Origin: an uncultured Agathobaculum sp.
Lineage (GTDB): Bacteria; Bacillota; Clostridia; Oscillospirales; Butyricicoccaceae
NCBI RefSeq assembly: GCF_944384735.1
Contig: NZ_CALWUN010000013.1
Span: 1-41,861 of the forward strand
Reading direction: 5' to 3'
Length of the DNA stretch: 41,861 bases
In this document: piece by piece, positions 1 to 41,861 of the stretch
Layout of the letters: each line of letters begins with the position of its first letter
How positions within the stretch are numbered: the stretch's first letter is position 1
Translations under genes and position numbers: made by a program
Notes under the pieces: generated by a model
What the model saw: only the letters and a program-made list of their open reading frames with translations
Databases searched by the model: none
Told to the model about the DNA's origin: nothing

Positions 1-66
1 GATTCAAGCACATCTTATGTGATTTTACAATATTTTCATTCTTGTACACTGCGATACTATATTTAA

Positions 67-387
67 TCAGCGGCTCCCTATATCGAGCCGCTGCGCGCGC
101 TGCTGCTGCACTGCAAGACCGACGCGGTGGACGGCTGCCGTCTGGGCTATCTGCGCCCCGCGCGGCCGCTGGCCGAGGGCGGGCGCGATATTCAGGGCGC
201 GGTCGTCATGCTCGCACCGGACGGCCCCGACCCGGTCTGGCAGCAGGTTATGCAGCAGGTCAGCGCCGTGCTGATCGACCGTCCGGCGCTCATCGAGGCT
301 CTGCAGGCGGGCGACCGCGCCCGCGCCGCCGCCCTGCTCGAGGACGAGCTGGCGCGCCGCCTGCAAAGCGGCCTGACCGGCCGCTGA
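67..387 (+). pseudogene. 5'-truncated PTS EIIA (fructose/mannitol type) domain
   Basis: The open frame runs from just after a TAA at 64-66 to the TGA at 385-387 and has no credible start codon or ribosome-binding site. The residues LLLHCKTDAV (His codon 109-111) fit the phosphoacceptor-histidine region of EIIA type-2 domains (IPH.KTDAV), and the following GCRLGYLRPARPLAEG and the helical C-terminal half (about 90 residues) also fit. The N-terminal third of the domain is missing: the upstream 66 bases are AT-rich, unlike the GC-rich coding part, and an 8-bp inverted repeat sits at the boundary. It could be the tail of a free EIIA or of a BglG-type regulator ending in EIIA. It is followed by a terminator. 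Because the catalytic His is kept, the intact ancestor probably phosphorylated the sugar used by the downstream kinase and dehydrogenase. A real protein starting elsewhere cannot be excluded, since the window begins here. Confidence 0.55.
69..92. repeat. 8-bp inverted repeat at the edge of the EIIA fragment
   Basis: AGCGGCTC (69-76) and GAGCCGCT (85-92) are perfect inverted arms with an 8-base spacer. They lie exactly where AT-rich sequence changes to GC-rich EIIA coding sequence. This could be a recombination or insertion scar, or an assembly chimera junction. Confidence 0.5.
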
Positions 388-406
388 GCCATTTGCCACC
401 TAAGCC

Positions 407-440
407 AGCCCGCCCGGCTCCCGCTGGGCGGGCTTCAGTT
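407..440 (+). terminator. intrinsic terminator after the EIIA remnant
   Basis: The arms AGCCCGCCC (407-415) and GGGCGGGCT (426-434) form a 9-bp GC-rich stem with a 10-base loop, followed by a weak T stretch (TTCAGTTT). It ends transcription of whatever operon the EIIA fragment belonged to. Confidence 0.65.
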
Positions 441-478
441 TACCGATAAAGATCCCGCGCCGCAGCACGCATCGTTCA

Positions 479-635
479 GCCGCTCTGTGAGCGGCATCAA
501 AAAAACGAGCTCCGCCCGTTTTTTTGATACCCCTGTTGATTCGATTGGAAGCGTGGTTCCAATCGAGAGGCTGTCGAAAACCATAGTTTTCGACAGCCTC
601 CAGCCCGCCCGGAAGAAGCCGGGCGGGCTTTTTTC
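479..635. repeat. cluster of five back-to-back perfect hairpins
   Basis: Five inverted repeats follow each other almost without gaps: 479-495 (GCCGCT arms), 496-528 (ATCAAAAAAACG arms), 541-566 (TCGATTGGAA arms, loop GCGTGG), 567-600 (GAGGCTGTCGAAAA arms, loop CCATAG) and 602-629 (AGCCCGCCCGG arms, followed by six T's, an intrinsic terminator). No gene is present in 388-795. The GCGTGG loop is the reverse complement of the loop of the hairpin at 38671-38698, which suggests a repeat family. The function is unknown; stacked terminators or a REP-like element are possible. Confidence 0.7.
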
Positions 636-668
636 GTTCCGCAAGTCGCCCTTTGTGAAATCTTGCTA

Positions 669-748
669 AAAACGAAAGCCAAAAACTGTTGTTTCAACAG
701 TTGAAAAGCGAAATAATTGTTGGTACTATAATAACAGGCTTTCGTTTT
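669..748 (+). promoter_or_regulatory. promoter of the sugar kinase operon with nested operator-like dyads
   Basis: A sigma-A promoter, TTGAAA (701-706)-N17-TACTAT (724-729), precedes the PfkB gene. A perfect dyad AACTGTTG-TTT-CAACAGTT (684-702) overlaps the -35 element. A second, outer pair of perfect 12-bp arms, AAAACGAAAGCC (669-680) and GGCTTTCGTTTT (737-748), brackets the whole promoter. Such paired sites suit a looping or cooperatively bound repressor; the DeoR-type gene at the end of the operon is the obvious candidate. Confidence 0.6.
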
Positions 749-795
749 GAATAAAACCGGTGTGGCCGCGCGCCGCATCCGCAGGAGGGAATCAA

Positions 796-1725
796 GTGAT
801 CTATACCGTAACACTCAACCCCGCACTGGATAAGACCGTCGAGATCCCGGACTTCACGCTCGACGCGGTCAACCGCATCACGACCCTGCGCACCGACCCG
901 GGCGGCAAGGGACTGAACGTGTCCAAGGTCATCCAAAAGCTGGGCGGCACGAGCACGGCCATCGGCGTGCTGGGCGGCACGACTGGCCGCCGCATCGCGG
1001 ACGCGATGGACGCACTGGGCGTCCAGACCGATTTCACCTTTGTCGCGGGCGAGACGCGCACCAACCTCAAGGTCGTCGACCCCGCCCGCCACACCAACAC
1101 CGACCTCAACGAACCCGGCCTGACCGTCACGCAGGACGTGCTGAACGGCATGCTGGCCGCGCTGACCGCCAAGATACAGCCGAGCGACATCGTCGTGCTG
1201 TCCGGCAGCCTGCCCAAGGGCGCCCCGGCCGACACCTACGGCACTTGGACGGCCGCCTGCGGCAAGGCGGGCGCGCGCGTCTTCCTCGACGCGGACGGCG
1301 AAGCGCTGCACCACGGCCTCGCCGCCAAGCCCTACCTCGCCAAGCCCAACAACCACGAGCTGTCCCGCCTGACCGGCCGCACGCTCGACACGGTCGACAG
1401 CCTGCTCGCCGCCGCGCGCGACATGATCGCCGGGGGCGTTGAGCGCGTGGTCGTCTCGATGGGCGGCGACGGCGCGCTGTTCGTCAGCGCGGACACCGCC
1501 TACCGCGCCGAGGGGCTCAGCGTCCCGGTCGGCAGCACGGTCGGCGCGGGCGACAGCATGGTCGCCGCGCTCGCCTACGCTGCGGCACAGGGGGTCAGCG
1601 ATGGCGACACCGTCGCGCTGGCCGTCGCCACCAGCGCCGCCAACGTCATGTGCAGCGGCTCGCAGGCCGCCGAGCGCAGCGCCATCGACGGGCTGCTGCC
1701 GCGCGTGACCTGGCATGCGCTGTGA
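796..1725 (+). CDS. pfkB: PfkB-family sugar-phosphate kinase (1-phosphofructokinase type)
   Basis: This 309-residue ribokinase-fold kinase is predicted to phosphorylate a ketose monophosphate (fructose 1-phosphate or tagatose 6-phosphate type) with ATP in the cytoplasm. The start is the GTG at 796, preceded by AGGAGGG. The N-terminus IYTVTLNPALDKT and the substrate region GGKGLNVSKVIQ (residues 37-48) are typical of the 1-phosphofructokinase/LacC branch. The C-terminal PfkB signature GAGDSMVAAL (about 250-259) contains the catalytic Asp253. The length is normal for the family. It is the first gene of a three-gene run with a SorE-like dehydrogenase and a DeoR regulator, downstream of a broken PTS EIIA, so it belongs to a PTS-sugar pathway. 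The exact sugar cannot be fixed from sequence alone. Confidence 0.9.
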   Translation: MIYTVTLNPALDKTVEIPDFTLDAVNRITTLRTDPGGKGLNVSKVIQKLGGTSTAIGVLGGTTGRRIADAMDALGVQTDFTFVAGETRTNLKVVDPARHTNTDLNEPGLTVTQDVLNGMLAALTAKIQPSDIVVLSGSLPKGAPADTYGTWTAACGKAGARVFLDADGEALHHGLAAKPYLAKPNNHELSRLTGRTLDTVDSLLAAARDMIAGGVERVVVSMGGDGALFVSADTAYRAEGLSVPVGSTVGAGDSMVAALAYAAAQGVSDGDTVALAVATSAANVMCSGSQAAERSAIDGLLPRVTWHAL

Positions 1726-1788
1726 TTGCCGCAATTCCACTTTCATTTCAAAACCACATCTGTTATGATAAAAGGAGAGTCTGCCATT

Positions 1789-3051
1789 ATGAAAGCAAAA
1801 GCCGTCCGTCTGCACGCCGCCAACGACCTGCGCCTCGAGGAGTTCGAGCTGCCCGAGATCAAGGACGACGAGATCCTCGTCAAGGTCATTTCCGACAGCA
1901 TCTGCATGTCCACCTATAAATGCGCCATTCTGGGCGTAAAGCACAAGCGCGTCCACGAGGACGTGGCCGAGCACCCGGCCATCATGGGGCACGAGTTTGC
2001 GGGCGACATCGTCAAGGTCGGCGCCAAGCACGCCGACAAGTTCAAGCCCGGCATGAAGTTCACCCTGCAGCCCGCGCTCAACTACAAGGGCACGATGTGG
2101 TCGCCCGGCTACTCTTATGAGTTCTTCGGCGGCGATGCGACCTACTGCATCATCCCAGCCGAGGTCATGGAGCTGGGCTGCCTGCTCGAGTACAAGGGCC
2201 GCGCCTATTACGAGGCGTCGCTCGCCGAGCCGATGAGCTGCAGCATCGGCGCGTTCAACGCCTGCTTCCACACCCGCATGGGCGTGTATGAGCACGAAAT
2301 GGGCATCCGCGAGGGCGGCAAGCTGGCCATTCTGGCGGGCGCAGGCCCGATGGGTCTGGGCGCGCTGACCTATGCGCTGCACCGCGACGTGCGGCCGTCC
2401 ATGGTCGTCGTCACCGATATCAACGCCGACCGCCTTGCTCGCGCCGCGCAGCTGTTCCCGGTCGAGGAGGCCGCCAAAGACGGCATCGCGCTGCACTTTG
2501 TCAACACCGCGGAGCTGGCCGACCCGGCCGCCTCGCTGCGCGAGCTGACCGGCGGCACCGGCTTTGACGACGTGTTCTGCTACGCGCCGGTCGCGCAGGT
2601 CGCCGAGCTGTCGAGCGACGTGCTCGGCCGCGACGGCTGCCTGAACTTCTTCGCCGGCCCGACCGACCCCAAGTTCTCGGCCAAGCTCAACTTCTACGAC
2701 GTGCATTACAACTCGACCCACGTCATCGGCACGACGGGCGGCAACACCGCCGACATGATCGAGTCGCTCGAGCTGTCGGCCGCCGGCCGCATCAACCCGG
2801 CCGTCATGGTCACCCACATCGGCGGTCTGGACGCCGCGGCGGACACCACGCTCAACCTGCCCAAGATCCCGGGCGGCAAAAAGCTGATCTACACCCACAT
2901 CACCATGCCGCTGACCGCAATCGACGATTTCCGCGCCAAGGGCGCGGAGGACGCGCGCTTTACCGCGCTGGCCGACATCGTCGACGCGCACGACGGCCTG
3001 TGGTGCGCCGAGGCGGAGGAATATCTGCTGGCCAACTGGGTAGAAGAATAA
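1789..3051 (+). CDS. zinc-dependent medium-chain dehydrogenase, SorE-like (L-sorbose-1-phosphate reductase family)
   Basis: This 420-residue alcohol-dehydrogenase-family protein starts at ATG 1789, with AAAGGAGAG eight to ten bases upstream. The likely catalytic zinc ligands are Cys39 (SICMSTYK) and His68-Glu69 (MGHEFAGD). A Rossmann segment with a GAGPMGLGAL turn lies near residues 184-193 and binds the nicotinamide cofactor. The protein is longer than ordinary alcohol dehydrogenases and resembles the SorE/YggP group, which acts on ketose phosphates such as L-sorbose 1-phosphate. It has no structural zinc four-Cys cluster that I can see. It sits 63 bases after the PfkB kinase and 24 bases before the DeoR gene, so all three are probably co-transcribed. 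The substrate assignment is family-level inference. Confidence 0.8.
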   Translation: MKAKAVRLHAANDLRLEEFELPEIKDDEILVKVISDSICMSTYKCAILGVKHKRVHEDVAEHPAIMGHEFAGDIVKVGAKHADKFKPGMKFTLQPALNYKGTMWSPGYSYEFFGGDATYCIIPAEVMELGCLLEYKGRAYYEASLAEPMSCSIGAFNACFHTRMGVYEHEMGIREGGKLAILAGAGPMGLGALTYALHRDVRPSMVVVTDINADRLARAAQLFPVEEAAKDGIALHFVNTAELADPAASLRELTGGTGFDDVFCYAPVAQVAELSSDVLGRDGCLNFFAGPTDPKFSAKLNFYDVHYNSTHVIGTTGGNTADMIESLELSAAGRINPAVMVTHIGGLDAAADTTLNLPKIPGGKKLIYTHITMPLTAIDDFRAKGAEDARFTALADIVDAHDGLWCAEAEEYLLANWVEE

Positions 3052-3075
3052 CAAAACGAAAGGGGCGCATGCGTC

Positions 3076-3828
3076 ATGCAGGAACGCCGGGAGAAAATCG
3101 TCGAACTGGTCAACCGTCTGGGCACGGTCAGCTTTGCCCAGCTCAAAGCGGCCTTCCCCGATGTGTCCGAAATGACGCTGCGCACCGACCTCAAGGCGCT
3201 CGACGAGGAGCGGCGGCTGGTGCGCGTGCACGGCGGCGCCAAGTCGGTCGAGGTCGTCGTCGGCACGGACGACTTCCTGCTGCGCCGCGCGCTGCGCTGC
3301 GCGCCCGAAAAGGCGCAGATCGCACAGAAAACGCTGGCGTTGCTGCGGCCGGACATGACGCTTTACCTCGACTCGGGCAGCACGACCACCGCACTTGCCC
3401 GCCTGATCCCGGACGAGCGCTTCCAGATCTTCACCAGCAGCCTGTCGTGCGCGAACGAACTGCTGCGGCTGACCCGCGCGCGGGTGTTCCTGCCCGGCGG
3501 CTTTGTCAACCGGTACAGCCAGAGCCTGTGCGGCATCGAAGCCGTGCGCACGGTCGGCCGCATCAACTTCGACCTTGCGCTGATCGGCACGACCAGCTTT
3601 TCCGACAAGACCGGCTTTTCCTGCGGCATGGAGGAGGAAGCGCAGCTCAAGCGCGCGGTCATCGCGCAGGCAGAGCGCAGCTTCGTGCTGATGGACGCGG
3701 GCAAGGTCGGGCTGACGAGCACCTTTTCCTTTGCCACGCTCGACGAGGTCGACGGCATCGTCTCGGACGACGGCCTGCCCGCCGAACTTGCCGCCGCCTG
3801 CCGCGCCTGCGGCAAGCAGGTGCTGTAA
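3076..3828 (+). CDS. DeoR/GlpR-family transcriptional regulator
   Basis: The 250-residue protein has an N-terminal winged helix-turn-helix (residues about 3-57; recognition helix SEMTLRTDLKAL, then the wing VRVHGGA), a signature DeoR arrangement. It is followed by a ribose-isomerase-like sensor domain with the sugar-phosphate loop LDSGSTTTALA (about 97-107). Members bind phosphorylated sugars and usually repress their own sugar operon. It is the third gene of the kinase/dehydrogenase run and ends in a strong terminator. The dyads around the promoter at 669-748 are candidate targets. The effector is probably a product of the PTS or of the PfkB step. Confidence 0.92.
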   Translation: MQERREKIVELVNRLGTVSFAQLKAAFPDVSEMTLRTDLKALDEERRLVRVHGGAKSVEVVVGTDDFLLRRALRCAPEKAQIAQKTLALLRPDMTLYLDSGSTTTALARLIPDERFQIFTSSLSCANELLRLTRARVFLPGGFVNRYSQSLCGIEAVRTVGRINFDLALIGTTSFSDKTGFSCGMEEEAQLKRAVIAQAERSFVLMDAGKVGLTSTFSFATLDEVDGIVSDDGLPAELAAACRACGKQVL

Positions 3829-3913
3829 GCCACGCCCGGTATGGCATTGACCCCATGACAAATCCGGCGGCGCTCCCTTCACCCCTTTCACGCCGCCGTT
3901 CCCACATCATCCA

Positions 3914-3950
3914 CCCCGCGTGTCTGCATTGGCAGGCACGCGGGGTTTGT
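3914..3950 (+). terminator. strong terminator after the DeoR gene
   Basis: A 14-bp stem is formed by CCCCGCGTGTCTGC (3914-3927) and GCAGGCACGCGGGG (3932-3945) with the tetraloop ATTG, followed by TTTGTGCTGTTT. It ends the sugar operon. The rest of 3829-4222 holds the next promoter and leader and no gene. Confidence 0.85.
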
Positions 3951-4071
3951 GCTGTTTGCGGGATTTTCCCCGCCCCTTGTCCGCCCGCTGCATAGCTGTG
4001 CCGGCCGTCCCGCCACCGGCCAGCACGCAGCGAAAAAACAGCCGCATCCTGCCACGGCAAACGGATAACGG

Positions 4072-4147
4072 GCATTTCACACTCGAAATGCACTTTTACT
4101 TTTGCCCTTTTTCTGGTATAATAGGTGGGAATAAAAATTTTTATCCC
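4072..4147 (+). promoter_or_regulatory. promoter and palindromes upstream of the FabF-type gene
   Basis: A TATAAT at 4117-4122 has a poor -35 (TTTTAC at 4094-4099, 17-bp spacing). A perfect dyad, GCATTTC-N6-GAAATGC (4072-4091), lies immediately upstream of the -35, as expected for an activator or repressor site. Just after the -10, GGGA-ATAAAAATTTTTAT-CCC (4127-4147) forms a second inverted repeat in the leader. Neither dyad matches the FapR or FabT consensus that I know. Confidence 0.5.
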
Positions 4148-4222
4148 GTGCTTTCCGCCCTGCGGACGGCAAAAAATGCCGCAGCGGCAAGGTATGGGGC
4201 AGTCAGAAAATGGGGAAACAAT

Positions 4223-5458
4223 ATGAGAGAGAACAGACTGGTCATCACCGGCATGGGCGCGGTCACGCCCATCGGCATCGGCGTTCCCGCCTACTGGGAC
4301 GCGCTGACGGCAGGCCGCTGCGGCGTCGGCCGCATCACACGGTTCGACGCGTCCGCGCTGCCTGTGCAGATCGCGGCAGAGCTCAAGGGCTTCGACCCGG
4401 CAGACTATATGCCCAAAACGCTTGCGCGCACGATGGACCCGTTCATGCAGTTCGCGTTCGTCGCGGCGCAGCAGGCGCTCGACGACAGCGGGCTGGATGT
4501 GGAAGCCGAAGCAGAGCGCACCGGCATCACGATGGGCACCGCGATGAGCGGCGTGACCACCATCGCACACACGCAGCAGGAATTTGACGGCGGCCGCCGC
4601 GTCGGCCCGCGCTTTGTACCCATGGCGATCGGCAACATCGCCGCGGCGCAGATCGCCATTGCGCGCGGCATCCGCGGCCCGAGCCTGACGGTCAACACCG
4701 CCTGCTCGGCGGGCGGCGACGCGACGCTGACTGCCGCAACGCTGCTGCGCGCGGGTGAGGCGGACGCCATGCTCGCCGTCGGCGGCGAAAGTATCCTGTG
4801 CCCGATCGTCGTGTCCGGCCTGTCGCAGGCCAAGGCGCTGTCCCGCCGCAACGACGACCCTGAGACCGCCTGCCGCCCGTTCGACGCCGGGCGGGACGGC
4901 TTTGTCATCGGCGAGGGCGGCGGCGCGCTGGTCATCGAAACCGAGGCGCACGCGCTTGCGCGCGGCGCGCACATCTACGCCGAGCTGGCCGGCTGGGCCA
5001 ACACCTCGGACGCGCACCACGTCACCGCCCCCTGCCCGGACGGCGCGGGCGCGGCGCGTTGCATGCAGCTGGCGCTGCAAAAGGCCGGGATGCAGCCGTC
5101 CGACATCGGCTATATCAACGCGCACGGCACCTCGACCCCGCTCGGCGACAAGGCCGAGACGCTGGCGGTCAAGGCCGTGTTCGGCGGACGCGAGAGCGCG
5201 CCGCCGGTATCCTCGACCAAGTCCGCGACCGGCCACCTGATGGGCGCGGGCGGCCTGACCGAGACCATCGCCTGCATCAAGGCGATCGAGACCGGCATCC
5301 TGCCGCCAACGCTGCACCTCGACACGCCCGACCCGGACTGCGACCTCGACTATGTACCGAACACAGCGCGCCGCGCACAGATCACTGCCGCAATGAGCAA
5401 CTCGCTCGGCTTCGGCGGCCAGAACTCCAGCATCATTGTTTCCCAATACCAGAAATGA
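4223..5458 (+). CDS. fabF: beta-ketoacyl-ACP synthase II (FabF type)
   Basis: This 411-residue thiolase-fold condensing enzyme extends acyl chains with malonyl-ACP. The start is ATG 4223 (MRENRLVITGMGAVTPIG) after GGGGAAA. The catalytic triad is complete: Cys161 in NTACSAGGDA, His301 in NAHGTSTPLGD and His338 in SATGHLMGAGG. Length and motifs match FabF. It is not surrounded by the usual fab genes (fabD, fabG, acpP, accB) but stands with an acyl-CoA/acyl-acid ligase 12 bases downstream. It may therefore be an extra condensing enzyme for a special acyl chain, or simply a relocated fabF. Regulation may involve the dyad at 4072-4091. Confidence 0.9.
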   Translation: MRENRLVITGMGAVTPIGIGVPAYWDALTAGRCGVGRITRFDASALPVQIAAELKGFDPADYMPKTLARTMDPFMQFAFVAAQQALDDSGLDVEAEAERTGITMGTAMSGVTTIAHTQQEFDGGRRVGPRFVPMAIGNIAAAQIAIARGIRGPSLTVNTACSAGGDATLTAATLLRAGEADAMLAVGGESILCPIVVSGLSQAKALSRRNDDPETACRPFDAGRDGFVIGEGGGALVIETEAHALARGAHIYAELAGWANTSDAHHVTAPCPDGAGAARCMQLALQKAGMQPSDIGYINAHGTSTPLGDKAETLAVKAVFGGRESAPPVSSTKSATGHLMGAGGLTETIACIKAIETGILPPTLHLDTPDPDCDLDYVPNTARRAQITAAMSNSLGFGGQNSSIIVSQYQK

Positions 5459-5470
5459 GGCGAACCCTAT

Positions 5471-7114
5471 TTGCAAAACCAGTATACCTACGACGTGACC
5501 ATGTTCCGCGATACGTTTGAAACGCAGTTCACCTATTTGAACGGCTTTCTGCGCAACGTGTCCCGCTTTGGCAGCCGCCCCGCGCTGCACGACCCGCTCT
5601 CCGGCCGCCGCTGGACGTATGCCCAGCTCAACGCCGAAGCAAACCGTCTCGCGCACGCACTGCGCGCGGACGGCGTGGGCAAAAACGACGTGGTGATGTT
5701 CGCGCTGCTCAACTCGCCCGAGTTTGTGTTCTGCTATCTGGCGGCGCACAAGGTCGGCGCGGTGGCCTGTCCAGTCAACTACCGGCAGGGCGCGGGCGAA
5801 ATCGCGCTCGTCATCGACGACAGCCACCCCAAGGTTTTCGTCTACGACGCGGAGTTCGGCGCGCTGTCCGCCGGGGCGCTCGGCATGTGCGAATGCAAGC
5901 CCGCGCGCGTCGTCATGGTCGACTACAAGGGCGGCGCGCAGGCGCCGGACGGCCATGTGCTCTACCGCGACTACGTCGCCGCGCAGCCCGAAACCAATCC
6001 CCCGGTCGACTTTGCGCCGCACATCTACGACGAAACCATCCGGCTTTACACCTCGGGCACGACCAACCGCCCCAAGGGCGTGCCGATCAACACCGTAAAC
6101 GAAGTTCTGTCCGCGCACGACGTGATGATGCACTTCCCGCTCGGACCGACCGACCGCACGATGAACATGACCCCGTGGTTCCACCGCGGCGGCATCCACT
6201 CGGGCGGCCCATGCCCGACGCTGTACGCGGGCGGCGAGGTCGTCATCCTGCGCGATTTTGCGCCCAAACGCTGTTTAGAGTACGCGGAAAAGTACAAAAT
6301 CTCGTTCCTGATCGGCGTGCCGACCATCCTCGCGATGCTCGCGCGCACGCAGGAGCGCACCCCCGCCGACCTGTCCGCGCTGCGCGGCATCGTCACGATG
6401 GGCGCGCCGTTTGACAAGGCCGCGTGCGAAAAATATATGGAACTTTTAACGCCCAACATCTTCAACGGCTACGGCACGACCGAGACCTTCTGGAACACCT
6501 TCCTGCGCCCGTTCGACCTGCCGGATATGGCAGGCTCGGCCGGCCGCTCGTGCACGGACGACGAGGTGCGGCTGGTCGCCGTCCGCGAGGACGGCACGCA
6601 CGCCGAGCCGGACGAAATGGTGCCGCACGACGGCAAAACGCCGGGCGAGATCATCATTTCCTCGCCCGCGAAAAGCGCGTTCTGCTATTTCAACAACCCC
6701 GAGATGACCGCCCAGAAGTTCTACAAGGGCTGGCTGTACACGGGCGACGTCGGCGTGTGGGACGAAAACGAGTTTGTCACCGTGTCCGGCCGCAAGGACG
6801 ACATGATCGTCTCGGCGGGCGAGAACATCTACCCCACCCAGATCGAAGCCGTACTCAACGACCACCCCGAGGTGGCGGAGAGCGCGGTCATCGGCATCCC
6901 GGACAAGCTGCGCGGTGAGGTCGTGGCGGCGTACGTCGTGCCGTCGGACGACAGCCTGACGGTGGACGAACTCAAGGACTACTGCGTGCACAGCCCGATG
7001 CTGTCCTCGTATAAGTGGCCGCGCGAGTACCATTTGGTGCGCGAGCTGCCGCACACGGCGACCGGCAAGCTGATGCACTACAAGCTGCGGCAGCAAATCA
7101 TTGGTGAAAAGTAA
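5471..7114 (+). CDS. AMP-forming acyl-CoA synthetase (ANL superfamily)
   Basis: This 547-residue ligase activates a carboxylic acid through an acyl-adenylate. Visible motifs are the P-loop-like LYTSGTTNRPKGVP (about residues 194-207), NGYGTTETFW (about 334-343), GWLYTGDVGVWDENEF with GRKDDMIVSAGENIYP (about 424-455) and the C-terminal catalytic lysine region HTATGKLMHYKL. The start is placed at TTG 5471, with GAGG ten bases upstream overlapping the fabF stop; an ATG at 5501 is an alternative. Tight linkage to the FabF-type enzyme suggests the two act on the same acyl chain, but the substrate (fatty, aromatic or other acid) cannot be told from sequence. A terminator follows at once. Confidence 0.87.
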   Translation: MQNQYTYDVTMFRDTFETQFTYLNGFLRNVSRFGSRPALHDPLSGRRWTYAQLNAEANRLAHALRADGVGKNDVVMFALLNSPEFVFCYLAAHKVGAVACPVNYRQGAGEIALVIDDSHPKVFVYDAEFGALSAGALGMCECKPARVVMVDYKGGAQAPDGHVLYRDYVAAQPETNPPVDFAPHIYDETIRLYTSGTTNRPKGVPINTVNEVLSAHDVMMHFPLGPTDRTMNMTPWFHRGGIHSGGPCPTLYAGGEVVILRDFAPKRCLEYAEKYKISFLIGVPTILAMLARTQERTPADLSALRGIVTMGAPFDKAACEKYMELLTPNIFNGYGTTETFWNTFLRPFDLPDMAGSAGRSCTDDEVRLVAVREDGTHAEPDEMVPHDGKTPGEIIISSPAKSAFCYFNNPEMTAQKFYKGWLYTGDVGVWDENEFVTVSGRKDDMIVSAGENIYPTQIEAVLNDHPEVAESAVIGIPDKLRGEVVAAYVVPSDDSLTVDELKDYCVHSPMLSSYKWPREYHLVRELPHTATGKLMHYKLRQQIIGEK

Positions 7115-7121
7115 AAACAAG

Positions 7122-7150
7122 GGCTTGCGGGATTTCCCTCAAGCCTTTTG
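7122..7150. terminator. bidirectional terminator between convergent genes
   Basis: GGCTTG (7122-7127) pairs with CAAGCC (7140-7145), with an inner GGGA/TCCC extension. A-rich sequence lies on the left and T-rich sequence on the right, so it can serve both the + strand ligase gene and the - strand antiporter gene. Confidence 0.75.
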
Positions 7151-7156
7151 CTTTGC

Positions 7157-8356
7157 CTATGCGGTTTCCGCCGGCGCCTCCGGCGCGCCGAGCAGGCGGC
7201 GGTAGGTCAGGTCGATGGCGAACGCGCCGAGCGGCGCGGTCAGCAGAATCGCCACCACCGCGACGGTCAGCACGATCTGGCCGCAGCCCAGCCCGAGCGA
7301 CAGCGGCACCGAGCCGATCGCGGCCTGCACGGTCGCCTTGGGCGTGTAGCCCAGCATGCAGAACAGCCGCTCCTTCCGGGTCAGCTTGGTGCCCGCGACG
7401 CACACGAACACGCCCGCCATGCGGAACACCAGCGCGCCCAGCACGGCAAGCACGGCCGCCGCGCCCGCGGCGGCAGCGTAGCCGATATCGACCGTCGCGC
7501 CGACGAGCACGAACAGCAGCACCTCGGCCGCGACCCACAGGCGGTTATACTTGCCCGACAGGCGCGCGGCCAGCTCCGGGCGGCGGCGGTTGACCGCGAT
7601 GCCGCAGCTCATCACGGCGAGCAGGCCGGAAAACGGCACGATACCTTTGACCGCGTTCTCCAGCGCGACGAACAGGAACGACAGGCTGAGCAGCACGACC
7701 ACCTTGACCGAGTCACGCACATGGATGCGGCGGTAAACCTCCCCGAACGCCGCGCCCGCCGCAAGGCCGAGCGCCACGCCGGTGACGATCGAGACCGGGA
7801 TCTGCGCGAACGTCGCGGGCGACACCGTGCCGCCCTGCGCCAGCCCGGTGAACGCCGTGAACATGACGATGACGAACACGTCGTCGACCGACGCGCCCGC
7901 CAAAATCATCTGCGGGATGCTGTGGCGGGTGCCGTAGCCCAGCTCCATCAGGCGCAGCATCTTGGGCACGATGACGGCGGGCGACACCGCCGCGATCACC
8001 GCGCCGAGGATGGCGCTGTCGAGCAGCGACAAGCCGAGCAGCCGCGGCGCGAGCACAAGCATGCCGACCATCTCAAAGCAGGCGGGCACAAAGCACAGCA
8101 GCACGGCCGGACGGCCGACCTTCTTCAAATCCTCGATGTTGAGCGACAGTCCGGCGCGCGTCAGGATGATGATGAGCGCGAGTTGGCGCAGGTCGGCCGA
8201 GATGCCGAGGATCGACCCGTCGAGCAGGTTCAGCACATGCGGGCCGAGCAGGATGCCGGTCAGCAGCATGCCCAAAAGGCTTGGCAGATGCAGGCGGGTC
8301 ACGAGCCAGCCGAAGCCCATGCCCACGAAAAAGATCAGCGCGAGACTGGTAAGCAT
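7157..8356 (-). CDS. CPA-superfamily cation:proton-type antiporter, probable fluoride exporter
   Basis: This 399-residue polytopic membrane protein (about 12 hydrophobic segments) belongs to the monovalent cation:proton antiporter superfamily. The start is the ATG at 8356-8354, with GGAGG about eight bases upstream. The transport core is visible: SPAVIVPKM (about 125-133) in the discontinuous helix and GASVDDVFVI with Asp158-Asp159 in the next core helix. The gene lies directly behind a fluoride riboswitch, and a subset of CPA proteins linked to that riboswitch is known to export fluoride against protons. The most likely job is therefore fluoride resistance rather than Na+/H+ exchange. It is a single-gene unit with its own consensus promoter and ends at the bidirectional terminator. 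Confidence 0.85.
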   Translation of the reverse strand: MLTSLALIFFVGMGFGWLVTRLHLPSLLGMLLTGILLGPHVLNLLDGSILGISADLRQLALIIILTRAGLSLNIEDLKKVGRPAVLLCFVPACFEMVGMLVLAPRLLGLSLLDSAILGAVIAAVSPAVIVPKMLRLMELGYGTRHSIPQMILAGASVDDVFVIVMFTAFTGLAQGGTVSPATFAQIPVSIVTGVALGLAAGAAFGEVYRRIHVRDSVKVVVLLSLSFLFVALENAVKGIVPFSGLLAVMSCGIAVNRRRPELAARLSGKYNRLWVAAEVLLFVLVGATVDIGYAAAAGAAAVLAVLGALVFRMAGVFVCVAGTKLTRKERLFCMLGYTPKATVQAAIGSVPLSLGLGCGQIVLTVAVVAILLTAPLGAFAIDLTYRRLLGAPEAPAETA

Positions 8357-8392
8357 AGTAGTTTTCCTCCCTGTTTTCCCGTTTGCAGGCAC

Positions 8393-8439
8393 AAAAAAAG
8401 CTGATTCCCCCTGCAAACAAACTTGCAGAAGTCATCAGC
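8393..8439 (-). terminator. riboswitch-controlled terminator of the antiporter leader
   Basis: Read on the - strand, GCTGAT (8439-8434) pairs with ATCAGC (8405-8400), with an inner CTTCTGCAA/TTTGCAGGGG stem, followed by seven T's (8399-8393). The 5' arm reuses the last bases of the fluoride aptamer (GGCTGATGACTTC), so aptamer folding and terminator folding exclude each other. Ligand would permit read-through. Confidence 0.85.
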
Positions 8440-8484
8440 CGAACGGCGGTTCTGGCATTTATGCCAGGGGAGCACTTCATTCCC
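8425..8484 (-). ncRNA. fluoride riboswitch (crcB motif)
   Basis: On the - strand the segment begins GGGAATGAAGTGCTCCC, continues with a side hairpin CTGGCATAAATGCCAG, and ends AACCGCC-GTTC-GGCTGATGACTTCTGC. This reproduces the crcB motif as I know it: GG.GATG...CTCC, a variable stem, AAC.GCC-loop-GGC, then CTGATG.C.CCT/CTTCT forming the pseudoknot and long-range pair. It sits about 70 bases upstream of the antiporter start and overlaps a terminator, an 'on' switch layout. A covariance-model score would settle it. Confidence 0.88.
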
Positions 8485-8493
8485 TTGTTTGTC

Positions 8494-8522
8494 ATTATAC
8501 GACACGCGGCCGCCGCTGTCAA
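8494..8522 (-). promoter_or_regulatory. perfect consensus sigma-A promoter for the antiporter
   Basis: On the - strand TTGACA (8522-8517), a 17-bp spacer and TATAAT (8499-8494) give an exact consensus promoter. It fires into the riboswitch about 10 bases downstream, so expression is strong and controlled mainly at the termination step. Confidence 0.9.
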
Positions 8523-8539
8523 GCCGCCCGCGCCGCTTT

Positions 8540-8608
8540 TGTGAGCAGGTCACAGACCGCAACGCATAGGCCGCATATACTGATATCACATCACGATATC
8601 ACGGCGGG
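8540..8608 (+). promoter_or_regulatory. Crp/Fnr-like dyad and promoter of the ferredoxin operon
   Basis: TGTGA-N5-TCACA (8540-8554) is a dyad resembling Crp/Fnr-family sites, one base tighter than the classical N6. A TATACT -10 lies at 8576-8581 without a good -35. The predicted +1 near 8588 puts the dyad centre at about -41, the class II activator position. A further TGATATC-N7-GATATCA repeat (about 8581-8601) lies at the start of the transcript. Confidence 0.45.
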
Positions 8609-8636
8609 CGCTGTCCTGCCCTGTACGGAGGTACTT

Positions 8637-8843
8637 ATGCTGTCCAAACGATATGCCCGCCCCGACCGTGCGCGCTGCGTCTCCTGCGGCGCGTGCATGC
8701 ACGAATGCCCGCGCGACGCCATCCGTATCCATCACGGCTGCTATGCCGTCGTCGACACGCTGCAATGCGTCGGCTGCGGCAAATGCGCCAAGGTCTGCCC
8801 GGCGGACTGCATCGCCATCCTTGACCGGGAGGTGCAGGCATGA
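8637..8843 (+). CDS. 2[4Fe-4S] ferredoxin
   Basis: This 68-residue protein has two CxxCxxCxxxCP cluster motifs (CVSCGACMHECP and CVGCGKCAKVCP), the classical clostridial dicluster ferredoxin fold, with a short basic N-terminus. The start is ATG 8637, with GGAGG at about 8627. The stop overlaps the start of the next gene (ATGA), so the two are translationally coupled. It probably passes low-potential electrons to the membrane Fe-S protein encoded next. An oxygen- or redox-responsive Crp/Fnr-type control is suggested by the upstream dyad. Confidence 0.92.
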   Translation: MLSKRYARPDRARCVSCGACMHECPRDAIRIHHGCYAVVDTLQCVGCGKCAKVCPADCIAILDREVQA

Positions 8844-9424
8844 ACAAGCGCAAGCATTGGTACGACTATCTGTGGCTGTGGTCAGTCCTGTTTTTCGCGC
8901 TCGGCTTTTTCAATATCCTGTTCGCGTGGCTGGGCATGCTGGACTTCGGCCTGCCGCTGCTGTTTGCCATCTTTGGCGGCAACAAATTCTTCTGCAACAA
9001 CCTGTGCGGCCGCGGCCAGCTGTTCACACTGCTGGGCGGGCGCTTGGGTCTGTCGCGCGGCAAGCCCGCACCGCGCTGGCTGGGTTCCAAACCGTTCCGC
9101 TACGGCTTCCTCGTCTTTTTCATGGCGATGTTCGGCAATATGCTGTTCCAGACGTATCTGGTCGGCGCGGGCGCGGCCTCGCTGCGCGAGGCTGTCAAGC
9201 TGTTCTGGACGTTCCGCGTGCCGTGGGGCTGGGCGTACACCGCGGGCGCCGTGCCCGCGTGGGTCGCGCAGTTCAGCTTCGGTTTTTACAGCCTGATGCT
9301 GACCTCGCTGCTGATCGGCCTGATCGTCATGGCGCTCTACCGCCCGCGCACCTGGTGCTCGTTCTGCCCGATGGGCTGCATGACGCAGGGCGTGTGCCAG
9401 CTGCGGCAGCACGGCAAGGGATAA
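8840..9424 (+). CDS. membrane 4Fe-4S protein, NapH/YccM-like
   Basis: The 194-residue protein has about four hydrophobic segments (about residues 12-45, 87-108, 130-150 and 153-172). Two Cys-rich loops are present: FFCNNLCGRGQL near 50-61 and RTWCSFCPMGCMTQ near 171-184, the pattern of the polyferredoxin-type membrane electron-transfer proteins (NapH family), although each motif has fewer than the usual four cysteines. It follows the ferredoxin with a four-base overlap, so the pair is probably one redox module moving electrons to or from the membrane. The terminal acceptor is not encoded nearby. A strong terminator separates it from the reductase operon downstream, so a link to bilirubin reduction is only speculation. 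Confidence 0.8.
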   Translation: MNKRKHWYDYLWLWSVLFFALGFFNILFAWLGMLDFGLPLLFAIFGGNKFFCNNLCGRGQLFTLLGGRLGLSRGKPAPRWLGSKPFRYGFLVFFMAMFGNMLFQTYLVGAGAASLREAVKLFWTFRVPWGWAYTAGAVPAWVAQFSFGFYSLMLTSLLIGLIVMALYRPRTWCSFCPMGCMTQGVCQLRQHGKG

Positions 9425-9429
9425 GCGAT

Positions 9430-9468
9430 ACCGTGCGGGAAACCATCCGGTTTTCCGCACGGTTTTTC
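9430..9468 (+). terminator. terminator after the ferredoxin pair
   Basis: ACCGTGCGG at 9430-9438 pairs with CCGCACGGT at 9455-9463, extended by a GAAAC/GTTTT inner stem, and is followed by TTTTCTGTTTTT. A stem of about 14 bp with a good T tract makes it a strong intrinsic terminator. Confidence 0.88.
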
Positions 9469-9513
9469 TGTTTTTGCCCGTTTGTAAACAAACTGCAAAT
9501 TCCCGAAAATATA

Positions 9514-9556
9514 CTTGACTATGTCAAGCTTCCGTCTTATACTTGACAAAGTCAAG
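9514..9556 (+). promoter_or_regulatory. bilQRS promoter with two identical palindromic operators
   Basis: The promoter is TTGACT (9515-9520)-N17-TATACT (9538-9543). The palindrome CTTGAC-TAT-GTCAAG (9514-9528) covers the -35 and CTTGAC-AAA-GTCAAG (9542-9556) covers the end of the -10 and the start site; they are 28 bp apart. Repressor bound at either would block polymerase, so autorepression by the MarR-type product, relieved by a ligand, is the natural reading. Confidence 0.85.
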
Positions 9557-9571
9557 AAAGGAAGTGCCCCC

Positions 9572-10000
9572 ATGCTCAATACCCTCGCCTACCACGCCAC
9601 CATATTGTACCGCAGCTTTTCAGCCCACACCGGCCGCGTGCTCGACACGCTCGGCCTGAGTCAGGGACTGCTGTACCCGATTTTATACGTCGGGCGGCAC
9701 CCGGGCTGCACGCAGGCCGAACTGACCGAGGCGCTCGGGCTGGACTGGGGCTACTGCCAGCGCAGCGTGCTGCGGCTGGCCGAGGACGGATTCCTCGTCC
9801 GCGAAAAACAGGGCCGCGCCTACCGCCTGTCGCTCAGCGACAAGGGCGCGCAGGCGTTCGAGGCCAGCCATCAGGTCTTTTTTGACTGGGACGCCCAGAC
9901 GCTGGACGGCCTGACCGAAGCAGAACGCGCGCAGCTGCTCCAGCTGCTCGGCAAGATCAAACCAAAGGAAGCGAACACCAAGCTATGTACGAGACGATAA
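9572..10000 (+). CDS. bilQ: MarR-family regulator BilQ
   Basis: This 142-residue winged-helix protein is the first gene of the operon. The start is ATG 9572, with AAAGGAAG nine bases upstream. The helix-turn-helix is visible at HPGCTQAELTEALGLDWGYCQRSVLRLAEDGFL (about residues 46-78), followed by the wing VREKQGRAYRLSLSDKG. Family members are dimers that release palindromic DNA on binding a small ligand. Two identical 15-bp palindromes lie over its own promoter. Gene order regulator-reductase-flavodoxin matches the bilQRS operons reported from gut Clostridia, which is why I use that name. The inducer would plausibly be bilirubin or a related tetrapyrrole, which is inference. Its end overlaps the next gene by 16 bases. 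Confidence 0.82.
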   Translation: MLNTLAYHATILYRSFSAHTGRVLDTLGLSQGLLYPILYVGRHPGCTQAELTEALGLDWGYCQRSVLRLAEDGFLVREKQGRAYRLSLSDKGAQAFEASHQVFFDWDAQTLDGLTEAERAQLLQLLGKIKPKEANTKLCTRR

Positions 10001-11097
10001 CCAGCCCGGTCAATTACGGCGGGCTGCAACTGAAAAACCGCATCATTTTCGCGCCGACCTCGATGGGGCTGCGCGGCGACGACCTGATCGAGCGCTACCG
10101 CGCAATCGCCCGCGGCGGCTGCGCGATGATCATTCTGGGCGACGTGCCGGTCGGCAAACACGGCTTTGCACCCACGCTGTACACCAAAAAGGGCTTTGCC
10201 TTTTACCGGCGCATCGCCGAAGCGATCCACGCCGAGGGCTGTCTGGTTTGCGCCCAGCTGCACCAGTCGGACTCTAACGTCAAAGCGATGCTGAAATACG
10301 TCCCCGGCATGCTGGCCAAAAAGATCAGCCCGGCCGACCTGCGGCCGCTGCTCAACCAGCAGGTCGGGCCGTATATCACGGGCATGCCGGTCAAAAAAAT
10401 ACACGAGATCACCGAAAACTTCGGCTTTGCGGCCGTGCTCGCCCGCAAGGCAGGCTTCGACATGATGCAGATCCACGGCGACCGCATGTGCGGCAGCTTT
10501 TCGTCGACCGTGTACAACCGCCGCACCGACGACTACGGCGGCACCCCGCAGAACCGCGCGCGCTTTGCCGTTGAAGCGGTGCGCGCCGTGCGCCGCCGCC
10601 TGCCCGACATGCCGATCGACTATAAGCTGGCCGTGCGGCAGGAAAACCCGCACTATGGCAACGCCGGCGTGCTGCGCGAGGAGCTGAACGTCTTCGTGCC
10701 GCTGCTTGAGCAGGCGGGCGTGACCAGCTTCCATGTAACGCTTGCCAACCACGGCGAGCTGACCGACACCATCCCGCCTGCAAATCACCCGGCGTTTGCC
10801 GCCGAGGGCTGCTTCCTGCCGTTCTGCGACGAAGTACGGAAGCTGACAAAGCTGCCCCTCTGCGGCGTCGGCGGGCTGACGCAGCCCGCTTTTGTCGAGC
10901 AGCAGCTCGCCTCCGGCCGCATCGACTGCGCCGCCATGAGCCGCCAGCTGATCGCCGACCCGGACTGGCCGGACAAGGTTATGTTCGGCCGGGCAAACGA
11001 AATCCATCGCTGCGTGCGCTGCAACAAGAAATGTCTGGGCGGCATGATGGCGCACCAGGGCGTACACTGCATTTATGAAAAGGAGAATGACGCATGA
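9985..11097 (+). CDS. bilR: bilirubin reductase BilR (Old Yellow Enzyme family, short form)
   Basis: This 370-residue TIM-barrel flavoenzyme is predicted to reduce bilirubin to urobilinogen in the cytoplasm. The N-terminal FMN strand NRIIFAPTSM (18-27) and the barrel motif FSSTVYNRRTDDYGG (172-186) define the Old Yellow Enzyme family. The signature HGDR lies at residues 164-167; Asp166 and Arg167 are, as I recall, the residues reported as essential and diagnostic for bilirubin reductases. The C-terminus has a cluster motif C343-x2-C346-x3-C350-x11-C362, as in 2,4-dienoyl-CoA reductases, but the FAD/NAD(P)H domain that follows in those enzymes is absent. The neighbouring flavodoxin would supply electrons instead. 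The ATG at 9985 lies inside bilQ, so translation is coupled. A different enone substrate is the main alternative. Confidence 0.85.
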   Translation: MYETITSPVNYGGLQLKNRIIFAPTSMGLRGDDLIERYRAIARGGCAMIILGDVPVGKHGFAPTLYTKKGFAFYRRIAEAIHAEGCLVCAQLHQSDSNVKAMLKYVPGMLAKKISPADLRPLLNQQVGPYITGMPVKKIHEITENFGFAAVLARKAGFDMMQIHGDRMCGSFSSTVYNRRTDDYGGTPQNRARFAVEAVRAVRRRLPDMPIDYKLAVRQENPHYGNAGVLREELNVFVPLLEQAGVTSFHVTLANHGELTDTIPPANHPAFAAEGCFLPFCDEVRKLTKLPLCGVGGLTQPAFVEQQLASGRIDCAAMSRQLIADPDWPDKVMFGRANEIHRCVRCNKKCLGGMMAHQGVHCIYEKENDA

Positions 11098-11579
11098 CTT
11101 ACGCGATCGTATACAGCAGCAAGACCGGCAACACCCGCCTGCTGGCCGAAGCCATCCGCGACGCGCTGCCCGCGGCCGACTGCCTGTACTTTGGCGCGCC
11201 GGACGACGCGGCGCTCGCGGCCGACCGCATCTATGCCGGCTTCTGGACGGACAAGGGCACCTGCGACGCGGACACCGCAGCCTTTCTATCCCGTCTGACG
11301 GGGCAGCAGATATTCCTGTTCGGCACGGCGGGCTTTGGCGGCGCGCCCGCGTACTTCGATAAAATCCTGACCGCCGCGCGGCAAAACCTGCCGGACGGCG
11401 TGACCGTGTGCGGCAGCTACATGTGTCAGGGCAAAATGCCCGCCGCCGTCCGCGCACGCTATGAGCAGATGGAGGACAGCCCGCGCCGTCAGATGATGCT
11501 GGACAACTTCGATGCCGCGCTGTCCCACCCCGACCAGACCGATCTGGCGCGCCTGCGGGACGCGGTGTGCGCGCGCTGA
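11094..11579 (+). CDS. bilS: flavodoxin-like protein BilS
   Basis: This 161-residue flavodoxin-fold protein has the FMN phosphate loop YSSKTGNTR (residues 7-15) near its N-terminus and a second flavin-binding loop around GTAGFGGAP (about 77-85). The start ATG at 11094 overlaps the bilR stop by four bases (ATGA) and has AAGGAG upstream. It is the third gene of the operon, the position of bilS in reported bilQRS loci. Because BilR here lacks its own NAD(P)H domain, this protein is the likely electron carrier that reduces the FMN/Fe-S centre of BilR. Its own reductase is not in the window. A large hairpin terminator lies about 95 bases downstream. Confidence 0.85.
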   Translation: MTYAIVYSSKTGNTRLLAEAIRDALPAADCLYFGAPDDAALAADRIYAGFWTDKGTCDADTAAFLSRLTGQQIFLFGTAGFGGAPAYFDKILTAARQNLPDGVTVCGSYMCQGKMPAAVRARYEQMEDSPRRQMMLDNFDAALSHPDQTDLARLRDAVCAR

Positions 11580-11672
11580 CCCCCCTGTCCGTGCCATGTC
11601 CGGCGACTTCCTCCGCCGGACACGCGCACCGCGCGCCCCGTGGACACGCATTAAACCCTATATCAGCTGGCA

Positions 11673-11736
11673 GCAGCGCTCCCACAGGGCCGGTTCCTAC
11701 CGGCTCACGCGGGGGCGCTGCGCCTTTTGTCCCTGT
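11673..11736 (+). terminator. terminator of the bilQRS operon
   Basis: GCAGCGCTCCC (11673-11683) pairs with GGGGGCGCTGC (11711-11721), and an inner GCCGGT/ACCGGC stem makes it a long hairpin; CCTTTTGTCCCTGTT follows. The region 11580-11975 otherwise contains only the next promoter and a leader of about 140 bases. Confidence 0.7.
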
Positions 11737-11797
11737 TGTGCCCGCTAAGGATGCGTTATATTTTGCCATCATATTGAGTAAATTTTTGAAAACTCCA

Positions 11798-11826
11798 TTG
11801 CACTTTTCCCGCATTTGCACTATACT
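11798..11826 (+). promoter_or_regulatory. sigma-A promoter
   Basis: TTGCAC (11798-11803), a 17-bp spacer and TATACT (11821-11826) precede the gene of unknown function. The leader of about 140 bases before its start codon has no recognised riboswitch. Confidence 0.75.
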
Positions 11827-11975
11827 TAAGGCAGCCCTTACCATAACGGCCTGCGCAGCCCGATCACCGTTTTTCAGGCCGTGCCGCAGCAAGCAAACCG
11901 CCGCCCGACACAGCGCAATGCAATCACCGAATGCACCATATGTCGGCGTGCGATCATATATGAGGAGGCTATGTT

Positions 11976-13019
11976 TTGAGTAACAAAATAGACGTCCGCA
12001 AAGCTGCGCTGAAAGACAAACACCGAAAGGAAAACGCGCTCTGGCGCGTCCTGCTGGCATGCCTTTCGGACATTGCCAAAATGGAACCGTGGGATAAGCT
12101 CACCCACGAGATCCCGCTCGCGTACATCCCGAAAAGCGACGACCAGATGATCTTTTTCTCCTGCGTGCGGGAGTCGGAGCATTCCATGGGGATTTTCATT
12201 TATCCGACCCCGCGGGATTACCAATACGGCACCCTAGCACAGGAAAACGACCGGGAGGAAGCCCGGCAATTCATCGAAATGGAATGCTTTACCGCCGCCT
12301 TTACCACCAAGGACGAGGTGCCGGAGGAGGTCCTGCGGGTTTACCAGCGTTTGGCCGTGGACTTCGGGGACGGCTTATGGCCATGGGTCAGCCACAAGCG
12401 GTACGGCTATCTGGATGAAACGCCGCACGCGGACGATCTGGCGTTTGCGTTGGACGCCCTCGGCAATTTCCACATGCAGCTATGCGCACTGAAGGAGACC
12501 AACGCCGTGCCGGATTACGACAAGGGCGAAATGCTGCTCCGGTACTATTCCCCGGAGGACGACCTGTGGTACAATGTCATCGCGCCGTTCGCGCTGCCGC
12601 CCGAGGTCAGCTCCGCATTCATCACGCTGAAAGATTCGCCGCTGATACTGGAGCTGTCCCAGCTGCCCGCGTCTACCGACATCCCCCGGATGGAACTGGA
12701 CTACGGCTGGCTGGACGAGCCGGTGCAGGATAAGGCGAACGACGTGCCCTATTTCCCGATGCATCTTGTTGTGTCCGACCGTCTGAACGACCAGCAGCTG
12801 AGCCTTTATCACTGCCGGCCGGAGGACTTCATCGGCTGTGCGCTCACCGCGTTGGCCGATGCGCTGCGCAAGCACGGCCTGCCGGAAACGCTGTACGTCT
12901 GCCGCGACGAAAGCTATGACCTGCTGGAGGATCTGACGCGCAAGCTGGGGATCCATCTCAAGCGCGTCAAGCATCTGCCGGCAGCGGAGCGCGTCCTGCG
13001 GTCGCTGGACGCCGTTTGA
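11976..13019 (+). CDS. conserved-looking protein of unknown function
   Basis: I do not recognise this 347-residue protein with confidence; the C-terminal part (LRKHGLPETLYVCRDESYDLLEDLTRKLGIHLKRVKHLPA, about residues 289-328) recalls uncharacterised Bacillota proteins of the DUF6930/DUF7309 type. It is soluble, acidic, Trp-rich and has no signal peptide or membrane segment. The start is the TTG at 11976, seven bases after GAGGAGG (11962-11968). An ATG at 11971 opens a two-codon frame (ATG TTT TGA) overlapping it, which could couple or damp initiation. It is a single-gene unit with its own promoter and terminator. No neighbour explains its function. Confidence 0.7.
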   Translation: MSNKIDVRKAALKDKHRKENALWRVLLACLSDIAKMEPWDKLTHEIPLAYIPKSDDQMIFFSCVRESEHSMGIFIYPTPRDYQYGTLAQENDREEARQFIEMECFTAAFTTKDEVPEEVLRVYQRLAVDFGDGLWPWVSHKRYGYLDETPHADDLAFALDALGNFHMQLCALKETNAVPDYDKGEMLLRYYSPEDDLWYNVIAPFALPPEVSSAFITLKDSPLILELSQLPASTDIPRMELDYGWLDEPVQDKANDVPYFPMHLVVSDRLNDQQLSLYHCRPEDFIGCALTALADALRKHGLPETLYVCRDESYDLLEDLTRKLGIHLKRVKHLPAAERVLRSLDAV

Positions 13020-13065
13020 CGTAAACCGATAACCGGCGCTTGGCCGCGCCGCCATACCGCACAAC

Positions 13066-13101
13066 AAGCACCGCCGCGGCTTTGTCCCGACGGTGCTTTT
13101 G
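13066..13101 (+). terminator. terminator after the unknown gene
   Basis: AAGCACCG (13066-13073) and CGGTGCTT (13091-13098) form an 8-bp stem closing a 17-base loop, followed by TTTGC. It is of moderate strength. Confidence 0.6.
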
Positions 13102-13179
13102 CATGCGGCCTGCCAGACGCACGGATGCCGGCAAAGGGAATGCTTGCCGCAAAACGGCGCACTTTTCCGCCCGCAAACC

Positions 13180-13208
13180 TTGACAAATCCGTTTTTTTCA
13201 GCTATACT
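13180..13208 (+). promoter_or_regulatory. promoter of the valS T-box leader
   Basis: TTGACA (13180-13185), a 17-bp spacer and TATACT (13203-13208) give a near-consensus sigma-A promoter for the valS leader. Confidence 0.88.
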
Positions 13209-13214
13209 GAATAA

Positions 13215-13459
13215 GTTAACACGACAAATGCGATGACAAAGAGGAGTATTCCTGTCCCCGTGCGTCAAGAGAGAGGGCGGTTCGGTGCAAGCCCTTCGGC
13301 GGGACGGAAGAAGGTCGCTTTGGAGCAGGAGGGCTGAAAACAGTAGGCCGTCCCGTCCGCCCACGTTACGGGTCAACGAGTGCGCGGCAGCTTTGCCGCG
13401 AAGTTAGGTGGTACCACGGAGCACGCTTCGTCCTATCCGGACGGCGTGCTTTATTTTTT
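13215..13459 (+). ncRNA. T-box leader for tRNA-Val (valS)
   Basis: The leader contains the stem I elements GAGGAGTA (about 13241) and AGAGAGGGCGG (about 13269), a probable Val specifier GTC at 13314-13316, and the T-box sequence AGGTGGTACCACG at 13406-13418. Its TGGT bulge fits a tRNA ending A-CCA. A terminator follows: AGCACGC (13420-13426) with GCGTGCT (13444-13450), an inner GTCC/GGAC pair, then TTATTTTTTT. Uncharged tRNA-Val would stabilise the antiterminator and let transcription enter valS. Confidence 0.93.
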
Positions 13460-13490
13460 TGTTATCAAAAACCGAAAAGGAGATAGCGCC

Positions 13491-16112
13491 ATGAGCGAAC
13501 TGCCCAAGACCTACGACCCAAAAGCGGTCGAGGACAAGCTGTACAGCTTCTGGAACGACTCCGGCTTCTTCCATGCCGAGGTCAACCCGGACAAGAAACC
13601 TTATACCATCGTCATCCCGCCCCCGAACGTGACAGGCCAGCTGCACATGGGTCACGCGTTCGACGAGACCCTGCAGGATATCCTCATCCGCACCAAGCGC
13701 ATGCAGGGCTATGAAGCGCTGTGGATGCCCGGCACCGACCACGCAGGCATTGCGACCCAGATCAAGGTTGAGGAGAACCTGCGCAAGGAGGAGGGGCTGA
13801 CCCGCTACGACCTCGGCCGTGAAAAATTCCTCGAGCGCGTCTGGGACTGGAAGCACCAGTACGGCAACCGCATCATCAGCCAGCTGAAAAAGCTCGGCTC
13901 GTCCTGCGACTGGGAGCGTGAGCGCTTCACGATGGACGAGGGCTGCTCCAAGGCCGTGCGCGAGGTGTTCGTCAACCTGTATGACAAGGGCCTGATCTAC
14001 AAGGGTCACCGCATCATCAACTGGTGCCCGCACTGCACGACCGCGCTGTCCGACGCTGAGGTCGAGTACGAGACCCAGCCGGGCAAGCTGTGGCACATCC
14101 GCTATCCGCTGTCGGACGGCTCGGGCGACCTGGTCGTCGCGACCACCCGCCCGGAGACCTTCATGGGCGACACCGGCGTTGCCGTCAACCCGAACGACGA
14201 ACGCTACAAGCATCTGATCGGCAAGACCTGCATCCTGCCGATCATGAACCGAGAAATCCCGATCTTCGGCGACGAGTACGTCGATATGGAGTTCGGCACG
14301 GGCTGCGTCAAGGTCACGCCCTGCCACGACCCGAATGACTTCGAGATGGGGCAGCGCCACAACCTCGAGCAAATCCTCGTGTTCAACGAGGACGCGACCG
14401 TCAACGAAAACGGCGGCAAGTACGAGGGCATGGACCGCTACGAGTGCCGCAAGGCGGTCATCAAGGATTTGGGAGAGGGCGGCTACCTCGTCAAGATCGA
14501 GGATCACGAGCACAACGTCGGCACCTGCTACCGCTGCGGCACGACCGTTGAGCCGATGACCTCGGCGCAGTGGTTCGTCAAGATGGCGCCGCTGGCAAAG
14601 CCCGCCATGGACGTCGTCACCGAGGGCAAGACCAAGTTCGTGCCCGACCGCTTCTCCAAGACCTACCTGCGCTGGATGGAAAACGTACACGACTGGTGCA
14701 TTTCGCGTCAGCTGTGGTGGGGTCACCGCATCCCGGCGTTCTACTGCGACGACTGCGGCGAGATGACCGTGTCCAAGGAAGACGTGCACGTTTGCCCGAA
14801 GTGCGGCTCGAAGAACGTCCGTCAAGAGGAGGACGTACTGGATACCTGGTTCTCGTCCGCGCTGTGGCCGTTCTCCACGCTCGGCTGGCCGGAAAAGACC
14901 AAGGAGCTCGAGTACTTCTACCCGACCTCAACGCTGGTCACCGGTTACGACATCATCTTCTTCTGGGTCGCGCGCATGATCTTCTCGGGCGTCGAGCATA
15001 TGGGCGAAACCCCGTTCGAGACGGTCTATATCCACGGCCTCGTGCGCGACGCGCAGGGACGCAAGATGTCCAAATCGCTCGGCAACGGCATCGACCCGCT
15101 CGAGATCATCGACCAGTACGGCGCGGACGCGCTGCGCTTTACGCTCGCGACCGGCAACAGCCCCGGAAACGACATGCGTTTTTCGGACGAGCGCGTGCAG
15201 GCGTCGCGTAACTTCTGCAACAAGATCTGGAACGCGTCGCGCTTTATCCAGATGAACCTGACCATCGGCAAGGACAAGGCCGCCGAGCTGCCCGACACGC
15301 TGACGCTCGAGGACAAGTGGATCGTGTCCAAGTACAACACGCTCATTGCCGAGGTCACCCGCAACATCGACCAATACGAGCTGGGTCTGGCTGCCGCCAA
15401 GCTCAACGACTTCATCTGGGACAACTTCTGCGACTGGTATATCGAGATCGCCAAGACCCGCCTGCAGGCGGGCGACGAGAACGTCCAGCGCGTGCTGTGC
15501 TATGTGCTGTCCGGCGCGATGCAGCTGCTGCACCCGTTCATGCCGTTCATCACCGAGACCATCTGGCAGGCGCTGCCGCACGAAGGCCCGTCGGTCATGG
15601 TGTCCCAGTGGCCGGAATACAACGAAGCGCTGCACTTTGCCGCGGAAGAGGCACAGATGGAAACGCTGATGGACGCAGTCCGCGCCATCCGCAACCGCCG
15701 CAGCGAGATGAACGTGCCGCCGTCGAAGAAGGCCAAGGTGCTGATCCTGACCGAGAAGCGCGACACCTTTGCCGCCGGCGAGGGCTTCTTCCCCAAGCTG
15801 GCGTATGCGTCCGGCATCGAGCTGATCGACGCCGTGCCCGCGGACGCGGCCAAGATGGCCTCGGTCGTCACGGGCGACGCGCAGCTCTATATGCCGATGG
15901 GCGACCTCATTGACTTCGCCGCCGAGCGCGCGCGTCTCGAGAAGGAAAAGGCCAAGGTCGAGGACGACATCGCATTCGTCATGAAAAAACTGAACAACCC
16001 GAAGTTCGTCGACAAGGCGCCCGAAAAGGTTGTCGCGGTCGAGCGCGACAAGGCCGAAAAGCTGCGCGAGCACCTCGCAAAGCTTGAGGAGTCCATCGCC
16101 GCGCTGGGATGA
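13491..16112 (+). CDS. valS: valine--tRNA ligase
   Basis: This 873-residue class I aminoacyl-tRNA synthetase attaches valine to tRNA-Val in the cytoplasm. The start is ATG 13491, with AAAAGGAG upstream. The HIGH motif appears as HMGH at residues 52-55 ([15 protein letters not shown]) and the second signature as KMSKS ([13 protein letters not shown]). The editing domain ([17 protein letters not shown]) hydrolyses misacylated threonyl-tRNA. Zinc-binding cysteine pairs appear at CPHC, CDDC and CPKC. A C-terminal coiled coil ([14 protein letters not shown] onward) is typical of ValRS. The length is normal. Expression is governed by the Val T-box just upstream, and a strong terminator follows. Confidence 0.98.
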
Positions 16113-16141
16113 CCCCTCCGTCGATACCGTTTTTACCAGCC

Positions 16142-16178
16142 AAGCGCCGCAGGCAGCCACCTGCGGCGCTTCTGTTTT
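16142..16178 (+). terminator. terminator of valS
   Basis: AAGCGCCGCAGG (16142-16153) and CCTGCGGCGCTT (16160-16171) form a perfect 12-bp stem with a 6-base loop, followed by CTGTTTTG. Confidence 0.88.
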
Positions 16179-16230
16179 GCTTAGGCGCAGGCCGCGCCCA
16201 TCTCCCGCTCTCCGTTTTCCTTTCTTCCCC

Positions 16231-16283
16231 TTGACAATCTCGATAATCGAGATATAATAGAAATAGAAACCTCGATATTCGAG
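16231..16283 (+). promoter_or_regulatory. PadR-operon promoter with operator palindromes
   Basis: TTGACA (16231-16236) and TATAAT (16253-16258) are 16 bp apart. A perfect 17-bp palindrome, ATCTCGAT-A-ATCGAGAT (16237-16253), fills the spacer exactly, and a second copy, CTCGA-TAT-TCGAG (16271-16283), lies downstream in the transcribed region. Both are good sites for autorepression by the PadR protein encoded next. Confidence 0.85.
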
Positions 16284-16299
16284 ATTGGAGGGAAACGCC

Positions 16300-16623
16300 A
16301 TGCCGCGCGCCAAGCTGCAAACGCTGACCGAGCAGATGTTTTACATCCTGCTGTGCCTGCACACACCCTGCTGCGGCATCGACCTGTTCGACCGCATCAG
16401 CGGGATGACCGGCGGGCGCGTCACGGTCGGCTCGGGCACGCTGTACAACCTGCTCGAGCAGTTCGCAGACGCGGGGCTGATCTGCGAGGACGGCGCAGAG
16501 GGGCGCCGCCGCAGCTACCGCCTGACCGCGCAGGGCGAGGCAAGGCTCGCGCAGGAGTGCGAACGCCTGCGCGCCCAGCTGTCCGACTATGCCAAGGTAT
16601 TCGGAGAGGAGGAGGGACGATGA
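16300..16623 (+). CDS. PadR-family transcriptional regulator
   Basis: This 107-residue winged-helix protein starts at ATG 16300 after GGAGGG. It shows the PadR pattern: an N-terminal helix ending in a short YILLCLH segment, the wing/recognition helix region GSGTLYNLLEQFADAGLI (about residues 45-62), and a wing with EGRRRSYRLTAQG (about 70-82). PadR proteins act as dimers and commonly repress membrane-protein operons. Two palindromes overlap its promoter. Its stop codon overlaps the start of the DUF2812 gene (ATGA), the usual partner, so the regulator controls that membrane protein. Confidence 0.92.
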   Translation: MPRAKLQTLTEQMFYILLCLHTPCCGIDLFDRISGMTGGRVTVGSGTLYNLLEQFADAGLICEDGAEGRRRSYRLTAQGEARLAQECERLRAQLSDYAKVFGEEEGR

Positions 16624-17993
16624 AACAGACCAAACGGCGCATGGAAACGCTGTCCTTTTATGACCGCACGGGCATTGAGCGCCATCTGGAACGGATGGCC
16701 GCCAAGGGCTGGATGATCGAGCGCGTGGATGGTTTCGGCTGGCGCTACCGCCGCACCGAGCCGCAAACGCTGCGCTTTGCCGTCACCTATTTCCCCAAAG
16801 CATCCGATTTCGACCCCGGCCCGACCGAGGGACAGCAGCTCTACCACGCCATGACCGGGCAGGCCGGCTGGCACTATGCGGCCAGCTGGGCGCAGATGCA
16901 GTTTTTCTACACCGACCGGACGGATGCCGTGCCGATCGAGACCGACCCGGCGCTTGAACTCGAAACCATCCACACCACGATGAAAAAGGGGCTGCTGCTG
17001 CCCTACGGCATCCTGCTGGTCATCGGGCTGTGGTGGAGCGCCATGCTGGCGCATGACCTGCGGCACGACCCCATCGGCCTGTTCTCCAGCATGACCAACC
17101 TGTTCCTTGCCGTCGTGTGGCCGCTGCTCTCGCTGCTGTGCATCGTCGAAATTGTTGCCTACCTGCGCTGGCGGCATCGTGCCAAACAAGCCGCCGTGCT
17201 CGGCGAATTTGTCGACACGCCCAACACCCGCCCGTTCCAGCGGGTCGTGTTCGCGGTTTGTATTGCGGCGTTTTGGGTGCAAATCCTTTATCATGTGACT
17301 GCCGGCTCGCCGCTGCTGCGCGTGGTCAGCATTGTGATGGTGCTGTATATGCTGGTGCTGATGGCGGTCGTGCAGGGCGTCAAGCAGCTGCTCAAACGCA
17401 AAAAGGCGTCGCGCGGGGTCAACCGTGCGGTCACGCTGACCGTGGACGTCGTGCTGGCAGCCGTGCTGATGGCCGCGATCGTGTTCGGCGCGCTGCGCGC
17501 CACGCAAAACGGCCTGCTCGACCGGTACAACGAACCGGCTGTCCTGCCGCTGACACTCGCCGACCTGCGGGGCGACGAACTGCCTGCGGCCGACTATACG
17601 CCAAGCTGGACAGAGGATGCCTCGCCGCTCGTCGCCGTGCACGACGGCAGCGAATGGGCATACCCGACAGAACAGGGCGTGCCCGTCCCGTCGCTCGGCT
17701 ACACCGTCACGCAGGTCAGGCTGTCCGCGCTGTACGGCCAGTGCCGCGCGCAGCGGCTTGCCGAACAGACCAGCAACAATGACAGCCGCCCGGATGACAT
17801 GCAGCGCACCTGCGTGCCGTGCGACGCGGCACCGTGGGGCGCAAACGAGGCGTGGCAGCTGGGCTGGCAGGATACCGGGTCGGCCGACCGGTATCTGCTG
17901 TGCTACGACCGGAACATTATCGAAATCCAATTCAGCTGGCCGCCGACCAACGAACAGAAGGCCGTGGTCGGCGTGACTCTGGGCGCGCTGTGA
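16620..17993 (+). CDS. DUF2812 membrane protein
   Basis: This 457-residue protein has an N-terminal cytoplasmic DUF2812 region (residues about 10-110, with the typical FYDRTGIERHLERMAAKGWMIER-like beginning), at least five hydrophobic helices between about 120 and 320, and a long soluble C-terminal region (about 330-457). DUF2812 proteins are regularly encoded directly after a PadR regulator, as here, and their function is unknown; an envelope stress or antimicrobial-sensing role is often guessed. The start codon overlaps the padR stop. A moaC gene follows after 18 bases. Confidence 0.85.
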   Translation: MKQTKRRMETLSFYDRTGIERHLERMAAKGWMIERVDGFGWRYRRTEPQTLRFAVTYFPKASDFDPGPTEGQQLYHAMTGQAGWHYAASWAQMQFFYTDRTDAVPIETDPALELETIHTTMKKGLLLPYGILLVIGLWWSAMLAHDLRHDPIGLFSSMTNLFLAVVWPLLSLLCIVEIVAYLRWRHRAKQAAVLGEFVDTPNTRPFQRVVFAVCIAAFWVQILYHVTAGSPLLRVVSIVMVLYMLVLMAVVQGVKQLLKRKKASRGVNRAVTLTVDVVLAAVLMAAIVFGALRATQNGLLDRYNEPAVLPLTLADLRGDELPAADYTPSWTEDASPLVAVHDGSEWAYPTEQGVPVPSLGYTVTQVRLSALYGQCRAQRLAEQTSNNDSRPDDMQRTCVPCDAAPWGANEAWQLGWQDTGSADRYLLCYDRNIIEIQFSWPPTNEQKAVVGVTLGAL

Positions 17994-18011
17994 AAGCGGG
18001 GAGGATATGAC

Positions 18012-18494
18012 ATGGAACTGACACATCTGGACGAACAGGGCAACGCCCGCATGGTCGAGGTGGGCGATAAGGCGGTGACAGCGCGCAGCGCGACTGCGCA
18101 GGCCGAGATCGCCATGCAGCCGGACACGCTTTCGCGCATCATGGCGGGCGGCATGCCCAAGGGCGACGTGTTCGCGTGCGCACGCATCGCGGGCATCATG
18201 GCGGCCAAGCGCACGCACGAGCTCATCCCGCTGTGCCACCCGCTGCCGCTGACCGGCATCGAGGTGACGCTGACGCCCGCGCCGCCCGCGCGCGTGCGCG
18301 TGACAGCAACCGTGCGCTGCGACTGGAAAACCGGCGTCGAGATGGAGGCGCTGACCGCGGCCAGCGTCGCCGCGCTGACCGTGTACGATATGTGCAAGGC
18401 GGTCGACCGCGGCATGACAATCGAACAGGTCTGCCTGCTGGAAAAAGCAGGCGGCCGGTCGGGGCATTTCGTCCGGCCGGATCCCCATCCATGA
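18012..18494 (+). CDS. moaC: cyclic pyranopterin monophosphate synthase (molybdenum cofactor)
   Basis: This 160-residue protein carries out the second step of molybdopterin synthesis, closing the cyclic phosphate ring of the intermediate made by MoaA. The conserved segments are complete: [26 protein letters not shown] (about 57-82), [25 protein letters not shown] (about 113-137) and VDRGM. The length is standard. The start is ATG 18012 after GGGGAGG. No other moa, moe or mog gene is in the window, so this is a stand-alone moaC, oddly placed 18 bases after a PadR/DUF2812 pair. It ends in a strong terminator. Confidence 0.96.
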
Positions 18495-18502
18495 CCCCAA
18501 TG

Positions 18503-18534
18503 CAAAACCGGACTGCTAAAGCAGTCCGGTTTTG
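18503..18534. terminator. bidirectional terminator between moaC and the transglutaminase-like gene
   Basis: CAAAACCGGACTGC (18503-18516) and GCAGTCCGGTTTTG (18521-18534) form a 14-bp perfect stem with a TAAA loop. A-run and T-run flanks make it active for both converging transcripts. Confidence 0.9.
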
Positions 18535-18556
18535 TCACATAAGTACGCCGCACAGC

Positions 18557-19336
18557 CTATTGTGCCTGCGCTTCCATCTGGTCGAGCATCTGCTCGTAAA
18601 ACGCCTGATCCCAGACGTGTGTGCGCGCCATTTCCTCCGCCGTGAGCAGGCAATACTGGTCGGAAACATAGTCGCCGCGGTCAGGCACCGGGTCGTCAAA
18701 GGTGCAGTCGATAAAGTAGGTCTGCCCGTCCAGCCGGACGGCATTCCAGCCGTGGTTCATCTGCTCCGACGCGACATAAATGCTGTCGATCCCGGCCGCC
18801 TCGCAGAGCATGCCGAATGCGCGGCCGTACCCGGCGCACACCGCCTGATGGTCGAGCAGCGCACCGTCCGCGGCAAATGGGGCGGTCGCGCCGTCCGGCG
18901 AGGCCTGCGCGGCCGTGTCGTTGTCATACGCGCACAGCCGGACCAGCGCGTCGTGCAGCGCGCGCAGCTTCTGCACCTCGTCCATGCCCGGCTCGATGCT
19001 GTCCGCCGCGAGCGCTGCGGCATAGGTCTGCGCCTGTGCCTGCCGCGCCTGCCGCGAGACCCGCACCTGCAGCTCGATGGTGCGGTTGGGGCGCATGGTC
19101 GCATGCAGCGAAAAGGCATAGGGGTAGCACGCTTCCAACGCGCGGTACACCTCGTCCGGGTCGATCTGCTCGGCGCGGAACAGCACGCCGTCGCCGCCCG
19201 CGCGCACATCCTGTTCAAGCAGCATCGCCGCCTCATACGGGCTGCCGACCTGCGGCGCCAGCATGCGCGGCAGCCACCACAGCGCCGCGCCGACCGCCAG
19301 CATCAGCACGGCCAGCACCCCGGCAAGCCGTTTCAT
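18557..19336 (-). CDS. secreted or membrane-anchored transglutaminase-like protein
   Basis: The 259-residue protein starts at the ATG 19336-19334, with GGGGGGAG upstream. An N-terminal hydrophobic segment (residues about 4-26, MKRLAGVLAVLMLAVGAALW) exports or anchors it. A transglutaminase-like cysteine-peptidase core is recognisable: Cys167 in HQAVCAGYGRAF, His195 in MNHGWNAVRLDG and Asp210 in YFIDCTFDDP, a plausible Cys-His-Asp triad. Members of this fold act as proteases, amidases or cross-linkers in the envelope, and the substrate is unknown. It is the last gene of a - strand series and is separated from the gene before it by a terminator, so it may be expressed separately. Confidence 0.8.
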   Translation of the reverse strand: MKRLAGVLAVLMLAVGAALWWLPRMLAPQVGSPYEAAMLLEQDVRAGGDGVLFRAEQIDPDEVYRALEACYPYAFSLHATMRPNRTIELQVRVSRQARQAQAQTYAAALAADSIEPGMDEVQKLRALHDALVRLCAYDNDTAAQASPDGATAPFAADGALLDHQAVCAGYGRAFGMLCEAAGIDSIYVASEQMNHGWNAVRLDGQTYFIDCTFDDPVPDRGDYVSDQYCLLTAEEMARTHVWDQAFYEQMLDQMEAQAQ

Positions 19337-19356
19337 GTCGCTCCCCCCTTCCCCGC

Positions 19357-19388
19357 AAAAAGGCGGACGGCTCAAGCCGTCCGCCTTT
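19357..19388 (-). terminator. terminator of the rsmE/membrane-protein transcript
   Basis: AAAGGCGGACGGC (19359-19371) and GCCGTCCGCCTTT (19376-19388) form a 13-bp stem with a TCAA loop. Read on the - strand it ends in a T run, closing the upstream genes. Confidence 0.85.
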
Positions 19389-19403
19389 GTCGCTGCCGCA
19401 AAA

Positions 19404-20186
19404 TCACATCAGCTTTACAGTATAGTATACCGCCGTGATGAACAGATATGCCGCTGCCGCGCCCATCGCAATCAGCACATGCGCCGGGGCAAACAGCACA
19501 GCCGCTACCAGCACCGCCATCAGGAGCGGGGTCACGGTCAGCATGGTGTACGCGTTACGGCTGAACTGCAGGTCGATCTTCTTGCCGCGATAGCTGAACT
19601 TGCCGTTCTTGCCGCGCAGTACGCCCACCGCGATCAACTGCGCCACCGCCAGCACGACCGCTGCGCCGAGCGCCGCATAAGCTACCCAGACGAAGTTGGT
19701 CGTCGCCAGCGCACGGTGCACCAGCCACATCAGCGCGATGCCGGCCGCCGTATCGACCGTGATGATGAAAAACTCCCGTGCGTAGGAATGGTAGACCAGA
19801 TAGAACACCGCCAGCACGGGCAGCACCGCGTACAGCACCTTGATCGGCGCCGCGCCATACTGCACGATCGAGCCCATCGCCGCGATCATGACAATGCTGG
19901 CAATGAGCACATTGCGCCCCGACAGGATACGGCGCGTGCCGCTGCGCTTGCCGGAAGCCTCGCGCACCAGCAGGACAACGCCGCACACCGCAAACAACAC
20001 GCCAACGCCCAGCAGCACCTGCGCCACGCGCATGCCGGTCATCCATGTGTTGGCATAATCCAGCAACCGCTGCAGCGCCATCAGCACCAGCACGCCCAAC
20101 AGGCAGGCGCTGAACACCGTCAATACCTTATTGGTAGTATACTCTTCTTCACTGATTGGCTTCTTACCCACATTGCCCTTAGCCAA
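19404..20186 (-). CDS. multi-pass membrane protein of unknown function
   Basis: The 260-residue protein has about eight hydrophobic segments and a short hydrophilic N-terminus (MAKGNVGKKPISEEEYTTNK). A basic cytoplasmic loop (GKNGKFSYRGKKIDLQFSRN, about residues 205-224) lies before the last two helices. I prefer the TTG at 20186 because GAGGGAG lies nine bases upstream; a GTG at 20195 would leave almost no spacing. No family is recognised and no catalytic motif is visible. It follows rsmE by 24 bases on the same strand and ends at a terminator, so it belongs to the prmA/rsmE transcript, a position often held by unrelated housekeeping passengers. Confidence 0.75.
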   Translation of the reverse strand: MAKGNVGKKPISEEEYTTNKVLTVFSACLLGVLVLMALQRLLDYANTWMTGMRVAQVLLGVGVLFAVCGVVLLVREASGKRSGTRRILSGRNVLIASIVMIAAMGSIVQYGAAPIKVLYAVLPVLAVFYLVYHSYAREFFIITVDTAAGIALMWLVHRALATTNFVWVAYAALGAAVVLAVAQLIAVGVLRGKNGKFSYRGKKIDLQFSRNAYTMLTVTPLLMAVLVAAVLFAPAHVLIAMGAAAAYLFITAVYYTVKLM

Positions 20187-20210
20187 TGCACACACTCCCT
20201 CTTTATAATC

Positions 20211-20936
20211 TTACATATTTCCGCCGGCATACAGCACAGCGGCAAGCGCCGCCACCGGCGCGGTTTCGCATCGCAGGATGCGCGTGCCAAGCGACACGCT
20301 TTTCAGCCCCAACTGTGCGGCCAGCGCCGCTTCCTCATGCGTGAAGCCGCCCTCCGGGCCGATCACCAACGAGACCGTACTGCCCACGCCGTGCTGCAAC
20401 ACATCGCGCAGACCGGTTTCCCGCTCATATTCATAGAAAAACAGCGCCGTCTCGCTCTGCGCCGCCTTTGCCATGGCCTCTTCGGCTGTGACAACCATGC
20501 TGACCGACGGCAGGCAGCCCCGACCGCACTGCTTTGCGGCCTCGAGCGCGATCTTGCGCCAACGCTCAACCTTTTTGTCTGTCCTGTCCGGCCGTGAAAC
20601 ACAGTTCCGGGACAGGTACGGGATGATGGCATGCACCCCCAGCTCGACCGCCTTCTGCACGATAAAATCCATCTTATCGCCCTTGGGCAACGCCATGCAC
20701 AGGGTCAGCCGCTGCCGCGGCTCGGTTTCCGCCGGGTGGCTGCCCTGCACCCAGCAGGTAACCGCCCCTTTTTCCACCGTCTCGACCGTGCAGTCATAAT
20801 CCGTGCCCGCGCCGTCACACAGCGTCACCGCTTCCCCCGGCCGTAGCCGCAGCACGCGCCCGGCATGGTGCGCGTCCTCGCCGCGCAGGGTCAGCAGCCC
20901 GCCCTCCGGCTGGCCGGTCACAAAAAATCTCGGCAT
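20211..20936 (-). CDS. rsmE: 16S rRNA (uracil(1498)-N(3))-methyltransferase
   Basis: The 241-residue SPOUT-fold enzyme methylates U1498 of 16S rRNA in the decoding site. The N-terminal PUA-like part begins MPRFFV and has EDAHHAGRVLRLRPGEAV. The knotted S-adenosylmethionine site shows IGPEGGFTHEE (about 193-203) and LGTRILRCETAPVAAL (about 217-232), both signatures of RsmE. The length is standard. It lies 66 bases after prmA, the usual prmA-rsmE pair, but an own promoter appears in the gap. Confidence 0.96.
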   Translation of the reverse strand: MPRFFVTGQPEGGLLTLRGEDAHHAGRVLRLRPGEAVTLCDGAGTDYDCTVETVEKGAVTCWVQGSHPAETEPRQRLTLCMALPKGDKMDFIVQKAVELGVHAIIPYLSRNCVSRPDRTDKKVERWRKIALEAAKQCGRGCLPSVSMVVTAEEAMAKAAQSETALFFYEYERETGLRDVLQHGVGSTVSLVIGPEGGFTHEEAALAAQLGLKSVSLGTRILRCETAPVAALAAVLYAGGNM

Positions 20937-20957
20937 AACTTTTCTATAACCTTTCCT

Positions 20958-20986
20958 ATTCTAACAAAAAACTCGGCGTTTTGCAA
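20958..20986 (-). promoter_or_regulatory. internal promoter of rsmE
   Basis: On the - strand TTGCAA (20986-20981), a 17-bp spacer and TAGAAT (20963-20958) lie just upstream of rsmE, so rsmE and the membrane-protein gene can be expressed separately from prmA. Confidence 0.6.
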
Positions 20987-21002
20987 GTGAACATTGCGTG
21001 AA

Positions 21003-21965
21003 TCATCTTTTTGCGGTAAAAGCACTCCAATCAACGCTATGCGAATGTGACAAAATAACCAAACCGCAGCCCTCGATCGCCGCGCGAACCTCGTCCGCGC
21101 GCTCGTTGAGGATACCCGAGCAGATCAGCCGCCCGCCCGGCGCCAGCTTTTCCGCGAACATCGGCGCCATGCCGATGATGACATCGGCCACGATGTTTGC
21201 CACGATGATGTCATAGCCCGCGCCGATCGCCTGCGCCAGCGCGGGGTCGCGCAGGGCATCGCCGCACAGGCCGCGGCCAATGGCGACATGGTTTTTTTCC
21301 GCGTTTTCCTGCGCGGTTTTCAGGCAGTTTTCGTCGATGTCGACCACGGTCTGCACGTCCGCGCCCAGCATAGCCGCTGCGATCGCCAGAATGCCCGAAC
21401 CGGTGCCCATATCCAGCAGCCTGTCACCCGGCTGCACCAGCGTTTCCAGCGCGGCCATGCACAGCTGCGTGGTGTCATGGCTGCCCGTGCCAAAGCTGGA
21501 CGCCGGGTCGATTTCCAGGATACGCCGCCCCTGCGCATCGTCGACCGTCTCCCACGAGGGCTTGATCAAAAACGTCCTGCCCACAGGGAAGGGTTTGAAA
21601 TACTGCTTCCAGCCCCACTCCCAGTCCTCCTGCCGGGTCAGGGCGGTTTCGGTGCACAGACGGCCCCACGCATGTTCCTTGTCGCGCGCCTTCAGGTTTT
21701 CCAGCGCGGCGCAGATGGCCGCATACTGTCTGGCGCCCTCCCCGTCATCGGACAGGTAAATTTTCAGGCAGGTCTCCTGCGCACGCTTCTCGCGCACCAG
21801 ATCTTCGTCGACATAGTCCCAGTAAATCTCGGTATCGTGCAAAAACGCCTCGAAATCGGCCGCATCCTCGAGCACATAGCCCTCGACGCCGTTGTCCTCC
21901 AGCAGCGCCTCGACCGGCCCGATCCCGGCGGTCGTCGTATAGATCGTTACTTCTTTCCAGTCCAT
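21003..21965 (-). CDS. prmA: ribosomal protein L11 methyltransferase
   Basis: The 320-residue Rossmann-type methyltransferase trimethylates ribosomal protein L11. The start is placed at ATG 21965-21963, with GGGGAGG upstream; a few in-frame codons further upstream lack a good ribosome-binding site. The motifs DPASSFGTGSHDTTQLCM (about 155-172), LLDMGTGSGILAIAA (about 185-199) and the post-motif VANIVADV (about 257-264) are diagnostic. The acidic N-terminal L11-recognition domain contains WEWGWKQYFKPFPVG. It follows a 346-residue unknown gene by 20 bases, so it is part of a longer - strand operon. Confidence 0.95.
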   Translation of the reverse strand: MDWKEVTIYTTTAGIGPVEALLEDNGVEGYVLEDAADFEAFLHDTEIYWDYVDEDLVREKRAQETCLKIYLSDDGEGARQYAAICAALENLKARDKEHAWGRLCTETALTRQEDWEWGWKQYFKPFPVGRTFLIKPSWETVDDAQGRRILEIDPASSFGTGSHDTTQLCMAALETLVQPGDRLLDMGTGSGILAIAAAMLGADVQTVVDIDENCLKTAQENAEKNHVAIGRGLCGDALRDPALAQAIGAGYDIIVANIVADVIIGMAPMFAEKLAPGGRLICSGILNERADEVRAAIEGCGLVILSHSHSVDWSAFTAKR

Positions 21966-21985
21966 TCCAAGCCTCCCCACCCCTG

Positions 21986-23026
21986 TTACAAACGGATCAG
22001 GCCGTATTTTTGTTCCAGATAGTGCACAACTTCTTCGCTCTGTTCCCAGGTGCCGTCGTACAGCGCAAGGCCGGGATACACCCGCAGACCCTGCTCAAGC
22101 AGCTCGGCCGACTCAGCGCACAGGCACAGCGGTCGTGAGATCATGTACCAGTATTCCTCAAGCGCGATCAAATCATCCTCGGTTTCCAGCACGAGTTTGA
22201 GCGCGCCCGCGTCGTCCTCCGCCTCGATCAACGCCTCTTCCAGCCGCGGCCCGCACTCGATCTCGTCCGAAATGTCGATCGTCGGGATGATGAAATGCGC
22301 ATTTTTGCCGTCCGGCGCGAGGATAAAATCGTCGTGGTCGCGCGCCAGCACCTGCCCGCCCTGATGCGCCTCCACCGCTTCCAGCAGGCGCGCGGTGTCG
22401 TCATGCTCGGCAGGCAGGAAAATCTCCGTATTATACAGCGGGGTCTGCGCGCGCAGCCACGCGGAATGTGCGCACACGCCCAGCGACAGGCGCGCATAGG
22501 GCGCGACCAGCTCGAGCGCTTCGGTCAGCGCGGCCGGGTCGTGCGCGGACAGGATGACCGTCGTCACGCCGATGCGCTGCAAAACGCCGACCGCCGCACG
22601 CACATCGGTGCCGTCGGCCAGACGCCCCTCGTCATCCTCGACGGCCAGCTCGGCAATCACCGTGCGGCCGGATATGTCGCCCAGCGCAAGCACGGCCGCG
22701 CGCAGCGCGGCAAAGGTCGGCGCGCCGCGCAGGCAGTAAAACGCCGCGCCGTCGTGCAGCAGCGGGCGGAACGCCTGCTTACAGCGGTCAATGTAGTGCA
22801 TGGTCAGCGGGCGGCCGCAATCCCCCTCATCCGGCACGGACGGACAGGTCAGCGTCAGGCCGACCGGCAGCGGGTCAAGGCTTTGCTCCCATGCCGCGCA
22901 GGCCGCGCCATCCGGCGCGATCGCGCCCGCAAAGCGGCCGGGATGCTGCCGGTACAACGGCAGCGCCGCCGGGTCAGTCAGCAAAAGCTGCGGTTTGTCT
23001 CCTATCGGGCATAACGGAATTTCCAA
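21986..23026 (-). CDS. divergent protein with homocysteine-methyltransferase/pterin-domain-like segments
   Basis: This 346-residue protein starts at a TTG (23026-23024), ten bases after AGGAGG. The middle part (VIAELAVEDDEGRLADGTDVRAAVGVLQRIGVTTVILS, about residues 120-158) recalls the homocysteine S-methyltransferase barrel of MetH, and the end (PLCLCAESAELLEQGLRVYPGLALYDG) recalls the pterin-binding barrel. The zinc-binding cysteine pair of active homocysteine methyltransferases is not seen, so if related it is degenerate. No signal peptide or membrane helix is present. It lies between ctpA and prmA with short gaps, so it is co-transcribed. I regard the function as unknown and the barrel relation as a hint only. 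Confidence 0.65.
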   Translation of the reverse strand: MEIPLCPIGDKPQLLLTDPAALPLYRQHPGRFAGAIAPDGAACAAWEQSLDPLPVGLTLTCPSVPDEGDCGRPLTMHYIDRCKQAFRPLLHDGAAFYCLRGAPTFAALRAAVLALGDISGRTVIAELAVEDDEGRLADGTDVRAAVGVLQRIGVTTVILSAHDPAALTEALELVAPYARLSLGVCAHSAWLRAQTPLYNTEIFLPAEHDDTARLLEAVEAHQGGQVLARDHDDFILAPDGKNAHFIIPTIDISDEIECGPRLEEALIEAEDDAGALKLVLETEDDLIALEEYWYMISRPLCLCAESAELLEQGLRVYPGLALYDGTWEQSEEVVHYLEQKYGLIRL

Positions 23027-23058
23027 GGCTGTGTTTCCTCCTACGAAAGCTCCCGGGC

Positions 23059-24543
23059 TCAGTTTTTCGTCCAGCTGCCGTCCGGCAGCGCGGTGTATTG
23101 CTGCGGCTCGGCTGCGGCCTGCCGGCAGAGTTCGAGCGCGGCCTCCAGCTGCCGGTCGACCATATAGCTTTGGCCGTCCAGCTGCTGCACCGCCCCGTCC
23201 AGCGCAGCCAGCACCTCGGGCGAGGCGTACAGGCCGGCCCCCAGCCCAAGGCTGCCGCGCAGCGCAGATACCGCGTCGAGCACAGTGCCGTCAAAGGTAT
23301 CGGTCGCCGCGTCGAGCAGGCCGAGCAGCACCAGCCGCTCAGTCATGGCGTAGACATTGTCCGACCGGTCGCCGAAACGCAGCGTCACCGATGTGTCCAA
23401 CGGCTGCAAGCTTGCGGTATCCACCGACAGCAGGGGGTTCTCCACCTGCACATCCGGCGTCAGGCCGATGCCCTCCCAGCAGCCCTGTTTGGGCAGCTCC
23501 AGCTGCAAGGTGGTGATGACCAGCTTATCGCCGTTGGGCAGGCCCAGATGGTACTGCCCCTGCCCCTTGCCATAGGTCTGGGTGCCGAGCAGCACAGCCG
23601 TCCCGGTGTCCTGCAGGCTGCCCGCCAGCAGCTCCGCAGCCGAGGCGGTGCCGCCATCGACCAGCACGACGATTTTGTTCAGCGGCAGGCCGCCGCCGGT
23701 CGAAAAGCGCTGCTCCAAGCCGCCCATATCCTCGCGCCAATGCACGCCGGCCAGATATGCGTCCGGCTGCTGCACCATCGCGTTGGTCATATCAAACGCC
23801 ACGTCGATCACGCCGCCGCCGTTGCCGCGCAGGTCAAGGATGACCGCGCGCGTATTTTTCTCATCCAGCCTGTCCCAAAGCGCCTCGAAAGCCGCCCAGT
23901 CGCGCTCCGAGCCCATCGCGCTGACCTTGATGTATTCCACGCCCTCGTCCAGCGTTTCGCCGGACACATAGACCTGCTGGATCGGCCGCCGCACGCAGGT
24001 AACGGTCAACTCTTCGTCCTGCCGCCGCACCGTGATGGCCACGCTGGTGCCCGCCTCGCCGCGCAGCAGCGCGGCCACATCGGTATTGGCCATACCGGCC
24101 GCGTCCTGCCCGTCGATCGCAATGATCAGGTCACCGGCCAGCAAGCCCGCCTGCTCGGCCGAAGAGTCCGGCATCACGCTGACGATCCGCACGCCGTCCT
24201 CCGTCTGCTGCAGGGTCACGCCGATGCCGACATAGTCCTCCAAGGTCGAAAAGCCCTGTGAATATTCCTCGCTCGACAGATACATCGAGTGCGTGTCAAG
24301 CAGGGACAGGATATCGTTGATGACCTGATACATCTCGTCCGGATGCTCCTGCAGGTACTTGTTGATGTAATTTTGCAGCACATAGGGATTGTTTTCCGTC
24401 ATAAAACCATAACGGTCGATCATTTCCCAAACGCTGTCGAACCACGTTTCCTTTTCCCCGTCCAGCGTAATCGCGCCCGCGGGCGCAGTGCACAGCGAAG
24501 CTGCCAGCGCCAGTGCCGCCAGTCTCTTTGCAATCTTTTTCAT
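23059..24543 (-). CDS. ctpA: S41 C-terminal processing peptidase, exported
   Basis: This 494-residue protease starts at ATG 24543-24541 (MKKIAKRLAALALA...), with GGGGA upstream, and has a signal peptide ending near Ala24. A PDZ domain occupies about residues 105-180 (YVGIGVTLQQTEDG onward, with the core GLLAGDLIIAIDG). The peptidase core shows DLRGNGGG (about 237-244), the nucleophile Ser301 in DGGTASAAELLAG and the general base Lys326 in TQTYGKGQG. Such enzymes trim or degrade envelope proteins and activate sporulation or cell-wall proteins. A C-terminal region of about 100 residues is peptidoglycan-associated in related proteins. The preceding gap carries the hairpin cluster at 24595-24769. 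Confidence 0.93.
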   Translation of the reverse strand: MKKIAKRLAALALAASLCTAPAGAITLDGEKETWFDSVWEMIDRYGFMTENNPYVLQNYINKYLQEHPDEMYQVINDILSLLDTHSMYLSSEEYSQGFSTLEDYVGIGVTLQQTEDGVRIVSVMPDSSAEQAGLLAGDLIIAIDGQDAAGMANTDVAALLRGEAGTSVAITVRRQDEELTVTCVRRPIQQVYVSGETLDEGVEYIKVSAMGSERDWAAFEALWDRLDEKNTRAVILDLRGNGGGVIDVAFDMTNAMVQQPDAYLAGVHWREDMGGLEQRFSTGGGLPLNKIVVLVDGGTASAAELLAGSLQDTGTAVLLGTQTYGKGQGQYHLGLPNGDKLVITTLQLELPKQGCWEGIGLTPDVQVENPLLSVDTASLQPLDTSVTLRFGDRSDNVYAMTERLVLLGLLDAATDTFDGTVLDAVSALRGSLGLGAGLYASPEVLAALDGAVQQLDGQSYMVDRQLEAALELCRQAAAEPQQYTALPDGSWTKN

Positions 24544-24594
24544 CGTAATCCCCATTTCAGAGAACCATGCGCACCTTGCGCGCCTATTCCAATA

Positions 24595-24769
24595 GACAAT
24601 TCTTCAAACTGAAGAATTGTCATCAAAAGCCGCGGCATGTACGTGGCTTTTGATACAAGAAGGAAGAAAAGTTTCGCTCGTCGGAACTTTTCTTCCTCCG
24701 GGTTTCATCCGCGCCCACGGCGCGGTGGAACCCCCACTCGTTCCAACCTGTACGGTTGGAACGAAGTGG
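24595..24769. repeat. cluster of four perfect hairpins between argS and ctpA
   Basis: Hairpins lie at 24595-24621 (GACAATTCTTCA arms), 24622-24654 (ATCAAAAGCC arms), 24661-24697 (AGGAAGAAAAGTT arms) and 24734-24769 (CGTTCCAACC arms extended by CCACT/AGTGG). The 27 bases at 24666-24692 match the reverse complement of 38739-38765 at 26 of 27 positions. It is a dispersed repeat; a terminator role for argS is possible, but no clear T run is seen. Confidence 0.75.
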
Positions 24770-26467
24770 TCACATCGTTTCCGGCGCCTCCACCCCGATC
24801 AGCCCGAGCGTGTTGGCGACCGCCTGCCGGGTGGCGAGGCACAGCGCCAGACGCGCCGCGCACAGCTTTTCGTCGTCGCACTTGATGCGGCAGGCATTAT
24901 AGAAGTGGTGGAACTGCTGCGCCAGCGCGACCGCGTACTTGTTCAGGCGCGACGGATCGCGGCTGACCGCCGCCTGCACGATCTCCTCGGGCAGCAGCGC
25001 GATCTGCTTGATGAGCTGACGCTCGTCCGCGCCGGTCAGCACCGACAGGTCGGCCGCAGCCGGGTCGGGCATGGTCACGCCGTCCTCGGCGCAGTTCCTG
25101 ATGACCGAGCAGATACGCGCGTGCGCGTACTGCACATAGTAGAGCGGGTTGTCCGAGTCCTGCTTGACCGCAAGGTCAAGGTCGAACTCCATTTGGGTCT
25201 CGGCCGCGCGCGAGTTGAAGAAGAAGCGCGCCGCGTCGACCGGGATCTCGTCGAGCAGGTCGGTCAAGGTAAGGCTCTTGCCCGTGCGCTTGGACATGCG
25301 CACAACCTCGCCGCCCTGCATCATGCGCACCAGCTGCATGAGTACGATCTCCAGGCGGTGCGAACCGTCCAGCCCGAGCGCGTCGAGCGCGCATTGCAGG
25401 CGCTTGACGTGGCCGTGGTGGTCGGCGCCCCAGATATTGATGACGCGGTCGAAGCCGCGCTTTTCAAACTTGTTGCGGTGGTAGGCGATATCGGCGGCAA
25501 AGTAGGTGTAAAAGCCATTGGCGCGGCGCAGCACGTCGTCCTTGTCGCAGCCGAAGTCGGTCGAACGCAGCCAGAGCGCGCCGTCCTCGGTCTCGTAGGT
25601 CGCGCCCTTGGCGGTCAGCATATCGATGGTCTCCTTGACATAACCGCTCTGGTGCAGCTCGCTCTCGCGGAACCAGACATCATAGCTGATCTTATAGCGG
25701 CCAAGGTCGCGCTCCATGCGCGCGATGTTGGTCGGCAGGCCGTAGCCCTCGATGATGGCGAAGCGCTCTTCGGGCGCCTTGTCCATCAGGCTGCCGCCGT
25801 ACTGCTCGACGAGGTCGTGCGCGAGCGCCTTGATGTCATCGCCTTGATACCACGAGGGGTCAAACTCGATGGCGCCCTCGCCGCGGATCTGCTGGATATA
25901 GCGCCCTTCGACCGAGTGGGCGAACTTGTCGACCTGATTGCCCGCGTCGTTGATATAGAACTCGCGCGTCACGTCGTTGCCCGACCAGTCGAGCACGGAA
26001 GACAGGCAGTCGCCCAGCACGCCGCCGCGCGCGTTACCCATGTGCATCGGGCCGGTCGGGTTGGCGGAGACGAATTCGACCATTACCTTTTCCGGCTTGT
26101 CAGTCTGGCTGCGGCCATAGTCCGCGCCGCGCTCGAATACGTCGCGCACGGCCTTTTCGTACCAGCTCTGGCCGAGCGTGAAATTCATAAAGCCCGGGCC
26201 TGCAATATCGACCGTGTCAAAGCAGCTGCCGTCCAGCTCAAGGTTGGCCACGACCGCCTCCGCGATCTTGCGGGGCGCCATGCGCAGGGGCTTGGCGCAC
26301 TGCATGGCAAAGGTGGAGGCCCAGTCGCCGTTGGAGGCGTCCTTGGGGGTCTCGACCGCGACGGGCGGGATGTCCCCCTCGGGCAGCTGGCCTGCCGCAA
26401 CCGCCTTATGGTAAGCCGCCTCGACCACACGGGTGGCCTCGGCGCGCGCAAATTCGTATGCGTTCAT
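24770..26467 (-). CDS. argS: arginine--tRNA ligase
   Basis: The 565-residue class I synthetase charges tRNA-Arg. The signature appears as SANPTGPMHMGNARGG (HMGN form, about 114-129), and the anticodon-binding C-terminal domain follows. A KMSK-like RMSKRTGKSLTL occurs near residue 400. The start is ATG 26467-26465. It is the last gene of ddl-murI-DUF1934-argS; the DUF1934-argS pairing (ywiB-argS in Bacillus) is conserved in Bacillota. No T-box is seen before it. Confidence 0.97.
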   Translation of the reverse strand: MNAYEFARAEATRVVEAAYHKAVAAGQLPEGDIPPVAVETPKDASNGDWASTFAMQCAKPLRMAPRKIAEAVVANLELDGSCFDTVDIAGPGFMNFTLGQSWYEKAVRDVFERGADYGRSQTDKPEKVMVEFVSANPTGPMHMGNARGGVLGDCLSSVLDWSGNDVTREFYINDAGNQVDKFAHSVEGRYIQQIRGEGAIEFDPSWYQGDDIKALAHDLVEQYGGSLMDKAPEERFAIIEGYGLPTNIARMERDLGRYKISYDVWFRESELHQSGYVKETIDMLTAKGATYETEDGALWLRSTDFGCDKDDVLRRANGFYTYFAADIAYHRNKFEKRGFDRVINIWGADHHGHVKRLQCALDALGLDGSHRLEIVLMQLVRMMQGGEVVRMSKRTGKSLTLTDLLDEIPVDAARFFFNSRAAETQMEFDLDLAVKQDSDNPLYYVQYAHARICSVIRNCAEDGVTMPDPAAADLSVLTGADERQLIKQIALLPEEIVQAAVSRDPSRLNKYAVALAQQFHHFYNACRIKCDDEKLCAARLALCLATRQAVANTLGLIGVEAPETM

Positions 26468-26482
26468 CTGTTCACTCTCCGT

Positions 26483-26929
26483 TTATGATTTTGTGACCTG
26501 CACCGGCTGGGTGGAGACCACCATTTCAAAATGGTGCTCGCCCATCAGCGAATGGTCGACCTCGACCGTGTAGTCGATCACCAGCTCGCCGCCGTCCGCG
26601 CCGACCGTGTTGCGCACGCGCGAGGTATGCGTGGCGATGGTCATTTCCAGCCCCACCGGCGTCTGGTACAGTCCGACATGCCGTTCGTCCTCGGCAAACA
26701 GCATGTGGGACGGACATGCGCCCGTGCGGATGAGCGCGACCGACTTGCCGTCCAGCTTGACCGTCGTGCGGGTGCCGTCCAGCCCGGTCAGCTCGCTCTC
26801 CTCATAGGCGATGTAATATTTGCCGCCGCGCTCGTAGAGCGTCGCGGCCGTCATTAGGTCGATCTTTTCCTCGTCGCAGCCGGTGAACTGCTGCTTGGAG
26901 GAAATCGACAGCCAAACATCCTTTTTCAT
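26483..26929 (-). CDS. DUF1934 protein (YwiB-like)
   Basis: This 148-residue predicted calycin-like beta-barrel protein is the neighbour of argS in many Bacillota (ywiB in Bacillus subtilis). The preferred start is ATG 26929-26927 (MKKDVWLSISS), with GGAGA at a good distance. The strand pattern (YERGGKYYIAYEESE, TTVKLDGKSVALIRTG, YQTPVGLEMTIATHTS) and length fit the family. The function is unknown. It overlaps the 3' end of no other gene and precedes argS by 15 bases. Confidence 0.88.
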   Translation of the reverse strand: MKKDVWLSISSKQQFTGCDEEKIDLMTAATLYERGGKYYIAYEESELTGLDGTRTTVKLDGKSVALIRTGACPSHMLFAEDERHVGLYQTPVGLEMTIATHTSRVRNTVGADGGELVIDYTVEVDHSLMGEHHFEMVVSTQPVQVTKS

Positions 26930-26952
26930 GTGTTTCTCCGTCCATACCGTGT

Positions 26953-27750
26953 TCAATAGCTTGCAATATCGACCAGCCCAGCACCGACGTCGACCCGCTC
27001 CTGCAGGAACAGCCCGGCCAGCTGGTCAAACCCGTCCGGGTCATCCGAGACAAAGTAGCGCGTCTCCCCCGGCCCCTCGGCCGGGTCAAACTGGGTCGAG
27101 GCAAGGTTGGCCGCCTCCGCGCCCGAGTCGATGAGCGTCACGTCCGGACCCATAAAATCCCCGATGACGGTCTCGAGCAGCGGGTAATGCGTGCAGCCCA
27201 GAATGAGCGTGTCCACGCCTGCTTCCTTGAGCGGCGCGAGGTACTCGGCCACGACCGTTTCAATGACGACATCGCCGCGCTGCACGCGGCCATTCTCGAC
27301 GAGCGGCACGAACAGCGGGCACGCCTGTGTGTACAGCGTCAGGCTGCCGTCCGCGTGGTGTAGGTAGCGTCCGTACGCGCCCGACCGCACGGTCGCGGCC
27401 GTGCCGATCACGCCGACCTTGCCGTTCCGCGTCATCGTCATGGCGCGGCGGCAGGCCGGTTCGACCGTGCCGATGATCGGGATGTCGTTCTCGTGCCCGA
27501 GCAGGCCGAGCGCCACGGCCGACACCGTATTGCACGCGATGATGATAGCCTTCAGGTCAAACTGCCGCAGGAACGCGACGTCCTGCCGCGCATATTTGAG
27601 GATGGTATCCCGTCCGCGGGTGCCGTAGGGCACGCGGCCGGTATCCCCGAAGTAGATGATGTCCTCATCCGGCATGAGCGCATGCAGCCGTCGCACAGCG
27701 GTCAGGCCGCCCATGCCCGAGTCAAACACGCCGATCGCGCGGTTATCCAT
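26953..27750 (-). CDS. murI: glutamate racemase
   Basis: The 265-residue cofactor-independent racemase makes D-glutamate for peptidoglycan. Both catalytic cysteines are present: Cys73 in IIACNTVSA and Cys186 in ILGCTHYPL. The N-terminal GVFDSGMGGLT is typical. The start is ATG 27750-27748 after GAGG; it overlaps the end of ddl by eight bases, so the two peptidoglycan-precursor genes are translationally coupled. Confidence 0.97.
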   Translation of the reverse strand: MDNRAIGVFDSGMGGLTAVRRLHALMPDEDIIYFGDTGRVPYGTRGRDTILKYARQDVAFLRQFDLKAIIIACNTVSAVALGLLGHENDIPIIGTVEPACRRAMTMTRNGKVGVIGTAATVRSGAYGRYLHHADGSLTLYTQACPLFVPLVENGRVQRGDVVIETVVAEYLAPLKEAGVDTLILGCTHYPLLETVIGDFMGPDVTLIDSGAEAANLASTQFDPAEGPGETRYFVSDDPDGFDQLAGLFLQERVDVGAGLVDIASY

Positions 27751-28816
27751 GGTGCTCCTCCAGCGCCAGTTCAATCAGCCGGTCGAGCAGCTCGGGATAG
27801 CGGATGCCCTCATAGCCGAACAGCTTGGGATACATGCTGATCGAGGTAAAGCCCGGAATGGAGTTCAGTTCGTTAAAGACGACCTCGCCCTCCTTGTGCG
27901 TGACAAAGAAGTCGACGCGGGACAGGCCGCGGCAGCCGAGCGCCGCGTATACGCGCAGCGCGTCCTGCCGGACGGTCTCGAGCTGGCGGTCGGTGATGTG
28001 CGCCGGGATGTACAGCTTGGAGCTTTCATCCTTATACTTGGCGTCAAAGGTGTAAAATTCCTGCGTCGGTGCGATCTCACCGACGGTCGACGCGACCGGG
28101 CGCAGGTTGCCCAGCACCGCGCACTCGACCTCATGCCCGTCGATATATTCCTCGACCAGCACCTTGCTGTCCAGCTTGAACGCATCGGTCAGCCCGGCGG
28201 CCAGCTCGAGCATGTTGTTTGCCTTGGCAACGCCGACCGACGAGCCCTGCGAGCACGGCTTGACGAACACCGGGAACGCGCCGAGCGCCTCGGCCGCTGC
28301 GCGCACGACGCCCTCCGCGCCGCGTTCGAAATCGTGGCGCAACGCCAAGTAATACTTGGCCTGCCGCACGCCCGCCGCCTCCACGATCGCCTTGGTGATC
28401 GCCTTATCCATCGAGTTGGCGCTGGCCGCTACGCCGCAGCCAACATACGGGATGCCGGCCAGCTCCAAAAGGCCCTGTATCGTACCGTCCTCGCCGCCCG
28501 CGCCGTGCAGCACGGGGAACACGCAGTCGACGCGCACCGTCTCCGTGCCGCCCTCACGCAGCAGGAGCAGCCCGTGCACACCGCGGTCGGGCGACAGCAC
28601 AGCCGGCACCTTGCCGGGCACGCGCTCCCACGCGCCGGTCTCGATGCGGTCCGGGTCGCAGTCCGGGCAGTAATACCATCTGCCCTCGCGCGTGATGCCG
28701 ACCGCATATACCTCATACTTCCCTTTGTCCAAGTTGCGCAGGATGGAAGCGGCGGACAGGCACGAAATATCGTGCTCACTCGAAATACCGCCGAATAACA
28801 CCGCCAGTTTCATCAT
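27743..28816 (-). CDS. ddl: D-alanine--D-alanine ligase
   Basis: The 357-residue ATP-grasp ligase makes the D-Ala-D-Ala dipeptide for peptidoglycan. The motifs LFGGISSEHDIS, VLHGAGGEDGTIQG, YVGCGVAASANSMDK and EFYTFDAKYKD are present. The Tyr of EFYTFDAKY marks D-Ala (not D-lactate or D-serine) specificity, so this is not a vancomycin-resistance ligase. The C-terminal NELNSIPGFT binds magnesium-ATP. The start is one of two adjacent ATGs (28816 or 28813). It is the first gene of the - strand operon and faces the PadR gene divergently. Confidence 0.97.
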   Translation of the reverse strand: MMKLAVLFGGISSEHDISCLSAASILRNLDKGKYEVYAVGITREGRWYYCPDCDPDRIETGAWERVPGKVPAVLSPDRGVHGLLLLREGGTETVRVDCVFPVLHGAGGEDGTIQGLLELAGIPYVGCGVAASANSMDKAITKAIVEAAGVRQAKYYLALRHDFERGAEGVVRAAAEALGAFPVFVKPCSQGSSVGVAKANNMLELAAGLTDAFKLDSKVLVEEYIDGHEVECAVLGNLRPVASTVGEIAPTQEFYTFDAKYKDESSKLYIPAHITDRQLETVRQDALRVYAALGCRGLSRVDFFVTHKEGEVVFNELNSIPGFTSISMYPKLFGYEGIRYPELLDRLIELALEEHHG

Positions 28817-28863
28817 TTCTCACTCGTCCCTTCCCAATTTTGCTATCTACTCATACAGAAAAC

Positions 28864-28892
28864 ATTATACGCCATTTTTTTTGCAAACACAA
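28864..28892 (-). promoter_or_regulatory. promoter of ddl
   Basis: On the - strand TTGTGT (28892-28887), a 17-bp spacer and TATAAT (28869-28864) lie about 50 bases before ddl. It would drive ddl-murI-DUF1934-argS. Confidence 0.7.
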
Positions 28893-28966
28893 TGCGTCGG
28901 CGCGCTTTTCCGCGCACCGTTCCTACAAAATTTACAATTCCTTCACAGCTTTTTTTGAGATACCCG

Positions 28967-28997
28967 TTGACACCCTATATTATACGAAATATAATAT
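28967..28997 (+). promoter_or_regulatory. consensus promoter with operator of the second PadR operon
   Basis: TTGACA (28967-28972), a 17-bp spacer and TATAAT (28990-28995) form an exact consensus. The inverted repeat ATATTAT (28977-28983)/ATAATAT (28991-28997) spans the spacer and the -10, as expected for autorepression by the PadR protein at 29029. Confidence 0.82.
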
Positions 28998-29028
28998 TAT
29001 TGCAGACACAGAAAAGAGGTGGTCTCCC

Positions 29029-29346
29029 ATGTCATACCCCATCGGCTCCTCGCTGCTCGACGGCATTGTGCTTGCGGTGGTCGAGCGCGAGAGCACCTAC
29101 GGCTACCGTATTACACAGGATGTGCAGAAAGTACTGGAAATTTCCGAATCGACGCTTTATCCTGTGCTGCGCCGCCTGCAAAAGGACGGATGCCTGACGA
29201 CCTACGACGAGGCCTTCGCCGGGCGCAACCGGCGCTATTACAAAATCACCGAGCACGGACGCGCACGGCTGCGCCAGCACCGCATCGACTGGCAGAACTA
29301 CCGCAGCGGCATCGACGCGATCTTTTTTGGAGGGGAAAGCCAATGA
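29029..29346 (+). CDS. PadR-family transcriptional regulator
   Basis: This 105-residue winged-helix protein starts at ATG 29029 after AGAGGTGG. The PadR signature is clear: GIVLAVVERESTYGYRITQDV, then ISESTLYPVLRRLQKDGCL (about 40-58) and GRNRRYYKITEHG (about 66-78). It is followed, with an ATGA overlap, by DUF1700 and DUF4097 genes, the standard PadR-controlled envelope operon of Bacillota. Its operator is probably the inverted repeat at the promoter. Confidence 0.94.
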   Translation: MSYPIGSSLLDGIVLAVVERESTYGYRITQDVQKVLEISESTLYPVLRRLQKDGCLTTYDEAFAGRNRRYYKITEHGRARLRQHRIDWQNYRSGIDAIFFGGESQ

Positions 29347-29999
29347 ACAGAACCGAATATATGGCGGCGCTGCGGCGCGCGCTCGCCGTGCTGCCCGAGG
29401 AGGAACGCGCCAGCGCGCTGCGCTATTACGAGGAATATTTCGACGACGCCGGCCCGGAAAACGAGCAAAAGGTCATCGCCGATCTGGGCGCGCCCGAGCA
29501 GGTCGCCGCGCAGATCCTTGCGGACTACCGCGAGGTGGCTGCCGTGCCGCAGCCGGGCGGCGCGGCGACACAGCCCCAAAAGCGCCGCTGGCGCGGCGTC
29601 AGCCCGTGGCTGCTGCTCGTGCTGGTGCTGCTGGCCATCCCGGTCGGCATCCCGCTCGCGGGTGTGCTCCTCGGCCTGATTGCGGCGGCGCTCGGCGTGC
29701 TGCTGTCAGTCGTGCTGGTGGCCTCCGTGTTTATCGTCATCATACCGCTCTGCCTGCTGGCGGCAGGCGTTATCCTGTGCGGGTTCTCGTTTGCATTGTG
29801 GGGCGCACCCGCCAGCGCGGTCACCACGCTCGGCTGCGGGCTTGCGCTGTTTGCGCTGGGTATTCTGGTAACCCTGCTGATGGTCAAGCTGTGTACGCTG
29901 TTCATCCCGCCGCTGTTCCGGCTGCTGGTCGCAGCCATCCGCTGGCCGTTTGACCGCATCCGCAACCGCAACCACAAAACCGGAGGTGAAACCGAATGA
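29343..29999 (+). CDS. DUF1700 (HAAS-type) membrane protein
   Basis: The 218-residue protein has an N-terminal helical segment MNRTEYMAALRRALAVLPEEERASALRYYEEYFDD (residues 1-35), characteristic of the DUF1700/HAAS domain. Hydrophobic helices follow between about residues 85 and 195, and a basic C-terminus closes it. In Bacillota such proteins sit between a PadR regulator and a DUF4097 adhesin-like protein, as here, and probably control or anchor the partner. The start overlaps padR and the end overlaps the next gene by four bases. Confidence 0.9.
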   Translation: MNRTEYMAALRRALAVLPEEERASALRYYEEYFDDAGPENEQKVIADLGAPEQVAAQILADYREVAAVPQPGGAATQPQKRRWRGVSPWLLLVLVLLAIPVGIPLAGVLLGLIAAALGVLLSVVLVASVFIVIIPLCLLAAGVILCGFSFALWGAPASAVTTLGCGLALFALGILVTLLMVKLCTLFIPPLFRLLVAAIRWPFDRIRNRNHKTGGETE

Positions 30000-30994
30000 A
30001 AAAGCTCGTTTTGGCCTGCTGCGCCGTCGTGGCCATCGGCGGCTGCATGGCGCTGGGCGGCTGGGCCGCAGGCGGCCAGCTGTACGGCTCGTATTACGAC
30101 GGCGCGCTGCACCCGGTCAGCGAAACCATCCGGGACGCATCCCGGCTGATGCGCGACCGCTTGACCTACCACGTCTGGTGGACGGACGGCGCATGGCACA
30201 GCGGCTGGTTCGACGAGGACGCCTTTGAAGCGCGGGTCGAGCATGCCGCGGGCGAAATCGTTGACGATGTGCTCGACGAGTTTGATACCGACTGGGTAGA
30301 GGACTGGCTGGAAACCCGGCACGAAGCCATTCAGAACGACGTTTTCCTGCCCTATATCGGCATCGACACCGTGCAGCGCCTGCGCTTCGAGTTCCCCTCC
30401 GAGGAGGAAGCATACGGGACCGACCCGGTGTGTATCATATTTGGGAGCAACTATGATGTGACCGGCGCGGATATTCTGGAAAGCACGCTGGAAAACGGGA
30501 CATGGACGCTCCGACTCTGCCCGGACGGCGACGAAGATTGCGTTATCACGCTGCCGACCAGCGCCGCCGACATCTTTTCCGGCATTTCGCTTGCTATCGG
30601 CGACCACCCCGTTGACATCGACGGCAGTCTGACCGCTGGGAGCATCGAGGTGGATATGGACAACGGTGCGCTGACCGCCGATACCCTGAACGCCGGCCAG
30701 CTTGACCTAGACATCGGCGGCGGGCGCTTTGCCCCCAGCCGCCTGTGCGTCAGCACGCAGGCCGACATTGAACTGGAGGGCGGCTCGGTCACCTCCACCA
30801 TCGTCACCCCTGGCGACGGTTCCGATCTGGGCTACCAGATCACAGCGGAGGACGGCGTTTTCCTGCTCGACGGCAAAGTGATCGCGGGCGGGGACTCCGG
30901 CCAGCACCACGCCTCCCGCAAGGGCGCGCTTTCCGGCAGCCCGATCCTGCGCGCCAAAATCGACGGCGGCACGCTCGACCTGTTGACCCAGTGA
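29996..30994 (+). CDS. DUF4097-type envelope protein
   Basis: This 332-residue exported protein starts MKKLVLACCAVVAIGGC, with a possible lipobox (IGGC) at residues 14-17. After an N-terminal helical region it shows the repeated short-strand pattern of the DUF4097 beta-helix (GSIEVDMDNGALTADTLNAGQLDLDIGGG, about 220-248). These proteins are made with DUF1700 and PadR in an operon of unknown but probably envelope-stress function. The start overlaps the preceding gene (ATGA). The length is usual for the group. Confidence 0.85.
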   Translation: MKKLVLACCAVVAIGGCMALGGWAAGGQLYGSYYDGALHPVSETIRDASRLMRDRLTYHVWWTDGAWHSGWFDEDAFEARVEHAAGEIVDDVLDEFDTDWVEDWLETRHEAIQNDVFLPYIGIDTVQRLRFEFPSEEEAYGTDPVCIIFGSNYDVTGADILESTLENGTWTLRLCPDGDEDCVITLPTSAADIFSGISLAIGDHPVDIDGSLTAGSIEVDMDNGALTADTLNAGQLDLDIGGGRFAPSRLCVSTQADIELEGGSVTSTIVTPGDGSDLGYQITAEDGVFLLDGKVIAGGDSGQHHASRKGALSGSPILRAKIDGGTLDLLTQ

Positions 30995-31006
30995 CTACCT
31001 TTCCTC

Positions 31007-31035
31007 TTGACGAACCGTGCAAAACAACGTATGAT
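31007..31035 (+). promoter_or_regulatory. promoter of the PspC gene
   Basis: TTGACG (31007-31012), a 17-bp spacer and TATGAT (31030-31035) lie 21 bases before the PspC start, giving a plausible sigma-A promoter separate from the PadR operon. Confidence 0.65.
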
Positions 31036-31056
31036 AAATGAAAAGGAGTTTTTACT

Positions 31057-31254
31057 ATGAACGGCAAGAAATTGTACCGCAGCGAAACCGACCGCATGCT
31101 GTGCGGCGTGTGCGCGGGCATCGGCGAATATTTTGGCCTTGACCCGACGCTCATCCGTCTGGCATGGGCGTTCCTGTGCTTCTTCGGCGGCACCGGCATT
31201 TTGGCCTATATCATCGCCGCGATCATCGTGCCGACGCAGAGCAGCGTCCAGTAA
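31057..31254 (+). CDS. PspC-domain membrane protein
   Basis: The 65-residue protein is essentially one PspC domain: LYRSETDRMLCGVCAGIGEYFGLDPTLIRLAWAFL, then a hydrophobic helix ending AAIIVPTQ. The start is ATG 31057 after AAGGAG. PspC proteins sit in the membrane and take part in envelope-stress response or toxin-related complexes. It lies downstream of the DUF4097 operon and may be induced together with it. A second, larger membrane protein follows. Confidence 0.9.
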   Translation: MNGKKLYRSETDRMLCGVCAGIGEYFGLDPTLIRLAWAFLCFFGGTGILAYIIAAIIVPTQSSVQ

Positions 31255-31285
31255 AACCCCTCCCCAACGAGAGGATGTGCCCCAC

Positions 31286-31666
31286 ATGAGCGAAAACCAG
31301 CAGCCGCTGACCGAGGAACAGGCTGAGTCTGCCGCGGTAGAACCCGTCGATCTGCCCGCAGGAACCGACGAAGCAGCAGACGCAGTCGATCCGACAGAGG
31401 AGCAGCCGGAGGAAGAGGCAGATATCGACCCCGCCGACGTGCACATTTTCGGCATGCCCCGCGTCGGCTTCCACTGCACCGCGTTCGGCGTTGCGGGCGG
31501 CTATATCGTGAGCGGCCTGCTTGGCATGGCAGGCTTTAATCCGCCCGACGCGACCATCTGCGCGGTGGTCTGCGCCGCCATCGGCTATGTGATTGGCCGG
31601 CAGCTGTACAAGCGGGATAAGGCGGCGCGCGACGCGGCAGCCGAAGCGAAAAAAAACGCAGAATAA
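31286..31666 (+). CDS. small acidic two-helix membrane protein of unknown function
   Basis: The 126-residue protein starts at ATG 31286 after GAGAGG. The N-terminal 55 residues are strongly acidic and disordered (DLPAGTDEAADAVDPTEEQPEEEAD), followed by two hydrophobic segments (about residues 65-82 and 90-103) and a Lys/Ala-rich tail. I recognise no family. It may be a membrane adaptor working with the PspC protein encoded 32 bases before it. A perfect terminator follows. Confidence 0.72.
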   Translation: MSENQQPLTEEQAESAAVEPVDLPAGTDEAADAVDPTEEQPEEEADIDPADVHIFGMPRVGFHCTAFGVAGGYIVSGLLGMAGFNPPDATICAVVCAAIGYVIGRQLYKRDKAARDAAAEAKKNAE

Positions 31667-31668
31667 AA

Positions 31669-31706
31669 CAAAAGCAGCGGATGCACGTCCGCTGCTTTTG
31701 TTTTTG
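31669..31706 (+). terminator. terminator after the small membrane-protein gene
   Basis: CAAAAGCAGCGGA (31669-31681) and TCCGCTGCTTTTG (31688-31700) form a perfect 13-bp stem with a 6-base loop, followed by TTTTTG. Confidence 0.93.
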
Positions 31707-31754
31707 TGATATACTGTATACGGTGATTCCACGACAGTAAGGAGAGTGCATCCC

Positions 31755-32171
31755 ATGAAAACCGCCGTTGTCTACTTTACGCTTGGCGGCGCGACGCGGT
31801 CGTTCGCCCGCGCGGAGGCCAACGCACGCGGCGCCGACCTGATCGAGACCGTGCCCGCCAAAAAATACAACGTGATGACCGCCTTTACCCGCGGCTGTCC
31901 GGCTGCGATGCGGCAGAAAAGCGTACCGCTGAAAGCTGCGCCCGACCTGTCCGGCTATGCGCGCATCGTGCTGATGGCGCCCGTCTGGGCGGGCTTCCCC
32001 GCACCGCCGTTCAACAGCATGGCCGACCTGCTGCCCCCCGGCGCAGAGGTCGAGGTGCTGCTGGTCTCGTCGAGCGGCAGCAGCGAAAAAAGCCACGACA
32101 AGGTGCGCGCGCTCATCCAGGGCAAGGGCTGCAAGGTCGTCGCCCAGCGGGACATCCGCTCGCACCAATGA
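31755..32171 (+). CDS. short flavodoxin-like protein
   Basis: The 138-residue protein starts at ATG 31755 after GGAGA. The fold follows flavodoxin: first strand KTAVVYFTLGGATR with the phosphate-loop-like GGATR, a central VLMAPVWAGFPAPP and a later strand EVEVLLVSSSGSS. It is shorter than classical flavodoxins. It may bind FMN or only keep the fold. Its stop overlaps the next gene (ATGA), so the two are coupled. Confidence 0.75.
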   Translation: MKTAVVYFTLGGATRSFARAEANARGADLIETVPAKKYNVMTAFTRGCPAAMRQKSVPLKAAPDLSGYARIVLMAPVWAGFPAPPFNSMADLLPPGAEVEVLLVSSSGSSEKSHDKVRALIQGKGCKVVAQRDIRSHQ

Positions 32172-33010
32172 ACTACACCTATCTGCTGCGCTGCGCGGAC
32201 GGCTCGCTGTACTGCGGCTGGACCAACGACCTGACCGCGCGGCTGGCCGCGCACAACAGCGGCAAGGGCGCGAAATACACCCGCGGCCGCGGCCCGGTCA
32301 CGCTGGTTTACAGCGAATGCTTTGCCACGCAGGGCGAGGCCATGCGCCGCGAAGCCGCCATCAAAAAGCTGGGGCGCGCGGAAAAGCAGGCGTTGGCCGA
32401 CGGACAGGGCGGCGGCGAGCTGCTGGCTATCTACGATGCGGACGGGCGCCCGTGCGGCGAGCGGCCGCGCGCGGTCGTGCACGCGCAGGGACTGTACCAC
32501 CACGTCTGCCACCTGTGGACGGTGGGTTTGTGGGACAGCGTGCCCGGTCTTTGGCTGCAGCAGCGCCAGTTCGACCGACCGCTCTATCCGGGCGGCTTCG
32601 ACCTGTCCGCGACCGGCCATATCGACCCGGGCGAGACGCCCGAGAGCGCCATGCTGCGCGAGGCGCGTGAGGAATGCGGGCTTGCCCTGTCTCCCGACGC
32701 CCTGACCGACGCAGGCAGCTACCGCCAGCAATACGAGCGCGGCGAGGGCAACGGCTTTGACGACGAGCGCGCCTTCGCCTTCCTGACCCGCGCCGACGGC
32801 GTGCCGCCCTTTGCCCCCGGCCCTGAGGTGGCAGACATGGTTTTTGTCGCGCTGGCGGATTTTGCCGCCGCGCACGGCGAGACCCGCGACCTGTCCGCCC
32901 GCCGCATGGACGGTTCGGCGCGCACCGTGCCGCACGACAGCCTGTGCTGCCTGCATCAGGACGAATGGACGGGCGTGCAGCCGCAGCTGCACCGGCTGCT
33001 GGCGCAGTAA
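32168..33010 (+). CDS. GIY-YIG nuclease/Nudix hydrolase fusion protein
   Basis: This 280-residue protein joins two domains normally found apart. Residues 1-80 are a GIY-YIG domain of the YhbQ/UPF0213 type (YTYLLRCADGSLYCGWTNDL, HNSGKGAKYTRGRGP and the Glu-containing EAMRREAAIKKL). Residues about 84-280 are a Nudix hydrolase related to isopentenyl-diphosphate isomerase-type enzymes (ELLAIYDADGRPCG). The Nudix box at 150-172 has every conserved position (Gly150, Glu156, Arg164-Glu165, Glu168-Glu169, Gly171). The open frame is uninterrupted and no internal start is needed. It overlaps the flavodoxin-like gene. It may clean or repair nucleotides linked to DNA breaks, which is conjecture. Confidence 0.85.
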   Translation: MNYTYLLRCADGSLYCGWTNDLTARLAAHNSGKGAKYTRGRGPVTLVYSECFATQGEAMRREAAIKKLGRAEKQALADGQGGGELLAIYDADGRPCGERPRAVVHAQGLYHHVCHLWTVGLWDSVPGLWLQQRQFDRPLYPGGFDLSATGHIDPGETPESAMLREAREECGLALSPDALTDAGSYRQQYERGEGNGFDDERAFAFLTRADGVPPFAPGPEVADMVFVALADFAAAHGETRDLSARRMDGSARTVPHDSLCCLHQDEWTGVQPQLHRLLAQ

Positions 33011-33319
33011 TCCCCCTTCCCCATCCGACCGCCCGCCGCTTTTGCGTCGTGCACCCGGCCTGCCGGCCAAGTAATGGCCGCAGCAGTATCCCGGACGCTG
33101 CGCGCGCCCTTTCCCCTCCCGCGCGGCACACGTTTGGCAATCCCCTGATACATTTCCTGCGCAAAAGCGGCGCAATTCTGTGCAGGCGGTTCCAAAAGGC
33201 GGAATGCGCATTACAATGGAGGCAGCGCCGTGCCATTGCGCCGCGGCGGCCCGCGGATGCCGCAAGCCGGGCAACGGCCGGGAAAATCGACCGAACGACA
33301 CAAAAGGAGAGGGGAAACC
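33011..33319 (+). other. intergenic leader before the purine permease
   Basis: No gene or known riboswitch is visible in this stretch of about 310 bases. A weak promoter (TTCCAA with TACAAT at about 33210) and several GC-rich inverted repeats are all I see. I looked for a purine riboswitch or a PurR box and found neither. Confidence 0.5.
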
Positions 33320-34720
33320 ATGGCAGAAAAGCTGTTCCATGTCACAGAAAACGGCTCCAACCTCCGCACCGAGGTGATGGCGGGCCTGACGACCTTTATG
33401 ACCATGGCGTATATCCTGATGGTAAACGCCGGGATGTTTGCCGAACTGCCCGGCGTGTCCTATTATGCCATTTACATTGCCACCGCGCTTTCCGCGGCCA
33501 TTGGCACAATCCTGATCGGCCTGCTGGCCAACCTGCCGCTGGCACAGGCGTCCGCGATGGGCTCCAACGCCTTTTTCGTCTACACCGTGTGCCTCGGCTT
33601 TGGGCTGAGCTATGCCAACGCCCTCGTCCTGATCCTGCTGGACGGCATCGCCTTTATCCTCCTGACCGTGACCGGCCTGCGGAGGAAAATCTTTGAAGCC
33701 ATCCCCAGCGCCGTGCGCCTCACCATCCCTGCGGGGGTCGGGCTGTTCATCGCCTTTATCGGCCTGCAAAACGCCGGAATCGTCGTGGCCGACCCCGCGA
33801 CCTTTGTCAATCTGGTGTCGTTCAACCTGCTGTTCGGCTCGGCCACATGGGCAAGCGTCATGCCCATCCTGGTCACGCTGGCCGTGCTGATCGGCATTGC
33901 CGTGATGACCTGCAAGGGCGTCAAAGGCGCTGTCCTGTGGGGGATTTTGGGCGGCACCGCGCTTTATTACCTGCTGGGCGTCACCGTGCCGGGGTTCTAC
34001 GACAGCTTCGGCGCCTCTTTGGATCTGAACCCGCTGACGGCGTTCGGTGCGTTCGGCACGTCGGCGTTCGGCCGGGTCTTTACGGAGGGCTTTGATTTTT
34101 CCGCCTATCTGGCCGACCACAACGCCGCCCAGCTGGCCCTGCTGATCGGCACCACCGCCCTTGCCTTCTGTCTGGTCGATATGTTCGACACCATCGGCAC
34201 GCTGTACGGCGCCTGCGCGCGCGGCAACCTGCTGACGCCGGAGGGCGAAGTGCCCAACATGGAAAAGGCCATGCTGGCCGACGCAGTGGCAACCGTCTGC
34301 GGCGCGGTGTGCGGCACCTCGACCGTCAGTTCCTATGTCGAAGCGTCCGCAGGCATTGCCGAGGGCGGCAAGACCGGCCTGTCCGCCATGGTCACCGGCG
34401 GGCTGTTCCTGCTGGCCATGTTCCTCGGGCCGTTCGCCTCCCTTGTGCCGGAATGCACCACCGCGGCGGCGCTCATCTATGTCGGCATCCTGATGATGGA
34501 CTGCACGAAAAAAATCAACTGGCAGGACACCGCGCAGGCCGTACCGGCCTTTTTGACCCTGATCATCATGCCGATGACCTACAACATCTCGTACGGGATC
34601 GCCTTCGGCATCCTGTCGCACGTTTTGATCGCCGTGCTCTCGGGCAAGGCGAAAGAGCTGCACGCGGGAACCTGGGTCATTGCAGGGCTGTTCGCCGTGA
34701 TGTTCCTTGTGACCCATTGA
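33320..34720 (+). CDS. NCS2-family purine permease (AzgA/PbuG-like)
   Basis: The 466-residue transporter has about 13 hydrophobic segments and imports hypoxanthine, guanine or adenine with protons. The start is ATG 33320 after AGGAGAGGGG. The N-terminal AGLTTFMTMAYILMVNAGMF and the motif QASAMGSNAFFVYTVC (about 79-94), with DMFDTIGTLYG (about 292-302) and GTSTVSSYVEASAGIAEGGKTG (about 333-354), mark the AzgA subgroup. It stands alone, followed by a long hairpin. Confidence 0.92.
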   Translation: MAEKLFHVTENGSNLRTEVMAGLTTFMTMAYILMVNAGMFAELPGVSYYAIYIATALSAAIGTILIGLLANLPLAQASAMGSNAFFVYTVCLGFGLSYANALVLILLDGIAFILLTVTGLRRKIFEAIPSAVRLTIPAGVGLFIAFIGLQNAGIVVADPATFVNLVSFNLLFGSATWASVMPILVTLAVLIGIAVMTCKGVKGAVLWGILGGTALYYLLGVTVPGFYDSFGASLDLNPLTAFGAFGTSAFGRVFTEGFDFSAYLADHNAAQLALLIGTTALAFCLVDMFDTIGTLYGACARGNLLTPEGEVPNMEKAMLADAVATVCGAVCGTSTVSSYVEASAGIAEGGKTGLSAMVTGGLFLLAMFLGPFASLVPECTTAAALIYVGILMMDCTKKINWQDTAQAVPAFLTLIIMPMTYNISYGIAFGILSHVLIAVLSGKAKELHAGTWVIAGLFAVMFLVTH

Positions 34721-34751
34721 CGGCGGCTGTACATCGACCCATCCGCCATAC

Positions 34752-34795
34752 ACCGGCCGGTATCATCGCGTTGACCGCGCGGGATACCGGCCGGT
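34752..34795 (+). terminator. long hairpin after the permease
   Basis: ACCGGCCGGTATC (34752-34764) and GATACCGGCCGGT (34783-34795) form a 13-bp stem, with an inner CGCG pair. The T run is poor (TTGCTG), so termination may be partial or Rho-assisted. Confidence 0.6.
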
Positions 34796-34867
34796 TGCTG
34801 CATGGGACGAGCAAACAGCGCCGCGCGCGTCCCGCTATCCCCCCGCGGCCATGCATCGTTTTGTAAC

Positions 34868-34895
34868 TTGTACTTGACCGCCCTGTTGATATAAT
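34868..34895 (+). promoter_or_regulatory. promoter of the paralogous membrane-protein pair
   Basis: TTGTAC (34868-34873), a 16-bp spacer and TATAAT (34890-34895) lie about 30 bases before the first gene. Confidence 0.65.
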
Positions 34896-34927
34896 GTTGA
34901 TAGATAAAGACACGGAGGGGGATCATT

Positions 34928-35722
34928 ATGCGCAAACCGCACCGTTTTCTGTTCTGCCTGCTTGCGCTGCTGACCATGCTGACCGTTTTCGCGGGCGCCA
35001 ACAGCCTGCCGCCCTCGTCGATATACGTCAGCATCGACGGTCCGGACGACGGCATCACGCACGTCGCCCTGCTCGGACGCGAACCAAGCAGCGAGTCCTC
35101 GCCAAACCCGCCCGCAGCACTCACCACCGCCCTGCCGGACGGCTGGTTTGTATGTGACTGCGTCCCATATGGCGAGACCGGACAGCAGATATTCTTATGG
35201 ATATCTCCATTCCCTTCGCCGTTCCGCGCGGCGTTGCTGTATGAGGACGGCACACTGCTGGTCACAAGCGATGCCGAGCGCACCCGCGCGATGCAGACCT
35301 TCACCGTGGACACACAGACCGGCGAAATCACGACCCTGCCGATATGGATCGGCCTTTTGCTGCAATTTGCCTGCACCTGCTCGGTAACGCTCGTGGTCGA
35401 AGCGGTCGTGCTGCTGCTGTTCCGCTTTTCCTTCCGCGAGAACTGGAAACTGTTTTTGCTGGTCAATCTGGCGACACAGCTCATCATGACACTCACCTTC
35501 GGCCGTGAGTTGGTCAACGCCGGCGGGTATTCCGCGGTCATCATGGCATTTCTGGCCGAGTTTGTGATTTTTATCGTGGAAACCATCGTCTATGCGCGTT
35601 TTCTGCGCGGGCACACCCGCGCGCGCCGCGTGCTCTATGCCCTTGCCGCCAATCTTGCGAGCTTTTTCATCGGCTTTTTTGGTATCATGCCGGTTTACAC
35701 CTACATCTCTACACTGATATGA
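34928..35722 (+). CDS. exported multi-pass membrane protein, tandem paralogue 1
   Basis: The 264-residue protein starts MRKPHRFLFCLLALLTMLTVFAGA, a signal peptide or anchor. About 115 extracellular residues follow (GPDDGITHVALLGREP, LPDGWFVCDC, YEDGTLLVTSDAERTR), then four membrane helices in the last 130 residues, ending with YARFLRGHTRARRVLYALAANLASF. I recognise no family. The next gene encodes a close paralogue with the same start, extracellular motif and helix pattern, so this is a tandem duplication. The upstream ribosome-binding site is GGAGGGG. Confidence 0.78.
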   Translation: MRKPHRFLFCLLALLTMLTVFAGANSLPPSSIYVSIDGPDDGITHVALLGREPSSESSPNPPAALTTALPDGWFVCDCVPYGETGQQIFLWISPFPSPFRAALLYEDGTLLVTSDAERTRAMQTFTVDTQTGEITTLPIWIGLLLQFACTCSVTLVVEAVVLLLFRFSFRENWKLFLLVNLATQLIMTLTFGRELVNAGGYSAVIMAFLAEFVIFIVETIVYARFLRGHTRARRVLYALAANLASFFIGFFGIMPVYTYISTLI

Positions 35723-35737
35723 CCAGGGGAGATCATC

Positions 35738-36526
35738 ATGCGCAAACCGCACCGTTATCTGCTCTGCCTGCTCGCGCTGCTGACCATGCTGACCGTTTTC
35801 GCGAGCGCCAACGGTCTGCCGCGCTCGTCCATTTATATCGGCATAGCCGGGCTGAACGACGGCATCACGCACGTCGCCGTGCTCGGCAGCGAACCGTACT
35901 CCAGGCCCTTGAGCTCCCCGCCCGAAGCGCTCACCGCCGCCCTGCCGGACGGCTGGTATGTGTGGGACTGGACATCATACGACCCCATCAAGCAGGCCAT
36001 GCTTTTTTCGAACGTCCCCTACCCTGAGCCGTTCCGCGTGGCCGTGCTGCACGAGGACAACACGCTGCTGGTCACGGACGAGGCCGAACACACCGTTAGG
36101 ATGCAGGTCTTCACGGTGAACGCCGAAACCGGCGCGATCTCCACACTGGGGCCGTGGTTCAGCCTGTTCAAGCAGTTCCTGTGCACTTTTGTGTTCACGC
36201 TGCTGATTGAGTCGGTCATGCTGCGGGGATTCGGCTTCAAGCTGAGAGACAACATCGGGCCGTTCCTGCTGGTCAACCTCGCAACGCAAATCCTGATGAC
36301 GCTGACATACGGGCGCATGTTGCTCAACGACGACTGGGGACAGGCTATTTTCTGGGCGTTTGCCATCGAAGCGGTCATTTCCATCATCGAGTCGCTTGCC
36401 TATGCGCGCTTTCTGCGCGGGCACACCCGCGCGCGCCGCATCACCTATGCCATCACCGCCAACCTTGCGAGCTTTGCCATCGGCGCGCTGCTGATCACGC
36501 CGATCTACACCGCGCTCGCGCTTTGA
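35738..36526 (+). CDS. exported multi-pass membrane protein, tandem paralogue 2
   Basis: This 262-residue protein is a paralogue of the preceding one: the N-terminal 22 residues are almost identical (MRKPHRYLLCLLALLTMLTVFA), and GLNDGITHVAVLGSEP, LPDGWYVWDW and FLRGHTRARR recur in the same order. The extracellular region is more diverged than the membrane part. The start ATG at 35738 follows GGGGAG, 15 bases after paralogue 1. Separate substrates or ligands after duplication are possible; function unknown. Confidence 0.78.
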   Translation: MRKPHRYLLCLLALLTMLTVFASANGLPRSSIYIGIAGLNDGITHVAVLGSEPYSRPLSSPPEALTAALPDGWYVWDWTSYDPIKQAMLFSNVPYPEPFRVAVLHEDNTLLVTDEAEHTVRMQVFTVNAETGAISTLGPWFSLFKQFLCTFVFTLLIESVMLRGFGFKLRDNIGPFLLVNLATQILMTLTYGRMLLNDDWGQAIFWAFAIEAVISIIESLAYARFLRGHTRARRITYAITANLASFAIGALLITPIYTALAL

Positions 36527-36546
36527 TAGAGTGAAGGAGGAAACAC

Positions 36547-37011
36547 ATGCCCCACAAACGAAAAGTCCTGCCCGTGCTGCTCGCCATGGCGGTACTCATC
36601 GCGGTATCCGGCCTTGCGTGGCAGGCCGTTGGCAAGCAGCAGACCATCCACGCCGAAGTGCGCACCGCACGCATGGCACAGATCGAAAGCACCGTGCCGG
36701 ACGGCATTCTGTCGGCGCAGGAGCTGCTTGCGCAGCTCGCCGCGCAGGACGGCGTGACCCTGCACCGCGCGGTCTACTATCCGCAGGCCGAAGCGCTCGT
36801 ATGTTTCTTTGAAAACGAAGACCCCAACCGGGATATCTACCCCGCCGCACTGCCCGACTGCACCGCCACCATCCTGCCCGATACATACGGCATCACGGCG
36901 CACATTTTCGAGGACGTGCCCGCCGATGCGCTGTCCGGCGGCGTGATCGTCGAGAAGACCGACTGGCAGTTTGAAAGCTGCACACCGCTCACCTTTGCGC
37001 TGGGCGGCTGA
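36547..37011 (+). CDS. small membrane-anchored or secreted protein of unknown function
   Basis: The 154-residue protein begins MPHKRKVLPVLLAMAVLIAVSGLAW, a signal-anchor sequence, followed by about 125 extracellular residues without cysteine-rich or catalytic motifs that I know. GAAGGAGG precedes ATG 36547. It lies 20 bases after paralogue 2 and is probably the third gene of the same transcript. Confidence 0.72.
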   Translation: MPHKRKVLPVLLAMAVLIAVSGLAWQAVGKQQTIHAEVRTARMAQIESTVPDGILSAQELLAQLAAQDGVTLHRAVYYPQAEALVCFFENEDPNRDIYPAALPDCTATILPDTYGITAHIFEDVPADALSGGVIVEKTDWQFESCTPLTFALGG

Positions 37012-37037
37012 TTTTGCGCAAATTTGCACAATCCCCC

Positions 37038-37066
37038 TTGCATTTGCCGGAAAACTGTGTTTTAAT
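37038..37066 (+). promoter_or_regulatory. promoter of the pheS T-box leader
   Basis: TTGCAT (37038-37043), a 17-bp spacer and TTTAAT (37061-37066) precede the T-box by a few bases. Confidence 0.7.
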
Positions 37067-37072
37067 AATACT

Positions 37073-37346
37073 GTTATGGAATAACGACACCTGCGATGAA
37101 CAGGGAAAGTACCGTCACGCCCCCTCTTGCCAGAGAAAACGGCCTTTGGCTGCGAGCCGTCCAAAGAGGACTGACGCGAAGTTCCCCTGCGAGCTCCGGC
37201 GCTGAACGGAAAACCAGTAGGCGCGGGCGGGGTGACGCCCCGTTACCGGCGTTCAATGAGTGCCCGGCAAGACCGGGAATCAGGGTGGTACCACGGAAGT
37301 ACATGTTTGCCTTTCGTCCCTATGTGCCGGGACGGAAGGCTTTTTT
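37073..37346 (+). ncRNA. T-box leader for tRNA-Phe (pheST)
   Basis: A probable Phe specifier TTC lies at 37182-37184 in GCGAAGTTCCCC, and the T-box sequence AGGGTGGTACCACG at 37282-37295. The terminator GCCTTTCGTCCC/GGGACGGAAGGC, with TTTTTT, spans about 37309-37346. Stem I features are less canonical than in the valS leader. Uncharged tRNA-Phe would open transcription of pheS and pheT. Confidence 0.92.
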
Positions 37347-37646
37347 GCTGCGCGCAAAACGCCGTACCTGCCCCCGGCAGGCTGGGGATTTCGCCCGCTG
37401 CGGCGGGCGGGAACGTGCGGCTGCGCGCCGCAGGCGCGTAAGAGGGGGACACCCGTGGTTTCCCCCTCTTACGGATCACCCCTTTCCTGCAGGACGCGCT
37501 GCGCGCGTAGCAGTATTGTCCCGGCCTCCGGCTGCCGCCCGGCCGCTGTATCAGAACAACGGTTCCGGCTGCCACCCCAAGGGGCAGGGCTCTGCCGCGC
37601 CTGCGCCCGGATGACTGTAAAATTACATTCCAAAGGAGAATGCGTT
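37347..37646 (+). repeat. GC-rich hairpin-rich gap between T-box terminator and pheS
   Basis: No gene is supported in these 300 bases. They contain several inverted repeats, the best at 37437-37473 (CGTAAGAGGGGGA arms, 13 bp). They resemble the other hairpin clusters in the window, and they lie in the transcribed leader, so they could add a further termination or processing point before pheS. Confidence 0.6.
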
Positions 37647-38666
37647 ATGAAAGAAAAGCTGCAAGGCATTTTGCAGGCCGCCAAAGACCAGCTTGCCGCC
37701 GCGGCAGACGCCCGCGCCCTCGACGAGGCGCGCGTCAAGTTCCTCGGCAAAAAGGGCGAGCTGACCGCGCTCTTAAAGGGCATGAAGGACGTCGCCGCCG
37801 AGGAGCGCCCGGCTGTTGGCCAGCTGATCAACGACGTGCGCGCCGAGATCGAAACCATCATCGACAAGCAGAAGGAAGTCATCGAACAGGCCGCGCTCGC
37901 GCACAAGCTCAAAAGCGAGACGCTCGACGTCACCCTGCCGGGCGAGGAGTTGGTCGTCGGCAAAAAGCACCCGCTCAACATCGTGCTCGACGAGCTGAAG
38001 GAAATTTTCATCGGCCTGGGCTTCTCGATCGCGGAAGGCCCCGAGGTCGAGCTGGATCACTACAACTTTGAGGCGCTCAACATCCCGAAGGACCATCCTG
38101 CGCGCGACACGCAGGATACGTTCTACATTTCGGACAACGTCGTGCTGCGCACGCAGACCTCGGGCATGCAGGTGCGCGTCATGGAGCAGAAAAAGCCGCC
38201 CATCCGCATCATCGCGCCCGGCCGTGTGTACCGCTCGGACGCCGTCGACGCGACCCACTCCCCGCTGTTCCATCAGATCGAGGGTCTGGTCGTCGATAAG
38301 GGCATCCGCATGTCTGACCTCAAGGGCATCCTCGAGCTGTTCGCCAAAAAGCTGTACGGCGAGGACACGGTCGTCCGCTTCCGCCCGCACCACTTCCCGT
38401 TCACCGAGCCGAGCGCCGAAATGGATATCCAGTGCTACCGCTGCCACGGCGCGGGCTGCCCGCTGTGCAAGGGCGAGGGCTGGATCGAGATCCTCGGCTG
38501 CGGCATGGTGCACCCCAAGGTGCTCGAGACCAGCGGCATCGACCCGGAGGAGTACTCGGGCTATGCGTTCGGCATCGGCCTGGAGCGCACGGTCATGGGC
38601 CGCTTCAAGATCGACGATATCCGCCTGTTCTATGAGAATGATGTAAGGTTCTTGGAACAATTTTAA
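37647..38666 (+). CDS. pheS: phenylalanine--tRNA ligase subunit alpha
   Basis: The 339-residue class II synthetase subunit starts at ATG 37647 after AAAGGAG. An N-terminal coiled coil (about residues 1-85) binds tRNA. The catalytic core shows the class II motifs: motif 2 region [16 protein letters not shown] (about 209-224) and motif 3 [16 protein letters not shown] (about 305-320). The zinc-like CxxC segment [12 protein letters not shown] is unusual for the usual short bacterial PheS but occurs in Clostridia. It forms an alpha2-beta2 enzyme with pheT, under a Phe T-box. Confidence 0.97.
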
Positions 38667-38670
38667 GAAC

Positions 38671-38850
38671 TTCGTTCGAAACCACGCTTTCGAACGAAAA
38701 GCCGCACCGCGCCGATGCGCGGATGCGTCTCCGGCTGCGAAAAGTTCCGACAAGCGAAACTTTTCTCCGCACTTGTGAAAAAACCGTGATACCTGCTCCC
38801 GGTTTTTTGTCGGCTGCAAAGCAGCCTCAATCAAATGCGCGCCTAACGGC
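38671..38850. repeat. hairpin cluster between pheS and pheT
   Basis: Perfect or near-perfect hairpins occur at 38671-38698 (TTCGTTCGAAA arms, loop CCACGC), 38739-38765 (GAAAAGTT arms), about 38780-38807 (AAAACCG/CGGTTTT) and 38811-38825 (GGCTGC/GCAGCC). The 38739-38765 element matches 24666-24692 in reverse complement at 26 of 27 bases. These sit between two subunits of one enzyme, where a full terminator would be harmful. Confidence 0.72.
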
Positions 38851-38912
38851 GCGAACGCGCTCAGAAAAGCGCGGTATGCTGAATATTACGTTAAAAGGAG
38901 CGTTCATCTATT

Positions 38913-41615
38913 ATGAAGTTGCCGCTTTCCTGGCTTTCGGATTATACCGATATTTCCGGCGTCACGCCCAAGGAGTATGACGCGAAACTCACCATGTCCG
39001 GCTCCAAGGTCGAGGAGGTTTACTACCTCGGCGAAGAGATCGAGAATGTCGTGGTCGGCCGCATCAACGAAATGACCCGCCACCCCAATTCCGACCACAT
39101 GTGGATTTGCCAGATCGACGTGGGCGACGAGGTCACCCAGATCTGTACCGGCGCGTGGAACGTCCATGTGGGCGACCTCATCCCGGTCGCCAAGCACAAG
39201 TCCGCCCTGCCCGGCGGTGTCAAGATCACCAAGGGCAAGCTGCGCGGCGAGGTATCGAACGGCATGCTGTGCTCACTCAAGGAGCTGCAGCTCGACGAGC
39301 ACAACGCGCCCTACGCGGTCATCAAGCCCGCCGCAATCTTAAACGACTATGTGTGCCTCAAGGATCAGAAGCCGTCCCTGCCCGACGAGCTAACCGCGGG
39401 CTATAAAATTTACGGCAAGGTGCTGTGCGCCAAGGTGCTGTCGGTCAAGACCGTCGGCTACTCCCAGTACGACCTGACTGTCGACTTCGGCGCGGGTGAG
39501 ACCGCCGTCTCGACCGACTGCTCCAACATCCACGAGGGCGATTTCATTGCGGTCGACACCGCCAAGCTGACCGTCTGCACGCCGGACGACCTGCACGCCC
39601 AGCAGGCCGAGTTCCCGCACTGCATCACCGACGGCATCTATATCTTAAATGAGGACTGCAAGCCGGGCGACGACATCTGCAAGGTGATGGGTCTGGACGA
39701 ATATGTCGCGGACTTCGAGATCACCTCCAACCGCGCCGACTGCTTCAGCGTCATCGGCCTCGCCCGCGAGACCGCCGCGACCTTCGACCGCCCGTTCGCG
39801 GTCAAGGAACCGGTTGTCAAGGGCATCGGCGGCGACATCAACGAGCACATGTCGGTCGAGGTGATCGACACCGACCTATGCCCGCGCTACACCGCGCGTC
39901 TGGTCAAGAACATCAAGATCGAGCCGTCGCCCGCGTGGCTGCGCGCGCGCCTGCACGCCTGCGGCGTGCGCCCGATCAACAACATCGTCGACATCACCAA
40001 CTACGTCATGCTCGAATACGGCCAGCCGATGCACGCATTCGACTACTCCTGCCTGTCCGACGGCAAGATCGTCGTGCGCCGCGCGCGGAACGGCGAGTCG
40101 ATCCAGACGCTCGACGGCGTCGACCACGACCTGACCGACAAGATGCTCGCCATCTGCGACAACGACAAGCCGGTCGCGGTCGCGGGCGTCATGGGCGGCG
40201 CAAACTCCGAGATCGTCGACAGCACCAAGACCGTCGTCTTTGAGTCCGCCTGCTTCCACGGCGCGACCGTGCGCGTCACCGCCAAGGCGCTCGGCATGCG
40301 CACCGAGGCCTCCGGCCGCTTCGAGAAGGGGCTTGACCCGTCGCTGACCATGCCCGCCGTGCAGCGCGCGTGCGAGCTGGTCGAGCTGCTGGGCGCGGGC
40401 GAGGTCGTCGACGGCGTTATCGACGCCTGCGCTGCCGACCTGACCCCCAAGACGCTACCCTTCGAGCCGGACAAGATGAACGATCTGCTCGGCCTCGACC
40501 TGTCGGCCGACGAGCAGAAGGCCTACCTCGAGCGCCTCGCGTTCCGCGTCGAGGACGGCAAGGTCGTCATCCCGTCCTTCCGCGTCGACATTGCGCGCAT
40601 GTGCGATCTGGCCGAGGAGGTCGCGCGCATGTACGGCTACGACAAGATCCCGACCACACTGTACGCCGGCGAAATGGTGCAGGGCGAATACACGCCTAAG
40701 CAGATGGCCGAGCAGGCCGTTTCCGCGACCTGCCGCAGCGCGGGCTTCGACGAGGCGATGAGCCACTCGTTCATCTCCCCGAAGTTCTACGACATGATCG
40801 GCTGGGCCGAGGACGACCCGCGCCGCATCTCGACCACCATCCTGAACCCGCTCGGCGAGGACTTCAGCATCATGCGCACGACCGTGCTGCCGTCCATGCT
40901 GCAATCGCTCGCGCACAACCACGCGCACCGCAACCCGACCGCCTCGCTCTTTGAGCTGGGCATGATCTACACCCCGGTTGTGAGGGACGGCAAGACGGAC
41001 GCCAGTGTGCTGCCGCACGAGCAGAAGGTGCTGACCCTCGGCACCTATGGCCGCCTGTCCTTCTTCCAGTTCAAGGGCGTGATCGAGGCCATCTGCCGCG
41101 AGCTGAACGTCAAGGACGTGCAGTTCGTTGCCGACCAGAACAACCCGTCCTACCACCCCGGCCGCTGCGCCAATATCCTGATCGGCGGCGAGCAGGTCGG
41201 CGTGTTCGGCACGGTGCACCCGACTGTCGCCGCGCGCTACGGCCTGTCCGGCGAGGTGCTCGCCGCTGAGCTGCCGATGGACGCGCTGTTCGACGCGATC
41301 GACCCGGTCAAGCTCTACCACGCGCTGCCCAAGTTCCCGGCATCCACCCGCGATATTGCCGTGCTGGTCGACGACGCAGTGCCGGCGGCTTCCATGCAGG
41401 TCGCGATCGAGCAGGCCGCGGGCAGCATCCTTGAATCCGTCAAGCTGTTCGACGTATACAAGGGCAAGGGCATCCCGGAGGGTAAAAAGTCTGTCGCCTA
41501 CTCGCTCTCGATGCGCGCGGCCGACCGCACGCTGACCGACGACGAGTGCGACAAGGCGATGAAAAATGCGCTGGTAGCGCTGGAAAAAGATTTCGATGCG
41601 GTTTTGCGCGGATAA
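38913..41615 (+). CDS. pheT: phenylalanine--tRNA ligase subunit beta (with insertion)
   Basis: The 900-residue protein (usual length about 800) has the N-terminal EMAP-type tRNA-binding domain (about 42-130, with SNGMLCSLKELQL), the B3/B4 editing core (about 268-400), the B5 domain and the C-terminal anticodon-binding domain (PKFPASTRDIAVLVDD, about 808 onward). The extra length is an insertion at about residues 134-238, between NAPYA and TDGIYIL. It resembles a second, degenerate OB-fold (YGKVLCAKVLSVKTVGYSQYDLTV, SNIHEGDFIAV). Start ATG 38913 follows AAAAGGAG. It is co-transcribed with pheS. Confidence 0.96.
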   Translation: MKLPLSWLSDYTDISGVTPKEYDAKLTMSGSKVEEVYYLGEEIENVVVGRINEMTRHPNSDHMWICQIDVGDEVTQICTGAWNVHVGDLIPVAKHKSALPGGVKITKGKLRGEVSNGMLCSLKELQLDEHNAPYAVIKPAAILNDYVCLKDQKPSLPDELTAGYKIYGKVLCAKVLSVKTVGYSQYDLTVDFGAGETAVSTDCSNIHEGDFIAVDTAKLTVCTPDDLHAQQAEFPHCITDGIYILNEDCKPGDDICKVMGLDEYVADFEITSNRADCFSVIGLARETAATFDRPFAVKEPVVKGIGGDINEHMSVEVIDTDLCPRYTARLVKNIKIEPSPAWLRARLHACGVRPINNIVDITNYVMLEYGQPMHAFDYSCLSDGKIVVRRARNGESIQTLDGVDHDLTDKMLAICDNDKPVAVAGVMGGANSEIVDSTKTVVFESACFHGATVRVTAKALGMRTEASGRFEKGLDPSLTMPAVQRACELVELLGAGEVVDGVIDACAADLTPKTLPFEPDKMNDLLGLDLSADEQKAYLERLAFRVEDGKVVIPSFRVDIARMCDLAEEVARMYGYDKIPTTLYAGEMVQGEYTPKQMAEQAVSATCRSAGFDEAMSHSFISPKFYDMIGWAEDDPRRISTTILNPLGEDFSIMRTTVLPSMLQSLAHNHAHRNPTASLFELGMIYTPVVRDGKTDASVLPHEQKVLTLGTYGRLSFFQFKGVIEAICRELNVKDVQFVADQNNPSYHPGRCANILIGGEQVGVFGTVHPTVAARYGLSGEVLAAELPMDALFDAIDPVKLYHALPKFPASTRDIAVLVDDAVPAASMQVAIEQAAGSILESVKLFDVYKGKGIPEGKKSVAYSLSMRAADRTLTDDECDKAMKNALVALEKDFDAVLRG

Positions 41616-41691
41616 GACTTTACTTTTTTGCCGATTTGTATTATGCTGTTTATAGCAAAAACCAACCGGTAGGATCGGAAAGGAGACAGAC

Positions 41692-41861
41692 ATGCTTGAC
41701 GGCACAAGAAAATTCAGCCTTGTAGACGAGTCCAACAAGGAAATGAAGCGCACCCTGACCGCGGTTTACGACGCACTAAAGGAGAAAGGCTATAACCCGA
41801 TCAACCAGATCGTAGGCTATCTCCTCTCTGAGGACCCGACGTACATCACCAACCACAACAA
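41692..41861 (+). CDS. ireB: IreB family regulatory phosphoprotein (partial, runs off the window)
   Basis: The first 56 codons (start ATG 41692 after GGAAAGGAG) read [14 protein letters not shown]...[41 protein letters not shown]. This is the conserved core of the IreB/UPF0297 family, regulators phosphorylated by the Ser/Thr kinase PrkC/IreK in Gram-positive bacteria. The usual next genes are ruvX and DUF1292, which would lie beyond this window. A separate promoter (TTGCCG and TATAGC) is possible but weak. Confidence 0.95.

Follow-up and report, generated by a model that had tools for sequence, protein, structure and literature searches.

We report a bilQRS operon in an uncultured relative of Agathobaculum, carried on a window (the whole stretch of DNA that was analysed, 41,861 nucleotides in length) and preceded by a promoter flanked by a pair of palindromes that are candidate operators for the regulator BilQ. 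With a probability of roughly 0.87, we read these genes as the bilQRS operon of a gut-type bacterium, in which BilQ would repress the palindrome-flanked promoter, BilS would supply electrons to the reductase BilR and the product would be divinyl-urobilinogen. The bilQRS gene set itself is already known and the operon of the window adds another member to it. Bilirubin reduction by gut bacteria affects the amount of bilirubin that is reabsorbed, and therefore bears on jaundice (PMC10769871). The enzymes themselves are known; the literature that we searched contained nothing on when the bil genes are switched on and no description of an operator pair for BilQ.

The three genes lie on the forward strand in one shared direction and overlap. 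The first, bilQ (9572..10000), encodes a MarR-family regulator of 142 amino acids and shares 16 nt with bilR (9985..11097), which encodes a short-form bilirubin reductase of the Old Yellow Enzyme (OYE) family with 370 amino acids; this in turn overlaps by 4 nt (ATGA) with the adjoining bilS (11094..11579), which encodes a flavodoxin of 161 amino acids that also matches Flavodoxin_3 of Pfam. A first-pass annotation of this DNA had proposed the same order of MarR, OYE and flavodoxin genes, with overlaps, and the names that it gave are fully supported, since all three proteins pass the cut-offs of the corresponding NCBIfam equivalog models: BilQ scores 149 bits against a cut-off of 125 (NF045593), BilR 553.2 bits against 425 (NF045592), far above chance, and BilS 218.8 bits against 155 (NF045594). 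Its boundaries, in contrast, must be moved at both ends. The start at 9514 lies in the promoter, where a longer frame has a TTG start at 9515; the match to the BilQ model begins at residue 3 of the 142-residue form that starts with the ATG at 9572, and positions 9514-9571 are for this reason taken as promoter and not as coding sequence. The end had been placed at 11736, whereas bilS stops at 11579.

BilR carries the motif HGDR at residues 164-167, as was first noted from the sequence, and the motif is invariant in alignments of 11 and of 12 sequences; that D166 and R167 are diagnostic, as the first-pass annotation had put it, agrees with the published account (PMC10769871). HGDR is found in all 80 named loci (the best 80 of 127 relatives) and in none of eight outgroup OYEs, which have HGAHG-like motifs at this position. 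The four-cysteine cluster motif is likewise present, with C343, C346, C350 and C362 invariant across 12 aligned sequences, and FMN and Fe-S cofactors can be inferred from the family. The only Pfam match is Oxidored_FMN, over residues 7-338 of 370, and the enzyme therefore has no C-terminal FAD/NAD(P)H domain, as previously proposed, and belongs to the short form. The long BilR of Ruminococcus gnavus (PMC10769871, PMC13252198) is also an OYE with HGDR, but has the flavodoxin-like and NAD(P)H domains that the BilR of the window lacks.

With no FAD/NAD(P)H domain of its own, the Fe-S/FMN reductase BilR would receive its electrons from the flavodoxin BilS, its probable electron carrier. BilS was not found by tblastn in 11 of the 80 named loci (the best 80 of 127 relatives), one of which (L102) ends right after bilR, and it is therefore not the sole possible donor. 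A term search of the flavodoxin paper PMC10913485 did not find the word bilirubin. BilR is reported to reduce only the methine bridges, giving divinyl-urobilinogen, while reduction of the vinyl groups needs BilV (2026 preprint, PMC13252198), which is an OYE family member like BilR and has the motif AHAH (PMC10769871, PMC13252198). A PF00724 search of the window's genome, which is 83% complete, gave a single match over the cut-off of 27 bits, the BilR of the window, and a fragment that falls short of it at 20.6 bits; a second full OYE that might be BilV was not seen, although its absence is not proven because of the completeness of the genome. Full urobilinogen, the product named in the first-pass annotation, is for these reasons doubtful and unsupported, and, as BilV was not seen, divinyl-urobilinogen is predicted as the likely end product of the window's system.

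These genes might also be true bilQRS homologues for which biliverdin or some other bilin, instead of bilirubin, is the main substrate in nature. The argument is that the short form of BilR dominates in the guts of birds, whose main pigment is biliverdin: bilR-short makes up 71-89% of bilR in avian metagenomes, biliverdin is also reported to be a substrate of BilR, and the BilR-S of C. difficile to be active on it (PMC13252198), and several of the nearest relatives of the window's genome have poultry-type names (merdavium, pullicola, merdipullorum). Bilirubin is, however, also reduced by BilRS of C. symbiosum and C. difficile (PMC10769871), and we consider this reading possible but rather unlikely. 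The C. symbiosum strains tested for bilirubin reduction were WAL-14163 and WAL-14673, and not ATCC 14940 (PMC10769871), whose copy of the operon (L126) is the one compared here; its three genes and their order are as in the window, and its BilR is likewise short and has HGDR.

Upstream of bilQ lies a sigma-70-like promoter (9515..9543, forward strand), with the -35 element TTGACT at 9515-9520, a spacer of 17 nt and the -10 element TATACT at 9538-9543. Two palindromes with the consensus CTTGACnnnRTCAAG flank it, each an exact match on the forward strand and conserved 5' of bilQ: the distal copy, CTTGACTATGTCAAG (9514..9528), overlaps the -35, and the proximal copy, CTTGACAAAGTCAAG (9542..9556), begins 28 nt after it and has two bases in common with the -10. 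The pair in C. symbiosum L126 is 27 nt apart with one mismatch in each site, whereas the sites of the window, from a relative of Agathobaculum, are perfect, at a distance of 28 nt. The same promoter geometry recurs in the 60 named loci that have the pair, with the 17-nt spacer in 53 and TATACT in 50. Judged from sequence, the two palindromes are very probably the operator of BilQ. In the mechanism that we propose, BilQ dimers would bind both palindromes, covering the -35 with one and reaching the -10 with the other, and thereby repress the operon that encodes BilQ; release by a bile pigment, which might be bilirubin, biliverdin or a product, or by some other signal would turn the operon on.

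MarR-family autorepressors with palindromic operators are known, and the arrangement in the window resembles them in that the palindromes lie over the sigma-70-like promoter of the operon that encodes the regulator; it differs in the close spacing of the CTTGACnnnRTCAAG pair, which occurs at BilQ loci but in none of 27 other MarR promoters. Some MarR proteins act as activators, and with one site at the -35 BilQ might be an activator or a dual regulator. We think this improbable, since one site overlaps with the -35 and the other with the end of the -10, an arrangement that would suit a block to polymerase, and repression by BilQ is the sense of regulation that we favour.

The distribution of the pair was examined in 72 of the 80 named loci (the best 80 of 127 relatives). 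Left out of this count were L066, where bilQ is on the opposite strand 3.6 kb away, L100, with too little upstream DNA, and the loci without bilQ, L071, L084, L122, L123, L125 and L129; all of these except L100 were looked at separately, and five extra regions (L001, L010, L012, L019 and L028) stand outside the 72. With up to two mismatches per site and a distance of 27-29 nt, the pair occurs 5' of bilQ in 60 of the 72 regions, falling to 51 with at most one mismatch and to 43 with none. It did not appear in any of 100 shuffles of the 72-region set. The remaining 12 regions have one site (10) or none (2). Part of the conservation of the motif belongs to the promoter, because the -35 (TTGAC) is itself within the motif; that of the TCAAG arm is not accounted for by the -35. 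Within the genus, the pair with an exact core is present in exactly 8 of 25 genomes, those that have short-form bilR, and at one place in each (Fisher p 9e-7). Two more exact single sites in the genome of the window both fall within long open frames.

Several MarR proteins bind TTGA-type palindromes, so that the pair could be a real operator of another regulator and not of BilQ. Against this, the pair follows BilQ when the locus is rearranged. In seven of the named loci bilQ is not next to bilR. Five of these retain the pair at bilR(S), and a BilQ that passes the cut-off is encoded elsewhere in each of the five genomes; the other two have neither the pair nor, in the genome, a BilQ over the cut-off. 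The promoters of the detached bilQ genes themselves contain a single site or two. Sites are absent from all 27 other MarR promoters, and no such pair was found at the bilR loci of the window's family that lack an adjacent BilQ. Exceptions are three BilQ-adjacent promoters of another genus of the window's own family (g4), each with a single site of one mismatch, and the genome G386, whose pair is degenerate and 31 nt apart. Apart from these and from the 12 regions without a pair, the palindromes go with bilQ and bilR(S) but not with the other MarR genes, and another regulator seems very unlikely from such sequence comparisons; BilQ is the candidate that we retain.

In the tree of the reductases, the BilR of the window groups with that of C. 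symbiosum ATCC 14940 (64% identity), apart from eight non-HGDR OYEs of the same family; the bootstrap is not fully settled, the branches are long and two long HGDR forms fall on the outgroup side of the midpoint root. The tree took 97 of 98 rows, L136 being left out as its broken bilR is too short. The profile search and the tree, both proposed as checks in the first reading, thus place this protein with BilR and not with other OYEs. A fold search returned the OYE fold, which is shared with 2,4-dienoyl-CoA reductase (1ps9), 2-naphthoyl-CoA reductase (6qkg) and BaiCD, from which the BilR of the window differs in having no C-terminal FAD/NAD domain and in that HGDR replaces the usual motif. A reading of this BilR as an ordinary enone reductase, a BaiCD-like bile-acid reductase or a 2,4-dienoyl-CoA reductase is scarcely credible, even though 1ps9 ranks first among the PDB sequence matches and second among the fold matches, and is rejected by the tree, by HGDR where the eight outgroup OYEs carry HGAHG-like motifs, and by a BaiCD score of 155.7 bits, far under the cut-off of 825, against 553.2 bits for the bilirubin reductase model.

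The conserved operator pair makes it directly testable which pigment BilQ senses, provides a short DNA signature by which promoters under BilQ control can be recognised, and could serve as the basis of a bile-pigment reporter; through it, a membrane protein also becomes a new candidate component. Places with the exact-core pair number 58 in the 80 bilR genomes, and 53 of them are directly 5' of bilQ-bilR or of bilR with bilQ elsewhere. The other five all lie with the gene of a four-helix membrane protein, unannotated and about 108 amino acids long: three precede a detached bilQ that is followed by the membrane-protein gene, and two precede the latter directly, at places where no bil gene was found in the vicinity. 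The gene also lies 3' of bilR or bilS in L089, L097, L113 and L121; it was not found within the window. The protein has no match in Pfam, chance-level sequence matches in NCBIfam and PDB, and no fold match at E <= 0.001 (model pLDDT 77.3, pTM 0.58). In G313, a genome without a bilR match, BilQ is followed by an unrelated protein of 183 amino acids (P0004), which matches nothing in Pfam, NCBIfam or PDB; the idea that it is a CpcT/CpeT bilin lyase is without Pfam support. Matches to P0004 occur in 3 of 200 genomes, G313 included, and the 3.5-kb loci of its two homologues have no site at up to one mismatch.

The position of the pair is thus good support for the membrane protein as a candidate member of the BilQ regulon. 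We put forward tentatively that a small bile-pigment regulon beyond bilQRS would have BilQ as its sensor, with the pair controlling a bilin-handling membrane protein and, in G313, the 183-residue protein; any bilin role of the membrane protein, whether in taking up or exporting bilins or in anchoring the reductase, is a guess.

A terminator-like hairpin lies upstream of the operon (9430..9463, forward strand; a 15-pair stem followed by a T run) and a weak terminator-like site 3' of bilS (11708..11722, forward strand), both identified by match to consensus. The hairpin intervenes between the operon and the Fe-S genes upstream, a ferredoxin gene and a Fer4_5 membrane-protein gene, which we considered and rejected as parts of the operon; by tblastn against 57 loci with short flanks, the Fer4_5 gene is found only in L001 and L029 (the window's own copies), L007, L009 and L017. 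Among frames of at least 80 amino acids in the 80 named loci (the best 80 of 127 relatives), no conserved neighbours were seen beyond bilQ, bilR, bilS and the frames that overlap them; the next-ranked neighbour clusters occur in 9 of these 80 loci, at scattered positions.

The window is contig C13 of a 2.06 Mb genome (94 contigs, 83% complete) and carries three co-directional, overlapping genes on the + strand: bilQ, for a MarR-type regulator (9572-10000), bilR, for an Old Yellow Enzyme (OYE; 9985-11097, overlapping both neighbours), and bilS, for a flavodoxin (11094-11579). The first-pass annotation, which placed a probable bilQRS operon at 9514..11736, was right as to the three genes, their order and overlaps; both ends of its span lie too far out, as the bilS stop falls at 11579 and 9514-9571 is promoter DNA within a longer TTG-start frame rather than coding sequence. 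The unit is bounded 5' by a terminator-like hairpin (9430-9463, +) and 3' by an uncharacterised gene at 11976. Just upstream on the + strand, and set off from the operon by the hairpin, are genes for a two-cluster ferredoxin (8637-8843) and a Fer4_5 membrane protein (8840-9424), a possible electron source.

For each of the three proteins NCBIfam has a curated equivalog model, and each name is upheld by a score above its cut-off: 149.0 bits for BilQ (NF045593, cut-off 125), 553.2 for BilR (NF045592, 425) and 218.8 for BilS (NF045594, 155). A BaiCD identity for BilR was rejected (155.7 against a cut-off of 825). The HGDR motif at BilR residues 164-167, a motif whose positions are taken from PMC10769871, is present as annotated, as are the four Cys residues (343, 346, 350 and 362, invariant across 12 aligned sequences), and the FAD/NAD(P)H domain is absent. 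The predicted fold is an OYE barrel (pLDDT 76.6; top matches 6qkg and 1ps9). In a 97-row OYE tree, a check proposed at first pass, BilR falls in the Clostridium symbiosum BilR group, apart from other OYEs; it sits with Agathobaculum copies (the nearest at 89% identity) in a large group that includes C. symbiosum ATCC 14940, and eight non-HGDR OYEs from the window's taxonomic family are separate. The tree contains some long branches and its bootstrap did not reach stability; it is weak on deeper order because two long-form HGDR proteins fall on the outgroup side of the midpoint root. PMC10769871 reports bilirubin reduction by C. symbiosum WAL strains and that bilRS expression in Escherichia coli is enough for it. 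The window operon belongs to this already known bilQRS kind.

The product originally proposed, urobilinogen, is also that reported earlier in PMC10769871. From gene content, divinyl-urobilinogen is the likelier end product, because PMC13252198 reports that BilR acts on the methine bridges alone, yielding divinyl-urobilinogen, with BilV required for the vinyl groups, and the sole OYE above the Pfam cut-off in the window's genome is the window BilR, with one fragment below it; BilV was not seen in this 83% complete genome and may be in the missing part. According to PMC13252198, 0.4% of bilR-short species also have bilV, and the C. difficile BilR-S acts on biliverdin. An outgroup OYE from the window's taxonomic family (locus L022, genome G028; 668-aa frame) has AAHAHG at the position of BilR's HGDR and may be a BilV-like protein, AHAH being the BilV motif (PMC13252198).

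Of 127 relatives in named species genomes the best 80 were kept, and among them the Agathobaculum copies come nearest to the window's. Within the window's genus (G000-G024, some genomes incomplete) short-form bilR is patchy, occurring in 8 of 25 genomes (G000, G006, G007, G009, G010, G015, G016 and G018), a distribution suggestive of loss or transfer among its members. In G006 (Candidatus Agathobaculum intestinipullorum; loci L017 and L136) the bilR match stops at position 274 and the remainder lies in another frame, with bilQ and bilS matching at nearly full length and a perfect operator pair; this may be real decay or an assembly error. The family genomes of L018 (bilR match in two frames) and L019 (match only from residue 179) also hold broken or misassembled copies.

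The promoter contains two perfect 15-nt palindromes, a distal CTTGACTATGTCAAG (9514-9528, +) and a proximal CTTGACAAAGTCAAG (9542-9556, +), whose starts are 28 nt apart. Held between them is a sigma-70 promoter (10/12 match) with TTGACT at -35 (9515-9520, +) and TATACT at -10 (9538-9543, +), separated by a 17-nt spacer. We take this pair, on comparative grounds, as the putative BilQ operator. Among the 72 of 80 named loci with bilQ directly 5' of bilR and enough upstream DNA, a pair at 27-29 nt spacing occurs in 43 with no mismatch, in 51 with up to one mismatch per site and in 60 with up to two; at this last threshold 10 have a single site and two have none. No pair arose in 100 dinucleotide-preserving shuffles of the 72 regions, and no site (up to two mismatches) lies in 27 other MarR promoters, from returned loci scoring below the BilQ cut-off. 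A motif-free scan found CTTGAC to be the sole perfect 6-3-6 palindrome arm common to more than one region (56/72), and in the 60 pair-bearing loci promoter geometry is near constant (17-nt spacer in 53, TATACT in 50).

In whole-genome searches of the window's family, 8 of 87 genomes have the exact-core pair, at one place each (no second one in the window's genome), and these are exactly the eight genus members with short-form bilR (Fisher p 9e-7). A class-wide draw of 391 genomes gave two with the exact-core pair, both with BilQ over the cut-off, and one with a reversed control pattern. Of 80 bilR genomes, 54 have the exact-core pair, at 58 places, 26 do not, and none has the control pattern; 54 places fall within 53 fetched bil loci (49 before a bilQ preceding bilR, one before the detached bilQ of L066, four before bilR). 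Besides the 26 genomes lacking it, two further results count against specificity: in genus g4, which belongs to the window's family, three promoters next to BilQ hold a single imperfect site, and in G386, whose BilQ and BilR both pass the cut-off, the pair is degenerate with a spacing of 31 nt. Where a bilR genome has no BilQ, as with G439 in the class draw, the pair is missing.

A natural REARRANGEMENTS is provided by seven named loci, with enough upstream DNA, in which bilR lacks an adjoining bilQ. The bilR(S) promoter still bears the pair in five (L066, L071, L084, L123 and L125, the last with the order bilS-bilR and one mismatch), and all five genomes encode a BilQ above the cut-off at another site: for L066 on the opposite strand at a distance of 3.6 kb, for the other four on another contig or far away. 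Of the detached bilQ genes, those at L165, L166 and L167 have the pair in front of them and those at L168 and L169 have one exact site. L122 and L129 have no site in the locus (up to one mismatch) and no BilQ over the cut-off in the genome, with a 62-bit match in the L129 genome. The same searches turned up four other MarR genes (L170-L173), which lack a site; allowing up to two mismatches, none was found at bilR loci of the window's family where BilQ was not found (L011, L013, L014, L016, L018) or at L153, and L015 has one poor match. BilQ would repress its own operon through the pair and may sense bile pigment. Among the open-licence papers listed on bilirubin reductase, MarR and operator topics (10 each of 79 and 658 matches), no title or abstract describes a BilQ site; BilQ, MarR and bilirubin occur together in one open-licence paper, PMC10769871, in which bilQ stands twice, as a gene name. 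With the operator pair and the regulon lead, how bile-pigment reduction is regulated becomes a testable question.

Five of the 58 places lie at neither a bilQ-bilR nor a bilR promoter. Three (genomes of L066, L071 and L084) precede a detached bilQ, behind which a membrane protein of ~108 aa is encoded. Two (G722, G729) stand immediately 5' of the gene for this protein; counted back from its start codon, the sites begin at 67 and 95 nt in one and at 128 and 156 nt in the other, and tblastn on the 11 kb fetched found neither bilQ nor bilR nor bilS. The protein also follows bilR in L097 (6123-6449) and L113 (6155-6481), where no BilS was found, and bilS in L089 (6659-6985) and L121 (6647-6970); its loci besides these four are L222:5444-5770 (-), L223:4837-5163 (-), L165, L166 and L167. 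An alignment of nine copies has 109 columns, 37 of them invariant. Unannotated and predicted as four helices, the protein has no Pfam match, chance-level PDB sequence matches only and no solved-fold match at E <= 0.001, and was not found within the window. Its gene context makes it a candidate further gene under a BilQ-type operator or within bil operons. In G313, which has no bilR match at E <= 1e-80, the operator pair precedes a two-gene unit (L152:6074-7119) of BilQ over the cut-off and a 183-aa protein without family.
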